A stretch of 64,000 nucleotides of DNA from Plazaster borealis (taxonomy: Eukaryota > Echinodermata > Asteroidea > Forcipulatida > Labidiasteridae). This document shows, one piece after another, positions 1-64,000 of this stretch. The DNA lies in the NCBI GenBank assembly GCA_021014325.1, contig JAJGQC010000611.1, positions 284,501 through 348,500 of the forward strand, read 5' to 3'. Within the stretch, counting starts at the first letter, position 1; each line of letters opens with the position of its first letter. Both the position numbers and the translations under genes were made by a program. The notes under the pieces were generated by a model that was given only the letters and a program-made list of their open reading frames with translations, had not been told where the DNA came from and did no database searches.

Positions 1-88
1 TCAAGACCGGGACTCGAACCCACGCTCTGCTGATCAGAACACCAGAGCTTGAGTCTGGTGCACTTGACCACTCAGCCACAACACGCCA
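1..88 (-). repeat. tRNA-Leu-like SINE head
   Basis: Read on the minus strand, this has a tRNA D-arm (GGCTGAGTGGTCAAG), an anticodon arm whose 7-base loop contains CAA, a long variable arm, and a T-arm with a B-box-like GGGTTCGAGTCCC. It resembles a type II tRNA-Leu. The acceptor stem does not pair well, and a diverged copy occurs at 24,059-24,124 in the segmental duplicate, so I read it as a SINE head or decayed tRNA and not a working tRNA gene. The window edge cuts it. Confidence 0.6.
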
Positions 89-334
89 CCCACATGTTTG
101 GGCTAGTCCATAATGGGAGGGGAATGTCACATTAAGGTCCTGGATGTTTGATTTGATGTAACACCACACGTCCATTCTACATGATCCACTAATTCTACTT
201 CCATTTTGAGTGTCATATTGCTGGACTATATATCGTTTGCCCAAGGTCCGAACATCACAATAACTGTTTACAGCAATTATACTTCTGAACATTTTGACTT
301 AATTTGATCTAGTGTACTAGAGATTTTCTCTTAC

Positions 335-505
335 CTGTCTTGAACAATTTTTGGCCATACTAGACGAGTCATCCAGGGCAAGTAGGATCTGGTACTGTCT
401 CTTACTTGGTTTGGTTCGTTGCAACCAAATCTTATCTTTGCGGAACACACTTGCAATGTACGGGATCACTTTACGCAATTTGATTTACCAGTTTGGAAGT
501 CACCC
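335..505 (-). pseudogene. MDN1: Midasin MIDAS-domain exon, frameshifted copy
   Basis: This is the paralogue of the intact exon at 24,386-24,560. Splice sites are kept: AAG before GGGTGAC at the start and CAG|GTAAG at the end. The translation has RTKPSKRQYQILLALDDSS, the start of the MIDAS (metal-ion-dependent adhesion site) domain of midasin, the AAA ATPase of 60S ribosome assembly. About 25 bases into the exon four bases are missing compared with the other copy, so the frame breaks in the conserved TGK...RKVIPYIAS stretch. The exon is 171 bp where the intact one is 175 bp. I call it a decayed copy; a sequencing error is unlikely to remove four bases. Confidence 0.85.
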
Positions 506-818
506 CTTGGTAAGGAAAAAAAATAAAACAAACTTTTAATGTTTGCCTGTAACATGATCAATTATAAAGGACTGTAATGCTTCAACGTTCTGTGGGAAAA
601 AATTCACAATTTCTAGAGTGAGAATAAAACCTGTCATCCTCTCCTATGACGAGCGGGGTACAATTACAAAAACTGCTTACTGCAGAATTTGTGCTTACAG
701 TCGTCATTCTCTGCTTACAAGGTTAGTGCAAAGTGAAGCAAAGAATGCTTAACTAGAATTGTCAAGTACTCTTGTGCGCTTAAGCACAAATTCCTTTATA
801 ACCTGTAAAATGTACGCA

Positions 819-882
819 CAAAATAGTTAGTGGCCTGATGTTTCGACCCTGGCAGAGTCAGGCCACTAACTACTTTTTGCAT
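819..882. repeat. Collapsed remnant of a foldback element
   Basis: The outer arms AGTTAGTGGCCTGATG and CAGGCCACTAACTA remain. The equivalent locus at 24,880-24,985 has about 50 bp more hairpin between the arms, so this copy appears to have lost the centre of the palindrome. Confidence 0.6.
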
Positions 883-1393
883 TGATACCACAGGTCCTTT
901 TGGTTGGCAAGCAGTTTGCAACAGCTAATTCTATTTTCTCTGTAAAATATACATCAACATGGGATTTTCTGAAACAGTAAGCATAGATTCTTTGCTTATG
1001 GTTAAGCAACACCATGAAACTGGACCAGCTGTTTTGACAAACAGATCAAAAAGCTTGCCTGATGAGGTGCAAGTCATGTTTTTTTTTCATGCAAAATATT
1101 GAGGACTCATCAATGGGCAAAGCTGGAACTAAAAACACTTTATTTAGACACAAATAATGACATCTGTTTTTCTTGCATTCATTTCAATATCACCAAATGG
1201 AGGCTGGAAGGACGAACAGTCTGGCCTCGTTTTGTCAAAGAATCATTAGAACTATCATTGGCATTGTGGGTACAGGGAACCCGCCAAACTTTGGCAAGTG
1301 ACGTCGACTATCTCTCTCATAACATATCAAACTTGTTAATTATCTTCAATGGAAACGGTGAATGTCATTTGAAAACTAGCAACTAGAATCTAC

Positions 1394-1509
1394 CTTAGTT
1401 TGGAGGCTCTTGTAGGTTCCAAGACCAGTCTGAGCTGTTCACAGAGATCCCTGGCTAGACCTGATGTCAATGACTCGTACCGATGCCATGTCTCCTGCGC
1501 TTCTCTCTC
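1394..1509 (-). pseudogene. MDN1: Midasin exon before the MIDAS domain, copy A1
   Basis: This exon of 116 bp has an AG acceptor and an AAG|GTAGAT donor. It reads EREAQETWHRYESLTSG, then LARDLCEQLRLVLEPTRASK, the conserved midasin sequence just before the C-terminal MIDAS domain. The exon itself is open and ends in phase with the next exon (AG + G = Arg). That next exon, at 335-505, is frameshifted, so the copy as a whole is non-functional. The same exon occurs at 6,898-7,013 and 26,024-26,139. Confidence 0.85.
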
Positions 1510-2159
1510 CTTCCGGTCAAATAACAAATAATGGTTTGTCAATAGGGTGACTTGTAATACACAATCAGGCAAGTATCACCACGGCCCAATTGCATTCATC
1601 TACTTACATGAACCACTGGCAAGTTAGCATGTCTTTTACACGCTACTTTATGAAACATAAATTCTGCTAAGCACCGCTCTGTAAGCAGAAAATATCTGCT
1701 TCTGCTTACATGTTTTATGAAATTGCTCACAGGCAAGCTCAGTCATCTAGTGGGTAGATATCTGCTTTTGAAAGCAGAAGGTCCTGGATTTATAATATCA
1801 CAATAATAATAATAATTTGGGAGGCTAATCATCCTTACCTGCAGCTGAAAAGCTGAGCTGCAAAGGATGTGGCTACAAGGCATTCAAGCTGCAGGCACGC
1901 AAGGGTGCATTTGGAAGCCAGCCACATTGACCCATATCTAAGCCAGATATCAAAAGTGTTTGATTTTTCCTGAGGGAAAAAAGATGGAGGGCCCGGAGAA
2001 AAACCCTCGCGGCATAGAAAAAAACCAAAACTTGGAACTAGGATGCTTTTTGTTAGAAAACCAATTTGTCAATCACGCCCAAATGTGTGCGTCTATCATA
2101 ATAGGTTTAATGACAACACAACCGTCAGTTGGACAAAATTCTTAATTTTGTACAAGTAA

Positions 2160-2335
2160 CCGGAAACGGAGGAGAAGTCTTATTCTCAGGTTTTCTTCGC
2201 TATTTTGTTGAATTGATTTTACTTTCATATTGTTAATCACTTAGTATTACATTCCCAACAACATATAAATAATTTTCATAGCCATAAACTGCGTAAATAA
2301 TTGACAAAACAAAATCCCGCCCACTTAAAACTCCA
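2160..2335. repeat. Dispersed AT-rich repeat fragment
   Basis: The words TTTTACTTTCATATTGTT, followed by a CACTTAGTATTACATTC type stretch and ATAATTTTCATAG, recur at 13,350-13,420 and 34,130-34,210. The family is unknown. Confidence 0.5.
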
Positions 2336-2974
2336 TATGGTCGGGACCACAATGGTCCCGGAAGTTCAAATATGAGCGAATGTCTGTTGAGTCCAAGTTA
2401 ACTAAGGTGAGAGGAATTGGCATTTCGATCTATTAGAGTTGAAATCCAAACATTTGCAGAATAACAATTCCAACTGGCTATCGTTTGGCATAGGGCATGT
2501 CTTTAGTGCATCGGAGAACTGTGTGCCTTTCAGCGAGTAAAACCATGTCTGTCATAGAAATACAGTCCAACGGAAATCCAACAAAAGTTTGACATGTGGT
2601 AAAGTCTTACAACTGTTCTCTGATGTTAACAGACTCTCTATGTCTCCAGCTCCATGTTACAGACACAGGCCAATGACACTCATTCATTGTGAAAAGTCCT
2701 TCCAAGGAAACAAAATCTGTCCAGGTATCTTAAAATATAACAGCACATGAAGATCTACTCAGTTTTTAATGTGGAATGAAAAGCTCCAATCCTATGTGTA
2801 TTATAAGAGAGACTGAAAACACTATCCACACATGAGGCACTGGTCTGAGGTGTGATTCAAACCAGGATCCATGGATCCTGGTTTGATAGTGATTGATAGG
2901 ACAAGTCACAACTAGACTAGCCTGATTCCCAACTTCTTATTGTTTATAGACTCACTCTCTCTGTCTGTTTCTAC

Positions 2975-3027
2975 CATGTGTGGAGTACAGTCCTTGCTCT
3001 GCAGTTCCTCTATCTTTTCCTCCAGCT
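2975..3027 (-). other. Possible small coiled-coil exon
   Basis: On the minus strand an acceptor-like CAACAG is followed by an open stretch reading LEEKIEELQSKDCTPHM and a GTAGAA donor. The composition suggests a coiled coil. There is no paralogue in the window and no partner exon in a clear phase, so this is a weak call. Confidence 0.2.
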
Positions 3028-3159
3028 CTGTTGAACCCCAAGCACCTTATGCCATTCTTCATTCCAATGCTGGCTTGCAAAAGACTGACAGTGGAAAGAG
3101 TCTTCTTTCAGCAGAATGGTAGCAAAGAGGTCATAGATGAGCATCCTATGATTGGATTA

Positions 3160-3375
3160 AAAGGTGCTACATTAATTATCAGGCACTGCATATATGGGTC
3201 TCATAATTCAAAACATAGCTCTGCTTATCCTGTTGAAAAGCAAATAATGAGCACTTTGATACGCGCCTAAGGGTGTGATAAGGCACAATATAAGAACCCA
3301 TTATTTTTATTATTACTTTGATTTTGAACTTTTCTGAAATTCTGCAAAAGATCATGCACAACTGGACTAGTGTTT
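3160..3375 (+). repeat. SINE 3' end, truncated
   Basis: It matches the 3' half of the full SINE at 10,340-10,759: AGGTGCTACAT, GGGTCTCATAATTCA, a GCGCC stretch, then an ATTATTATTA tail. The tRNA-derived head is missing. 5' truncation is usual for SINEs. Confidence 0.6.
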
Positions 3376-3624
3376 TTTTATTATTATTATAAATTTGGAA
3401 TGTAATTTCCACATACCCAAAAGCAATTATAAATTTATTGAAATTGTGGATTATTTTGACAAATATATCTATAAATAAGCACTGTAAAAGAGTCTAGTAT
3501 CATGCACTGAGTGCCTGGCTTAGACAAATCTGAACAATCCATATTTGTCAAAACTTGCTGGGATACCAATGTGGTCATGTACACACCACTGTCAAGCATC
3601 AAACTGTCACAAACATCATTAATC

Positions 3625-3738
3625 AATAAGAGGTAACTAAAATAAATAGTAAACTTGCGGGTACAACCATGTGTAAAAACTCTTTTGTGGGAGTGTTGGC
3701 TCTTGAGTTTTTACTATTTATTTTAGTTACCTCTTATT
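3625..3738. repeat. Foldback element with perfect 29-bp arms
   Basis: Left arm 3,625-3,653 and right arm 3,710-3,738 are exact inverted copies, starting AATAAGAGGTAACTAAAATA, around a 56-base loop. This is a short MITE or a snap-back palindrome. No coding potential. Confidence 0.8.
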
Positions 3739-3778
3739 GTCCACACCATGCAAAGCTTCAAACAACACTTATCATTAA

Positions 3779-4893
3779 GGCGCGGTCCAAATAGAAACGG
3801 TTCGGCAACCGTCGAACGATTGCCCCAAACGGTTCATTTTTGAGCTTCAACCGTTTGGGAATCTGAAAGCAACCGTTTCACACCTTGTGCCACCCGTCTT
3901 AAGAAGCACGGTCGGACAAAAGAACTGATACTTGACTGTGGTCTTAGCTAACAAAGGAGCGTCAGCTGGTCTGGACGTCAATGGCTGGCTGCCGATAATC
4001 TGTTACTAATCCGTTACTAATCCGTTACTAATCCTCCACGGCCGTGGATGTCCAGAACAATCTTTGATGTTTAGTGCAATGCCATGATTGTAGCTTTTAT
4101 TTTTCAAGTGAGTGTCGTTTTTAAAATCTCAGAAAATTCTCCTTGGTGATCAAACTCAATATTTATTAATATTAAGCCAACGTTTGTTTTCGTTATTGGT
4201 TTCAACATACTGCTCATGGAAATAGACTGTATTTTCAGAATAGCGCACTATGCATGTCCTTTCTCTATAGCACTATGCACGACGGACATATAATTTTCCG
4301 GCCCGAATCTTCACCTCTTTGGTTTCCAACAGCAGCCGCTTTTTGATTTTCTTCTACGGAACGCACGCACAAGAGTTTCACTACCGCCAAGTAGATAGAT
4401 ACCAAGTTCGTACCCCGCCTAAAACATTGCTGTAAATACGTGCAATTGATCCCAATGTGTCTTCAATGATCGTGATGATGATGGCATTGGTGGTGGCGCT
4501 AGGGTTCATTGCATCAATAAGTCATGATCTCAGGCCATACTTGGTCGTTTTATATGATTTAAAGTATAAGGTTTAAAAATAAATTGCAAGCACTTTGGAA
4601 ATAACCAAACGGAAAACAGTCGTAAAAGGTTTGTGTGTTTTAATTTTGAAATTCATAATATCAGTCAGAGCTCTTTCAACAGGAGCTATAATCCCCAAAC
4701 AATGGACAGTAATCCAATTATAGCCCCTTTTGTTCTGACTCCAGAGGGCCGGGCAAGCTTACCACATTGATAATTTTCCAAACCGTTTGGGAAATGCTGT
4801 TGAACCGTTTCTCTCTTGAACCGTTTGGCAACCGTTCGACGGTTGCCGAACCGTTCGACGGTTGCCGAACCGTTTCTATTTGGACCGCGCGCC
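3779..4893. mobile_element. Non-autonomous TIR transposon, Harbinger-like
   Basis: The ends are long inverted repeats beginning GGCGCGGTCCAAATAGAAAC, continuing with CGGTTCGGCAACCGT. The flanks show TAA on both sides (3,776-3,778 and 4,894-4,896), a 3-bp TWA-type target duplication as in PIF/Harbinger elements. The motifs AACCGTTTGG and CGTTCGACGGTTGCC repeat within the ends. No transposase ORF is present in the 1,115 bp, so it would need proteins supplied in trans. The superfamily rests on the 3-bp duplication and is an inference. Confidence 0.7.
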
Positions 4894-5444
4894 TAACCAA
4901 AGCTACCTGTGATGCATAAAAAACAACTACTGGATGCAGTGTATGGAAAAGTGCCACCCAGTAATGGTGCCCCATAATAGTCACTCGAATTGTCTACAGC
5001 CACAGGCATTAAAGATCAGCTTCAAAACCCTTGTTACACACAGCAATATTTACATGCAACTTGGAGGCAACCAACAGCACAGGGTGCAAAAGAAACCCTT
5101 CAGTATCACAACAGCTAATTTTGTCTTAAAACCTCTAAACACAAAATGTAGAAATGTGGAAGTGGATGCATGTAAATTACCTCATGTGTCATGGTCCCTT
5201 AGCTTCAAATGACTCCGTCTCTGGAATACCTTAGTTTCCTTAGGATGCACAAATCTCAGTTTCACTCCATGTTTTTACATCTGAAGCTGTTACTGCTTCT
5301 TCACTGTCAAATGATCAGCTGACTGCAGCATGATTGTCACAGCCTCACTCTTAGAAACTAAATAATAAGAGCAATATGAGAATTATTATAGACTGTGTAA
5401 GTCTCATGCATATTCCAACATTGCGAAGATTTCTCTTGTTCTTT

Positions 5445-5648
5445 CCTTTGTCCCTGTACTTAACTTCCTCCAAAGGTCGACTTTGTACACAAAATTCCTG
5501 GTGGAACATCCCTCTCATTAGAATTCCCCTGTGGAGACCTTTTGTTGTCGGTCTCCATAAGGTTGCCAATATTCAAACACTGGGACTTGTTCCAAAGTGT
5601 GATTTTGTTTCCTTCACACATGTGAGAACCAAAGGATCCTCAAACTGT
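5445..5648 (-). pseudogene. Unidentified exon, copy A1, with in-frame TGA
   Basis: This is the paralogue of 28,720-28,910. After a TTGAACAG acceptor it reads FEDPLVLTCVKETKSHFGTS, then meets TGA at 5,573-5,575. Past that stop the same frame stays open through a stretch with RGMFHQEFCVQSRPLEEVKY. I do not recognise the family. The stop is shared with the other copy, so it predates the duplication or marks a wrong exon model. Confidence 0.3.
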
Positions 5649-6897
5649 TCAAATACATGCCAAACTTGTACAGTCTAGTATTAATTCTTTACACACTATG
5701 TATTTCTGTATCATCATTGCTTTACTCCAATAGATGGATAATTGTTGCTGATTTTTAGCAAACCTTTTTTAATGAAAATGCAGAAATGATAAAACAACAA
5801 AAGGATGTATAGATTGTCATTGTGTGTTTGTTCAAACCAATCCTTTAGTTTATATTATGCTTCATAAAACCTAAAAATGATGAGAATCAACAAAGCTTGA
5901 GGGACTAGAGAACACCCAGACTTTATGTTCTATAACCCTTGTTCATTGTAACCAAAGCAAAACATTGTTTCAACAATTCAAATTTACTGAGAATGCACAA
6001 GTATTCTAGAGTGTTAATAAAATTGTACCTGCACAAAAAGCTTGCCTGATGAGGCGCAAGTCATGTTCTTTTTTTTTTCATGCAAAATATTGAGGACTCA
6101 TCAATCACCAAAACTGGAACTAAAAATACTTAATTTAGACACAACCGATGACTTCCATGGGTGATCTGTTTTCCTTGTATTCATTTCAATGTAATCAAAT
6201 GGAGGCTGGAAGGACAAACAGTCTGGCCACTTCTTGTAAAATAATCATTAGAACTATCATTGGCATTGTGGGTACAGGGAACCCGCCAAACTTGGGCAAG
6301 TCACGTCAACTATCTCTCTCATAACTTATTCACTAATTCGACCCTCAACCATGAATAAATTATTTTCTATCACGCCATCCCGCTCCCCCCCCCCAACCTG
6401 CAATAAAAAACATGTTAATGCAATGACCATGGCTAACTTCGGCGACGAGCCACGGGTGGGACAGGACCAGCATGTAGAAGCAGGAGGTCTTTATCTCAGT
6501 AGATATAACACTATTTGAACATACCTGAGTTTGATTTATCAACCTTTCTTCTGCTTTTTTACTTACTTTTGCCACGTAGGCTTATTTTCAATCTTTTTTG
6601 ATTGGTTCTTTGGCAAGGTCCTGCCTGATGCATACCGGGAACTATCTGGAAATTGTTCAATAAAGATTTAACTACAATTTAACATAAGTAAATAAATGAT
6701 ACGTCCGTCGAAGCTGCGCTGAAAACGATCAATGAAAGGCACACCCCTAGCTGTGTGCACTCAACCTGTTACTCTTGCATAATATGCAAATGCTGTCACG
6801 CTTCTTGGCTACCAGTAGAAAATGTAAATATCATACTTGTCAACTATTTTCAATGGAAACTGTTAATGTCATTTGTAAACTAGCAACTAGAATCTAC

Positions 6898-7013
6898 CTT
6901 AGTTTGGAGGCTCTTGTAGGTTCCAAGACCAGTCTGAGCTGTTCACAGAGATCCCTGGCTAGACCTGATGTCAATGACTCGTACCGATGCCATGTCTCCT
7001 GCGCTTCTCTCTC
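6898..7013 (-). pseudogene. MDN1: Midasin exon before the MIDAS domain, copy A2
   Basis: The 116-bp exon has the same splice sites as at 1,394-1,509 and an open frame with QETWHRYESLTSGLARDL. No MIDAS exon follows in this block, because the duplication junction at 6,036 falls before it. The upstream exon at 8,036-8,207 is frameshifted. It is therefore an isolated, non-functional copy. Confidence 0.85.
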
Positions 7014-8035
7014 CTTCCGGTCAAATAACAAACAATGGTTTGTCAATAGGGTGACTTGTAATATACAATCAAGCAAGTATCACCACGGCCCAATTGCATT
7101 CATCTACTTACATGAACCACTGGCAAGTTAGCATGTCTTTTACACGCTACTTTATGAAACATAAATTCTGCTAAGCACCGTTCTGTAAGCAGAAAATATC
7201 TGCTTACATGTTTTATGAAATTGCTCAAAAGGAAACTCAGCCATCTAGTGTGTAGATATCTGCTTTTGAAAGCAGAAGGTCCTGGATTTATAATATCACA
7301 ATAATAATAATCATTTGGGAGGCTAATCATCCTTACCTGCAGCTGAAAAGCTGAGCTGCAAAGGATGTGGCTACAAGGCATTCAAGCTGCAGGCACGCAA
7401 GGGTGCATTTGGAAGCCAGCCACATTGACCCATATCTAAGCCAGATATCAAAAGTGTTTGATTTTTCCTGAGGGAAGAAAACTGGAGGGCCCGGAGAAAA
7501 ACCCTTGTGGCATAGAAAAAACCAATGCCCAACTCTACTCAGTAATGACCTTAGCCGGGAATCAAACCAGGGTCACATTGGCGAGGCAAGCAGCGCACTA
7601 GCTAGCCACCCATGCCACAATTTTTGTCACAGGCAAGCTGGGTCATCTAGCGGGGTTAGAAATCTGCTCTTGAAAGCAGAATGTCCTACGACAACGGCTT
7701 TGGCTCGATCAGCGCATCACTTGAAGCATAAGCTGTCCTTAGCAACAGCAGTAGCTAAGTTGTAGCCAATTATTCAGACTAGTTTATAGCCCCATGTTTG
7801 GAAAAATCACAGCACAAACTTCACACGATGTGCAGCCCGATGCATGGTTCCATTTTCTTGGTGCAACAAATGTGTATTGTTTTGACACAAAAACGAAGAC
7901 TAGAATTCACAGCACGATCGAGAAATAAGGGAGCCACAAAAAACAAAAAAAAGAAATGGGGAAATAAAAAACGCAAATACCTGTGTAAACGTGGACATTT
8001 CACATGCCTGAAATCAATGGCTATACTTAATTTAC

Positions 8036-8207
8036 CTCCTCGGCTGTTCCCTGTTTCTGACTGAGCATGCTCAGTTGCTGTTCCATCTCCAGGCGTAATG
8101 CTTCCAGCTCCTCAATGTTCATAAATGACTGTGGCATTGCATCATGGGATAGCAGGTCAAAGGTTGTGTGAATAGTGAACCCTGCATCTTACTGATGTCA
8201 CTCACAT
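8036..8207 (-). pseudogene. MDN1: Midasin linker exon, frameshifted copy
   Basis: This is the paralogue of the intact 173-bp exon at 27,163-27,335. It keeps an ACAG acceptor and a GAG|GTAAAT donor and the downstream frame MNIEELEALRLEMEQQLSML. One base is missing early in the exon (TTCACTATT where the other copy has TTCAACTATT), so the start and end of the exon are out of frame with each other. The family role is the linker before the MIDAS domain of midasin. Confidence 0.8.
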
Positions 8208-8330
8208 CTGTTATAAAATATCAAAGTTGTATTCTGACGTTATATACAGATGTTGGGTGAATGTTCTTTCAAAACGTTACCTGATGGTTGTGGTTTTATC
8301 ACGTTACTTGACAACATCAATACAACGTTA

Positions 8331-9310
8331 GGGAGCGTCTCAAAAGTCGGATTGTTTGGAACGTCCAAATGAGAACACATCACCGTCCCGCCGGGCATAC
8401 TCCGTGTCCCTGCTGGATCGCGGGCATATCCCCATTTGGACATTCCACCGCGGCGCTGCTCCCGCATGTTCCCAGGCAAGAAATCTACGCATTCCCATTG
8501 GGACGGTTGCACGGTTTTACCCATTTGGGAACTCGGCCTGTATGCGAACGTGTAATTTCTAACAAAATGGCGTCTCGCTGGTGAATCCCAGTAAGTGATG
8601 TTATCCCTTTGATAAAAAGTTAACGCTATGAATACACAACAATCTTTTTGAAGAGGGATCAGGATTTACGTTTGTAGTTGGATGCAAAACATGAGGTTTA
8701 TTTTGATTTTAAGGGTAGTCTTTGGAAGAAAGGTTTAAGTCGGACATGCAACGACGATATGTCTATAAAAACTGATTACCCAGACTTAAAATGCATGATT
8801 ATCCAGACTTAGGAACAAATTTAAAACAATCTCAGTCATTAGTCACCACTTATAACTGCAGATTAAAATGACACTACATCTATGAAGTGTGGAAATTATG
8901 TAAAATATAAATATCCTCCTATTGTACTCTGAAATAACGTTCATTAAAGGTAGAGGAATTGAGGAAATAGCGGCGAGTCATGTAGTAACGGAACATTGTC
9001 AACTTTATTATTCTAACAAAATTGACAACATCTTTAAAAGTAGTCGAATTGTTTCAGACTGGTTACAAATATTTATTTATGAACCTACCTTGCCTTCTAT
9101 TGTTGTTTGTTTACTCTTTGAAGTCAACGCAACTCCGGCAATGGAGCGCAAACACAAACATGCACGCAATCGGGCACAAAGCAGACAATGTGCGAATGTT
9201 CCCAATTGGGAACGTTCCCATGGGAATGGTCAAAATATCATGCCGTGTCCCAACGGGCATGCCGAAAAAGGAACGTTCAAATGGGAACGTTCCATTTTGA
9301 CGACGCTCCC
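8331..9310. mobile_element. Non-autonomous Harbinger-like element with empty site
   Basis: The inverted ends are GGGAGCGTC and GACGCTCCC, with TTA on both sides (8,328-8,330 and 9,311-9,313). The matching place in copy 2, near 27,440, reads ACGTTATGAC without the insert, which gives a direct empty site. Subterminal regions are rich in GGGAACGTTCCC-type words. No transposase is seen in the 980 bp. A 3-bp TTA duplication fits PIF/Harbinger. Confidence 0.8.
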
Positions 9311-10339
9311 TTAATGACTATGTATCTTCACAACGTCTTAATAAAAGTCGCGTTAACTTTTTTTGGCAATGTTGCCTGAATGTTTTGTCAGGTTACTTGG
9401 GAACGTTATGACAACCTAAATATCACATATACAAATTAGTAAATTAGGCTAAGAAGTTGTAAAATACCTACAAAATATTTCAAGAAATTTGCCAAATGTA
9501 TGAACTGGGTATACTAATTTCTTTATTTATTTGTCTAAACTATCAGAGGATTTAGTGATAATTTAAATATAGTAACTCAACATGTAATTTTACTTAAAAT
9601 GTTATTAAAATTGAATTTTTTTTCCATGATACAACCATGACTGCCAAAGTCATAACGTTATTATAAAATGTCAAAACGCAACGTCCTCTAGTCGTTGACA
9701 AAACTCCACACTTTTCAAATAACGTCTTAGCGACGTCGAGTGGACGTTATTTTGTTTGCTAGGCATGTTGAGGTGAAATAGTGCCACCTAGTAATGGTGC
9801 CCCATAATAGTCACTCAGACATGTCTACATGCCACAGGCATTAAAGATCAGCTTCAAAACCCTTGTCGCACAGAGCAATATTTAAAGGTAACTTGGAGGC
9901 AACCAACAACAAAGTGTATAAAAGAAACCCTTCAGTATCGCAGCAGATAATTTTGTCTCATAGTCTTTAAAAACAAAATGTCGGACAGAAATGTGAATGT
10001 ACTGCCTGGAAGTGGATGCATGTAAATTACCTCATGTGTCATGGTCCCTTAGCTTCAAACGACTCCGTCTCTAGAATAACTTAGTTTCCTTAGGATGCAC
10101 AAATCTCAGTCTCACTCCATGTTTTACATCTGAAGCTGTTACTGCTTCTCCACCGTCAAATGATCAGCTGACAGCAGCATGATCGTCATAGCAACACTCT
10201 TAGCAACTAAACAATAAGAACAATATGGGAATTATTATAGACTGTGTAAGTCTCATGCATTTTCCAACATTGTGAAGATTTCTTTTGTTCTTTCTTTTTT
10301 TTCTTTGGTCTAGTTCATGCTCCAGCAGTGACATCATCT

Positions 10340-10759
10340 TGTGGAAGTGTCGTGGCCGAGCGGTTAAGAGCACCGAATTCAAACTCTGGTGTTTCTGATC
10401 AGCAGAGTGTGGGTTCGAATCCCCAGCCGTGACACTTGTGTCCTTAAGCAAGACACTTAACCATTGCTTCGTCCTTCGGATGGGACGTAAAGCCGTTGGT
10501 CCCGTGTATTGTGTAATGCACGTAGAACCCAGTGCACTTATCGAAAAGAGAAGGGGTTCGCCCCGTTGTTCCTGGTTGTGGCTGCTGAATGCGCCGTAGC
10601 ACCTTGTAAAAAACATTATAAGGTGCTACATAATTGGGTCTCATAATTCATAACTTCAATAACCCATCTTTCTGTTTAAAGTATATATACTAAGCGCCTT
10701 GAGTACCTTGTTTGGTAGATACGTGCGCTATATAAGACTTTGATATTATTATTATTATT
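10340..10759 (+). mobile_element. Full-length tRNA-derived SINE inserted in an exon copy
   Basis: The head (about 10,347-10,437) looks like a type II tRNA: GTGGCCGAGCGGTTAAG is the A-box region and GGTTCGAATCCCC the B box, with CAA in the anticodon loop. A central body follows with CCTTAAGCAAGACACTTAAC, then a tail with AAGCGCCTTGAG, GCGCTATATAAG and an ATT repeat. ATCT flanks both sides (10,336-10,339 and 10,760-10,763). Copy 2 at about 29,548 is uninterrupted, so the insert splits the equivalent of the 36-codon exon at 29,509-29,616. Confidence 0.85.
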
Positions 10760-11002
10760 ATCTGCTTCAGCTTTAGACTCACACACTGGTTTGACACGGA
10801 CAAAATTGCAACAGAAATGATTTCTGTTGAGTCTCTTGAAACCCTCCCAAACAACATATCAAAAAGGTAGAAAAAGGAAGTTGGGGAAAAATTGCTAATA
10901 TGCATAAAATCAAACGGCCTCTTCGCCTCTATTTTCAATAGCTTAAAGGCACCTGGAAATAGTTTTTTAATTTTTTTTTACAGCAGAGTATATGTATATT
11001 AA

Positions 11003-11370
11003 AGGCATCGTACACGTTTGGTAAATACTCAAAATATATATTAGCATGAAAACTGACTTGGTAACAAGTAACAGAGAGCTGTTGATAGTATAAAACATTG
11101 TGAGAAACGACTCCCTCTGAAGTAACGTAGTTTTTGAGAAAGAGGTAATTTCTCACTAAAATAATAAAGGACTTCTAGCTAGAAGCCTTTTATTCCTATC
11201 TGAAACCACACAAATTTGTACAACAAGGGTGTTTTTTCTTTCATCATTTTCTTGCAACTTCGGTGACCAATTGAGCCCAAATTTTCACAGGCTTGTTATA
11301 TTATGCATTTGTTGGGATACACCAAGTGAGAACACTGGTCTTTGACAATTACCAAACATGTACGATGCCT
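11003..11370. mobile_element. piggyBac-like palindromic MITE
   Basis: The ends are inverted: AGGCATCGTACACGTTTGGT and its near complement. TTAA flanks both sides, the target choice of piggyBac elements. The centre is a palindrome around CTTCTAGCTAGAAG. Relatives lie at 31,791-32,158, 34,330-34,520 (half) and 35,125-35,488. No coding capacity. Confidence 0.75.
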
Positions 11371-11467
11371 TTAACAATAAAACAATTTTTTGAGTAATTG
11401 TTTGTCACGATTTATATGTTAAAAAAATTGATAAAGTTGTTTGAGAGTGACTCCGCCCATCCCTTTT

Positions 11468-11983
11468 TGTGACGTCAATCGAGGCAGACTTCGCCGCGAT
11501 CGAACATCGACCCCCCTCGAACTTGCCTGCATTTACGTGCAAGTAGTGAGCTTGTACGTTTCGTTTTGTTATCCCCAAAAAAGGATATTTCGTGCATTTT
11601 TCCGGCAATGCCGACCAGGTGCATTGCTGCTGGATGCAGCAAAACGACTAAAGATGGGGTCAGTTAGCATCTGTTTCCTGCACATCCCAAATATAGGCAG
11701 TTATGGGCATCGAAAGTCAGGCTTACGAGGGCAAAGTTATCTGTGTTTTCGTTATGACCGTGCTCGTATCTTCCGTTTTTTAAGACATAGAAACGCGCAT
11801 GGGACAGCTCGGGACCGGTGAAAAACCTAGTATAAACGTCGAATGTACACTGTCCTAGGATTGCATTGGGTGACGTCCGAATACGAAAACGCATCATACT
11901 GATCAGGTACCCAGACGTAATGTACAGGGCCAGACTACACATTTTCTCTTCAAATATCCCGCGCCTCGATTGACGTCACGAAC
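11468..11983. repeat. Region bounded by inverted TGACGTCAATCGAGGC
   Basis: TGACGTCAATCGAGGC near 11,468 is matched by GCCTCGATTGACGTCA near 11,968. The interval is GC-richer than its surroundings and carries the THAP remnant. It may be a transposon or a captured first exon. In copy 2 the left end is deleted. Confidence 0.45.
11608..11745 (+). pseudogene. THAP zinc-finger remnant, copy 1
   Basis: From an ATG the translation reads MPTRCIAAGCSKTTKDGVS, then a TAG stop, then in the same frame HLFPAHPKYRQLWASKVRLT. This is the start of a THAP domain (C2CH DNA-binding zinc finger, found in host genes and P-element-type transposases): paired Cys, then the FP...W...V pattern. The second Cys/His pair is missing here. 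A stop interrupts it, so it is broken. Confidence 0.65.
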
Positions 11984-11999
11984 AGCGCCATGTAAACGG

Positions 12000-13535
12000 G
12001 GGCCCATTTTTAAATTTGTAATTAAAATAAAAACACAATTTTTTAACCTTAGTTAATTGTTTATTCACATTCCACTCATAAAAATGTATATATTAACGAC
12101 AAAAGCTTTATTTTGACAAAATACCACTGCCAGGTGCCTTTATATGTATGCACACCAGATGTTACTAGAAATGAAATCATTATGCACAGCAGATATTACT
12201 AGAAATGATATCAATATCACATACATGTAATATTGCATGGATATGATCACTGCATATCTTCCAAAAACATTTGAGCAGGAAAAATTACAAGATGGCTGCC
12301 AAAAAAAAATTATCACTAGTTATCACGATAAGAACCAGATTTGGATGACCTCTGTCAGATTTTAAATGTGATGATAACAAAGTAATAAAATAAACAATTC
12401 ATATTCTTTTGGATGTTACATGACATTTTCCTACATAGCTTACAACCTTTTTAAAGGAAATTTTCACAGGTTAGTTTTATTGTATAACAATCAAACGGTT
12501 CCAACAACGAAATGTATACCTTCCCTTTCATTTTCCCTTATCCTTTTTTTTTTCCGCAGCTAAAAATCAGGACCACAGAGGTACAACTTTTTTTCCAATG
12601 TTATGAAAGCTAAGCACAGACAATATTACAAAATGTATATAGAGGTTATACACCCAACCACATGTCTGTGACACCCCCCCCCCTCCTCTCCTAGATATAA
12701 AACATAGTTATACACTTGCATTTACCAATGATTTTTACATCTAACTGACTTCTTTGCATGCCCACCTGATGTCAAGCATTATTTTAGCCTTGATTTATTT
12801 ATTGTGATTAAATAGTTTGTACTTAACTTGTCTTAATTAGTGAAACATAATAAACAAATAAACAGTTTACTTTTTCCTGTTACCAACAATAACAAACAAT
12901 TCTTAGGATCAAAGCAAATGTTCAAAATATATCGGGTTAACATCTTTGAAGACTATACTTTTTGATGAAATCAAATCTTCTGTTAAAATTATATTTATGC
13001 AAAATTCTTCAATATAATAATACCTATAGCAAGCTGTTGTATCACTTTTCAATTTTTGTATAATACAAATAATTTGTTCAAAATAACATTTAAAGGGTGT
13101 GTACAACATTGGTAAGGTTGAAAATATAAATGCACTCAGATTTGCACATAACTTGCATGGTATAAAGATGGTCATGGTGGAAAACTTTTCTTGAAATAGT
13201 TTTGCTTGAAATGCTATAGTTTTTAGGAAATGAGTAAAACCATTGGTCTTTATCACTAGTGATAAATTGTGATGTTTGAAAACAGTGAAAAACATATAAT
13301 GGGGTTTTTGGTCGAGTCTTAATCTCGGATTTTCTACGTTATTTTGTTCCATTGGTTTTACTTTCATATTGTTTATCACTTATTCACAACATCATATATA
13401 ATTTTCATGGCCTTTATAACCAAAACAAATGCACAATTTTTTACGTGCAGAGCACGGCATCCCGCTAGTCTTAATAACAAAGCAAACATGGCAAATATAC
13501 AATAGTCAGCTATTTATGAGTAATGATTTCAAAAG
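12000..13535. other. AT-rich spacer, no gene seen
   Basis: This duplicated sequence (copy 2: 32,770-34,312) is rich in A/T runs and short direct repeats such as ATTACTAGAAATGA. The longest open frame lacks any recognisable motif and is not conserved in length between the copies, so I do not call it coding. Confidence 0.6.
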
Positions 13536-13931
13536 CAACCTCAACTAGCATGCAATGTTAAACTTCAAAGGTTGCATTTCTTATCAAATGGAAAAGGTTG
13601 TAATACAAGTGAACAACCCCTAACTTTGCATGCTACCATTTACTGCATACACTATTTCCTGCCCACTGGAATGTTTTTACAAAATCACTTAAAATAGACA
13701 AGCCTGTACTCAAAAGCATTTTTCTGTGTCAAGACATTATTTTATTGCAAAATGCAAAATATGTCACATGTAGAGTATATTTGCAACCAGGTATTACAAA
13801 CAGAATTGATTAACTCAATGTCTTAATTAATGGACAATTTAAACTGATTGCTTATTTTAACTGTTTGAGAGAAAACATTCATATCAGTTTGCAAAATTTT
13901 GTGATTTAATTTGATTGACTTATTTTGGTGG

Positions 13932-14575
13932 TCAGTTCAATCCATGAGACAGTATTTGACCAGTATCATCATTGTTATAAATCTTCACTGATTCCCAGTC
14001 TGCCACTGCCAGCTTCTGACCATCTGATGTAAATGAGATTCCAATTGGGTTGTACAGACGCTGAGCAATACAGCTGAGAAATCTACCCTCAGGGTCATAC
14101 TGATGTATATGACTAGCATTAAGGCTGTTGCTTACTGCAATGTAGATAGCTGAGCTGTCACAGCATACACCACAGCAGCTTCCAACTTGCTGACCATTAA
14201 TGAGTGGTTTGATGGTGATTAGTGTAGCACCATTGTCATCAACAATGGTCACTTGGTGCTCCCAACCACTGACTAGAATTCTCTCCTTGCTGTCAATGGC
14301 CAAGTAGTGAGGTTGTGTCTTAACTGAAACAGTGTCTATGAGTGAACCATCACTGGATCTGTGTTTAGTAATGACAGACCTCTTCACATCCCCCACAACG
14401 ATTGTATCCTTCATGACTGCTACACTGAAGAGCCTTACTGCTGTCTTGCCCACTTCACTATGAGGCACTGTGTAGAATTCAAATATCTGTTTGCCATTCC
14501 TATTGTACATCTTGACAGAGCTGGTTCCATCTACAACCACTAACTGATTCTGGAATGCAGCTACAGCCTGAGGGT
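13932..14575 (-). CDS. TRIM-NHL protein, exon 2 (NHL propeller)
   Basis: This is the second and last coding exon, 644 bp, after an acceptor TTTTCCAG. It joins exon 1 as T|AC (Tyr). It encodes 213 residues of beta-propeller repeats: repeated units of hydrophobic strands with patterns such as QNQLVVVDGTSSVKMYNRNG, ERILVSGWEHQVTIVDDNG and GQKLAVADWESVKIYNNDD. NHL propellers bind RNA or protein partners and give substrate choice to the RING ligase encoded in exon 1. The stop codon is TGA at 13,932-13,934. There is no second copy of this exon in the duplicated region. Confidence 0.88.
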
Positions 14576-15339
14576 CTGGAAAACAAATGAACAAATGGAT
14601 AGGACTCAATACAATAATCCCTCATTTGCAAATTACTCACAACCTATTAAATTTGATTTTTGCAACAAACACAAAAGATGTTATTATTCAATTACATTTG
14701 TTCCTATGTTGTAAAAGCCCTTTTTACTTTGCTAATAATTCACACAGCACCTACATGTAACTATGACATACAGTAGAACAATAACAACAATCTGTTAATA
14801 TTAGCAAGGTGACTACTAATCAAGAGAAAACTGGTATTGAATTTATTCTTTTTAACTCATTTTAAGATTTGACCTAAATCACATCAATTATTTATATTTA
14901 TTCATTTGGTATTATAAAATTATTTTGTTGGTGGTGTTGATAAGAGGAATGTCAACATTCAGAATGACAGCAGATAGAGTGGATTCAGTGATCATGCAGT
15001 GGATGAATGCAGCCCTAGTCTACAAGGTATCCAGTGGAATAGGATTAATCAATCAATTTCATGACATACACTTGGACTACATGTAAACCTTGTATTGATC
15101 ACAAATATGGTCTGATGTGTGAACATCATTTTAAGGATTGACTTGAGTTGATAACTTCAAACAATGTTTAATAAAACTTTCTCAGATTTGATAGTAGTAT
15201 TGAATTGGAATAGCTACTTATTTTCATGTACTCTTTGACTGTCACCCTGATAACCAGTCAAGAGTACTTTTTACACTGTTTGAACTGAGATTTAAAACAA
15301 TATTACACCTCTTACTAAATGAATTTGTAAGGAACTTAC
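14576..15339 (-). other. TRIM intron between coding exons
   Basis: The donor GTAAGTTCC is at 15,331-15,339 and the acceptor TTTTCCAG is just above 14,575. It is AT-rich, with no other feature seen. Confidence 0.8.
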
Positions 15340-16612
15340 ATTCTGGTAATTGGATAGTTTTGTTCTGCTGTCCCTTAGTGTCACAGATTACCACTCTTCT
15401 GTTATTATAGTCTGCCACTGCCATCTCATCCCCAGGTAGAGAGGCATCAATATCCCTAGCCCCATTGAATCCTCCATCATACTCCAAACAAAGCTCCCAC
15501 CTTGGTTCCTTCGTAGTCAGATCACCCAGGGAGATGTCACAAACCCCTGGATTGAATCTCAGATGGGAAAGGGTAGAATCCATCTTGGGTTGATTTTGAT
15601 CTCTGAGTAATTTCAAGTCCTTACTGATAGTAGGATAGAGTGCAAGGAAGTCAGGAGCTGATGAATTGTTGCTTACATCTTTGGCAGTCTGCAGTGAATG
15701 CTGTATTTGATGTGAGTTTACATTCACTGTTTGCTCATATTCATCCAATTTCTTGTTACGATCTTTGTGGATGGTTTTTATTTCATCCATGATGCGACTC
15801 TCTTGAGCTGTTATCATAGCCCTAATCTCATCAGATCTATTTTTCACTTCTACGATGATTCTCTGAACTGCAATGTCTAGGTTGTCTTTCATTGTTGAGA
15901 CAGTTGCTTGAGATTGTTCAAGATTTGTCAGTATTTCTTCAAGGGGAGTAATGAGTTCAGCCAATGACTGTTTATATGTGGATGAGGCTTGGTTGCAGTC
16001 AATATACTCATGTTGTGGTTTACAGTGATCGATGACAGTGCAATCTCTACAAATCATCACATCACATGTTGTACAATAGAACCTCATCACTTCACCTTCA
16101 TGAGTTTGGCATTCTGGATGACGTTTTGGTTTTCTCTCTTTTCTTGCAATCTTCCCATCACTAATGTCTTCTAAAGTAGCTACTGTGTGGCTTGACGATG
16201 CTGGAATTTTCTGGTGCATTTTGTAGCAGTTTGCACAAATGATTGTGGGGCAGTCAAAACAAAAATGCGTTGCCTCGTTTTTTTCCTCACATAATTTACA
16301 AATCAACTGGTTGTTTTCAGATGAGCTGACCTGTTCCAGTTGATGTGCAAGACCAGTTAGATTGAAGTTAGTCTTAAGATCTTGAACACCCTTCCGAGAA
16401 AGTGGAGTCTCCTTTCGACACACTGGACAAATAAGCATCTTAGCATCTTTGAAGTTAGTAGTCTGGTGTTTCTGCAAACAGTGTTTACAGAAGCTATGAA
16501 GACAGTCTAGTTGTTTGGGTTCTGTGTATTGGTCAAAGCAAATACTGCACTCCAAATGATCCTGGATGATTTTCTCTAGAGCTGAAATCTTTGGTGGGTT
16601 TGAAGATGCCAT
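15340..16612 (-). CDS. TRIM-NHL E3 ubiquitin ligase, exon 1
   Basis: This exon encodes residues 1-424 of a protein of 638. In order there is a RING finger (about 25-70: CSICFDQY, CLHSFCKHC, CPVC), a first B-box (about 104-150: CKLCEEKN, HFCFDC, CANC), a second B-box (about 163-205: HPECQTHEGE, YCTTCDVMICRDC, H...H), a coiled coil (about 215-330), then a linker and the first propeller strands. RING-B-box-coiled-coil-NHL is the TRIM2/3/32/71 type layout, and the predicted role is E3 ubiquitin ligase with oligomerisation through the coil. I start at the ATG at 16,612 because an acceptor-like CTTATCTCCAG lies just upstream; the ORF extends 10 codons further to another ATG, which would fall in the intron. 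No filamin domain is clear. The reading frame is intact. Confidence 0.9.
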
Positions 16613-18672
16613 TGTTATCTGGAGATAAGTACAAAAGAGCAAAAATATACTTTAAGTTTACCAGAAAACACTTTCAGTATACATCTTTAAACTAACTTAT
16701 AATGGCATATGTATTCAGCATTTTGAATTTCTACTTGGATTTTAAAGTACTTAGCCATTCACCACTGTTTGATTAATAATTGCACTGTACACTCAGTGCT
16801 TTTCCCCAAAGTTATGCAGAAACAAATCCACAGGCAGCCCAGCATCCTGGAGCTGATATTTGAACCACTAGAACACCGAGCATCCGAGCACTAAGTGATG
16901 AGAATCCTGTAAATAATGCCTAATTAATGCTTATCACACATCAGTGTACGGTCAAACCCATGAAACTACTCATTAGAATTAACACTTGGACGAAACACCC
17001 AAAAGTGTAAAGTTATCATTTTGTCTGGGTATTTGCCCAAATTAATCAATTGTACAATTGTAAAATAAATTGTTTCTGAAAATATCGTGATTTTAACAAA
17101 CTACATGTATGTAGGCCTATGCTGTAGTCACAATTTACAAACACTTGAATGTGTAAAACATGACATGTCCATGCATGTACATGTACACATGTGACATTTT
17201 TATTTAACTATACTTCAATTTATTTTTGAAACCTGTAAATAAAAATAATATTGAGTTTCTAAATTCAAACCAGTGGGTCTACAAGAAACCCACACCATTT
17301 CATTTCATTTCATTAATTAATTCTGGTTGTGAAGCCAAGGACTCCCAGAAAAGTGAACTTAATCACTAAACTAGCCAAGAACCCCATGGAGAGAAGACAA
17401 GGAAGTTTCAGTTTTAGATGTGGGAGGAAAAACCCTGAAGATTTATTCCAGGGAAAACCCCGAAGAGGATGTAGGGACTAGCACCATGACATGAGGCACA
17501 TGTAAACTGAAGATGAAGTTGGGTTTCTAAATTCAAATCAAGGACTCAACAAGACACCCAGACACCCCTCTGACTAATAACATGACATGAGGCACATGTA
17601 AACTGAAGATGAGGTTGAGTTTCTAAATTCAAACCAGGGAGTCCACAAGACACCCAGACACCCCTCTGACTAATAACATGACATGAGGCACATGTAAACT
17701 GAAGATGAGGTTGAGTTTCTAAATTCAAACCAAGGAGTCTACAAGAAACCCAGACACCCCTCTGACTAACAACATGACATGAGGCACTTGCAAACTGAAG
17801 ATGAGGATACTTGTTGCCAGGGAAACTAACGTTATAAACCACGCCTTGTGAGGAAGTTGGAAACATATGTTTTTTTTTATAGAAACCCCATTTGCGAATC
17901 ACACCCAAATTTGTGCAAACATACGTGTTTTTGATAACATAATTTCAGTTATGACAGAGTCTGAAATCTCTTAAGATACCCAAGTGCTCCATTTTGGACT
18001 GATCTAATTACGATGAAGAATTGCACATGTTCAGCGCATTGTCTGTGCTCAACACACATATTGGGTGCGCACCTTACACAAAGCAGTGATATACATGTAA
18101 GCCTATGTTTTCAATGAGTTTCCTATCATTGTATGCCTCAACGCCGAATACTATCTTACAGAGGTTTCATTTGATATCATTTTTTGTTTTTATAAAGTGA
18201 ATCAGAAATTGAACACAGATATTTCAAAGGTCAAACAATATTTAAGGTAAAAATATATACGATAATATGGTACTTTACCAGCAAATTTGAGACAAGGACC
18301 TTGCATTCTTTGTTTTGATATCATCTCTTTTTTAAACTTCAATTTCATAACACTGAATTCAAGCCTTAGAAAATGTTACAATCAAGTATCAAGAACATTG
18401 CACTAAATAATCAGCCTTGACCTCCATTGAATTGGAAGATAATACACTAAGGTTCTAATCTGAGTACATTATTTGAGAAACCATACAAGCATGTCAATTG
18501 TACAACACTTTTACATGTTAACCAAACATGAATCATTATCATCTAAGCTACAAAATCACAATTTATGAAACTGCACAAATTAAGTAGTATTTGTATTGTG
18601 TGTGCACAATCTTAGGCCTATCTCAAGATGAAGTATTTAGCAAAGTTGAATCAGTTTGTGATCTGTACTCAC
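16613..18672 (-). other. TRIM 5' intron with tandem repeats
   Basis: The putative first intron runs between the leader exon near 18,673 and the coding exon. It contains a roughly 94-bp tandem repeat at 17,488-17,810 and AT-rich sequence. The part 18,300-18,672 is duplicated at 37,440-37,792. Confidence 0.55.
17488..17810. repeat. Tandem repeat, about 94 bp x 3.4
   Basis: The unit carries GACATGAGGCACATGTAAAC, then GAAGATGAGGTTGAGTTTCT and GACACCCAGACACCCCTC. The open frames here simply reflect the repeat and are not genes. Confidence 0.85.
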
Positions 18673-18860
18673 CTCAGCAATGTTAACCACTGTCAACTGT
18701 CCTACATCTGTCAAAATTGTCTTTTGTTTTATTGAACACAAAAAGAAGTCAGGTTTTCTTTCTGAATTCACAACAAATAATTCTACATGTAACACCAGAG
18801 CTGGTCCCTCCCAAAATGGCGCTGGGCACAAAACGTTTATTTCCTCCTCGAGTCACGGGG
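18673..18860 (-). promoter_or_regulatory. Putative TRIM leader exon and promoter region
   Basis: The minus strand shows a strong donor, GCTGAG|GTGAGTACAG, at 18,673, facing the acceptor before the TRIM start codon. The region upstream (18,790-18,860) is GC-richer, with CAAAATGGCGC and CACGGGG words. The 5' end of the exon is not determined. The same donor is kept at 37,793 in copy 2, where no TRIM coding exon follows. Confidence 0.45.
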
Positions 18861-18879
18861 CAGGTACGTGTACATCAGT

Positions 18880-20210
18880 ACACCCTCAGGTCAGCTGACT
18901 GGTAGATCTACATGTAGGAACAGCATACAAAGAAACCACTGATCCTAGTAGTAAATGTTGAACTTGAGTGTTAAGCTGCCATTGTTGTCTGTCTGTACTG
19001 TATATGTGTACAGGTAGCTACATGTACCAATGGTGTATACCTGTGTGGTGTATGTGTTGTAGGGTGAATATTGAACTTGACATCAACTTTCAGTTTGCAA
19101 GTAACCATTGTTGCCTGTCTGTGTTGTACTTATATACTGTTCATACACAAAGAGTTAATATATAGCAATTTGACAGTAGTTGAAGCAGCTAGTAGGTTGC
19201 GTTTTCTGATGTATTGAATTTTTCTACCCGGAGTTCAAATTTTATTAAATGTAGAGTGGAAACTAAAAGTGCCTTCAGACATTAAGCTGCAATGATTGAA
19301 GTTACATATAGATTTATCAGTAGAATATTCAGTGGCAATCAATTAATTTCTTTTTAGAATTCACACATTCTTACATAACACTTACATGTATCTGTAACTA
19401 AACTGTAGATGAAAAGAGGAGATTTTGACGCAATCTTCTTGTGTTTTTTTAATTTTACAAAGAAAAAGGTTGCAGTCACACAGAGAATTCTGTCCAAGTT
19501 TGGGTCAGACATTTTGGAATAATAACCAAAAATAGGCTCTTCAAAAAAGAACTTGTCTTGGGGCAACACTCAGCCTAAAGACACCCTAAAGACTCCACAT
19601 ACACAGTAGCTGTAGCCTAATGTTTCTCTTGGGGGAGGGGACTGGCTGAGTCAAGGTGAACAAACAGGGCTTTCATTCAAATTTTCTCCCAGTGCAAAGT
19701 ATGAGAATGTAGGTTGTCATTACTTTGAGTAGTTACTGTTTAGTTTTGAAAATGATATACAGGTAGTATATTAATTATAAGATTCAGGTGTTACATGCAA
19801 TGGGTGGTAGGCCTTACTGCTCGAATTTTGGAAACCCTGGTCCAAACTGGCTAATGGGAAACAACATATTAGAAGGATAAGATTGTCTTTACTTGAGACA
19901 TTCCTCTATCAATGTACTTTGTCCAACAGTTTTTTATTATGCCATTTTTGCAGGTACCTGATTATAACTTGTTTCCAGTTTATTATCTTTAGGAAGTGCC
20001 TCTCATCAAAAGAATGTAATGTCATCCTCTCAAACATGCCGGCGTAACTAAGGGGGGCATGGGAGGGGGGAACATGCCACCTCAATTGATTTCAGTGCCC
20101 CCCGGTGCCCACCCCATTTGAAATCTGAACCTTTGAGACTATAAGAATTACCAGAATATAAAATGTTCAGTTTTATCAACTTTTACATGGAGTATCGATG
20201 GCATATATAA
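18880..20210. other. Spacer, no gene seen
   Basis: It has two diverged copies of a roughly 110-bp unit near 18,950-19,160 (CATTGTTGTCTGTCTGT words) and otherwise AT-rich sequence. No conserved frame is seen. Confidence 0.5.
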
Positions 20211-20214
20211 CTCA

Positions 20215-21050
20215 TATTCACCGAAAGCTAATCTAATCAGTCACCTTAAAGAAGGTCACATGAAAAGGGACCTTGCAGTACCTGTAGATTCCCACCTGTC
20301 TTTCTAGGATCACATTTCTCATGCAGTTTCCAAGTTCAACAAGTTATTGGGTGTTATTTGCAGATCCTTCATAAACAGACACCTTAAATTACTGTACAAA
20401 GGACTTGTAAGGCCCGTCTTGGAGTATGGTCAAGCTGCATGGTCATCATACAAGGTCAGCAGAGAAAACCAGCGTAGGGCTACAGGGACTGTCCAAAGTT
20501 TTGAAAACTATTTCAGGTCCAGAGAGTACTAATTTTGAGGACCCCCCCCCTTCTTCTCCATAAAGAAGTAGGTCAACTAATAAGATCAACATTCTAGACA
20601 CATTTAGAGCTGTTTGTGGTCTCTGACCCCCTCCCCTGTTATACTTGTTGTATCACCGTGACAATGTTGCAAACTTTGGACAGCCTCTGCGATGATACCT
20701 ATCTTGAAGAGCAAATCAATTAAAATTGTTAGTAATTACCTTCTCTTACCCATCATAGTAGGAGAGGTGACATGATTGATGTTTAATACAAGTTCCTTCA
20801 TGGCGTATACAACACCCGGGCTGACCTCCTACATCTAAGCAGTAACAGAGAACACGAGGCGACTCCCTGAAACTGGACAAGACATACCCACACCTGGATG
20901 TGAGAAAAGGGTGGTGGACTCTTGGAATGGGCTACCAAAAGAGGTGGTTACTACAGCTCCTTCAGTAAACTCCGTCAAAACAGACTGGTTAATCACTGGA
21001 AAAACATCCATAGACCCCAAGGGAGACCAACTAATGGTCTGAATCCACTC
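20215..21050 (+). mobile_element. LINE reverse transcriptase 3' end, decayed
   Basis: Broken frames give LYKGLVRPVLEYGQAAWSSY, then QRRATGTVQSF, then YKFLHGVYNTRADLLHLS and RVVDSWNGLPKEVV. These are the C-terminal blocks of a CR1/L2-like non-LTR reverse transcriptase ORF2. Frameshifts and stops separate the blocks, and the 5' part is missing. It runs directly into the satellite at 21,060. Confidence 0.8.
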
Positions 21051-21059
21051 CCAATAGTT

Positions 21060-22190
21060 GGATCAAGCCCCCTGAACCTCCTGGGTGTTACATTTATAAA
21101 GACTATCTCTACATCACCACAAATAAAGAACTACTGTAGTGGGTCTGGGTCTCCCCTTGGTCTAGAGGACCAAGCCCCCTGAACCTCCTGGGTGTTACAT
21201 TTTGTAAAGACTCTCTACATCACCACAAATAAAGAACTAGGGTAGTGGGTCTGGGTCTCCCCTTGGTCTAGAGGATCAAGCCCCCTGAACCTCCTGGGTG
21301 TTACATTTCTAAAGACTTTCTACATCACCAAAAATGAAGAACTAGGGTAGTGGGTCTGGGTCTCCCCTTGGTCTAGAGGATCAAGCAACCTTGAACCTCC
21401 TGGGTGTAACATTTCTAAAGACTCTCTACATCACCACAAATAAAGAACTAGGGTAGTGGGTCTGGGTCTCCCCTTGGTCTAGAGGACCAAGCCCCCTGAA
21501 CCTCCTGGGTGTTACATTCATAAAGACTCTCTACATCACCACAAATAAAGAACTAGGGTAGTAGGTCTGGGTCTCCCCTTGGTCTAGAGGACCAAGCCCC
21601 CTGAACCTCCTGGGTGTAACACTTAAAAAGACTCTCTTCATCACCACAAATAAAGAACTAGGGTAGTGGGTCTGTGTCTCCCCTCGGTCTGGGGGGGGAG
21701 CCCCCTGAACCTCCTGGGCGTTACATTCATAAAGACTCTATACATCACCACAAATAAAGAACTAGGGTAGTGGGTCTGGGTCTCCCCTTTGTCTAGAGGA
21801 CCAAGCCCCCTGAACCTCCGGGTGTAACACTTCTAAAGACTCTCTACATCACCACAAATAAAGAACTAGGGTAGTGGGTCTGGGTCTCCCCTTGGTCTAG
21901 AGGATCAAGCCCCCTGAACCTCCGGGTGTAACACTTCTAAAGACTCTCTACATCACCACAAATAAAGAACTAGGGTAGTGGGTCTGGGTCTCCCCTTGGT
22001 CTAGAGGATCAAGCCCCCTGAACCTCCTGGGTGTTACATTTCTAAAGACTCTCTACATCACCACAAATAAAGAACTAGGGTAGTGGGTCTGGGTCTCCCC
22101 TCGGTCTGGGGGGGGGGCAGCCCCCTGAACCTCCTGGGTACATTTCTAAAGACGCTCTATATCACCACAAATATAAAGCTGGAGGTTTGG
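21060..22190 (+). repeat. Satellite, about 105 bp x 11, from a LINE 3' end
   Basis: The unit begins CAAGCCCCCTGAACCTCCTG, continues with GGTGTTACATTTCTAAAGAC and CACCACAAATAAAGAACTAG, and ends TCTCCCCTTGGTCTAGAGGA. Units start near 21,064, 21,172, 21,279, 21,381, 21,488, 21,592, 21,699, 21,802, 21,907, 22,010 and 22,121. The first unit follows the LINE coding end, so the array looks like an amplified LINE 3' UTR. Confidence 0.9.
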
Positions 22191-22679
22191 CCCAATCATA
22201 CTTTACTAGGTAGCAAGCAAGCTTACCATTTCAAAGTCAATTGAGAAAAAATAATTAGGAACAAATCCTTAGCCAAGGAAAAATCCTGAGTGAGTCCAAA
22301 GGCATATTGCAATTTCCCTACCTGCAGACTGCAAGCTCTCCTGCCTCTAACCATGTTAATGCATTGCTGATCACTGCTAAAGACTCAAATGCATGCTGTG
22401 TGAAGAAATCAAGACATTTTGTTAGAAAAAAATTCAATACAACAAATACATAGGTGAATAGTTAAGCCTTGTTGATAACACATAGGTTTGTGTGAATCCC
22501 TCACATGGTGGTTGTGCACTCATCATTGAACTGTGTGAAGTTTTAATAGCCACACCATATTCATTAATCCTGTAGACTTGTGCGCACAAGACCCTCCCTC
22601 TGTTTGAAGCCAGTCAAGGTTTTCAAATGTTTGGTGTGTGTATTTTTTTGGAAGTTAGCTGGTACCCGTGTATAGATAT

Positions 22680-23538
22680 TGTTACGATCCAAAAATCTCC
22701 AAACTATCCGTGAATATAAATCACTCAAAAAGCCTGAATTTTCTCAGATGCAACAAAATCAAACAAGGTGACACTGATGTATAAGAACACAGAATCCAAG
22801 TGATTTAATGATAAATCTATCAACCACTTCAGTTACCGATTTGGTTTAACAAACATACACTGATTGCATAAAACAAGTGTACATTAAAATGGATCTTATA
22901 CAACATAAGTATCTTACGGGCTAATGCGTCAACCTTGATGAAATACAGGCGAGGATCACAGCAACAGAAGATACAGCGAGGATCACATACACTGGCTCTA
23001 AAACAATCAACTCCAGGGGCGGTAAAACAGTTCTTTGCCGATGTGACTATGAGCTATCACGGGGCAAACTCACTCCAAAAAATGTCCAGAAGAAGACGAA
23101 GCAACAACGGGTACACAATCTGACACCCGCCACAAAATATGGGGGAGTAGACCCCAAAATACCGAACTGTAGATTAAGTTCGAAACTGTCCTTTCCGGAT
23201 TTAAATTAAGCTCTTTAACTGCACTCGGTCAAAAGCGAACTCTACCAAAAGCTCCTCCAACGAGTTGAATCACAATCACAGAAGTCGTAGCTTCCACCAG
23301 TCTTGAGTATTTGTGTCCCCTCGAAGATTGATTCCCCAGCCTGTATATAAAGGATTTGTGTTGTTTTCTGGAAAGTTCTAAAACTAACTTCAAACTTCCA
23401 GAGCCTAGATCATTCTAGATCCTTCATAACGGATTAGCGCCGCCCACTAGGGTCAATGGACTTACACACAGAAAATGATTGACAGCGTGCGTTGTATACT
23501 CGTAATTACATGTACACATGTATTAGGGTCTCATAACA
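22680..23538 (+). mobile_element. Probable solo LTR
   Basis: It starts TGTTACGATCC and ends GGTCTCATAACA (short inverted TGTTA/TAACA). ATAT flanks both sides (22,676-22,679 and 23,539-23,542). A TATA box (CTGTATATAAAGG) lies about 190 bases before the 3' end. The 859-bp length fits an LTR, and no internal retroviral-type genes adjoin it. The family is not determined. Confidence 0.5.
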
Positions 23539-23542
23539 ATAT

Positions 23543-24058
23543 ACATTGACACCAGAGTAATACCAATCGTTCAGGTCAAAGGTGAATGTTACAAGAATTG
23601 ACCATATTTTTGACCGCATGAGGGCGCTTTCATCAGGGAATGTCTTGCATCACAATTACAGTTTCATCTTATCAATGACGAAATACATAAACATAATAAT
23701 AACAAAAATGGAAAAAAAAACACCCGTTTGTTTACTTGTTCTTCATCACGTGAAATTGGTCCACATACACCCTCAAGCGGACAAAAATACGACAAATTGA
23801 ATGGTTTGTATTTGATGTTATCAACAAACCCTGAACTAGGTATGGAATCTGTATCTGTATCTGCAGAAACTACAATTAGCATAAGCAGAACGGCATATAG
23901 GGTTAGATGCCAGAAATAACGGGTGAACCCCTTCTCTTAGCAATAAGTTCACTGGGGTCTTTTTAGTGCATTGATATAGTTTTAAGTACAACACACAGGA
24001 CCTATGGCTTTACGCCCCTTTTGAAGGAGGAAGCTAAAATGGTTAAGTATATTGACTC
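23543..24058. other. Spacer left of duplication copy 2
   Basis: Unique sequence with an A-rich run at 23,709. No gene recognised. The midasin exons expected after the MIDAS exon are not visible here. Confidence 0.5.
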
Positions 24059-24124
24059 GAACCCACGCTCTGCTGATCAGAACACCAGAGCTCGAGTCTG
24101 GTGCGCTTGACCACTCAGCCACAA
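24059..24124 (-). repeat. tRNA-like SINE head, copy 2
   Basis: This is the partner of 1-88. The anticodon loop reads CGA where copy 1 has CAA, a single-base change within the same arm. The acceptor stem is not kept. Not a convincing tRNA gene. Confidence 0.55.
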
Positions 24125-24385
24125 CACGCCACCTACATGTTTGGGCTAATCCATAATGGGAGGGGAATGTCACATTAAGGTCCTGGATGTTTGATTTGAT
24201 GTAACACCACACATCCATTCTACATGATCCACTAATGCTACTTCCATTTTGAGTGTCATATTGCTGGGCTAAATATCGTTTGCCCAAGGTCCGAGCATCA
24301 CAATAACTGTTTATAGCAATTATGCTTCTGAAAAACTCAACATTTTGACTTAATGTGATCTAGTGTACTGGAGATTTTCTCTTAC

Positions 24386-24560
24386 CTGTCTTGAATGGTT
24401 GTCGGCCATACTAGACGAGTCATCCACGGCAAGTAGGATCTGGTACTGTCTCTTACTTGGTTTGGTTCGTCGCAACCAAATCTTATCTTTGCAGAACCCA
24501 CTTGCAATGTACGGGATCACTTTACGCATATTGATGCGTTTACCGGTTCGGCGGTCACCC
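24386..24560 (-). CDS. MDN1: Midasin MIDAS-domain exon, intact
   Basis: This exon is 175 bp. After AAG|G it encodes 58 residues, including GDRRTGKRINMRKVIPYIAS, DKIWLRRTKPSKRQYQILLA and VDDSSSMADNHS. DDSSSM is the DxSxS metal-binding motif of the midasin MIDAS domain, which binds the UBL domains of Ytm1/Rsa4-type assembly factors during 60S ribosome maturation. The donor CAG|GTAAGAG is good. The exon joins the upstream exon at 26,024 in phase (AG+G). The later MIDAS exons were not found in the window, so this gene copy may be partial. Confidence 0.88.
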
Positions 24561-24879
24561 CTTGGTAAGGAAGAAGAAAAATAAGAAAACTATTAATGTT
24601 TGCCTGTAACATGATCAATTATAAAGGACTGTGAATGCTTCAAGGTTCTGTGAGAAAAAATTCACAATGTCTAGAGTGACAAAAAAACCCTGTGATCCTC
24701 TCCTATGAAGAGCGGGGTACATTTACAAAAACTGCTTACTACAGAATTTGTGCTTACAGTCGTCATTCTCTGCTTACAAGGTTAGTGCAAAGTGAAGCAA
24801 AGAATGCTTAACTAGAATTGTCAAGTACTCTTATGCGCTTAAGCACAAATTCCTTTCTAACCTGTGAAATGTACGCACA

Positions 24880-24985
24880 AAATAGTTAGTGGCCTGATGT
24901 TTTGACCCTTGTAGAGTCTTTCTCAAAGATTTTAGCCTTCGAGAAAAACTCTGCTAGGGTCAAAACGTCAGGCCATTAACTATTT
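24880..24985. repeat. Foldback element, complete hairpin
   Basis: The arm AAAATAGTTAGTGGCCTGAT continues as GTTTTGACCCT and is matched by AGGGTCAAAACGTCAGGCCA and TTAACTATTTT. The paralogue at 819-882 has lost the centre. Confidence 0.75.
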
Positions 24986-26023
24986 TTTGCATTGATACCA
25001 CAGGTCCTTTTGGTTGGTAAGCAGTTAGCAACAGCTAATTCTATTTTCTCTGTAAAATATACGTAAGCAGGGATTTTCTGAAACAGTAAGCATAGATTTT
25101 TGCTCATGGCAAGCAACACTATGAAACTGGACCAGCTGTTTTGACGAACAGAACAAAAGCTTGCCTGATGAGGTGCAAGTCATGGTTTTTTTTATTCATG
25201 CAAAATATTGAGGACTCATCAATGGCGAAAACTGGAACTAAAAACATTTAATTTAGACACAACCGATGACTTCCATGGGTCATCTGTTTTCCTTGTATTC
25301 ATTTCAATGTAATCAAATGGAGGCTGGTAGGACAAACAGTCTGGCCACTTCTTGTAAAAAAATCATTAGAACCATCATAGGCATTGTGGGTATAGGGAAC
25401 CCGCCAAACTTGGGCAAGTCACGTCAACTATCTCTCTCATAACTTATTCACTAATGCGACCCTCAACCGTGAATAAATTATTTTCTATCGCGCCATCCCG
25501 CTCCCCCCCCCAGTCTGCAATAAAGAACATGTTAATGCAATGACCATGGGTAACAACGTTCTTCAGCGACGAGCAACGGGTGGGACAGGACCAGCATGTA
25601 GAAGCAGGAGGTCTTTTACTCAGTAGATATAACACTATTTGAACATACCTGAGTTTGATTTATCAACCTTTCTTCTGCTTTTTTTTACTTACTTTTGCCA
25701 CGTAGGCTTATTTTCAATCTTTTTTGATTGGTTCTTTGGCAAGGTCCTGCCTGATGCATACCGGGAACTATCTGGAAATATTTCAATAAAGATTTAACTG
25801 TAATTTAACATAAATAAATAAATGATACGTCCATCGTAGCTGCGCTGAAAACGATCAATGATAGGCACACCCCTAGCTGTGTGCACTCAACCTGTTACTC
25901 TTGCATAATATGCGAATGCTGTCACGCTTCTTGGCTACCAGTAGAAAATGTAAATATCATACTTGTCAACTATTTTCAATGGAAACTGTTAATGTCATTT
26001 GTAAACTAGCAACTAGAATCTAC

Positions 26024-26139
26024 CTTAGTTTGGAGGCTCTTGTAGGTTCCAAGACCAGTCTGAGCTGTTCACAGAGATCCCTGGCTAGACCTGATGTCAA
26101 TGACTCGTACCAATGCCATGTCTCCTGCGCTTCTCTCTC
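26024..26139 (-). CDS. MDN1: Midasin exon before the MIDAS domain, intact
   Basis: The 116-bp exon encodes EREAQETWHWYESLTSG, then LARDLCEQLRLVLEPTRASK and L, leaving AG to join the next exon as Arg. It is the conserved segment just before the MIDAS domain. One substitution (WHWY) distinguishes it from the two copies in the first duplicate (WHRY). The splice sites are the same in all three copies. It follows the exon at 27,163 in phase 0, so three consecutive exons remain open in this block. Confidence 0.88.
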
Positions 26140-27162
26140 CTTCCGGTCAAATAACAAATAATGGTTTGTCAATAGGGTGACTTGTAATACACAATCAGGC
26201 AAGTATCACCACGGCCCAATTGCATTCATCTACTTACACGAACCACTGGCAAGTTAGCATGTCTTTTACACGCTACTTTATGAAACATAAATTCTGCTAA
26301 GCACCGTTCTGTAAGCAGAAAATATCTGCTTACATGTTTTATGAAATTGCTCAAAAGGAAACTCAGTCATCTAGTGTGTAGATATCTGCTTTTGAAAGCA
26401 GAAGGTCCTGGATTTATAATATCAAAATAATAATAATAATTCGGGAGGCTAATCATCCTTACCTGCAGCTGAAAAGCTGAGCTGCAAAGGATGTGGCTAC
26501 AAGGCATTCAAGCTGCAGGCACGCAAGGGTGCATTTGGAAGCCAGCCACATTGACCCATATCTAAGCCAGATATCGAAAGTGTTTGATTTTTCCTGAGGG
26601 AAGAAAACTGGAGGGCCCGGAGAAAAACCCTTGTGGCATAGAAAAAACCAATGCCCAACTCTACTCAGTAATGACCTTAGCCGGGAATCAAACCAGGGTC
26701 ACAATGGTGAGAGGCAAGCGCTTTACGCACTAGCCACCCATGCCACCCAATTTGAAATTGGTCACAGGCAAGCTGGGACATCTAGCGGGGTTAGAAATCT
26801 GCTCTTGAAAGCAGAATGTCCTACGACAACGGCTTTGGCTCGATCAGCGCATCACTTGAAGCATAAGCTGTCCTTAGCAACAGCAGTAGCTGTAGTTGTA
26901 GCCAATTATTCAGACTAGTTTATAGCCCCATGTTTGGAAAAATCACAGCACAAACTTCACACGATGTGCAGCCTGATGCATGGTTCCATTGAAATGTGTA
27001 TTGTTTTGACATAAAAAAACGAAGACTAGAATTCACAGCACGATCGAGAAATAAGGGGAGCCACAAAAAAACAAAAAACGAAATGGGGAAATAAAAAACG
27101 CAAATACCCGTGTAAACATGGACATTTCACATGCCTGAAATCAATGGGTATACTTAATTTAC

Positions 27163-27335
27163 CTCCTCGGCTGTTCCCTGTTTCTGACTGAGCATGCTCA
27201 GTTGCTGTTCCATCTCCAGGCGTAATGCTTCCAGCTCCTCCATGTTCATAAATGACTGTGGCGTTGCATCATGGGATAGCAGGTCAAAGGTTGTGTGAAT
27301 AGTTGAACCCTGCATCTTACTGATGTCACTTACAT
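27163..27335 (-). CDS. MDN1: Midasin linker exon, intact
   Basis: This 173-bp exon runs from an ATAACAG acceptor to a GAG|GTAAAT donor. It encodes 57 residues, including SDISKMQGSTIHTTFDLLSH and MEELEALRLEMEQQLSMLSQ, ending KQGTAEE. The LR-E-E-Q-L pattern before the next exon matches the end of the acidic linker region of midasin. It begins with two bases of a split codon; the matching upstream exon was not identified, because the next exon-like stretch (about 28,442-28,560) would enter a stop in that phase. Confidence 0.82.
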
Positions 27336-27897
27336 CTGTTATAAAATATCAAAGTTGTATTCTGACGCCATATACAGATGTTGGGTGAATGTTCTTTGAT
27401 GGTTGTGGTTTTGTCACGTTACTTGACAACATCAATACAACGTTATGACTATGTATCTTCACAAAGTCTTAATAAAAGTCGCGTTAACTTTTTTGGCAAT
27501 GTTGCTTGAATATTGTAGTTTTGTCAGGTTACTTGGGAACGTTATGACAACCTAAATATCACATATACAAATTAGTAAATTAGGCTAAGAAGTTGTAAAA
27601 TACCTACAAAATATTTCAAGAAATTTGCCAAATGTATGAACTAGGTATAATTTCTTCATTTATTTGTCTAAACTATCAGAGGATTTAGTGATAATTTAAA
27701 TATAGTAACTCAACATGTAATTTTACTTAAAATATTATTAAAATGGAAAAAATTCTCCATGATACAACCATGACTGCCAACGTCACAACGTTATTATAAA
27801 ATGTCAAAACGCAACGTCCTCTAGTCGTTGACAAAACTCCAAACTTTTCAAATAACGTCTTAGCGACGTCGAGTGGACGTTATTTTGTTTGCTTGGC

Positions 27898-28247
27898 ATG
27901 TTGAGATGAAATAGTGCCACCTAGTAATGGTGCCCCATAATAGTCACTCAGACTTGTCTATAGGTAATTTAAAAACCAAATTAGGTACTCATGTTGAGGT
28001 GGAATAGTGCCACCCAGTAATGTTGCCCCATAATAGTCACTCAGACTTGTCTATAGGCGTTTTAAAAACCAAATTAGGTACTCATGTTGAGGTGGAATAG
28101 TGCCACCCAGTAATGTTGCCCCATAATAGTCACTCAGACTTGTCTATAGGCGTTTTAAAAACCAAATTAGGTACTCATGTTGAGGTGGAATAGTGCCACC
28201 CAGTAATGGTGCCCCATAATAGTCACTCAGACATGTCTACATGCCAC
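27898..28247. repeat. 93-bp tandem repeat, about 4 units
   Basis: Units begin at 27,898, 27,991, 28,084 and 28,177 with ATGTTGAGGTGGAATAGTGC. The last unit is partial. The first duplicate has a single unit near 9,771 and part of one near 4,943. Confidence 0.9.
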
Positions 28248-28441
28248 AGGCATTAAAGATCAGCTTAAAAACCCTCGTCGCACAGAGCAACATTTAAAGG
28301 TAACTTGGCGGCAACCAACAACAAAGTGTGTAAAAGAAACCCTTCAGTATCACAGCAGATAATTTTGTCTCATAGTCTTTAAAAACAAAATGTCAGACAG
28401 AAATGTGAATGTACTGCCTGGAAGTGGATGCATGTAAATTA

Positions 28442-28560
28442 CCTCATGTGACATGGTCCCCTAGCTTCAAATGACTCCGTCTCTAGAATACATGTACCTT
28501 AGTTTCCTTAGGATGCACAAATCTCAGTCTCACTCCATGTTTTACATCTGAAGCTGTTTA
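28442..28560 (-). other. Conserved exon-like stretch, family unknown
   Basis: It is present in all three blocks (also 5,180-5,285 and 10,031-10,140). It ends ATGAG|GTAATTTAC, a plausible donor. One frame in the second block reads DGGEAVTASDVKHGVRLRFV followed by HPKETK. The frame differs between copies, and the phase does not fit the midasin exon downstream. I cannot assign it. Confidence 0.3.
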
Positions 28561-28719
28561 CTGCTTCTCCACCGTCAATGATCAGCTGAGTGCAGCATGA
28601 TTGTCATAGCAACACTCTTAGCAACTAAACAATAAGAACAATATGGGAATTATTATAGACTGTGTAAGTCTCATGCATATTCCAACATTGTGAAGATTTG
28701 TTTTGTTCTTTCCTTTGTC

Positions 28720-28910
28720 CCTGTACTTAACTTCCTCCAAAGGTCGACTTTGTACACAAAATTCCTGGTGGAACATCCCTCTGATTAGAATTCCCTGTGG
28801 AGACCTTTTGTTGTTGGTCTCCATAAGGTTGCCAATATTCAAACAGTGGGACTTGTTCCAAAGTGTGATTTTGTTTCCTTCACACATGAGAGAACCAAAG
28901 GATCCTCAAA
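28720..28910 (-). pseudogene. Unidentified exon with in-frame TGA, copy 2
   Basis: After a TTTGAACAG acceptor it is open in phase 0, reading FEDPLVLSCVKETKSHFGTS, until TGA at 28,839-28,841. It would follow the exon at 29,509-29,616, also in phase 0. Compared with the copy at 5,445 it has one base fewer in a G run (CAGGGAATT against CAGGGGAATT). I do not recognise the family. It is either a decayed exon or an exon with an earlier donor that I have not placed. Confidence 0.35.
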
Positions 28911-29508
28911 CTGTTCAAATACATGCCAGACTTGTACAGTCTGTCAATTCTTTACACACCATGTATTTCTGAATCAACATTGCTCCAACACTCCAACAGA
29001 TGGATAGGCCTAATTGTTGCTGATATTTAACAAACCTTTTTCCAATGAAAATGCAGAAATGATAAAACAACACAACCTGTTTGCCTGAAAGGATGGATAG
29101 ATTGTCATTGTGTATTTTTTCAAACCAATCCTTTATTTTATATTATGTTTCATAAAACCTTAAATATGGCATGAATCAACAACGCTTGAGGGACTAGAGG
29201 ACCCCAGACTTTATGTTCTAAAACCCTTGTTCATTGTAACCAAAGCAAAAGATTATTGTCTCAACAATTCAAATTTACTGAGAATGCACAAGACTTCTAG
29301 ACTGTTAATCAAATTGTACCTGCACATATTTTATGTTTTAGTGAGCACAATTTGCTGGAATGAAATTGGACTTTGTCCCATTATTGTTATGCTTAAAGAA
29401 TATTTGTAAGCAATACTCTCAGCAGCAGAATGTTACTTGACAGTGAATTTGTCTAAACTCCTATTTCTTGACTCTAAGACACACCACATGGTTCCTCTCA
29501 TCTCATAC

Positions 29509-29616
29509 CTGATTTCTTTGGTCTAGTTCATGCTCCAACAGTGACATAATCTGCTTCAGCTTTAGATTCCCACACTCCTCATCCTCAAGACACTGAACAA
29601 GACTTGAGTTCTCCTT
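29509..29616 (-). CDS. Coiled-coil exon of an unidentified gene
   Basis: A 108-bp, phase-0 exon runs from TTTACAG to CAG|GTATGAG. It encodes 36 residues: KENSSLVQCLEDEECGNLKL, then KQIMSLLEHELDQRNQ. Heptad-like spacing of Leu/Ile/Met suggests a coiled coil. It joins the upstream 66-bp exon at 29,699-29,764 without a phase change. The first duplicate has the same exon broken by a SINE at 10,340. The protein family was not recognised; whether it belongs to the same transcript as the midasin exons downstream is unclear. Confidence 0.55.
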
Positions 29617-29698
29617 CTGTAAACAACAAAGATGAGAAAGAGGAAGATGATGTGAAAGTGAAATCCAGTAGAATTCAAACCAATGATGATCCTTACAC

Positions 29699-29764
29699 CA
29701 TGTTCAGAATCTCATTCATGAGAACCATCTTCTGTTTGAGGTGCATTTTTCTCCCCACAGGACT
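29699..29764 (-). CDS. Small upstream exon of the same unidentified gene
   Basis: A 66-bp, phase-0 exon runs from GCTTTCAG to ATG|GTGTAAGG. It encodes SPVGRKMHLKQKMVLMNEIL and NM. Together with the next exon it gives 58 residues of Lys/Met/Leu-rich helix. No copy is found in the first duplicate, which has a deletion here. Confidence 0.45.
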
Positions 29765-30234
29765 CTGAAAGCAGTGAGTATACAGCGCTTATCACACATC
29801 AATGAGAGGGTAAAACTAAAATAAGATTATTAATTATTCCAGCCTCGCTATCATGGGCAGCGCGCTGTATCAATACTTCTTGTCACTAAACCCCTGGAAG
29901 GCATGAGCTGAAAAAACAATGCTGATTGGCTTACAAAAATGACTGCTCTGCGCGCTCAATTGTTACAAAACTTTTGAAAGCTTGTGTAGCATGTAGGACG
30001 CTTAGCATGCACGTGTCTAAATACAAGCATTTTGACACAACCACTTCAAAAGAATCACGTTTTTACATGGTCACCCTGAACTACATACAGTTAGACATGC
30101 CACAAGATCAAAGAACAATGAGAGGGGACCAGTTGCTCTTCGACTTGATACCTATTTTGATCGCCAGCTCTACGAGCGTTTCTAACACAAAAGGATCAAC
30201 CACAGAACAAATTATAATAGATGTTAAATTTGCA

Positions 30235-30548
30235 TCGGGATAAAGTATATAAATTTTGGTTTTTACCCATACACGATGTGTGTTAGCACTGTATACTCAG
30301 TACTTTCGAGTCCTGTGAAAAATATCACAGGCTTATTACTCGGGTGGGATTCGAACCCACGACCCTTGCAATTCTAGAGCAGTGTCTTACCAACTAGACT
30401 ACCGAGATTGCCCGGTAGCTAGAGGCAGTCTCTAGCATCCCACCCGAGTAATAAGCCTGTGATATTTTTTCACAGGACTCGGGAAAGTACTGAGTATACA
30501 GTGCTAACACACATCGGTGTATGGGTAAAAACCAAAATTTATACACAG
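30235..30548. mobile_element. Palindromic element with a tRNA-like centre
   Basis: Inverted arms of about 110 bp (30,245-30,356 and 30,435-30,545) share ACTGTATACTCAGTACTTTC, CACAGGCTTATTACTCGGGT and TTTTGGTTTTTACCCATACA. Between and partly within them lies a minus-strand tRNA-like unit (about 30,340-30,412) with GGGTTCGAATCCCACCCGAG as T-arm and TCTAGTTGGTAAGAC as D-arm. The arm words recur at 35,075-35,120, 35,493-35,520 and 35,690-35,760. Confidence 0.75.
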
Positions 30549-31110
30549 AACAAATTAAAATGTCCAACATATTAAAATATTTCAAAGTCATACTTTCAGG
30601 GGTTGAGCAAGGTAAGATCCTACACCACTGGGAATGAGGTTGTTTGTTATCCTTTAGAATGATGCACATATCCAATGCTTATTACAGCTGACTGTGTTGT
30701 CTGTCTGTAGTGGGTAGAAGCTCGGTTCTATCTTCATCTTGAGGGTGAAGCTTCAAACCCTAATTTTGTAGGATTTAAAACACCTCCACTTCATAACATT
30801 ACATTTACCCATACTTATATAATGGACGTAACTTGCATGTAACTTGTTGTTACTCAATATTTTAAACAAGATTGTTTTTCTAAGTTTTCCTTTGTGTTGT
30901 TTGGTTATGTGTCTCCATGCCAAATCTGTTGTAAGTCACTATTTTCAATGGTATTTTTACTTGTTATATAAAGACAAGAAAAATAACCATGTGACAGGTG
31001 TTTATTAAAACTCTACTCACTTTCATTTTCAAATGTATGATTGGATTTGTTTTCACTTCAGAAGAGATTTGAACTTCTTCCTGATCCATCAAGTAACTTC
31101 AATAATTCCC

Positions 31111-31265
31111 ATAGACCCCTTGCATACGCCGCCATCGCTGAGGTCAACCAATGGAAACGTGCAAGAGTGTACGCGCCACGCACAACTCTCAGCCATTGAT
31201 AGGTCTTCCTTTGACCTCAGTGAGGGCACTGTTTGAGCTTGTGATGTCATATGCAAGGGGTCTAT
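31111..31265. mobile_element. Short palindromic MITE
   Basis: The ends ATAGACCCCTTGCATA and TATGCAAGGGGTCTAT are inverted copies, and inside them GCTGAGGTCAA pairs with TTGACCTCAGTG. No coding potential. Confidence 0.75.
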
Positions 31266-31790
31266 ACATTTGTTCATTGGAAAATACCTCTAAGCTCAGA
31301 GCAGTTTTTACAAGACAAGCAAAGTGAATGAGGGAGAGACATAGTGAAATAAATCTTCACTTAACAGAAATAATAATAGAGTATGAATCATCTCCTGATT
31401 TATTGACATCGTCTAAAGTTGGGAATATATGTTGCTTTAGAGACAGGGTAGCATTAATCAAAACAAGTCTAAATGAGCAATAATCCACTGTAATGTCAAT
31501 CTTGATTATATACAGATCAAACTTACTCCAAAAACTACAACTAATGTTAGTCTAGTCAGTCTGTGCAAAAAAATGGTTTGACACGGACAAAATTGCAACA
31601 GAAATGATTTCTGTTGAGTCTCTTGAAACCCTCCCACACAACATATCAAAAAGGTAGAAAAAGGAAGTTGGGGAAAAATTGCTAATATGCATAAAATCAA
31701 ACGGCCGATTTCGCCTCTATTTTCAATAGCTTAAAGGCACCTGGAAATAGTTTTTTTATTTTTTTTTACAGCAGAGTATATGTATATTAA

Positions 31791-32158
31791 AGGCATCGTA
31801 CACGTTTGGTAAATACTCAAAATATATATTAGCATGAAAACTGACTTGGTAACAAGTAACAGAGAGCTGTTGATAGTATAAAACAATGTGAGAAACGACT
31901 CCCTCTGAATAAACGTAGTTTTTGAGAAAGAGGTAATTTCTCACTAAAATAATAAAGGACTTCTAGCTAGAAGCCTTTTATTCCTATCTGAAAGCACACA
32001 AATTTGTACAACAAGGGTGTTTTTTCTTTCATCATTTTCTCGCAACTTCGATGACCAATTGAGCCCAAATTTTCACAGGCTTGTTATATTATGCATTTGT
32101 TGGGATACACCAAGTGAGAACACTGGTCTTTGACAATTACCAAACGTGTACGATGCCT
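31791..32158. mobile_element. piggyBac-like palindromic MITE, copy 2
   Basis: Same element, same TTAA flanks and same position as 11,003-11,370 in the first duplicate, so it was inserted before the duplication. Confidence 0.75.
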
Positions 32159-32267
32159 TTAACAATAAAACAATTTTTTGAGTAATTGTTTGTCACGATT
32201 TATATGTTAAAAAATTGATAAAGTTGTTTGAGAGTGATATAAAGGATATTTCGGCATTTTTCCGGCA

Positions 32268-32500
32268 ATGCCGACCAGGTGTATTGCTGCTGGATGCAGC
32301 AAAACGACTAAAGATGGGGTCAGTCCTGCAGATCCCAAATATAGGCAGTTATGGGCATCGAAAGTCAGGCTAACGAGGGCAAAGTTGTCCGGTCCGACAT
32401 CGTTTTCAGCGCTGCAGCGAACATGTTTCTGGTGTTCGGATCGACTTGAGCTGTATGCCGCGCCGCGGCAGGCCGATCCGATTTGTCATCACGGGGCCGC
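32268..32500 (+). pseudogene. THAP zinc-finger remnant, copy 2
   Basis: MPTRCIAAGCSKTTKDGVS is followed by DPKYRQLWASKVRLTRAK and SGPTSFSAL. Here the second metal pair of a THAP domain (C..SEH) should follow. A two-base gap relative to that pattern moves AGC GAA CAT (Ser-Glu-His) out of frame near 32,415. The stretch between GVS and DPKYR is 12 bases shorter than in copy 1 and lacks its TAG stop. It is broken, but less so than copy 1. Confidence 0.65.
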
Positions 32501-34329
32501 TAAACTACCTCGTATTATCCGTGTTTTCGTTATGACCGTGCTCGTATCTTCCATTTTTTAAGACATAGAAACGCGCATGGGACAGTTCGGGACCGGTGAA
32601 AAACCTAGTATAAACGTCGAATGTACACTGTCCTAGGATTGCATTGGGTGACGTCCGAATACGAAAACGCATCATACTGATCAGGTACCCAGACGTAATG
32701 TACAGGGCCAGACTACACATTTTCTCTTCAAATATCCCGCGCCTCGATTGACGTCACGAACAGCGCCATGTAAACGGGGCCTATTTTTAAATTTGTAATT
32801 AAAATAAAAACACAATTTTTAACCATAGTTAATTGTTTATTCACATTCCACTCATAAAAATGTATATAGTAACGACAAAAGCTTTATTTTGACAAAATAC
32901 CACTGCCAGGTGCCTTTATATGTATGCACACCAGATATTACTAGAAATGAAATCATTATGCACAGCAGATATTACTAGAAATGATATCAATATCACATAC
33001 ATGTAATATTGCATGGATATGATCACTGCATATCTTCCAAAAACATTTGAGCAAGAAAAATTACAAGATGGCTGCCAAAAAAAAATTATCACTAGTTATC
33101 ACGATAAGAACCAGATTTGGATGACCTCTGTCAGATTTTAAATGTGATGATAACAAGTAATAAAATAAACAATTCATATTCTTTTGGATGTTACATGACA
33201 TTTTCCTACATAGCTTACAACCTTTTTAAAGGAAATTTTCACAGGTTAGTTTTATTGTATAACAATCAAACAGTTCCAACAACGAAATGTATACCTTCCC
33301 TTTCATTTTCCCTTATCCTTTTTTTTTCCGCAGCTAAAAATCAGGACCACAGAGGTACAACTTTTTTTCCAATGTTATGAAAGCTAAGCACAGACAATAT
33401 TACAAAATGTATATAGAGGTTCCCTTATACACCCAACCACATGTCTGTGACACCCCCCCCCTCCTCCTCTCCTAGATATAAAACATAGTTATACATTTGC
33501 ATTTACCAATGATTTTTACATCTAACTGACTTCTTTGCATGCCCACCTGATGTCAAGCATTATTTTAGCCTTGATTTATTTCTGTGATTAAATAGTTTGT
33601 ACTTAACTTGTCTTAATTAGTGAAACATAATAAACAAATAAACAGTTTACTTTTTCCTGTTACTAACAATAACAAACAATTCTTAGGATCAAAGAAAATG
33701 TTCAAAACATATCGCATTAACATCTTTGAAGACTATATTTTTGATGAAATCAAATCTTCTGTTAAAATTATATTTATACAAAATTTTTCAATATAATAAT
33801 ACCTATAGCAAGTTGTTGTATCACTTTTCAATTTTTGTATAATACAAATAATTTGTTCAAATTAACATTTAAAGGGTGTGTACAACATTGGTAAGGTTGA
33901 AATATAAATGCACACAGATTTGCACATAACTTGCATGGTATAAAGATGGTCATGGTGGAAAACTTTTCTTGAAATAGTTTTGCTTGAAATGCTATAGTTT
34001 TTAGGAAATGAGTAAAACCATTAGTCTTTATCACTAGTGATAAATTGTGATGTTTGAAAACAGTGAAAACATATAATGGGGTTTTTGGTCGAGTCTTATT
34101 TTCAGATTTTCTTTGTTATTTTGTTCCATTGGTTTTACTTTCATACTTTTTACCACTTAGTATTACATTCGCAACATCATATATAATTTTCATGGCCTTT
34201 ATAACCGATACAAATGCACAGTTTTTTTACGCACGAATCGAACCCCCCGCTAGTCTTAATAACAAAGCAAACATGGCAAATATACAATGGTCAGCTATTT
34301 ATGAGTAAAGATTTCAAAAGCAACCTTAA

Positions 34330-34520
34330 AGGCATCGTACACGTTTGGTAATTACTCAAAATATATATTAGCATAAAACTGACTTGGTAACGAGCAACAG
34401 AGAGCTGTTGATAGTATAAAACATTGTAGGAAACGACTCCCTCTGAAGTAACGTAATTTTTGAGAAAGAGGTAATTTCTCACTAAAATAATAAAAACTTC
34501 TTGCAAGAAGTTTTTATTCC
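34330..34520. mobile_element. piggyBac-like MITE, half copy
   Basis: It starts after TTAA with AGGCATCGTACACGTTTGGT and stops just past the central palindrome CTTCTTGCAAGAAG. It sits exactly at the right end of the duplicated block. Confidence 0.65.
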
Positions 34521-35124
34521 AGTAACTGGGTGAAAGTTCATAATTCCATGTACAGCCACAGGCCTGCTTTGATCATGTCACCAGAGCCTCTTTAAAGGAT
34601 GATCATAAGTTTATGAACATCCATGATTCAAATCCTATAGACATGTAGTTATCGTGGAATACACAAACTGTACATCATGAAATACATGTACAATTGTACA
34701 TCATATACAAAGGTATGTTTGTTTCCTAATGGTACATTCATTAATTAGGAGTCACATTGAAAAGGTGAAATACACTGTTTTTAAAGAGTGCAATTATCAC
34801 AAAACATATTTATATTAAAGGTAGGCCTACATACATGTAACACTATTGTACATCACTGGAAAATAGACTGTGCAAGTCTGGCAGGTATTGGAACTTACAC
34901 TTACAGGACCAAGTTGCTCCTAACCATATTGAGTTTACTTGTGCCTGATTCAGTTTCTTCAAATACTTTAGTTTAACTTAGTTTATGACTATAAACAATT
35001 ATAATATTTGGGAAAGTGAAATGTACCGATGAAATATAAAAGTATTATAAATTTAATAGATGATAATTTTGCATCGGGGATAAAGAATGTAATTTGTTTT
35101 TACCCTTAGACCGTTGTGTATTAA

Positions 35125-35488
35125 AGGCACTGAACACGTTTGGTAATTGTCAAAGACCAGTGTTCTCACTTGGTGTATCCCAACATATGCATAAAATAAC
35201 AAGCCTGTGAAAATTTGGGCTCAATTGGTCATCGAAGTTGCAAGAAAATTATGAAAGAAAAAACACCCACGTTCTACAAGTTTGTGTGCTTTCAGATAGG
35301 AATAAAACTTCTTGCAAGAAGTTTTTATTATTTTAGTGAGAAACTACCTCTTTCTCAAAAACTACGTTACTTCAGAGAGAGTCGTTTATTACAATTTTTT
35401 ATAATATAAAAAGCTCTCCGTTGCTTGTTAACAAGTAAGTTTTTATGCTAATATTTGTTTTGAGTCATTACCAATGTGTACGATACCT
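35125..35488. mobile_element. piggyBac-like MITE with paralogous empty site
   Basis: TTAA lies on both sides (35,121-35,124 and 35,489-35,492). Joining the flanks gives GTGTATTAAGCACTG, which is exactly what stands uninterrupted near 35,730. The insertion therefore went into a copy of the tRNA-centred element's arm. Confidence 0.85.
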
Positions 35489-35539
35489 TTAAGCACTGAA
35501 GCTTTCCCGAGTTCTGTGAAAAAAAATCCTCAGGCAAAT

Positions 35540-35615
35540 CACTTGGGTGGAATTCGAACCCATGACCATTGCATTGCTAGAGCAGATGTCTTACCACTAG
35601 ACCACCCAGCTGCCC
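35540..35615 (-). repeat. tRNA-like unit, minus orientation
   Basis: T-arm word GGGTTCGAATTCCACCCAAG and D-arm word GGTGGTCTAGTGGTAAGAC on the minus strand. Same family as the array to the right, opposite orientation. Confidence 0.7.
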
Positions 35616-35799
35616 GGGGGCTAGAAGCAGTTAGAATCCTATGTTTAAGCAATGGGTACCGCAACGATTTAACACATGTTAATTTTGCATCGGGGATAAA
35701 GAATATAATTTGTTTTTACCCTTACACTGATGTGTATTAAGCACTGTATACTCAGTAGTTACCCGAGTAGTGCTAAAACATTTACATCTATTAAATCGT

Positions 35800-37430
35800 T
35801 GTAGTACCCGCTGCTAAAACATAGGATTTGAACTGCCTCTAGCCACCAGGCTAGCACGGTGGTCTATGGTATAACATCTGCTCTAGCAATGCAAAGGTCG
35901 TGTGTTCGAATCCCACACGAGTGATTTGCCTATTAAATCTTTGCGGTACCCGCTGCTAAAACATAGGATTTGAACTGCCTCTAGCCACCAGGCTATGGTG
36001 GTCTATGGTAAGACATCTGCTCTAGCAATGCAAAGGTTGTGGGTTCGAATCCCACCCGAGTGATTTGCCTATTAAATCTTTGCTAACACATAGAATTTGA
36101 ACTGCCTCTAGCCACCAGACTAGCACGGTGGTCTATGGTAAGACATCTGCTCTAGCAATGCAAAGGCCGTGTGTTCGAATCCCACCCGAGTGATTTGCCT
36201 ATTAAATCGTTGCAGTACCCGCTGCTAACACATAGGATTTGAAATGCCTCTAGCCACCAGGCTAAAACGGTGGTCTAGTTGTAAGACATCTGCTCTAGCA
36301 ATGCAAAGGTCGTGTGTTCGAATCCCACCCGAGTGATTTGCCTATTAAATCTTTGCGGTACCCGCTGCTAATACATAGGATTTGAACTGCTTCTAGCCAC
36401 CAGGCTAACATGGTGGTCTATGGTAAGACATCTGCTCTAGCAATGCAAAGGTCGCGTGTTCAAATCCCACCCGAGTGATTTGCCTATTAAATCGTTGCAG
36501 TACCCGTTGCTAACACATAGGATTTGAACTGCCTCTAGCCACCAGGCTAACACGGTGGTCTATGGTAAGACATCTGCTCTAGCAATGCAAAGGTCGCGTG
36601 TTCAAATCCCACCCGAGTGATTTGCCTATTAAATCGTTGCAGTACCCGCTGCTAACACATAGGATTTGAACTGCCTCTAGCCATCAGGCTAACACGGTGG
36701 TCTATGGTAAGACATCTGCTCTAGCAATGCAAAGGTCGTGTGTTCGAATCCCGCGAGTGATTTGCCTATTAAATTGTTGCAGTACCCGCTGCTAACACAT
36801 AGGATTTGAACTGCCTCTAGCCACCAGGCTAGCACGGTGGTCTAGTTGTAAGACATCTGCTCTAGCAATGCAAAGGTCGTGTGTTTGAATCCCACCCGAG
36901 TGATTAGCCTATTAAATCGTTGCAGTACCCGCTGCTAACACATAGGATTTGAACTGCCTCTAGCCACCAGGCTAACACGGTGGTCTAGTTCTAAGACATC
37001 TGCTCTAGCTATGCAAAGGTCGTGTGTTGGAATCCCACCCGAGTGATTTGCCTATTAAATCGTTGCAGTACCCGCTGCTAACACATAGGATTTGAAATGC
37101 CTCTAGCCACCAGGCTAACACGGTGGTCTATGGTAAGACATTTGCTCTAGCAATGCAAAGGTCGTGTGTTCGAATCCCACCCGAGTGATTTGCCTATTAA
37201 ATCGTTGCGGTACCAGCTGCTAACACATAGAATTTGAACTGCCTCTAGCCACCAGGCTAACATGGTGGTCTATGGTAAGACATCTGCTCTAGCAATGCAA
37301 AGGTCAGTTGTTCGAATCCCACCCGAGTGATTTGCTTATTAAATCTTTGCGGTACCCGCTGCTAAAACATAGGATTTGAACTGCCTCTAGCCACCAGGCT
37401 AACATGGTGGTCTAGTGGTATATCAAATAC
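35800..37430 (+). repeat. Tandem array of tRNA-like units, about 141 bp x 12
   Basis: Each unit carries TACCCGCTGCTAACACATAG, then GATTTGAACTGCCTCTAGCC, then a tRNA-like part: GGTGGTCTATGGTAAGACAT (A-box-like), GCTCTAGCAATGCAAAGGTC and TTCGAATCCCACCCGAGTGA (B-box-like), and ends TTGCCTATTAAATCGTTGC. Units start near 35,804, 35,946, 36,083 (short), 36,215, 36,357, 36,500, 36,642, 36,781, 36,927, 37,068, 37,209 and 37,351; the last is cut off. Eleven have the tRNA-like part. The D-stem GTCT/AGAC and the T-arm fold. The anticodon arm is irregular, so I give no isotype. Confidence 0.88.
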
Positions 37431-37439
37431 TGGTGATTA

Positions 37440-37793
37440 TTTGATTCTTTGTTTTGATACCATTTATTGTTTTAACTTCATTTTCATAACATTGAATTCA
37501 AGTCTCAGAAAATTTTGCAATCAAATATCAAGAACAGAAAAACCTCCATTGAATCAGAAGATAATACACTAAGGTTCTAATCTGAGTACATTATTTGAGA
37601 AACCATACAAGCATGTCAATGGTACAACACTTTTACATGTAAACCAAAGATGAATCATTATCATCTAAGCTACAAAATCACAATTTATGAAACTGCACAA
37701 ATTAAGTAGTATGTGTATTGTATGCACGATCTTAGGCCTATCTCAAGCTGGAGTATTGAGCAAAGTGGAATCAGTTTGTGATCTCTACTCACC
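37440..37793 (-). repeat. Leader-exon block, copy 2
   Basis: Partner of 18,300-18,673, including the donor GCTGAG|GTGAGTAG ending at 37,793. In this copy no TRIM coding exon lies downstream on the minus strand, so the leader exon is orphaned or serves another transcript. Confidence 0.6.
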
Positions 37794-38285
37794 TCAGCAC
37801 TGTGTACTGTTGACAAAGATGTAAAAGATACGTCTGCAATCCTGTCAGGATGTTCCTTGTTTTACAGCAGTCTTATTTCCTGGTGGAATGCAGGAATCTG
37901 CCTTAACAAATACAGTCCTGGAAACACCTTTGTAGCAAGGTTGTACATGTAGACCATAGGGCGAGCCGATTTTAACGCTTGTCTTGTACTCCACATGTTG
38001 TGACTACCTGAAACTTATTTAAGAATTAAGCATAATATTTTAAAGAAATTAATTTATGTGTTCCCACACTGGGAAGTGGAGCATTTGATGAAAAAGGTCA
38101 AATCGCGAATTTAATCCACGCACGTTGCTAAGACTATCAATTCATCCGATTGGCCCATCAGATCACAAAGTGACAGATTTTTGCTAGTCCGCCAATCAGA
38201 AAAATTGTATTAACCGGCTTTGGAACTGCGTCATGTGACACATGTACTGTGTCACCTGACATGCCTTGACGCTTGGTTCGCCGTA

Positions 38286-38640
38286 ATGATGTCTGTCGAT
38301 GCGAAATCTTATCGAAATTCGTCAAAAAATAGGTGTTTTGCTCATTGTTCTAGTGTTTCCGAAGACATCAAACCTTTTACGAGCAAACGGTGGAACACAT
38401 TTGTAAGCAGTGTGAATATTTGGAAAGATTTAGTGGGGTATCAGGCTGATGTAGCGAGAGCTTTTAGACGAAGTTCAAGTTGGACCTGATGCACTGGTCG
38501 ATACTGCAGGCTTACCAGTACCGGAATTTGGTGGCTATCACCCGGCGTGCTATCGCTATTTCACAGATTCATCCAAGCAAGAGAGGGGAAATTAAACAAA
38601 GAGAAACAACAAACAGATGCTGCATCATGTCAGACTTCAG
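38286..38640 (+). CDS. FEN1-like nuclease gene, exon 1 (frame breaks)
   Basis: First coding exon of the gene that continues at 39,885. From ATG it reads MMSVDAKSYRNSSKNRCFAHC, with a CFAHC pair, then PFTSKRWNTFVSSVNIWKDL. The frame then changes near 38,451-38,458 (one base too many or two too few) to ELLDEVQVGPDALVDTAGLP and GGYHPACYRYFTD, and again in AGAGGGG near 38,585 (one base missing) to KLNKEKQQTDAASCQTS. The donor is TTCAG|GTAAGCC, and the last frame joins exon 2 in phase (G+AA, Glu). The Cys pair and HPxCYRxFT resemble a zinc-ligand module seen at the start of these large invertebrate proteins. The breaks could be decay or base-calling errors. Confidence 0.6.
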
Positions 38641-39884
38641 GTAAGCCATACATTTAACTCTTTCACGCGTCGACCGTTAGCTAGCGACCGGTAAAATCCC
38701 TTCAGAAAAAAAATTGTAAAACGAAAAATAAAGATCGCACGGCCACACAGTTTTCAGAATGGGAAGGAAAGAGGACTCTTGAGGGTGCTATTGTGACCTC
38801 TTTTTTTGGGGTGTTTGCCAATTGCCATTTGCAAAAAAACGAGTGAACAATTATTGTGTCAAAATGATCAATTTATCACTAAAATAAATGATGCATGCAG
38901 GAACTTACATTTACATGGACTAAACTAATTTTAATGTCCGAATTTTTCACTCACAATAAATTGAGTCAACACAAACCTGATTTACTTATAGTCTTGCAGC
39001 TAAAATCAATTCAATAAAAACTTACTTGAAATCTGTTGTGGTGAGTTGTATGATTTAATCTATAATTATAATTTTATTATAGACATGAAAATTATGGTTA
39101 TGTATACATGAATAATGTTATATAGATTTCTGAAGACTAATAATGTCTATAAATCTGCCACACGTCAAGCCAGGCTCAATTTGTTGACATTTTGAAGGGG
39201 AAAAAATGTACGGTAGCTTATATGTAAAATCAAAAGTGGTAAAGGTTATTTTATGTCAACTTTAAGAAAAAATAATGGTTATGTTCACGTGAATAATGTC
39301 TTAGTTTTCTGACAGGTTTTGTCTAGAAAGCTGTAACACGGCGGAGCCAAGCTCAATTTGTTTGCAACCCCAAAATGTACCGTAGCCTATATTTGAAATC
39401 AAAAGTGGGAAAGGTGTTCGAAGTGGTAAAGGTGTTTTATGATGTCAACTTTAAGAAATTATATTCGCATAAATAATAACTTAGTTTTCTGACGGCTTTT
39501 GTCTAAAAGCCGTCATCAGCAACCATGCTCAATTTTTTTGGCAATGTTAACCTTTGATTGTTTTGTAGCATGTACACTTTGAACACCTTGAAATGTTATT
39601 TGTGCTTAGATTTAAACGGAATGTTCACATACAATTTGTGCATTATAATATAATGACATAGTTTAAAAAAAAATTCTCCACATTCATAACTCTGTCCAAT
39701 ACAGCCTGGTTTTTTAAGTATTCAAGTACAGTTTTGAATACAGCTGATTTTTTTTATAGCGATAAATCAGATAGCTACTGTTATGACTGTGTGAATTTTA
39801 TTTTAATTGCATGCATAATTGTTTAAACATGATTTTAAGTTGGAAAATCACCAATTCCTCTCAATTTTTGTTTTATTTGTACAG
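38641..39884 (+). other. Intron 1 with diverged tandem repeats
   Basis: It runs from GTAAGCC to TTTTATTTGTACAG. Three diverged units of about 190 bp lie at 39,080-39,550, sharing GTCAACTTTAAGAAA, TTAGTTTTCTGAC and AAGCTCAATTTGTTTG type words. Confidence 0.7.
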
Positions 39885-42800
39885 AATTGGAGCCTTCTAC
39901 GTCAAGTGCAGGTGGTCAAGCTCCAGGTCCGTCCTCAGCCTCAGCAGAAAGACGCTTGCGGTCAAAATCCCGTGTTGCTGGTGCTTCAACGCAGCCCTCT
40001 CTCTCTGCCCACATTCTACCAAAGAGTTGCATCATCTTTCTAAAATATAAATCTTATAAGGACTCTGAGGGGAAGAAAAAGAAGGAACCATTAATGTTGT
40101 GTGAACAGCCGGATGGTGGAAAACTAGCTACAGCTGCCAAAGACAAGAAGGACGACCACATTCTTCTTCAGATCCAGGACCGAGACTGCGTAGCAATAGA
40201 GGTGAGGTATCATCGCAGTTGTTTCAGGAGCTTCACTGTCTACCAATCGAGGAAGAGGGTTGAACCCATCATGGAGCAGAAGTATGGAAAGGCATTCGTT
40301 ACATTTTGCAGTTATGTTGTAGACAAGAAGATCATACAAGAGAAGCAAATATATAGAATGACAGCATTGAGAAGATTGTTTGTAAAAGCCGTTAAAGATG
40401 TTGAGTCTAAAGATGCATCGAGTTACAAGAGCTACAGCCTTAAACAACACCTGAAACGAAAGTATCCACAACTCTGCTTTCTTCAGCCCAAGAAGAGATA
40501 TGCAAGTGAAATGGTGTATGTCGAGACGCTATCAACTGAAGACCTCGTGCCAAGAGCAGTTGATTCTGAAGAATATGACACAGACACCACCACTGATACA
40601 GACACCACAGATGTTGATGAAATAATAGAACCTCCAAAGAAGCGACAAAAGGGCGGGAATGGTACTCGATCCAAACCTTCAATGGCTTCACTTCGAGATC
40701 GTTTCTCCACTGCACTGGACCTAAAGGAAGATGTCATGCAGACCAACGCCAGTCTACCATGGCCTCCAACATCATCTGATTTAACATTGGAATCTGCACG
40801 CACAATAGTATCCACCAAGCTGTACAATTTTCTAGCATGGGTTGTAGGTGCTTCTGCTGATCCAGAAGAAGAGGAGAAAGTGAAGATAGGAGCAGCAGAA
40901 GATCGTCGTATCCTTACAATTTGTCAAGATATTATCTACTTGGCTACAAAGGGGAGGAAGATGATGCCCAAACATACATCTCTATCAATGGCAATGCGTC
41001 ATCTGAGTGGGTCATCACAGCTGATTGGGCTACTTAACGGTTTTGGATATTGTGTGTCGCACACCATTGCTTTGGAGCATGATACGGCTATAGGGCTGCA
41101 GGAGATAGAGAAAGGTTCAAGTGCGCTTCCGTCCAGTCTGGAAAAGTCATCCTACACTACTCTAGTCTGGGACAATAACGACTTTGGGGAAAGAACACTT
41201 TCAGGAAAAGGGACGACTCATAACACAAATGGGATAGCTGTACAACATGCACATCTTGCTGCTGTAATCCCTAAAGCTTTACCAGCTCAGAGTATGAAGA
41301 AGACAAGACAACGATCTTTGCCCGCACCTGCTACAATACTGGTGAGATTCACTGGCCAGAAGAAGACATCGCCAGAGGCATTTGATGATTCTGTGGCGCT
41401 TGAGATGAGTCAGTACAACGATGTTCTACGTTCAAACAAAGAACAGGATGAAGCCTTCTATGTTGCAAAATCGTCACAGGAACAACTACTGCCATCTTGG
41501 ACTGGATTTAATCAACTGCTTTCATCCAATATCCCTCCTAAGGCAACAATAGCTTATTTGCCAGTGATAGATACCAGCCCAACTGATTTTAACACCGTCC
41601 ACACTGTACTACACCGAAGCTTGGAGATAGCAGCTCAATTGGCACTTCCAGCTATTGTGATAGTGGTTGACCAGGCCATTTATTGCAAAGCTCAAACAAT
41701 CCGCTGCAAGATCCAATATTTCTGAAGAAGATAGTCATTCGTCTGGGGGCTTTCCACACAACGATGACAGCACTTGCTTGTATTGGGAAGCGATTTCAGG
41801 AGGCAGGACTGCAAGATATTCTTATTGAAGCAGGTGTTGTAGCTACAGGCTCGGTGACTGGTGTGATGAACGGCCACAACTACAATAGAAGTATCAGATG
41901 TCACAAGCTTATGGCCGAAGCACTTCATTGCTTGCGCTGGCAGAGCTTCATGGGTTCTTTGGAAGAGGAGAAGCAACATCAGTACGGAGAAGCAGTGGCA
42001 TCTCTACAAGGGTCATTTCCAAGTGAATTCACCAACCAAGTTCAAGGAGAGTTGTACCAAGAAATGGTCAAGGAGTATGGGGATTTCATTGAAGAAGGAA
42101 AGAAGGATGCTACTTTCAAATTTTGGTCTTCCTATCTTGATTTGGTTGGAAATGTCCTCCTGTTCATACGTGCAACACGAGAAGGGGATTGGCAACTACA
42201 TCTTGCTTCAGTCAGAGCCCTGCTTCCTTGGATGTTTGCCTATGACAGAACAAATTATGCACGGTACCTGCCAGTTTATTGGTTCGAGATGAGCCAACTT
42301 TCTACCACTCATCCATACATTTACGACGAGTCGATGAAGGGTCACTTTGGAGTGCAACGCCAAGACAGTCATGGGTTTGCACAGGTGGCATGCGATATGA
42401 CCATTGAGCAGACAGTAAATAGAGACACAAAGACCAGAGGAGGAGTAAAGGGTTTTTCAAACAACCAAGGAGCTACAAACCGCTGGGTCAGAGGCCACCA
42501 TGAAAGAGCCCTTATCACAAGACAGTGTGAAGAAATGGCTGGAAAGGGTGAGAAGTCTTCAAAAAGAGCAGACCTAACAAAAAGCAGGATGACAAGGGAC
42601 CAGCAGGATGTAGCCAATATCATGAGTACCGTCAACAGCATGACAAATCCCTTTGTGGTCGATCAAGAGACAGATGCTGATGATCTTGTGCATCTCTCAT
42701 CAGGCATTGTTGCATCAGTCAGTGTGTGCTCAGATCTACTGAAAGCAGGGGAGAAGGGGGAGGTCGCATTCATCAACTTCGCCAAAACCAGACAACAAGG

Positions 42801-44481
42801 AGATGTCGATCTTAACAAGCCCATCACCAAGATGAAACTTAAGACATTTGCCGATTCTGACAAGACAAAAATCAACATGAAAGGGAAAGAAGTTGTGCTG
42901 AAGAGTGCCCGTGAGTTACTGGCAAGGCTCATCATCATCGGCCGTGTGCGCAAAGTTGATCAACGGAAGATGCTAAGTCACTCCTTAAGCCCATACCCAC
43001 CAGCCATTTGTAAACAAGATGGATGTTTAGTCAAAAACAACAAGGCTGCCCTTCTTCACCAATTGGAAAATTTACCGGAGTCATCCCCAACGTTGGATCC
43101 ACCGAAGGAGTCGGTGTGGATTATTGATGCTATGGCAATGCTTCAAGGCCTAATACCAAGTAGGATGCCTGCTACCATGGGACAGTTGGCCAAGAAAATC
43201 CTGAAGGATGCAGTTTACCAAGCCAGAAGCACCAGTTCTGATGTTGTCCACTTTGTCACTGACACATATCCCCCTGTTAGCATTAAAGGTGCAGAAAGAA
43301 AAAGACGTGCTGCAAGTGGGTCCCAGCGGATAAAAATTGCAAACCAGGACCAACCCGTTCCAAAGCAATGGAAAAAATTCTTGGCAAATGGCTTCAACAA
43401 GCAACACTTTGCCAAGTTTTTATATGAGACGTGGTGTGCTTGTGGTGAGGATGAACTCAAGGGAGTTGATGTATACCTGGCTCATTCTGAAGAATGCCAC
43501 AAGTTATCTTGTCGTAGCGGTACCACTGTCAGTGAAGCAATTCCAGAGCTATACTCTACTCAAGAGGAGGCAGACACGAGGATGATGCTACACGCAAAGT
43601 ACATCAGCAACATGGGTAAAAAGGATATCATCATAAAGAGCCCGGACACCGACATATTCATCATTGGCATTGGCGTGTCTGCCCAACTTGAGGGTTCCAA
43701 GTTGTATTTTCATACTGGAAAACAAGATAAGGAGCGCACAATTGATTTGAACGCCCTACAGTGTCATCTTGGAGAGGAAATCAGCAATGCCATTGTAGGC
43801 CTCCACCCATTTACGGGTTGCGATTCAGTTAGTGCTACATGTATGTATGGACTGGGAAAGACTAAACCCTTTACACTGGTGTCGAAGACTCCAAAGTTTA
43901 CCAAGGCATTCCAGGAGCTTGGAAAAGCATTCACACTTACAGATGACCTGATTTCTACTCTGGAGGAATTTGTTTGCAAGTTAAAAGGGATGAACGAAAT
44001 CAGAACGGTGAATGAAGCAAGATATGCTTTGTTTTCCATGGCTACAAGACAAGAAGACATCATGCCCCCAAACAAAGATGCCCTCGTGAAACACATCCAG
44101 AGGGCCAATTACCAAACCGCTATTTGGAGGCGCTGCTTAGAGAGCCAGCCAGATGTTCCGTCACCAGTTGGGCAAGGTTGGAAATCAGTTGATGGAGGGC
44201 TTGGAATAGACTGGATGGATATGCAACCTGCTCAACAGAGCATCCTTGAACTGACTTCATGCAAGTGCAAAAAGTCCAAATGTAAAGTCACAGAAGCAGA
44301 TGACCAGTGTTGTGCGTCTTTGGGTCTTCCCTGCACAGAACTGTGTGAGTGCAAGAACTGCAACAACATGGCTGCGCCAGATGAGGAACCAATCATTGAA
44401 GAAGAAGAAGAAGAAGCAGAAGCTAATGAAGGTGACAACTGTGACGATGAGGAGAACTTTGAAGAAGAGGAGTTGTTTTAA
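39885..44481 (+). CDS. Large FEN1/XPG-like nuclease with CXC tail, one frameshift
   Basis: Exon 2 begins AA TTG GAG after ACAG; TTG is not a start, it continues exon 1. The first frame runs to TGA at 41,725. The second, covering the rest, is entered by restoring one missing base near 41,706-41,711 (CTGCAAGATCC). Together they give about 1,530 residues. Visible parts, counted from 41,683 for the second frame, are: VRYHRSCFRSFT near the N-terminus; an acidic and basic low-complexity linker (40,560-40,650); WIIDAMAMLQ (about 475); FVTDTYPPVSIKGAERKRR (about 525); STQEEADTRM (about 626); IKSPDTDIFIIG (about 652); LHPFTGCDSVS (about 707); and a Cys cluster CKCKKSKC...CTELCECKNC (about 857-895), then a Glu-rich tail. 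The order Asp, Asp-x-x-P-x-x-K, Glu-Ala-Asp, Asp-x-Asp, Gly-Cys-Asp mirrors FEN1/XPG-type nucleases, and the Cys cluster resembles a tesmin/CXC DNA-binding motif. Function is inferred, and I know of no characterised member. Confidence 0.75.
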
Positions 44482-46130
44482 CATGTTCAGGTAGGTAGAA
44501 GAACCTCATATATCCCATAAATAACAGTCTCCTTTTTTACAGGAAATAAATAGTTAACAGGTCACCATTTTGGGATATGTTTGTGTGGGAAGTTTTCTTT
44601 GAAGACTAGTTTTACATTGTGGAATATGATCATTTAATTTTTTTGCTGATTGATTTATCACAATATTGATGCAAGATTTTTGTACATGAAGAAAATGGGA
44701 AGTTTTCACAGTATATAATTTGCGGCAGTAAACAGTCAATTGATAGGTTTTCTACTTTATAATTTAATATTCTTACCTTAGTTAGAACAGTCACGTTTTG
44801 TGCAAAGCAACCAACTTGAAGCTGAAAAACAATGTTTATATGCTTCACTCTATTTGCCAGCGAAATGTTTACGCAAGTCCATAGTAACTGAACCATGCAC
44901 ATCCAGGCACAAGAGTATGGGGTGTACTTTAGTATGGCGCTTGTTTAGATCGTGATTCAGGTTTCAAAGCCCGATCCAGTTGACATGGTGATAATCAGAT
45001 TGCATGTAACACTTCTATAGCGAATAATGCAGCATGATAAAACAATGAATTTTTTTTTTAAAGTTTGCACTTTATCTTATATTCTTATCATTTTCTTTCC
45101 TCTTTTGTCTTTGTGTGTTAAAGATGAGGATGACATGATAACCAGGTCCTTACAGCTCCCAACAGACTACAACGTGCGGTATGAGAACCAAGTCTTAACA
45201 GCTCCCAGCAGAATGGATCTGCCTTACTACCAATGTAATGAAAGTTGTATGTACTGTTCATCAACCTTGTTTTAATTGGTAAAGAAGCAGCACAAAGTAC
45301 TTGAATAGATTGTTTTTTACCTTAACATTTATTGTTTGTAAATGAACTTCCTCATTCAGAATAAGTGTTAAATCGATACAGGCTTTGTGGCAGAAAAATG
45401 ACAAACTTACGATTCTGGGCTTAAAATATCATTTTCAGGCAAATTTCAGTGCTTCTTGAAATGGCACACTGTACACCTTCACATCTAATATTTTGTACAA
45501 TAAATATGAAGTTAGACCACAACAGCGGTATCATATTCACTGATAAAAACCAATTGCCACGTGTATTTGTGAAAATCACTTGCACCAGATGCAGTCCTTT
45601 TTTAAAGGAATTCTTCTTTTAACCCTAACAAGCCCAAGCTATTTTTGCTCTTCCAGGCTAAAAGGGGGGGGGTCCCCAATATCTATATTATTGGTCTGAA
45701 TGCTATAATTTTTAGCACACATAATAGAGCAACTCGATATCTACAAGATGCAAACATTGGAATTTCTCAGGGTCACCATATGATCCGAAAGTATTTTAAA
45801 TAATTTTTGATGGTCCTAGGATGCCATTTTGTATTTAAATTCCCATTGAAGATACCCTCATTTCATTGGCTTATCAATACAAATATAACTGATATATGAG
45901 TTAATAGCTGTATAAATGTGTTTCTTCAAGCAGGCTTGGATCCTCGATTCTGATTGGTCGATCCATAGCAACAAGGAGTGTGATATAAACTTATATTGCA
46001 CGGCCCATATCATACCCTGCGTCTTGTGGGTTGTAACTCTGCGTATGCGCTTTTATAAGCTATACGCAAAACGTACAGCTTATAAGGAGTTTATGTAAAT
46101 TCAAAAGTGGCGCGTTTGCTTGAAGATACA
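44482..46130. other. 3' flank of the nuclease gene, no further gene seen
   Basis: AT-rich. A splice-donor-like CAG|GTAGGTAG lies 9 bases after the stop and an exon-like open stretch at 45,124-45,275 (ITRSLQLPTDYNVRYENQ), possibly a 3' UTR exon. Not supported further. Confidence 0.4.
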
Positions 46131-46133
46131 TTC

Positions 46134-46254
46134 ATTATCACATGCGAGTGGAATACAGAAAACATAGCGCGTCTGCGTCCCATATTTTGGCCTCGTTGGA
46201 TATGGGACGAGAAGCGCTATATTTTTCCGTATTCCACTCGCGCTTGTGTGATAA
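46134..46254. repeat. Imperfect hairpin element
   Basis: The left arm TTATCACATGCGAGTGGAAT (46,135 onward) pairs with ATTCCACTCGCGCTTGTGTG plus ATAA; the pairing continues through ATAGCGC and GTCCCATA to a loop of about 17 bases. Snap-back MITE. Confidence 0.75.
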
Positions 46255-46268
46255 CCTATATTTCTGAT

Positions 46269-46466
46269 CTGGGCCCAATTTTTATAAAGCAAGGAAGCAT
46301 AAAAACTTGATAAGCACAGAAATTTATTACTGAGCAGAAATAGGTTACCAGCCAAAATACCATTCAGTTTATATTGCTGCGACTGGTACCCCACTCAATT
46401 CTTGCTTAGCAAAGATATTTACTAAGCAGAATTATCTGCTTAACAGCTTTATGAAATTGGGCCCAG
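46269..46466. mobile_element. MITE with CTGGGCCCAATTT ends
   Basis: The ends CTGGGCCCAATTTTTATAAA and TTTATGAAATTGGGCCCAG are inverted. Internal words such as TTACTAAGCAGAATTATCTG resemble fragments at 1,655-1,725, 7,150-7,235 and 26,280-26,350. Target duplication not clear. Confidence 0.7.
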
Positions 46467-46469
46467 ATT

Positions 46470-47208
46470 TGAGTTGAAAATTAATTATAATGTACAAAAT
46501 AACAATTCACATAAATTTAGAAACAAAAACATTTTTTAATTTTTTATTTATTGTTTTGGCGCCATTTTTCATAAAAAAACAAAGAAACTCTAACATTTTT
46601 TTTTAAGTGGTGCTTCAAGAATGAAACATAATATTTACATGTATGTGATTTATTGTAATTAAATAAAAACAGCCTCAGTTACATTGTAAACTTGTTCATA
46701 TCAAGAAAATAAACTAAATATATTATTGGTTGCCATGACGAATGTATTCAAATTTTATATTAAAATGTTCGGTATAAGAATTTAGGAAAAGTCACAAAAT
46801 TTTGTTCGAATCAAACATAAACTGTAGACGTGGCAAACAAAAATGTGGTAGAGGGGGGGGAGGGGCACAATGCCCCCCTAGGGTTAAGGCGCCATTTTTT
46901 CAGAAGTGCTCCACTTGTGGAGGTGGGAACTATCAGGCTTTCGATAAGAACCACAATACCAACATTTTTGGCCATATTTTAGGTAGTCACAAGGAGGAGA
47001 CTACAAAAATCAGTTTAGGAAGCTGTTTTGACCCCATGCCCTATGGTCTAATGTACTGTGAAGAGTGTCCCCAGTTGCTGGATCAATACAGTACATGTAC
47101 ATAGTGAAAGTACAATGTACTACTGTACTGTGTGTTGACAATGAACTTGAGTGCCAGCAATGTTGAATGTCTGTTTGTCTGGGTTGTTATCAATGAACGT
47201 GACTACTG
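46470..47208. other. AT-rich spacer
   Basis: No gene recognised. It includes a G-run at 46,852 and an open frame at 46,802-47,104 without family motifs. Confidence 0.5.
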
Positions 47209-47210
47209 TA

Positions 47211-48527
47211 CCGTAATTTTCGGATTATAAGCCGCCCGGCGTATAAACCGCAATGCCCCCAAAAATAAAAAATAAGATTTAGGTGTCAGCATATAAGCCG
47301 CCCGGCATATAAACCGCAGTCGCGAGCTCACACAGGAGAGAGGCCGTGCGTATTTGCGGTCCTTTGTGGCGATGTGCAGTGACTGGCGGGCGGCACATTA
47401 GTCATTGTACGTCGCCACAAAGTGCGAGTTGCGTCGCAATGAAGTCAAAATGTATTAAAGTTAACACCACTGATCGTTTTTGTAATGGTCTATTAGGATG
47501 GTCTACAGCAAGTGGGCATATTTCTTTTTTATTTGTATCATTATTGTGACAACTGCAACGTTGTAGTTACCACGGTCGGCGCCGGTCGGTCCTGACCGGC
47601 CCCAGCTTTAAATGACCGGGGATCGAATTAAAAGTTAACAAACTCCGACCGGCATAAATTTATATATTATAATTATTAAAATTTTCCTTGAAATAAGAAA
47701 AAAATAAAGAAAAAACTCATTGTAAACTCCTAATTATAGTGTGTATTTATTTCCCTTAAAACAATCAAAACAATTTTCTTTTCCAAAACCTGCGATTATT
47801 GCTTACATGGGCCGCTTGAAGCTGTGTGAGTTGGCAGCAGCAGCACACACGAGTCGTATCAAAGTCTGCTCTAAAAAGCATGCACCCATCTCCGGCGTGC
47901 GTTTATTATTCAGAACGATGTCTGTACACGCATTTACTATGGCAGCCGGTACCCAGAAGTAAGCCATTTCGCAATGACGTTTAGCGTGTGATTTTTGTCT
48001 ATGTGGAAGGGCATCCCGACTATATTTCTTTTGCAGCTATCTCGTACCTCGTACTCACGATCGTGCCTTGTGATCGACCTCACTATATTGTGAGACATTA
48101 CGGATTATATGATGGGTCCGAGGATGAACATCATTTTGATGTTCAAAGTGTTTATAAATATGGACAAAAAAAACGGTCTTGTTGAACAGACAGATTTCCT
48201 TAAAAAACTATGGAGTAAAAATGGGACTTAAGGAATAAAAACGAGGCAAGGCCTTGTAACGGCGGACAAGGTTGGTGGTGCATAAAATGTTTTTTTAAAA
48301 CAATTTTCAGAGTGAGTTTGGCGGTGTATGATTTTCCCTGTCTGTTTTGTATTTGTTTTTAGAATATTTTACAAACGATCTTTCTTAAAATAATAATGTA
48401 CGCTGTTTTTTTTCTTTCTACAATATTAATATGTCGGCATATAAGCCGCCCGGCGCATAAACCGCAGGAGTTCAAAAAAAGGTCAAAATCAACGTATAAA
48501 CCGCGGTTTATAATCCGAAAATTACGG
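47211..48527. mobile_element. Non-autonomous TIR element with TA target, mariner-like
   Basis: The ends CCGTAATTTTCGGATTATAA and TTATAATCCGAAAATTACGG are inverted, with TA on both sides (47,209-47,210 and 48,528-48,529). Subterminal repeats ATAAGCCGCCCGGC and ATAAACCGC occur at both ends. The 1.3 kb interior has no recognisable transposase. TA duplication points to the Tc1/mariner group, by inference. Confidence 0.75.
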
Positions 48528-48529
48528 TA

Positions 48530-50380
48530 TGTACATTGTAAACAACTCCATCAGTGCATTTTGTGATGAACACAATAATAAAGTACAGTGACAAAAAGGT
48601 CTGAGCTATCAGCTATGGTGAAAAAATAGAACAAGGGTGCAACTTTGTGGCTTATTTTGTCACATCACTTTTTTCACCCCCAAACCATTTCCATGGAATG
48701 ATTACATTTAAAACTTACAATGTGTGTACATCAAGGGTGAGGATGATCGCATTTTATTGCATGGGCTTTAAGGTTTCAAAAGTGAGGTGGAAATAAAGGT
48801 CAGCTTTTAAAAAAATAATTTTTCCAAGATCCTTTAAAATGTTTACAATTTACAACTTGTAACTCAAGCTTTTATTATTTAAACTATCTCCAATGGATGA
48901 AATTAATTAAAAACAGCACAAATAAAAGTTCTTTTTAAACACAATTGCCACAATACACATTGTAGATGCTGTGTGAGGTGCCTGGAAGTCAAGATTCTCT
49001 TGAAAACTCATACACTCTTGAGGTCAACTTGTACACTCTATTGGTGAACATTGAACTCGATTGAACTTCATTGGACAGTGTATGGTGTATATCATTTGCA
49101 TTCTTTACTTTGGTTTTAAAAAATGCCATCCAATAATAAAAGATGTTTAGTGAGATGAGTATTCAAAGGCTGAGAAAATGTACTTTGGGTCAAAATAATT
49201 AGTTGTAAGTTGGACCTCAATTAAACTGTGTAGAAGACTTTTGTATCTGCACACAAAATCAGAGCTCCAGGAAAAATATTAAGATATTTTTATCTTTTCC
49301 TATCAGGAACAAATTGAAGACTGGGCTCATAGTGAGATATGATGTGATGTTAAAAGATGAAGAAAGTGGATTTACCTTGATGGTGTAATGTCAGTCTGCA
49401 GATTGCTGGAGCTTCAAACTTGATCTTTGTTTTGTCTGTAAAATATACGAATACTTTCTAGTTTTAGTGACCATCATGGTGTATACAGAGATTAGACGAG
49501 TAACAGATATGAGACTTGTTCTTGATTTCATATCACCTGAACATCTTCTGAAAGAAATGTCATTCTGGAACTTCATATTTTACAGAAGACGTACTGAGGG
49601 TCCTAACCAGGATTCCAGAAACATCAAACTAAAAGTGGTGTATATTTCATGGCAACAGTATTGTGTTACAATAACCATGTTTTATATCAACATATTAGGA
49701 CAATCGCTTCACATGAATCAGACTCAAGCGTCTTTCTCTACTTTAAGATGAAATGTTTTGTTCTGAACCAAATATTCTTTCGGAAATGCTTGCCACTTGT
49801 CAGCTTTACCTTATACAAGATAATTACTACACCTGCAACTATGTCTTCAAAATCATTTTGACAATGAATAAATAATTGTATTAAAAACATGTTCTCAACA
49901 AAATGTTGAACAAAATATGAAAGTGCTGCTTGCTTTTGAAATGACCTTCATTAATAATAGTAAACAATTCCACAAAGTTTCATAAACATTTAAGGTCTAC
50001 TTTTCATTAAACACATCAATCAACCAAGCCATGAGCAATTCATCTAATTTGTTGGTCACATTCTTGAGAAAGAAAGAGAAAGGGTATATTATTTTGAAGG
50101 GGGTTCATGCACATATTCAACTGTTTATTGTTTATTGTGATTTGGCAAACCTAAGAACTGATCACAGTTTGCCCAATGCCAAGTAAGACAAATACTGTAG
50201 ACTGTGCAAGTCTTGCGAGTATTCAAACTTCTATGACCAAGTTTGTCCCAACCATATTGAGTTCTATTTCATAACATTCATACAAGGTCTTCAGAGGGAT
50301 TGCATTCCTTCCTACGTGATGGCATGCGGATCACACAATACATTCAAAGGTTGTATTGTTATTCAAATAAGTCCAAGGGG
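48530..50380. other. Spacer, no gene recognised
   Basis: AT-rich; a short stretch near 50,200-50,270 resembles 34,860-34,950 (GACTGTGCAAGTC and CCATATTGAGTT words), so at least part is a dispersed repeat. Confidence 0.45.
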
Positions 50381-50399
50381 AGATACCCCTATATAAGCC

Positions 50400-51309
50400 C
50401 TGAATCCAAGACATGAGGCATCTTTTCTTTGTGTGTGAGCAGCATTGTGGATAACGATGGACTCGATTGATTTACTTGTAGAGCTCCCATCAGACATTGA
50501 GTCTGAGTTTCAATGCGGCCAGGCCGCTGGTGAACAGTCAGATGACACGCCAAATGTAAGCTTAGAAGCAAAGCTTTGGGCAAATTCATCAGGAATTCAT
50601 AAACTATCCCTCTCCATTGCCAGTATGCAAAACATGCTGACAAACATGGTAAAAAACCAACAGTCGGCTGCAATTCCAGTCGACAACACGTTTGATGTTG
50701 ATGATTTCGTTGGGCAACAGGGTAACTGTTAAGACCCAAACCAAAGTTTCGAGCTGACCAGTAACATGGAAGCCAGTTCTCCTGATTTTGATATTCTGTC
50801 TTGCAAAGACATCTATGAGACTTCTGAAGCCAAAGGAACAGAACTTTTCTCAAATTAGGCCGACAGGGCAACCAAAGCGGTAACACAACCGATTAAAAAG
50901 GAGATGTATACAAAGATCGCAGAAAAATATGCGACACCGGCTAATGCGCCGGCTGTATCTGCCCCCAGAGTTGACGCAGATTTGTGGGGTACTATTCCTG
51001 CATCGGCCCGCTCCAAAGACGTGGGCACTCAGCAAATTCAGAATTGATGCATCAATGACCCCGTGAGAGTAGGACGTGTTTTCGGGGAGCTCCACTCGCT
51101 TCACTGAGCACAGCAAATCTTGCATAATATATAAAATTATACGCAATGGACCCAAAGCGACCAGGAGGCCACCCGGCCGGTACGGCCTCTCGCCCCTTGG
51201 CCTCGGGTCATTAAGTCCCGCACCCCAAACTCCCCATTAAAAGAACAGGCGGCCTGAGCGAAGATTTCAAATCGTTCGTAAGAGCTACTCTCAAACAACT
51301 TCTTGCATA
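50400..51309 (+). mobile_element. DIRS element, 5' part with gag-like ORF
   Basis: An ORF starts at ATG 50,457 (MDSIDLLVELPSDIESEFQC) and ends at 50,732. Further on, broken frames read KIAEKYATPANAPAVSAPRV followed by DADLWGTIPASARSKDVGTQ, the pattern of DIRS-type ORF1/gag proteins (Tyr-x-x-P-x-N, then Pro-x-Val-x-x-x-x-Trp). A TATATAAGCC word lies before the ORF. The part then stops where the LINE begins. Confidence 0.65.
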
Positions 51310-54300
51310 ACGAGTATTTGGGTTTTGGGTTTTTTACTTGGGTTTATTTTTGGGGTTTTGGGGGTTTTAATTTTTCCCAGTGTTATTTTGTCTCTCTCTC
51401 CAGTATGGGAAGTTGGTTGGGGGGATTTTGTTCATTGCAGCAAAAACAAACAAAAACGGAGGCTTGTAATTCTGTATATAGTTATGCCCACTCCTTAATT
51501 TCTTGTACAAGAGGTACATGATCCCATGGCTTAAAGTGTCCCTTTGTTATCACCACATTCCTTCCCTTTTCTTTTACCTGACTGCTTTATATTCAATAGG
51601 AGAAGAGTTCCCTTTTCTTATAAAAATTATCAGCTTTTTGTTTGGACCACTAAAACTAGGCGCCAATCAGGTTCATCTTTTGCATATTAATATGAGTTGT
51701 AATGTCAAGCTTGCAATGTTCTAAAGGCACCCTGCCTCAAAATGTGTCCATTGTCTCCATGAACTGTCGCGGTTTAGCAGATCTTAACTAGAACAGCAGA
51801 AGCAGCCAAGGCGAGCTGCCAAATGCCCGATAGAGAAACAATGAATAATAGAAAAACAAAAATTTGATCAACTGATGTTCAAAGAGGTGGGGAAAATTAA
51901 CAAGTATGTAGTTGACCATTGCCTACTTGGCTTGACATGTGGGAAAGAGGCAAAAATGTTAACAAAAAGTCTCAATGCAGATGGCCGGACAGAAGCTGTT
52001 TAATTTCCAGAGGGTAATAATGTACCCTGAAAACTTTAACATTTTTAAACAATTTCCATTTGCACACTGTGGATCCAACCACATTTGGCTGTAAGACAAA
52101 TGAACTGCAATTGAGAGTGAAAACAATTATTTTTTCACAACAAACTATCTAACACCATGAGGCAAAAACTTTAACAAAAAGTCTCAATGCGGATGGCCGG
52201 ACAGAAGCTGTTTAATTTCCAGAGGGTAATACTGAACCCTGAAAACTTTAACATATTTAAACAATAGAAAAACTTGACCACAATTTCCATTTTCACCTAG
52301 TGAATCTATTCACACAAAAACAATTACATATCACAACAAATTATCTAAGGCAAAAACTTTAACAAAAAGTCTCAATGCGGACGGCCGGACGGACGGACAT
52401 GTTTAGGAGAGTGACATAGTGGGCATTCCACAGGTTGTGACTATGATCCCTTTTCTTTAATCTTTTCTGTTTTAAACATTGTGGGCATGAGCCCACAATG
52501 TAAGAAAAGCCCACAAGTACAGATCCTACTTACAAGTAGCCCCTCAATGTAGCTCTTGTAAGCACGGACGGACGGACAGACGGACGGACCACGGACGGAC
52601 AAAATCGGTATTACATAGGCTCGCATTCTGCTAAAGCAGCTCGCCAAAAAAAGGAGGGACGTCTTACATTTTTTAAGGACAAAGCGTTATTCCATTTACT
52701 GTTTGTAAGACGTCCATTGTACAGACTCCATGGAGGAGAGGATTAGAACTGAATCGGGATTTGACTGTTATTTTAGCTTGTTTAAAAGTAACTCGTGAGG
52801 TGTTGCAATTCTTTTTAACAGTACGTTTGAGTTTAAAGTTCTATCATGTAAAACTGACCCAAATGGTAATTTTTTTCCGCTCAGTTGAGATATTTATGGT
52901 TATAACATTACTTTAATTAATTTATATGGTCCTAATAAAGATGATCGTAATTTCTATGAAACTATTAACAATATCATTACTGATTACGATAACCCCCACA
53001 CAATTATATGTGGAGATTGGAATTTGGTATGGAATGACAAAATAGATTGTTGTAATTATGTTAACATTAACAACCCATCGACTAGACAGAGAGTGTTGGA
53101 TTTGTGCAACCACTTAAAATCCAGAGTCAAAGAAATACACTTGGAGGCAAAACTCTCCATTAAAACAGTCCGGGCTAGATTTCTTTTTAATTTCTTTGGA
53201 GATGAACATTAAACTAGTTTCTTGAGATATTAAACCGGGCTATCGCACGGACCATTCAATGGTTGATTTACAACTGGATTTCAATCAAGTAGATAGAGGT
53301 GTAGGTTATTGGAAATTTAATAATTCTCTTCTTATAGACGCAACTTATGTTAACCAGTTTAAAACCAATATTAGAGAAATTGTTGATATGTATGCCGCCT
53401 CGCCCTATCAACACGCAAAGCTGGGTGACATTTATTTATTTTATTATTAATGACCAATTATTTTTTGAAATGTTATTAATGGAGGTTAGAACTAAGACTA
53501 TTTCAACCTTGAAAAAGAGATTAGAGTTCTGTCTGAGAAGGTTGACGAGGGAGATGTAACATCAAACGATACGTTCAAATCTAAGCAGGCTGACCTCGTG
53601 AACCTTCGTAAGAAAAAAATGGATGGCGTTTTGATAGGGTCAAGAACCAGGTGGATGGAACACGGGGAAAAGCCCTCCAGGTATTTCCTTAATATGGAGA
53701 AACGTAATTGTGTGAATAGGAGCATTAGTCATGTCATTACAGAGAATAATACTGAGCTGAAGAGCTCTTGTAGTATCCTCAACGAAGCAAGGCTTTTTTA
53801 CACAAAACTGTACTCGTCCTCTGACTCGCTGGGAAGGGCCAACCTGCAACCATTTTTCAATCATTCTGATTCTCCAGTTCTTTCCGACTTGACTCGGGAT
53901 AGTATTGAGGGTCCTCTGTCGTATCATGAGGTTTTGGATGCCCTGAAAAGGAGTAACAACGGGAAGTCTCCGGGGTCTTCAGCTTTGAACTTTTAAAATT
54001 CTTTTTCTCAGATTTGTCTTGGTTTTTATTGCGGTCTCTGAACTTTGGTTACGAAACAGGAACATTTTCAGTAACCCAGCAATATGGGATAATCACCCTG
54101 CTACCAAAAGGGGATAAAACCTGTCAATTTTTGAAGAATTGGAGACCCATTTCTTTATTAAATATTACGTATAAACTGGCCTCTTCTTATAGCAGAGAGA
54201 ATTAAAACTTGCCTCCATTCTATTATACATGAACAACAAAAAGGTTTTTTGCAAGGTTGCTATATAGGGGAAAATATTCGTTTAATGTACAATTTGCTTA

Positions 54301-56235
54301 ACTACACAGATAACAACAAAATTCCTGGTATGTTTTTGTTAATTGAATTTGAAAAAGCCTTTGATTCGGTCTCCCACGACTTCATTCTTCAGATTCTTGA
54401 GCTGTTCAATTTTGGTCCTTGAATACAGAAATGGTTTCAAGTGCTTTACAACGGTGCAAAAGCCTCTGTAATGGTAAATGTTTTTTTGTCAGAATATTTT
54501 CAAATTGAGCGCGGTTGCCGGCAAGGTGACGGTTTAAGCCCTTATTTGTTCCCTTTGTGCGCTGAAATTCTGGGGAAAATGGTTTGTCAGGAAAATTTCT
54601 GAAGGGAGTTACGGTCGAGGGTTCCGAATACAGGCTTTCTCAATATGCAGACGACACTGTGGTTTTTCTAGACGGTTCAGAAAAATCTCTTAGCAGAGCC
54701 TTAAGCTACATGTATAAGAGGATTTTGTTCGTATGTCGGGCCTTAAAGTTAACATTGGTAAAACTAACGCAGCGCGGATTGGTGGCAACAACGGCCGACA
54801 AAATGGTGTTTGTTCAGATGTTAATGTTAACTGGGTTGATCCCCAAGAAAGTTTTAGAGCTCTCGGCATTGATTTTGTTTACTAATCTGGACAGTATGGT
54901 TGATATTAATTATAACAGGGTTTTAATTTCCATCGACAGTTTAATTGGGCAATGGTCTAAACACCAGGGTTGTCGGAACATAGGGGTGTCGGAACATAGG
55001 GTGTAACCGCTTAAAACAGAGACATCTGGTTGGACTTCCTGTTTTTAAAATATCCAATCTCTAGAATACACTTTTCTTCGAAGGCAGCCATCCAAGTATC
55101 GCTTGAATATTACAGAGGGCTGTTCACCCTAACCGTTTTGGGTAGATGTTCTTACATGTAGTGCCTGGGGTTCTTATATAAAATGCCACCAACCGGTTAA
55201 TCAGAATGACTCCTTACCTAGTGTTCTATGGTACAACCACAGAATTAGAGTTAATCAAAACTGTGTTCATTACAAACATTGGATTAATAATGGGTTTTTT
55301 TATGTGTGTGATCTTCTAGATGAAAGGAGTGACTTTTTTACCATGGATGATTTTATGGCTAAATCTAGTGTTAAGACTAATTTTCTTGAATATGGAGGGA
55401 TTAGTAAGGCCATAAAAAATCCTTTGGGACAGTGTTGATGGGTACTGGCAGGGCAAGTATCTGCTTCCCTTTCATTCCATTCAATTTTAGGCTACTCTTG
55501 AAGGACAAAAAGGCTCCAACCGCATTAACAACTGTCTTACATTTGCTAAAAAAGTCTATAATTTAACCGCAAAGTGGAAAACCAAATTGAGTGTTAAACT
55601 TACTAATTCTAGGTGGATGGTACTTAGTAATATCCCGTTTAGCGTTACAAACGACACTTGAATGGTTTCAATATGGATTAGTCCACACAATTCTTGACAT
55701 TAATTCATTCTTAGCTAAAATAGGTACAAAGGATAATGATCTGTGTACCTTCTGCCAACTAGAAAGTGAGACGCTTGTTCATTTATTTTGTAGATGTAAG
55801 TTTTCAACTATGTTTTGGACCCAACTGGAGGATTGGTTACGGAACACTCTTAAATCTAGACATAAGTTTAGACAATGAGGCTATTCTTTTTGGTATAACT
55901 AAGAAATGGTGGAGTGCTCTTAATCTGATCCTTCTTCTGTGTCGTTTCCACATTTATAAGATGAAGATGAATAACAACAGGCCATCCCTTGCATTATTGA
56001 AAATGGACTTAAAACGCTATTATACTTTGGAAAAGTACATCTCTATTACAACTGATTCTAGTGTGAAATTCCACACAAAATGGGACTCCTTTGAATTATT
56101 GTGTCATGGTTAACTCTGTATTTATTGAAGTGTTATGTCGGTCAACCTTATATTTTGTTTTATTGCCATAGCTTTTCAGTATGTTTGTATTAAAGTGAGG
56201 AGTTGTTTAACGTCTCAATAAAAAAACTCCTCTGA
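51305..56235 (+). mobile_element. L1/Tx1-type LINE, decayed, inserted in the DIRS element
   Basis: In order: a 5' leader (51,305-51,750); MNCRGLA, the start of an APE-type endonuclease (51,761); after an inserted element, the endonuclease continues from about 52,655 with TIICGDWNLVWND (52,999); then RSRTRWMEHGEKPSRYFLNM (53,634), NWRPISLLN (54,139), EFEKAFDSVSHDF (54,346), ERGCRQGDGLSPYLF (54,507), QYADDTVVF (54,640) and a C-terminal zinc-knuckle-like DLCTFC...HLFCRC (55,740-55,797). It ends with an A-run at 56,239. Stops and frameshifts split it, and motif A has Glu where the catalytic Asp is expected. Confidence 0.85.
51790..52647. mobile_element. TIR element with internal repeats inside the LINE
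   Basis: GGCGAGCTGC near 51,819 is inverted as GCAGCTCGCC near 52,637. Inside, about three units of 190-210 bp begin AACTTTAACAAAAAGTCTCA and include GGATGGCCGGACAGAAGCTG (near 51,955, 52,168 and 52,350); a CGGACGGACGGACAG stretch follows at 52,560-52,605. It splits the LINE endonuclease frame. Family unknown. Confidence 0.65.
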
Positions 56236-56339
56236 GAAAAAAAAAACCCCAAAAACTTTAATGCTTTTCCAAGAGGAAAATTACACTTTCGAAAAACTTG
56301 AATCATTAAAATAAAATACCCTTAAAAAAGAAAAAGGCA

Positions 56340-57124
56340 ATTATGATGCAAATATTGCAGTAAACCAAACTATAACAGAAGAGATAACATGGTGGTTGGA
56401 TTTTCCATGCGATGAGGTAAAATCGTCAATTAAAATAACACCTACATGTATTAATATTGTTATCTGTACAGATGCCAGTAATACAGGCTGTGGTGCAGTC
56501 TCCGAAACGGACAATTCTTACACAGAGGGTAAGTGGTCCCAAACCCAATAACAGTTGCATATCAATATGTTAGAGTTAATGGCATCTCAAAATGCATTGC
56601 TAACTCTCTGTGAAACTCTAAATAATGTTCATGTTCTGATCCAATCTTACAACAGCACAACTGTTTCCTACATTTCGAAAATGGGAGGAACTGTTGGTCC
56701 CTTAAATGACCTCACATCGAAAATCTTCCTTTGGTGTATATTAAGAAATATTACTCTATCCGCAACCCATGTCGCAGGAGTAGATAATACCATTGCAGAT
56801 TACCTTTCTTGTAAGAAATTGAACAAAGAATTGAGTCTCAACTCACACATATTCTTGGATGTTGTCAACAAAACACAAATATATCCAGATGTTGATCTGT
56901 TTGCATCTTATATTAATAATAAGATAGTTTGCTATGTGTCATGGAAATCAGACTCTAACGCATTGGCCATCGACGCTTTCTCAATGCAATGGTATGGTAT
57001 AACACCTTACATTTTTCCACCTTTCTGTCTGCTTTGTAGAATTTTGGACAAAATATCACGAGATCAAACTCCTCTTTGCCTTCTCATCGCCCCTCTATGG
57101 AAGGCCCAACCGTGGTTTCCATAG
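56340..57124 (+). mobile_element. DIRS element, RNase H region
   Basis: Reads ITEEITWWLDFPCDEVKSS, then VICTDASNTGCGAVSE (RNase H start), a TAA stop at about 56,550, then HINMLELMASQNALLTLCET, SYISKMGGTVGPLNDLTSKI, HVAGVDNTIADYLS, PDVDLFASYINNK, AIDAFSMQWYGITPYIFPPF and LIAPLWKAQPWFP. This is the RT-RNase H end of DIRS polyproteins. The RT core expected upstream is not present; the LINE takes its place. Confidence 0.85.
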
Positions 57125-57379
57125 TTGCTACAGATGGTGATTGCAAACCCAATCAAACTACATGTACCCGAGTTTTGCCTAATGCATCAACCACAACTGC
57201 CCGTTCCAAACCTGCACCTGGTCGCTTGGGTCATGTCAGGGAACGCTGAAAACAAAAGGCCTTTCGGCAGAAGCTTCAAACCTCATCGCAAATTCATGGA
57301 GGTCACGTACAAAATTGCAATATTTATCAGCTTGGAAATGCTGGACTAGTTGGTGTAGTGGACAACAAGTTAATCCATT

Positions 57380-57930
57380 ATCTCCCACTGTAGCAGACTT
57401 GGTAAATGCTCTATGCTCATTCAAACGGAAAATCATACTCCACGTTAAACACATACAGATCAGCTCTGTCTTCAGCCCTACCTAGATTTGAGGGACATGC
57501 AGCTGGACAACACCCTTTAATAGTACGCTTAATGAAGGGAGTATTTAATACAACACCCCTGAAACTGAGATATTCAAAAACATGGAAAGTTTCAATTGTG
57601 TTAGATTATTTAAAAGGTTGCCAATTAACAGTATAAGTTTTAAGTCAGAAACTTTTAACTCTAACAGCACTTGTATCGGCTCAAAGAACACAATTGCTGG
57701 CTAGTATAGATACAGTACTAGTCACTTGAATATTTCAGATAATTCCTGCGTTATTTCTGTTTTGGGGATATTGAAAACGAACTGCCCAAAAAGAGGCTTG
57801 GGACAAACCAAATAGTTATACCAAAATTTGACGAGAACCCAAAGTTATGTGTTCTCCGCACATTGAAAAGATTACTTAGATCGACAAACATACAACAACA
57901 GTTTCAGTTTCCAAAATGATGAAGGAAAAT
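57380..57930 (+). mobile_element. DIRS element, tyrosine recombinase remnant
   Basis: NGKSYSTLNTYRSALSSALP, then GQHPLIVRLMKGVFNTTPLK and RYSKTWKVSIVLDYLK match DIRS-type tyrosine recombinases (the integration enzyme in place of an integrase). It continues in another frame as ENPKLCVLRTLKRLLRSTNI and ends near 57,930 before the catalytic C-terminal blocks. Confidence 0.8.
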
Positions 57931-58401
57931 ATCTTGTCTTTTTGAATTGAAGAGGGCGCTAGTTTGTTTCCTTCCACTGAGGGTGCATCCCACTATTTAG
58001 AGAGAAAACAGACCAACGGCCTCATGAATATTTTGTAGGCCTTAAAAATATTGTTAGGCCTACTAGACTGATTTGAGAGCTAAAATAAAAGGGGTACGGT
58101 GTAAAACATTTGCCCCATTAACACCTGGGGGTTGTTGACTTCCAACTTCAGGCATTTTGGATGAACCAGGCCCTGAAAAAATGGTCCTATTTGCTGAGAG
58201 GTGCAGGACATTTTTTTCAAGATTGATGCTCGGACGTTTGGAAATTTACACAGGTGTAGGGGTGTTTATGGTAACTTGACGGGCCTTGGGACACCCCATG
58301 TCAAATTAAGCAGAGGGTAAAAGTTTAGGAGTCAATGGGTAATTGTCTCTATCAAAAATCTATTAGATTGTAAGTATTCTTAAAGTATTTTGGCATATTG
58401 A
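57931..58401. other. Spacer, no gene seen
   Basis: Nothing recognisable. Confidence 0.4.
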
Positions 58402-58760
58402 CAGGGCTCGAATTTGGGGTAAAAACCCACAAGACCGCGGGGCTTGTATGTAGCTCAAAATATTGACTGGACCAGAATTTTGTACACAAGACTTGAATTG
58501 AAATGAGAAGAAAAAATGCCTACACAGTTTAATTTGTTTTGAATTTGAAAAAAGCACAAAGAGAAGATTTATCTCATTTGTATTATGGGTAAGTAGGCCT
58601 ATTCTTCAATAATCAACAGAATTATATATACATTGTAAGAATGAAAGTCAACATTTAAACACAACACAAGACTGCCGGACTTGTTCGGTTGTGAGTTTAC
58701 TGGCCCGATGCTAAAATCACTGGCCTCGAGCCTGCGGTCCAGTGTAACATTCGAGCCCTG
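58402..58760. mobile_element. hAT-like MITE
   Basis: The ends CAGGGCTCGAAT and ATTCGAGCCCTG are inverted; CAGGG termini are usual for hAT elements. I could not find the expected 8-bp target duplication, so the family is tentative. Confidence 0.6.
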
Positions 58761-60440
58761 TGACTATTGAGCATAATTTTGCACTGTTAGGCCACAGGTT
58801 GGACCCCTCCTCTCTCCGTTGATAAAATGCGATGGAGTCCAAGATATAAAAGTCCTGTATAACAAAATATTTTCATAACTGATGGAGGAAGCTGAAGCTT
58901 TCTTCACATCCGTATATCCCGGTGAATTCCAAGAATGCTGGATTCAGAATTGTGAATTTTATCCTTGGATGACATTATTTTTGATATTAAAATGGAAATT
59001 CTTTATTGTAACTTTCAGTACTGACCCTGTACGTGTACATGAAAATTTGCACGAACGTGGCCCACGATATTCATAGCAAGTCCGTCACATTCAGTGTAGG
59101 GTCATTCGATCCATTTATCTCACGAACATGCAGTCGTATGTACAAAAGGCAAAATACTAGGTGTACTGAAGTGAAAAATCTGACCATGATGGAGGAAAGA
59201 ATCCCACATATTTTTCTCACACAAGTAGACTGGATATAAAGTATTATTGAGAAAATTGTAAATCTGTCAGTAATGTCCCATACTGTCAAATAACTATTTG
59301 AAAAAGGCGTTTTATTTTGCCTTTTTTACAAGCAGACCCATATTCAGACCCCTGACAAATACCCATCAAAGGTGTGATTGGTCTATCCTTATATCAGACC
59401 ACGCATGCACCTAGTTTATAACCAAATGTAATATAAAAGCAATCAAACATTTCAAATGGGGAAAACTGGGGTAAAAACGCCTGATTTTAAAGTTTTTACA
59501 AAATATCTCAGCATTGCTTGGAGATACTAGGAAATAAATGTATTTATTAATGCAATAGGCCTACATACAAGACGTACATATGTATGCATCTCCTCTATTG
59601 TGTGGAAATATAAACTCATTGTAATTATACTGATAAGGGATATTTTTCACCCTTTTGCGGAGGAAGTTTGGCGGGCGTTTTTACCCAGGTGTGGGGGTAG
59701 AAACGCCTGCCCACATTTTTTTGTAAAGTTGGCTTTACCAGATATTTTCCCATAGTATTTAAAATTTATAAATTTATAATTTTTAAAAATACTCAGGGAA
59801 TACATCAAATACAAACAAATTTTCAAACACAGCTGGTTAACTACAAACTCAATCAATTAAAACAGGTATTCTTATGTAGAGGGAAGTTGAACATTAGCGG
59901 ACATACATGTAATTCGCACACAACAAGTTTGTACGCTTATGGCTGACCAACATTGCAAAGTCTAAACTAAGAACACCCATAGCTCCAGCAAGGGTCTACT
60001 GGTCCAAAGACACCACCCCAGAAGCTCCTGATCAATGAAATGTTTTAAAGACTCAAGATAGACCAAACACAAACATACAATCCCTGTAGATGTTATTGTA
60101 CCTATGGGTCTACCTAGTTTAAATCAGATAAAGTAAACAAATAAAAAAAAATAATAAATAAATAAATAAATAGATAAGACCCCTTAAACAATTTAGCTGT
60201 GACCCGTTTTTCGTCCCTTACAGTATTGTATTGGCGAGCAAATATTAAAATTAATTTTTGAAATTTAATCATTTTTAAAATTATAGTGCTACATGTATTT
60301 ACTCTTCTTAATATCAATAATCAAATAACACATATTGAACAAATTTGACATTTTTTCCTTCAAAAAGCTTTAAACCCAGGACGTCAGAGCAGTGCAACAG
60401 ATTCTGGCTCCCTACCAAGGATGTCCGTCGGACAACGACA
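58761..60440. other. AT-rich spacer with AAAT microsatellite
   Basis: A run of AAAT units is at 60,145-60,172. No gene recognised. Confidence 0.5.
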
Positions 60441-60446
60441 GCCAGA

Positions 60447-60735
60447 CAACTCGATGGGTCAGACAACTGGATGGGTCAGACAACTGGATGGGTCAGACAA
60501 CTGGACGGGTCAGACAACTGGACGGGTCAGACAACTGGATGGGTCAGACGACTGGATGGGTCAGACAACTGGATGGGTCAGACAACTGGATGGGTCAGAC
60601 AACTGGATGGGTCAGACAACTGGATGGGTCAGACAACTCGATGGGTCAGACAACTCGATGGGTCAGACAACTCGATGGGTCAGACAACTCGATGGGTCAG
60701 ACAATTCGATGGGTCAGACAACTCGATGGGTTGTA
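60447..60735 (+). repeat. 17-bp minisatellite, about 17 units
   Basis: Unit CTGGATGGGTCAGACAA, with CTCGATGGGTCAGACAA variants grouped at the right end and CTGGACGGGTCAGACAA in the left half. Because 17 is not a multiple of 3, all three plus frames are open and give the same cyclic 17-residue peptide (QLDGSDNWMGQTTGWVR type). I treat the ORFs as repeat artefacts. Confidence 0.95.
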
Positions 60736-62130
60736 TGTTCAACCGTAAGACAAGTTGACTTTTGATCAGACAACTCGATGGATGGAGTTAAAATCTTCAT
60801 GGTAGAAGATTTGTATGACACCGGCATGCAGCTGACGACTCACAGAGTCGTTTGGCACGGGGGACGAGCGTACTGTAACTGGGCACTGGCATCCCACAGG
60901 GGTGGGGGACAAATGCACCTGCGCCTGGTTGGGGGGATGGGGGGCACATGCATTATCCGGCCCAAGAGAAGGCCAATGGAATACTTGTCTGAAGTTCACG
61001 CAAAAATTGTAGAAACACAGAATTTATTCAGGAAATTTGTGTAAACATTGTCACGTGTTGTCAATGACACTCAAAAAAAGAGAGATCAGTCATTCACTCG
61101 TCAACTTGTCTTGGCACTCTGTCCGGTTGTCTTGTCTCACTGACGACTTGTTAAGCTGTCGAGTTGTCTGACAGGTCGAGTTGTCACAAGGACGAGTTGT
61201 CTGTCTCCCCTACCAACAACAAGGGCTGTTTGCACGCACTGAGACTGAGAGTGTACATGTATGTTCATGTCATATGTACACAGTAGCCCTGCTCTGGGTA
61301 TTTAAAGCTTCTCTACAAATACAATGTAAACAAAATTTTAACTAATAATTGTTAATATTTTTACCTGATTTGAGAAGCTAAAATTCCGTTAATAATCTTC
61401 ATGTCCATAACTACACTTTTGATGGGTCCAAAAATGACAAACATGTGACCCGCTCTGCAAAAAAGGCCCGTAAGTCGTGCTATGCCTTTTCACGTTATGG
61501 GCTCATCAATGTTGAAAAGGTGACAAATTCTTCCTTGGTGTTGTATTTTTTTAATTCTATTTTTGACATCCTTCATATCCACACTTTCATAACTTGTAAG
61601 ATTGGATGTTTATTTTGATCAAAAAGATGAAAAAATTGTGTTTTGTGGACATTTTGTTCATGTTTTTTTTCTTTCAGTGTCCGTGGATTCCGTTGAAAGT
61701 TGCGTCTTTTTACACATCTGGCAGGACATTAACCCTAACCCCCATTAACCCTAACCCTCCACATACCCAGCCAAATACAACAGAATGCAACACAGTTGAA
61801 ATGAGAACCATGCCAAATGCAACAAAATACAACAAGGGATTTTGTTGCATTGTGCAGGCATGTTGTTTGTGTTAGGACTGAGCAAGGAGGTTTGCCCTGC
61901 TAAATGCAACAGTATGCACATATTATAAAGTTGGTATCATCTAAAAGCTGAGGACATTGGCTTTTTATTTGTAGACATAGAAAAGGTTAAAGGTCAAATG
62001 CAAAAGCAAGGAAGGTAATTTTCTGACATGAAGACAAACAGCGCTTGTAACTAGGGGCGTGAATCTTTTCTGTGATGTGTACGCAGTGTACTGTGGTGCA
62101 CCGATTGGTCAATGCACGCATTATCAAGCT

Positions 62131-62340
62131 TGCGCATGCGCTTTGAATGGGATTCGTTGTTTATTCACTGTCAGGTGACTGTCATGTGACTGTTTATAAT
62201 GTTATTAATGTGCGTGTCATGCAAAAACACAGCTTGCGCATGCGCTGTGAATGGAATTCCTTGTTTATTCACTGTCAGGTGGCAGTCATGTGACTGTTTA
62301 TAAGGAGAATGTGCGTGCCACGCAAAAACACAGCGCAATA
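62131..62340 (+). repeat. Direct repeat of about 105 bp, two units
   Basis: Both units have GCTTGCGCATGCGCT, TTGTTTATTCACTGTCAGGT, GTCATGTGACTGTTTATAA and GCAAAAACACAGC. The second TTTATAAGG lies about 135 bases before a small ORF, so the pair looks like a duplicated promoter or element end. Confidence 0.7.
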
Positions 62341-62443
62341 CCTGTCAACTGTCTTGTCTTGCTCTGAGCGAAAAGATTTTGATAATTATTTACTATTTTA
62401 GCCAACAAATTTTATATATTCTTCGTAAATTGTTTGCTTAAGT

Positions 62444-62620
62444 ATGGTTTCAAAGGATCAGTGTCTGGCTGAGGCTTTGAATGATCTCCGTGATGCCAAT
62501 CTTGTCGGGAAGAGAGAGACATGGTTGGCTTTGTGGAATATTACTTTGTTAACTTCCGATGTGAAGACGACAATGTGGAATCCGATTCAGAATCTGATTC
62601 CACATTGCTGTCTTTAGCGG
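62444..62620 (+). CDS. Small ORF of 58 codons, unknown
   Basis: Starts MVSKDQCLAEALNDLRDANL, includes GKRETWLALWNITLLTSD, and ends at TAG. It sits downstream of the duplicated TATAA-bearing unit. A near-perfect hairpin (CAATGTGGAATCCGATTC and its inverse, 62,571-62,606) covers its end. No family recognised; it may be the start of a decayed transposon gene. Confidence 0.25.
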
Positions 62621-64000
62621 AAGATAACAAAGATTTCGACTTTGATCAGAGATGATGAAAAGGATGGCCCCTTGGTTGTTGTAGCCCCACATTTTCAAAA
62701 AAGAGACAAATTCACTGCATTGACATGATTGGGAAAAAAAGAGGTTGAACAAAATTTAAAAACCCCAAAGTATCAGACCAAATTAAATAAGAAAATTGCC
62801 CCAATTACTCTCCATGTTTTTAATTGGTTTGGGGGTTTTGGGGTATTTATTTTAATTTAATTTTTTACCCAAAGATTATTTCAAAATTGATTAATCAACT
62901 TCAATTTGCAATTAGAAGGCAAACTGTGTTAGCTGTGCTAGATTTGGGAAAAAATATTGAGGTTTAAAACTTGTGTCATTTTTGTGTTAGCTGTGCTAGA
63001 TTTGAAATTGAGGTTTAAAACTTGTGTCATTTTTGTGTTAGCTGTGCTAGATTTGAAATTGAGGTTTAAACTTGTGTCATTTTTGTTTACCAAAACTTGA
63101 ATTTTTTACCCCCCAAAACTAGTGTTAATCACGAAATGCGAGCCAACTTCAGAGTTTTATTAAACAGCCCAAACTTTGGTGGAAATAATTAGCTTAAATT
63201 TGTTTTTAAATGAAAAACAGGGCAGGGGAAAGGTGTTTTTATTCATTTTTTTCCAAAAAGCGTGCGTGCGAATTTTCACTTACGGAGTCAGTACAGAAAG
63301 TTCAATAGAGACGTAAATGTCCATTTTAATTTAGTTTGATTTTCAAAAATAATGTCATCTAAGGATAAAATTAACAATTCTGACCCCAGCAGGCATGGAG
63401 TTCATGACACAACAAGGAATGTGTGAACAAAGTTTCAGCTTCGTCCATCATCAGGTAAAAATATGAAAATATGTTGTTATAATTTTGTTTTCGCAATGTA
63501 CGGACTACGGGACCTTTACCCTAGACTCCGTCACGTTGTATGCAACGGAGGAGTCCAACCCTAGGCTAATGTACAGAGTATGCGCAGCATGGAGTTTGGT
63601 TGGGGTGCACTGCGGCTCGAGCCGAGGCCCGAGGGTTAAATTCTGACAGAAACGTTACAATGTGCCCAGAAAACCCAAAAGCTATACACAAAGTGAGGCA
63701 ACGAACAGAAAAGTTTTTGCAGCATGCCTCCAATTTCTAAGGGATTTATTTGATTTTTTGATGGATGTTGGACTTCCTTTCCCTTTTTTTAATATTCCTC
63801 GGTAGAAATTGGTAGCTGAAACGCTAAATTTTGACCTTTAAAAATGAAAATTCAAGAGCACATTTCACAGCGCCGATGGAAATCTTGCGCAAAGTCGCGC
63901 ACTCGTGCGCAAAGTGACTAAAACGGAGTGTAGCGAGCAGCGCTGGCAAGACCACGGTAGACCCGAAAATGACTTATTTTTCATGATTTTGACACTTTGT
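62621..64000. other. AT-rich end of window
   Basis: It contains a 59-bp tandem repeat (62,929-63,085, TGTTAGCTGTGCTAGATTTG) of about 2.7 units. No gene recognised. Confidence 0.55.

Follow-up and report, generated by a model that had tools for sequence, protein, structure and literature searches.

Introduction

The DNA transposons closest in description to the locus studied here are those of the AcademX group, which encode a DDE transposase together with a nuclease of the XPG type. Other DDE enzymes leave target-site duplications (TSDs) of different lengths, 8 bp for the hAT family and 5 bp for Transib and RAG, and Hermes, RAG1 and Transib all make hairpins on the flanking DNA. In a published account, AcademX elements have TSDs of 3 or 4 bp and AcademH elements TSDs of 9 or 10 bp, lengths that are tied to the nuclease and the helicase that they respectively encode (PMC10045372). 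A DDE transposon may also carry an accessory nuclease of another kind, as described for KolobokP and KolobokD, which have a His-Me finger or DEDDh nuclease and TTAA TSDs of 4 bp (PMC9587614).

Here we analysed a feature within a 64,000-nucleotide stretch of the Plazaster borealis genome (the window), which a first-pass annotation had read as a large protein with a FEN1/XPG-like nuclease core and a CXC-type tail. Very probably we are dealing with an autonomous AcademX-like DNA transposon, of which the window contains a decayed copy. It encodes a single protein in which a pair of zinc-binding-like modules is followed by a winged-helix-like domain, a DDE core bearing a helical insertion, a FEN1/EXO1-like nuclease and a CXC-like motif. 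Elements of this kind have been published already, and ours is filed as AcademX-like on two features in the published description of that group.

Results

Structure of the element

The motifs initially picked out in this region (WIIDAMAMLQ, FVTDTYPPVSIKGAERKRR, STQEEADTRM, IKSPDTDIFIIG, FTGCDSVS and CKCKKSKC...CECKNC) are all found on the plus strand within 38286-44481. This interval, first annotated as the whole feature, contains the coding part; the mobile unit is larger, spanning 37950-47050 (Table 1). The search for flanking inverted repeats that had been suggested did find an exact 13-bp pair. In the window by itself this pair was one of four matches of equal score, beneath a better-scoring one, and it was recognised only once a sister copy, C20 (C20:8136436-8151936), had supplied the element boundaries.

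Table 1. Features of the transposon copy, in window coordinates.
Feature	Position	Strand	Basis or remark
Entire transposon copy, 9101 bp	37950..47050	+	Similarity to C20 copy confined to 37958-47050; 13-bp inverted ends; 3-bp TSD
TSD, left copy, ATG	37947..37949	.	
TSD, right copy, ATG	47051..47053	.	
Terminal inverted repeat, left, 13 bp, exact	37950..37962	+	Three further families in this genome have similar inverted ends starting with TAG
Terminal inverted repeat, right, 13 bp, exact	47038..47050	-	Pairs with left repeat
Subterminal 12-bp inverted repeat, left arm	37998..38009	+	
Subterminal 12-bp inverted repeat, right arm	46981..46992	-	
Exon 1, C..C...H..C zinc-binding-like module	38286..38640	+	Two additional frame breaks relative to C20 copy
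Intron, GT...AG	38641..39884	+	Position inferred from C20 copy and relatives
Exon 2, most of protein	39885..44481	+	Split by frame break near 41705 into ORFs 39887-41725 and 41683-44481
Second C..C...H..C module	40028..40234, approximate	+	Second Cys of first pair is Phe here, Cys in C20
Winged-helix-like DNA-binding domain	40277..40534, approximate	+	Weak match
DDE transposase core	41171..42408	+	D 41171-41173, D 41669-41671, E 42406-42408; helical insertion before E; structure predicted on relative P0060
FEN1/EXO1-like nuclease domain	43039..44166	+	Acidic codons 43126, 43261, 43567, 43573, 43645, 43651, 43822
Single CXC-like cysteine cluster	44260..44364	+	Profile match to LIN54 CXC; Pfam TCR in relatives

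The two reading frames of exon 2 form one protein in relatives and are separated in the window by a one-base break at about 41705. Relatives such as P0001, P0002 and P0003 read continuously across this position, which falls inside the DDE core. Exon 1 is open in the C20 copy and has matches (E 1e-3) close to the N-termini of 21 of 265 proteins, at 69% for P0066 and 61% for P0100. In relatives, P0099 and P0100 among them, the full protein is about 1,650 aa long. The C20 copy has an open stop-to-stop frame of 1547 codons, and its left inverted repeat is without the first 8 bases.

The transposase core and the CXC motif

The first-pass annotation saw the nuclease and the Cys motifs and missed the DDE transposase domain, whose presence makes the nuclease an accessory domain. 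In the predicted structure of P0060 the DDE core is RNase H-like, with a helical insertion ahead of the last acidic residue as in Hermes, Transib and RAG1. Foldseek by itself returned no match with E under 0.34 for the transposase model. Pfam DUF6589 scored 16.5 bits against the window and at best 24.5 bits among seven relatives scanned, both below the cut-off of 27. Precomputed annotation does assign this family of unknown function (PF20231) to P0007, P0041 and a few others. It overlaps with the DDE core in the proteins studied here, which suggests that DUF6589 may represent a portion of the catalytic core of a DDE transposase.

The CXC-type tail held up as a single CXC-like motif, with a profile match to the second CXC motif of LIN54 (E 6e-4). 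Pfam TCR (tesmin/TSO1 CXC) exceeded its curated cut-off in three of seven relatives (P0007, P0012 and P0025) and matched 13 of 34 members at E 0.5; the Pfam CXC scan of the window copy itself gave no match. LIN54-type CXC proteins target the CHR motif, which we took as a guess at the target here. CHR motifs near the ends were not enriched at both ends in any of four elements, with C10b and C7b having two at the left end and zero at the right.

The nuclease domain

By fold and residue pattern the C-terminal domain is a FEN1/XPG-like nuclease, as first proposed, its overall fold in the predicted structure comparison being of the FEN1/EXO1/XPG type. Alignment of the family gave 199 rows from 265 proteins, of which 160, near-identical ones among them, were kept for coverage and 39 dropped. 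Seven acidic positions show almost no variation: D76 (157/160), D121 (158/160), E223 (160/160), D225 (160/160), D249 (158/160), D251 (160/160) and D308 (158/160), and all seven occur together and in order in 152 of the 160 rows. By comparison, at 20 further D/E positions in this domain an acidic residue occurs in 30% of rows on average, although one of them, E132, is itself conserved. This difference argues that the motifs were not picked out by chance. These positions follow the order of the metal-binding acidic residues of EXO1 and FEN1, with the E-A-D spacing of EXO1, and would form a putative metal site. Relative to C20, the window copy has two additional residues directly after GCD-SVSA.

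Foldseek placed XRN1/XRN2 together with Rat1 in the first 12 matches to the nuclease model (best E 4e-6), with EXO1 first appearing at rank 13. In a profile alignment with EXO1 two stretches agree with the nuclease reading, an alignment not significant on its own. None of the 21 Pfam families matched by 34 members at E 0.5 was an XPG or XRN nuclease family, so the domain is not assigned to those families.

Copies, insertions and target-site duplications

A protein search of the assembly (560,608,030 bases in 717 contigs) gave at least 56 matches, several per copy, a lower bound obtained by scoring 50 of 314 candidates. An exact 3-bp duplication flanks both inverted ends at six of nine independent loci: ATG in the window, TAC at C4, TTT at C6, TAA at C10b, ATA at C7b and TTG at C3. 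At the remaining three, C10a has both ends with flanks AAA/TAA, C20 has the shortened left end, and C11 has no clear pair in the flanks examined. The elements fall into separate families (the window; C10a, C4 and C6; C10b and C7b; C3) that have only short stretches in common, at 64-88% DNA identity, and within the two multi-copy families the copies are about 94-99% alike.

The window element sits within an extensive segmental duplication: at nine other places most of the roughly 15 kb compared is about 92-99% alike. This block covers about 35070-50930 of the window, and the others lie on C515 (two further places), C607, C625, C642, C666, C687, C7 and C385, many on short contigs. In eight of the duplicated copies both ends and the flanks are identical to those of the window, and the ninth, C385, has the same left end. 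Since similarity continues through the flanks, these copies represent one insertion. The window also contains, at 35788-37420, a tandem array in which a 142-bp unit bearing a tRNA-Ala(AGC)-like sequence is repeated about 9 to 11 times; ARAGORN called three tRNA-Ala genes inside the array and one just upstream on the opposite strand.

Relatives, decay and selection

Among proteins with a named source, those of Strongylocentrotus purpuratus (90%) and Diadema setosum (88% over 27% of the query) come closest, and family proteins are listed in a sponge, cnidarians, molluscs, arthropods, echinoderms, a hemichordate, a tunicate, fish and hagfish. Most database entries are unnamed, the rest being mostly 'uncharacterized', 'hypothetical' or 'Tesmin/TSO1-like CXC'. 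Three entries named KIF12, VIP36 and PDCD4 (P0237, P0115 and P0254) match this transposase or nuclease; in these entries a gene model has probably been fused with a copy of a transposon.

Between the window and C20 we counted 9 synonymous and 32 non-synonymous changes, a pN/pS of 1.0. Against C20, three of the nine duplicated copies gave 0.99 (C607), 0.81 (C642) and 0.59 (C687). At such small numbers these values appear broadly consistent with neutral decay, and purifying selection on the protein, as for a domesticated gene, was not detected in what is a weak test with few changes. Several breaks in other copies fall within single-base runs, and errors of assembly may therefore account for some of them. 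The active sites are kept across proteins with 27-90% identity to the window piece, which indicates that the elements were under selection during their active period.

Discussion

As part of the overall explanation that we strongly favour, the window copy lost its frame and was then carried along as the chromosome block was duplicated. The initial suggestion of a still mobile transposon protein fits the family, although the copy in the window has decayed. The other two suggestions, a domesticated protein and a role in genome defence, find no support in an element with inverted repeats, a TSD, a broken frame and few, neutral-looking changes relative to its sister copy.

A host nuclease gene domesticated from a transposon and retained by the host would explain the unbroken frame of C20, whose shortened left inverted repeat may have left that copy immobile, and one of the four pN/pS comparisons, C687, leans the same way. 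The window shows no sign of host constraint against C20, however, and it is frame-broken yet retains its inverted ends and TSD, in a genome that holds many diverged families, which together make domestication highly improbable. The element could instead belong to a separate unnamed superfamily of DNA transposons that resembles AcademX only in the nuclease and the 3-bp duplications. The CXC tail and DUF6589-like core have no Academ label in the sources consulted. Both AcademX features that we examined are nevertheless present, a nuclease encoded together with a DDE transposase and a TSD whose length agrees with the 3 or 4 bp described, and we regard a separate superfamily as unlikely. In the literature collection searched we found no account linking Academ transposons with XPG, none of DUF6589, none of an XPG nuclease with a transposase or TSD, and none of a CXC domain with a transposase in sea urchin. 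No helicase-bearing AcademH relative was found, by helicase name or Pfam accession, among the 113 proteins listed by the transposase profile search. The Foldseek ranking would favour an XRN-type 5'-3' exoribonuclease rather than a flap-type DNA nuclease at the C-terminus. We consider an XRN-type enzyme improbable.

For the AcademX-like transposon that we prefer, two conserved catalytic centres lie in one polypeptide, as read from sequence and predicted fold, between inverted ends flanked by 3-bp duplications. The zinc-binding-like, winged-helix and CXC parts would bind DNA, the N-terminal modules and CXC tail holding the element ends. The DDE site, to judge from the domain and the 3-bp duplications, would cut the ends and join them to the target with a 3-bp stagger. 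From its fold and conserved active site, the nuclease may remove 5' flaps or open hairpin or branched intermediates during excision or integration. As DDE-fold relatives make hairpins, a flap- or hairpin-type nuclease would have a natural task. It is possible, and we propose it tentatively, that the fused flap/exo-type nuclease processes hairpin or 5'-flap intermediates from the DDE domain and helps to fix the 3-bp duplication. If so, one polypeptide would combine tasks that are otherwise divided between RAG and Artemis, or between a transposase and the FEN1/EXO1 of the host. The family offers a testable case of a transposase carrying its own repair-type nuclease. Mostly unnamed or 'uncharacterized' animal proteins gain a likely function as DDE transposases in which the site of a flap-type nuclease is conserved.

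Compared with the published description of AcademX, the element is alike in its DDE transposase with nuclease and its 3-bp TSD. KolobokP and KolobokD likewise combine a DDE transposase with an accessory nuclease, and differ in nuclease type and in their 4-bp TTAA TSDs. Hermes (hAT), Transib and RAG1 also have an RNase H-like DDE core into which a helical segment is inserted ahead of the final acidic residue. Identity over the aligned parts is 8-10%, and the TSDs here are 3 bp. The CXC motif is common to LIN54/tesmin proteins and this family, with one motif here and two in the LIN54 chain. The nuclease resembles EXO1, FEN1 and XPG in fold, in the order of its seven acidic residues, in an S.K..ER.RR stretch and in GCD followed by G.G; unlike them, it matches no Pfam nuclease family by sequence and is fused to a transposase.
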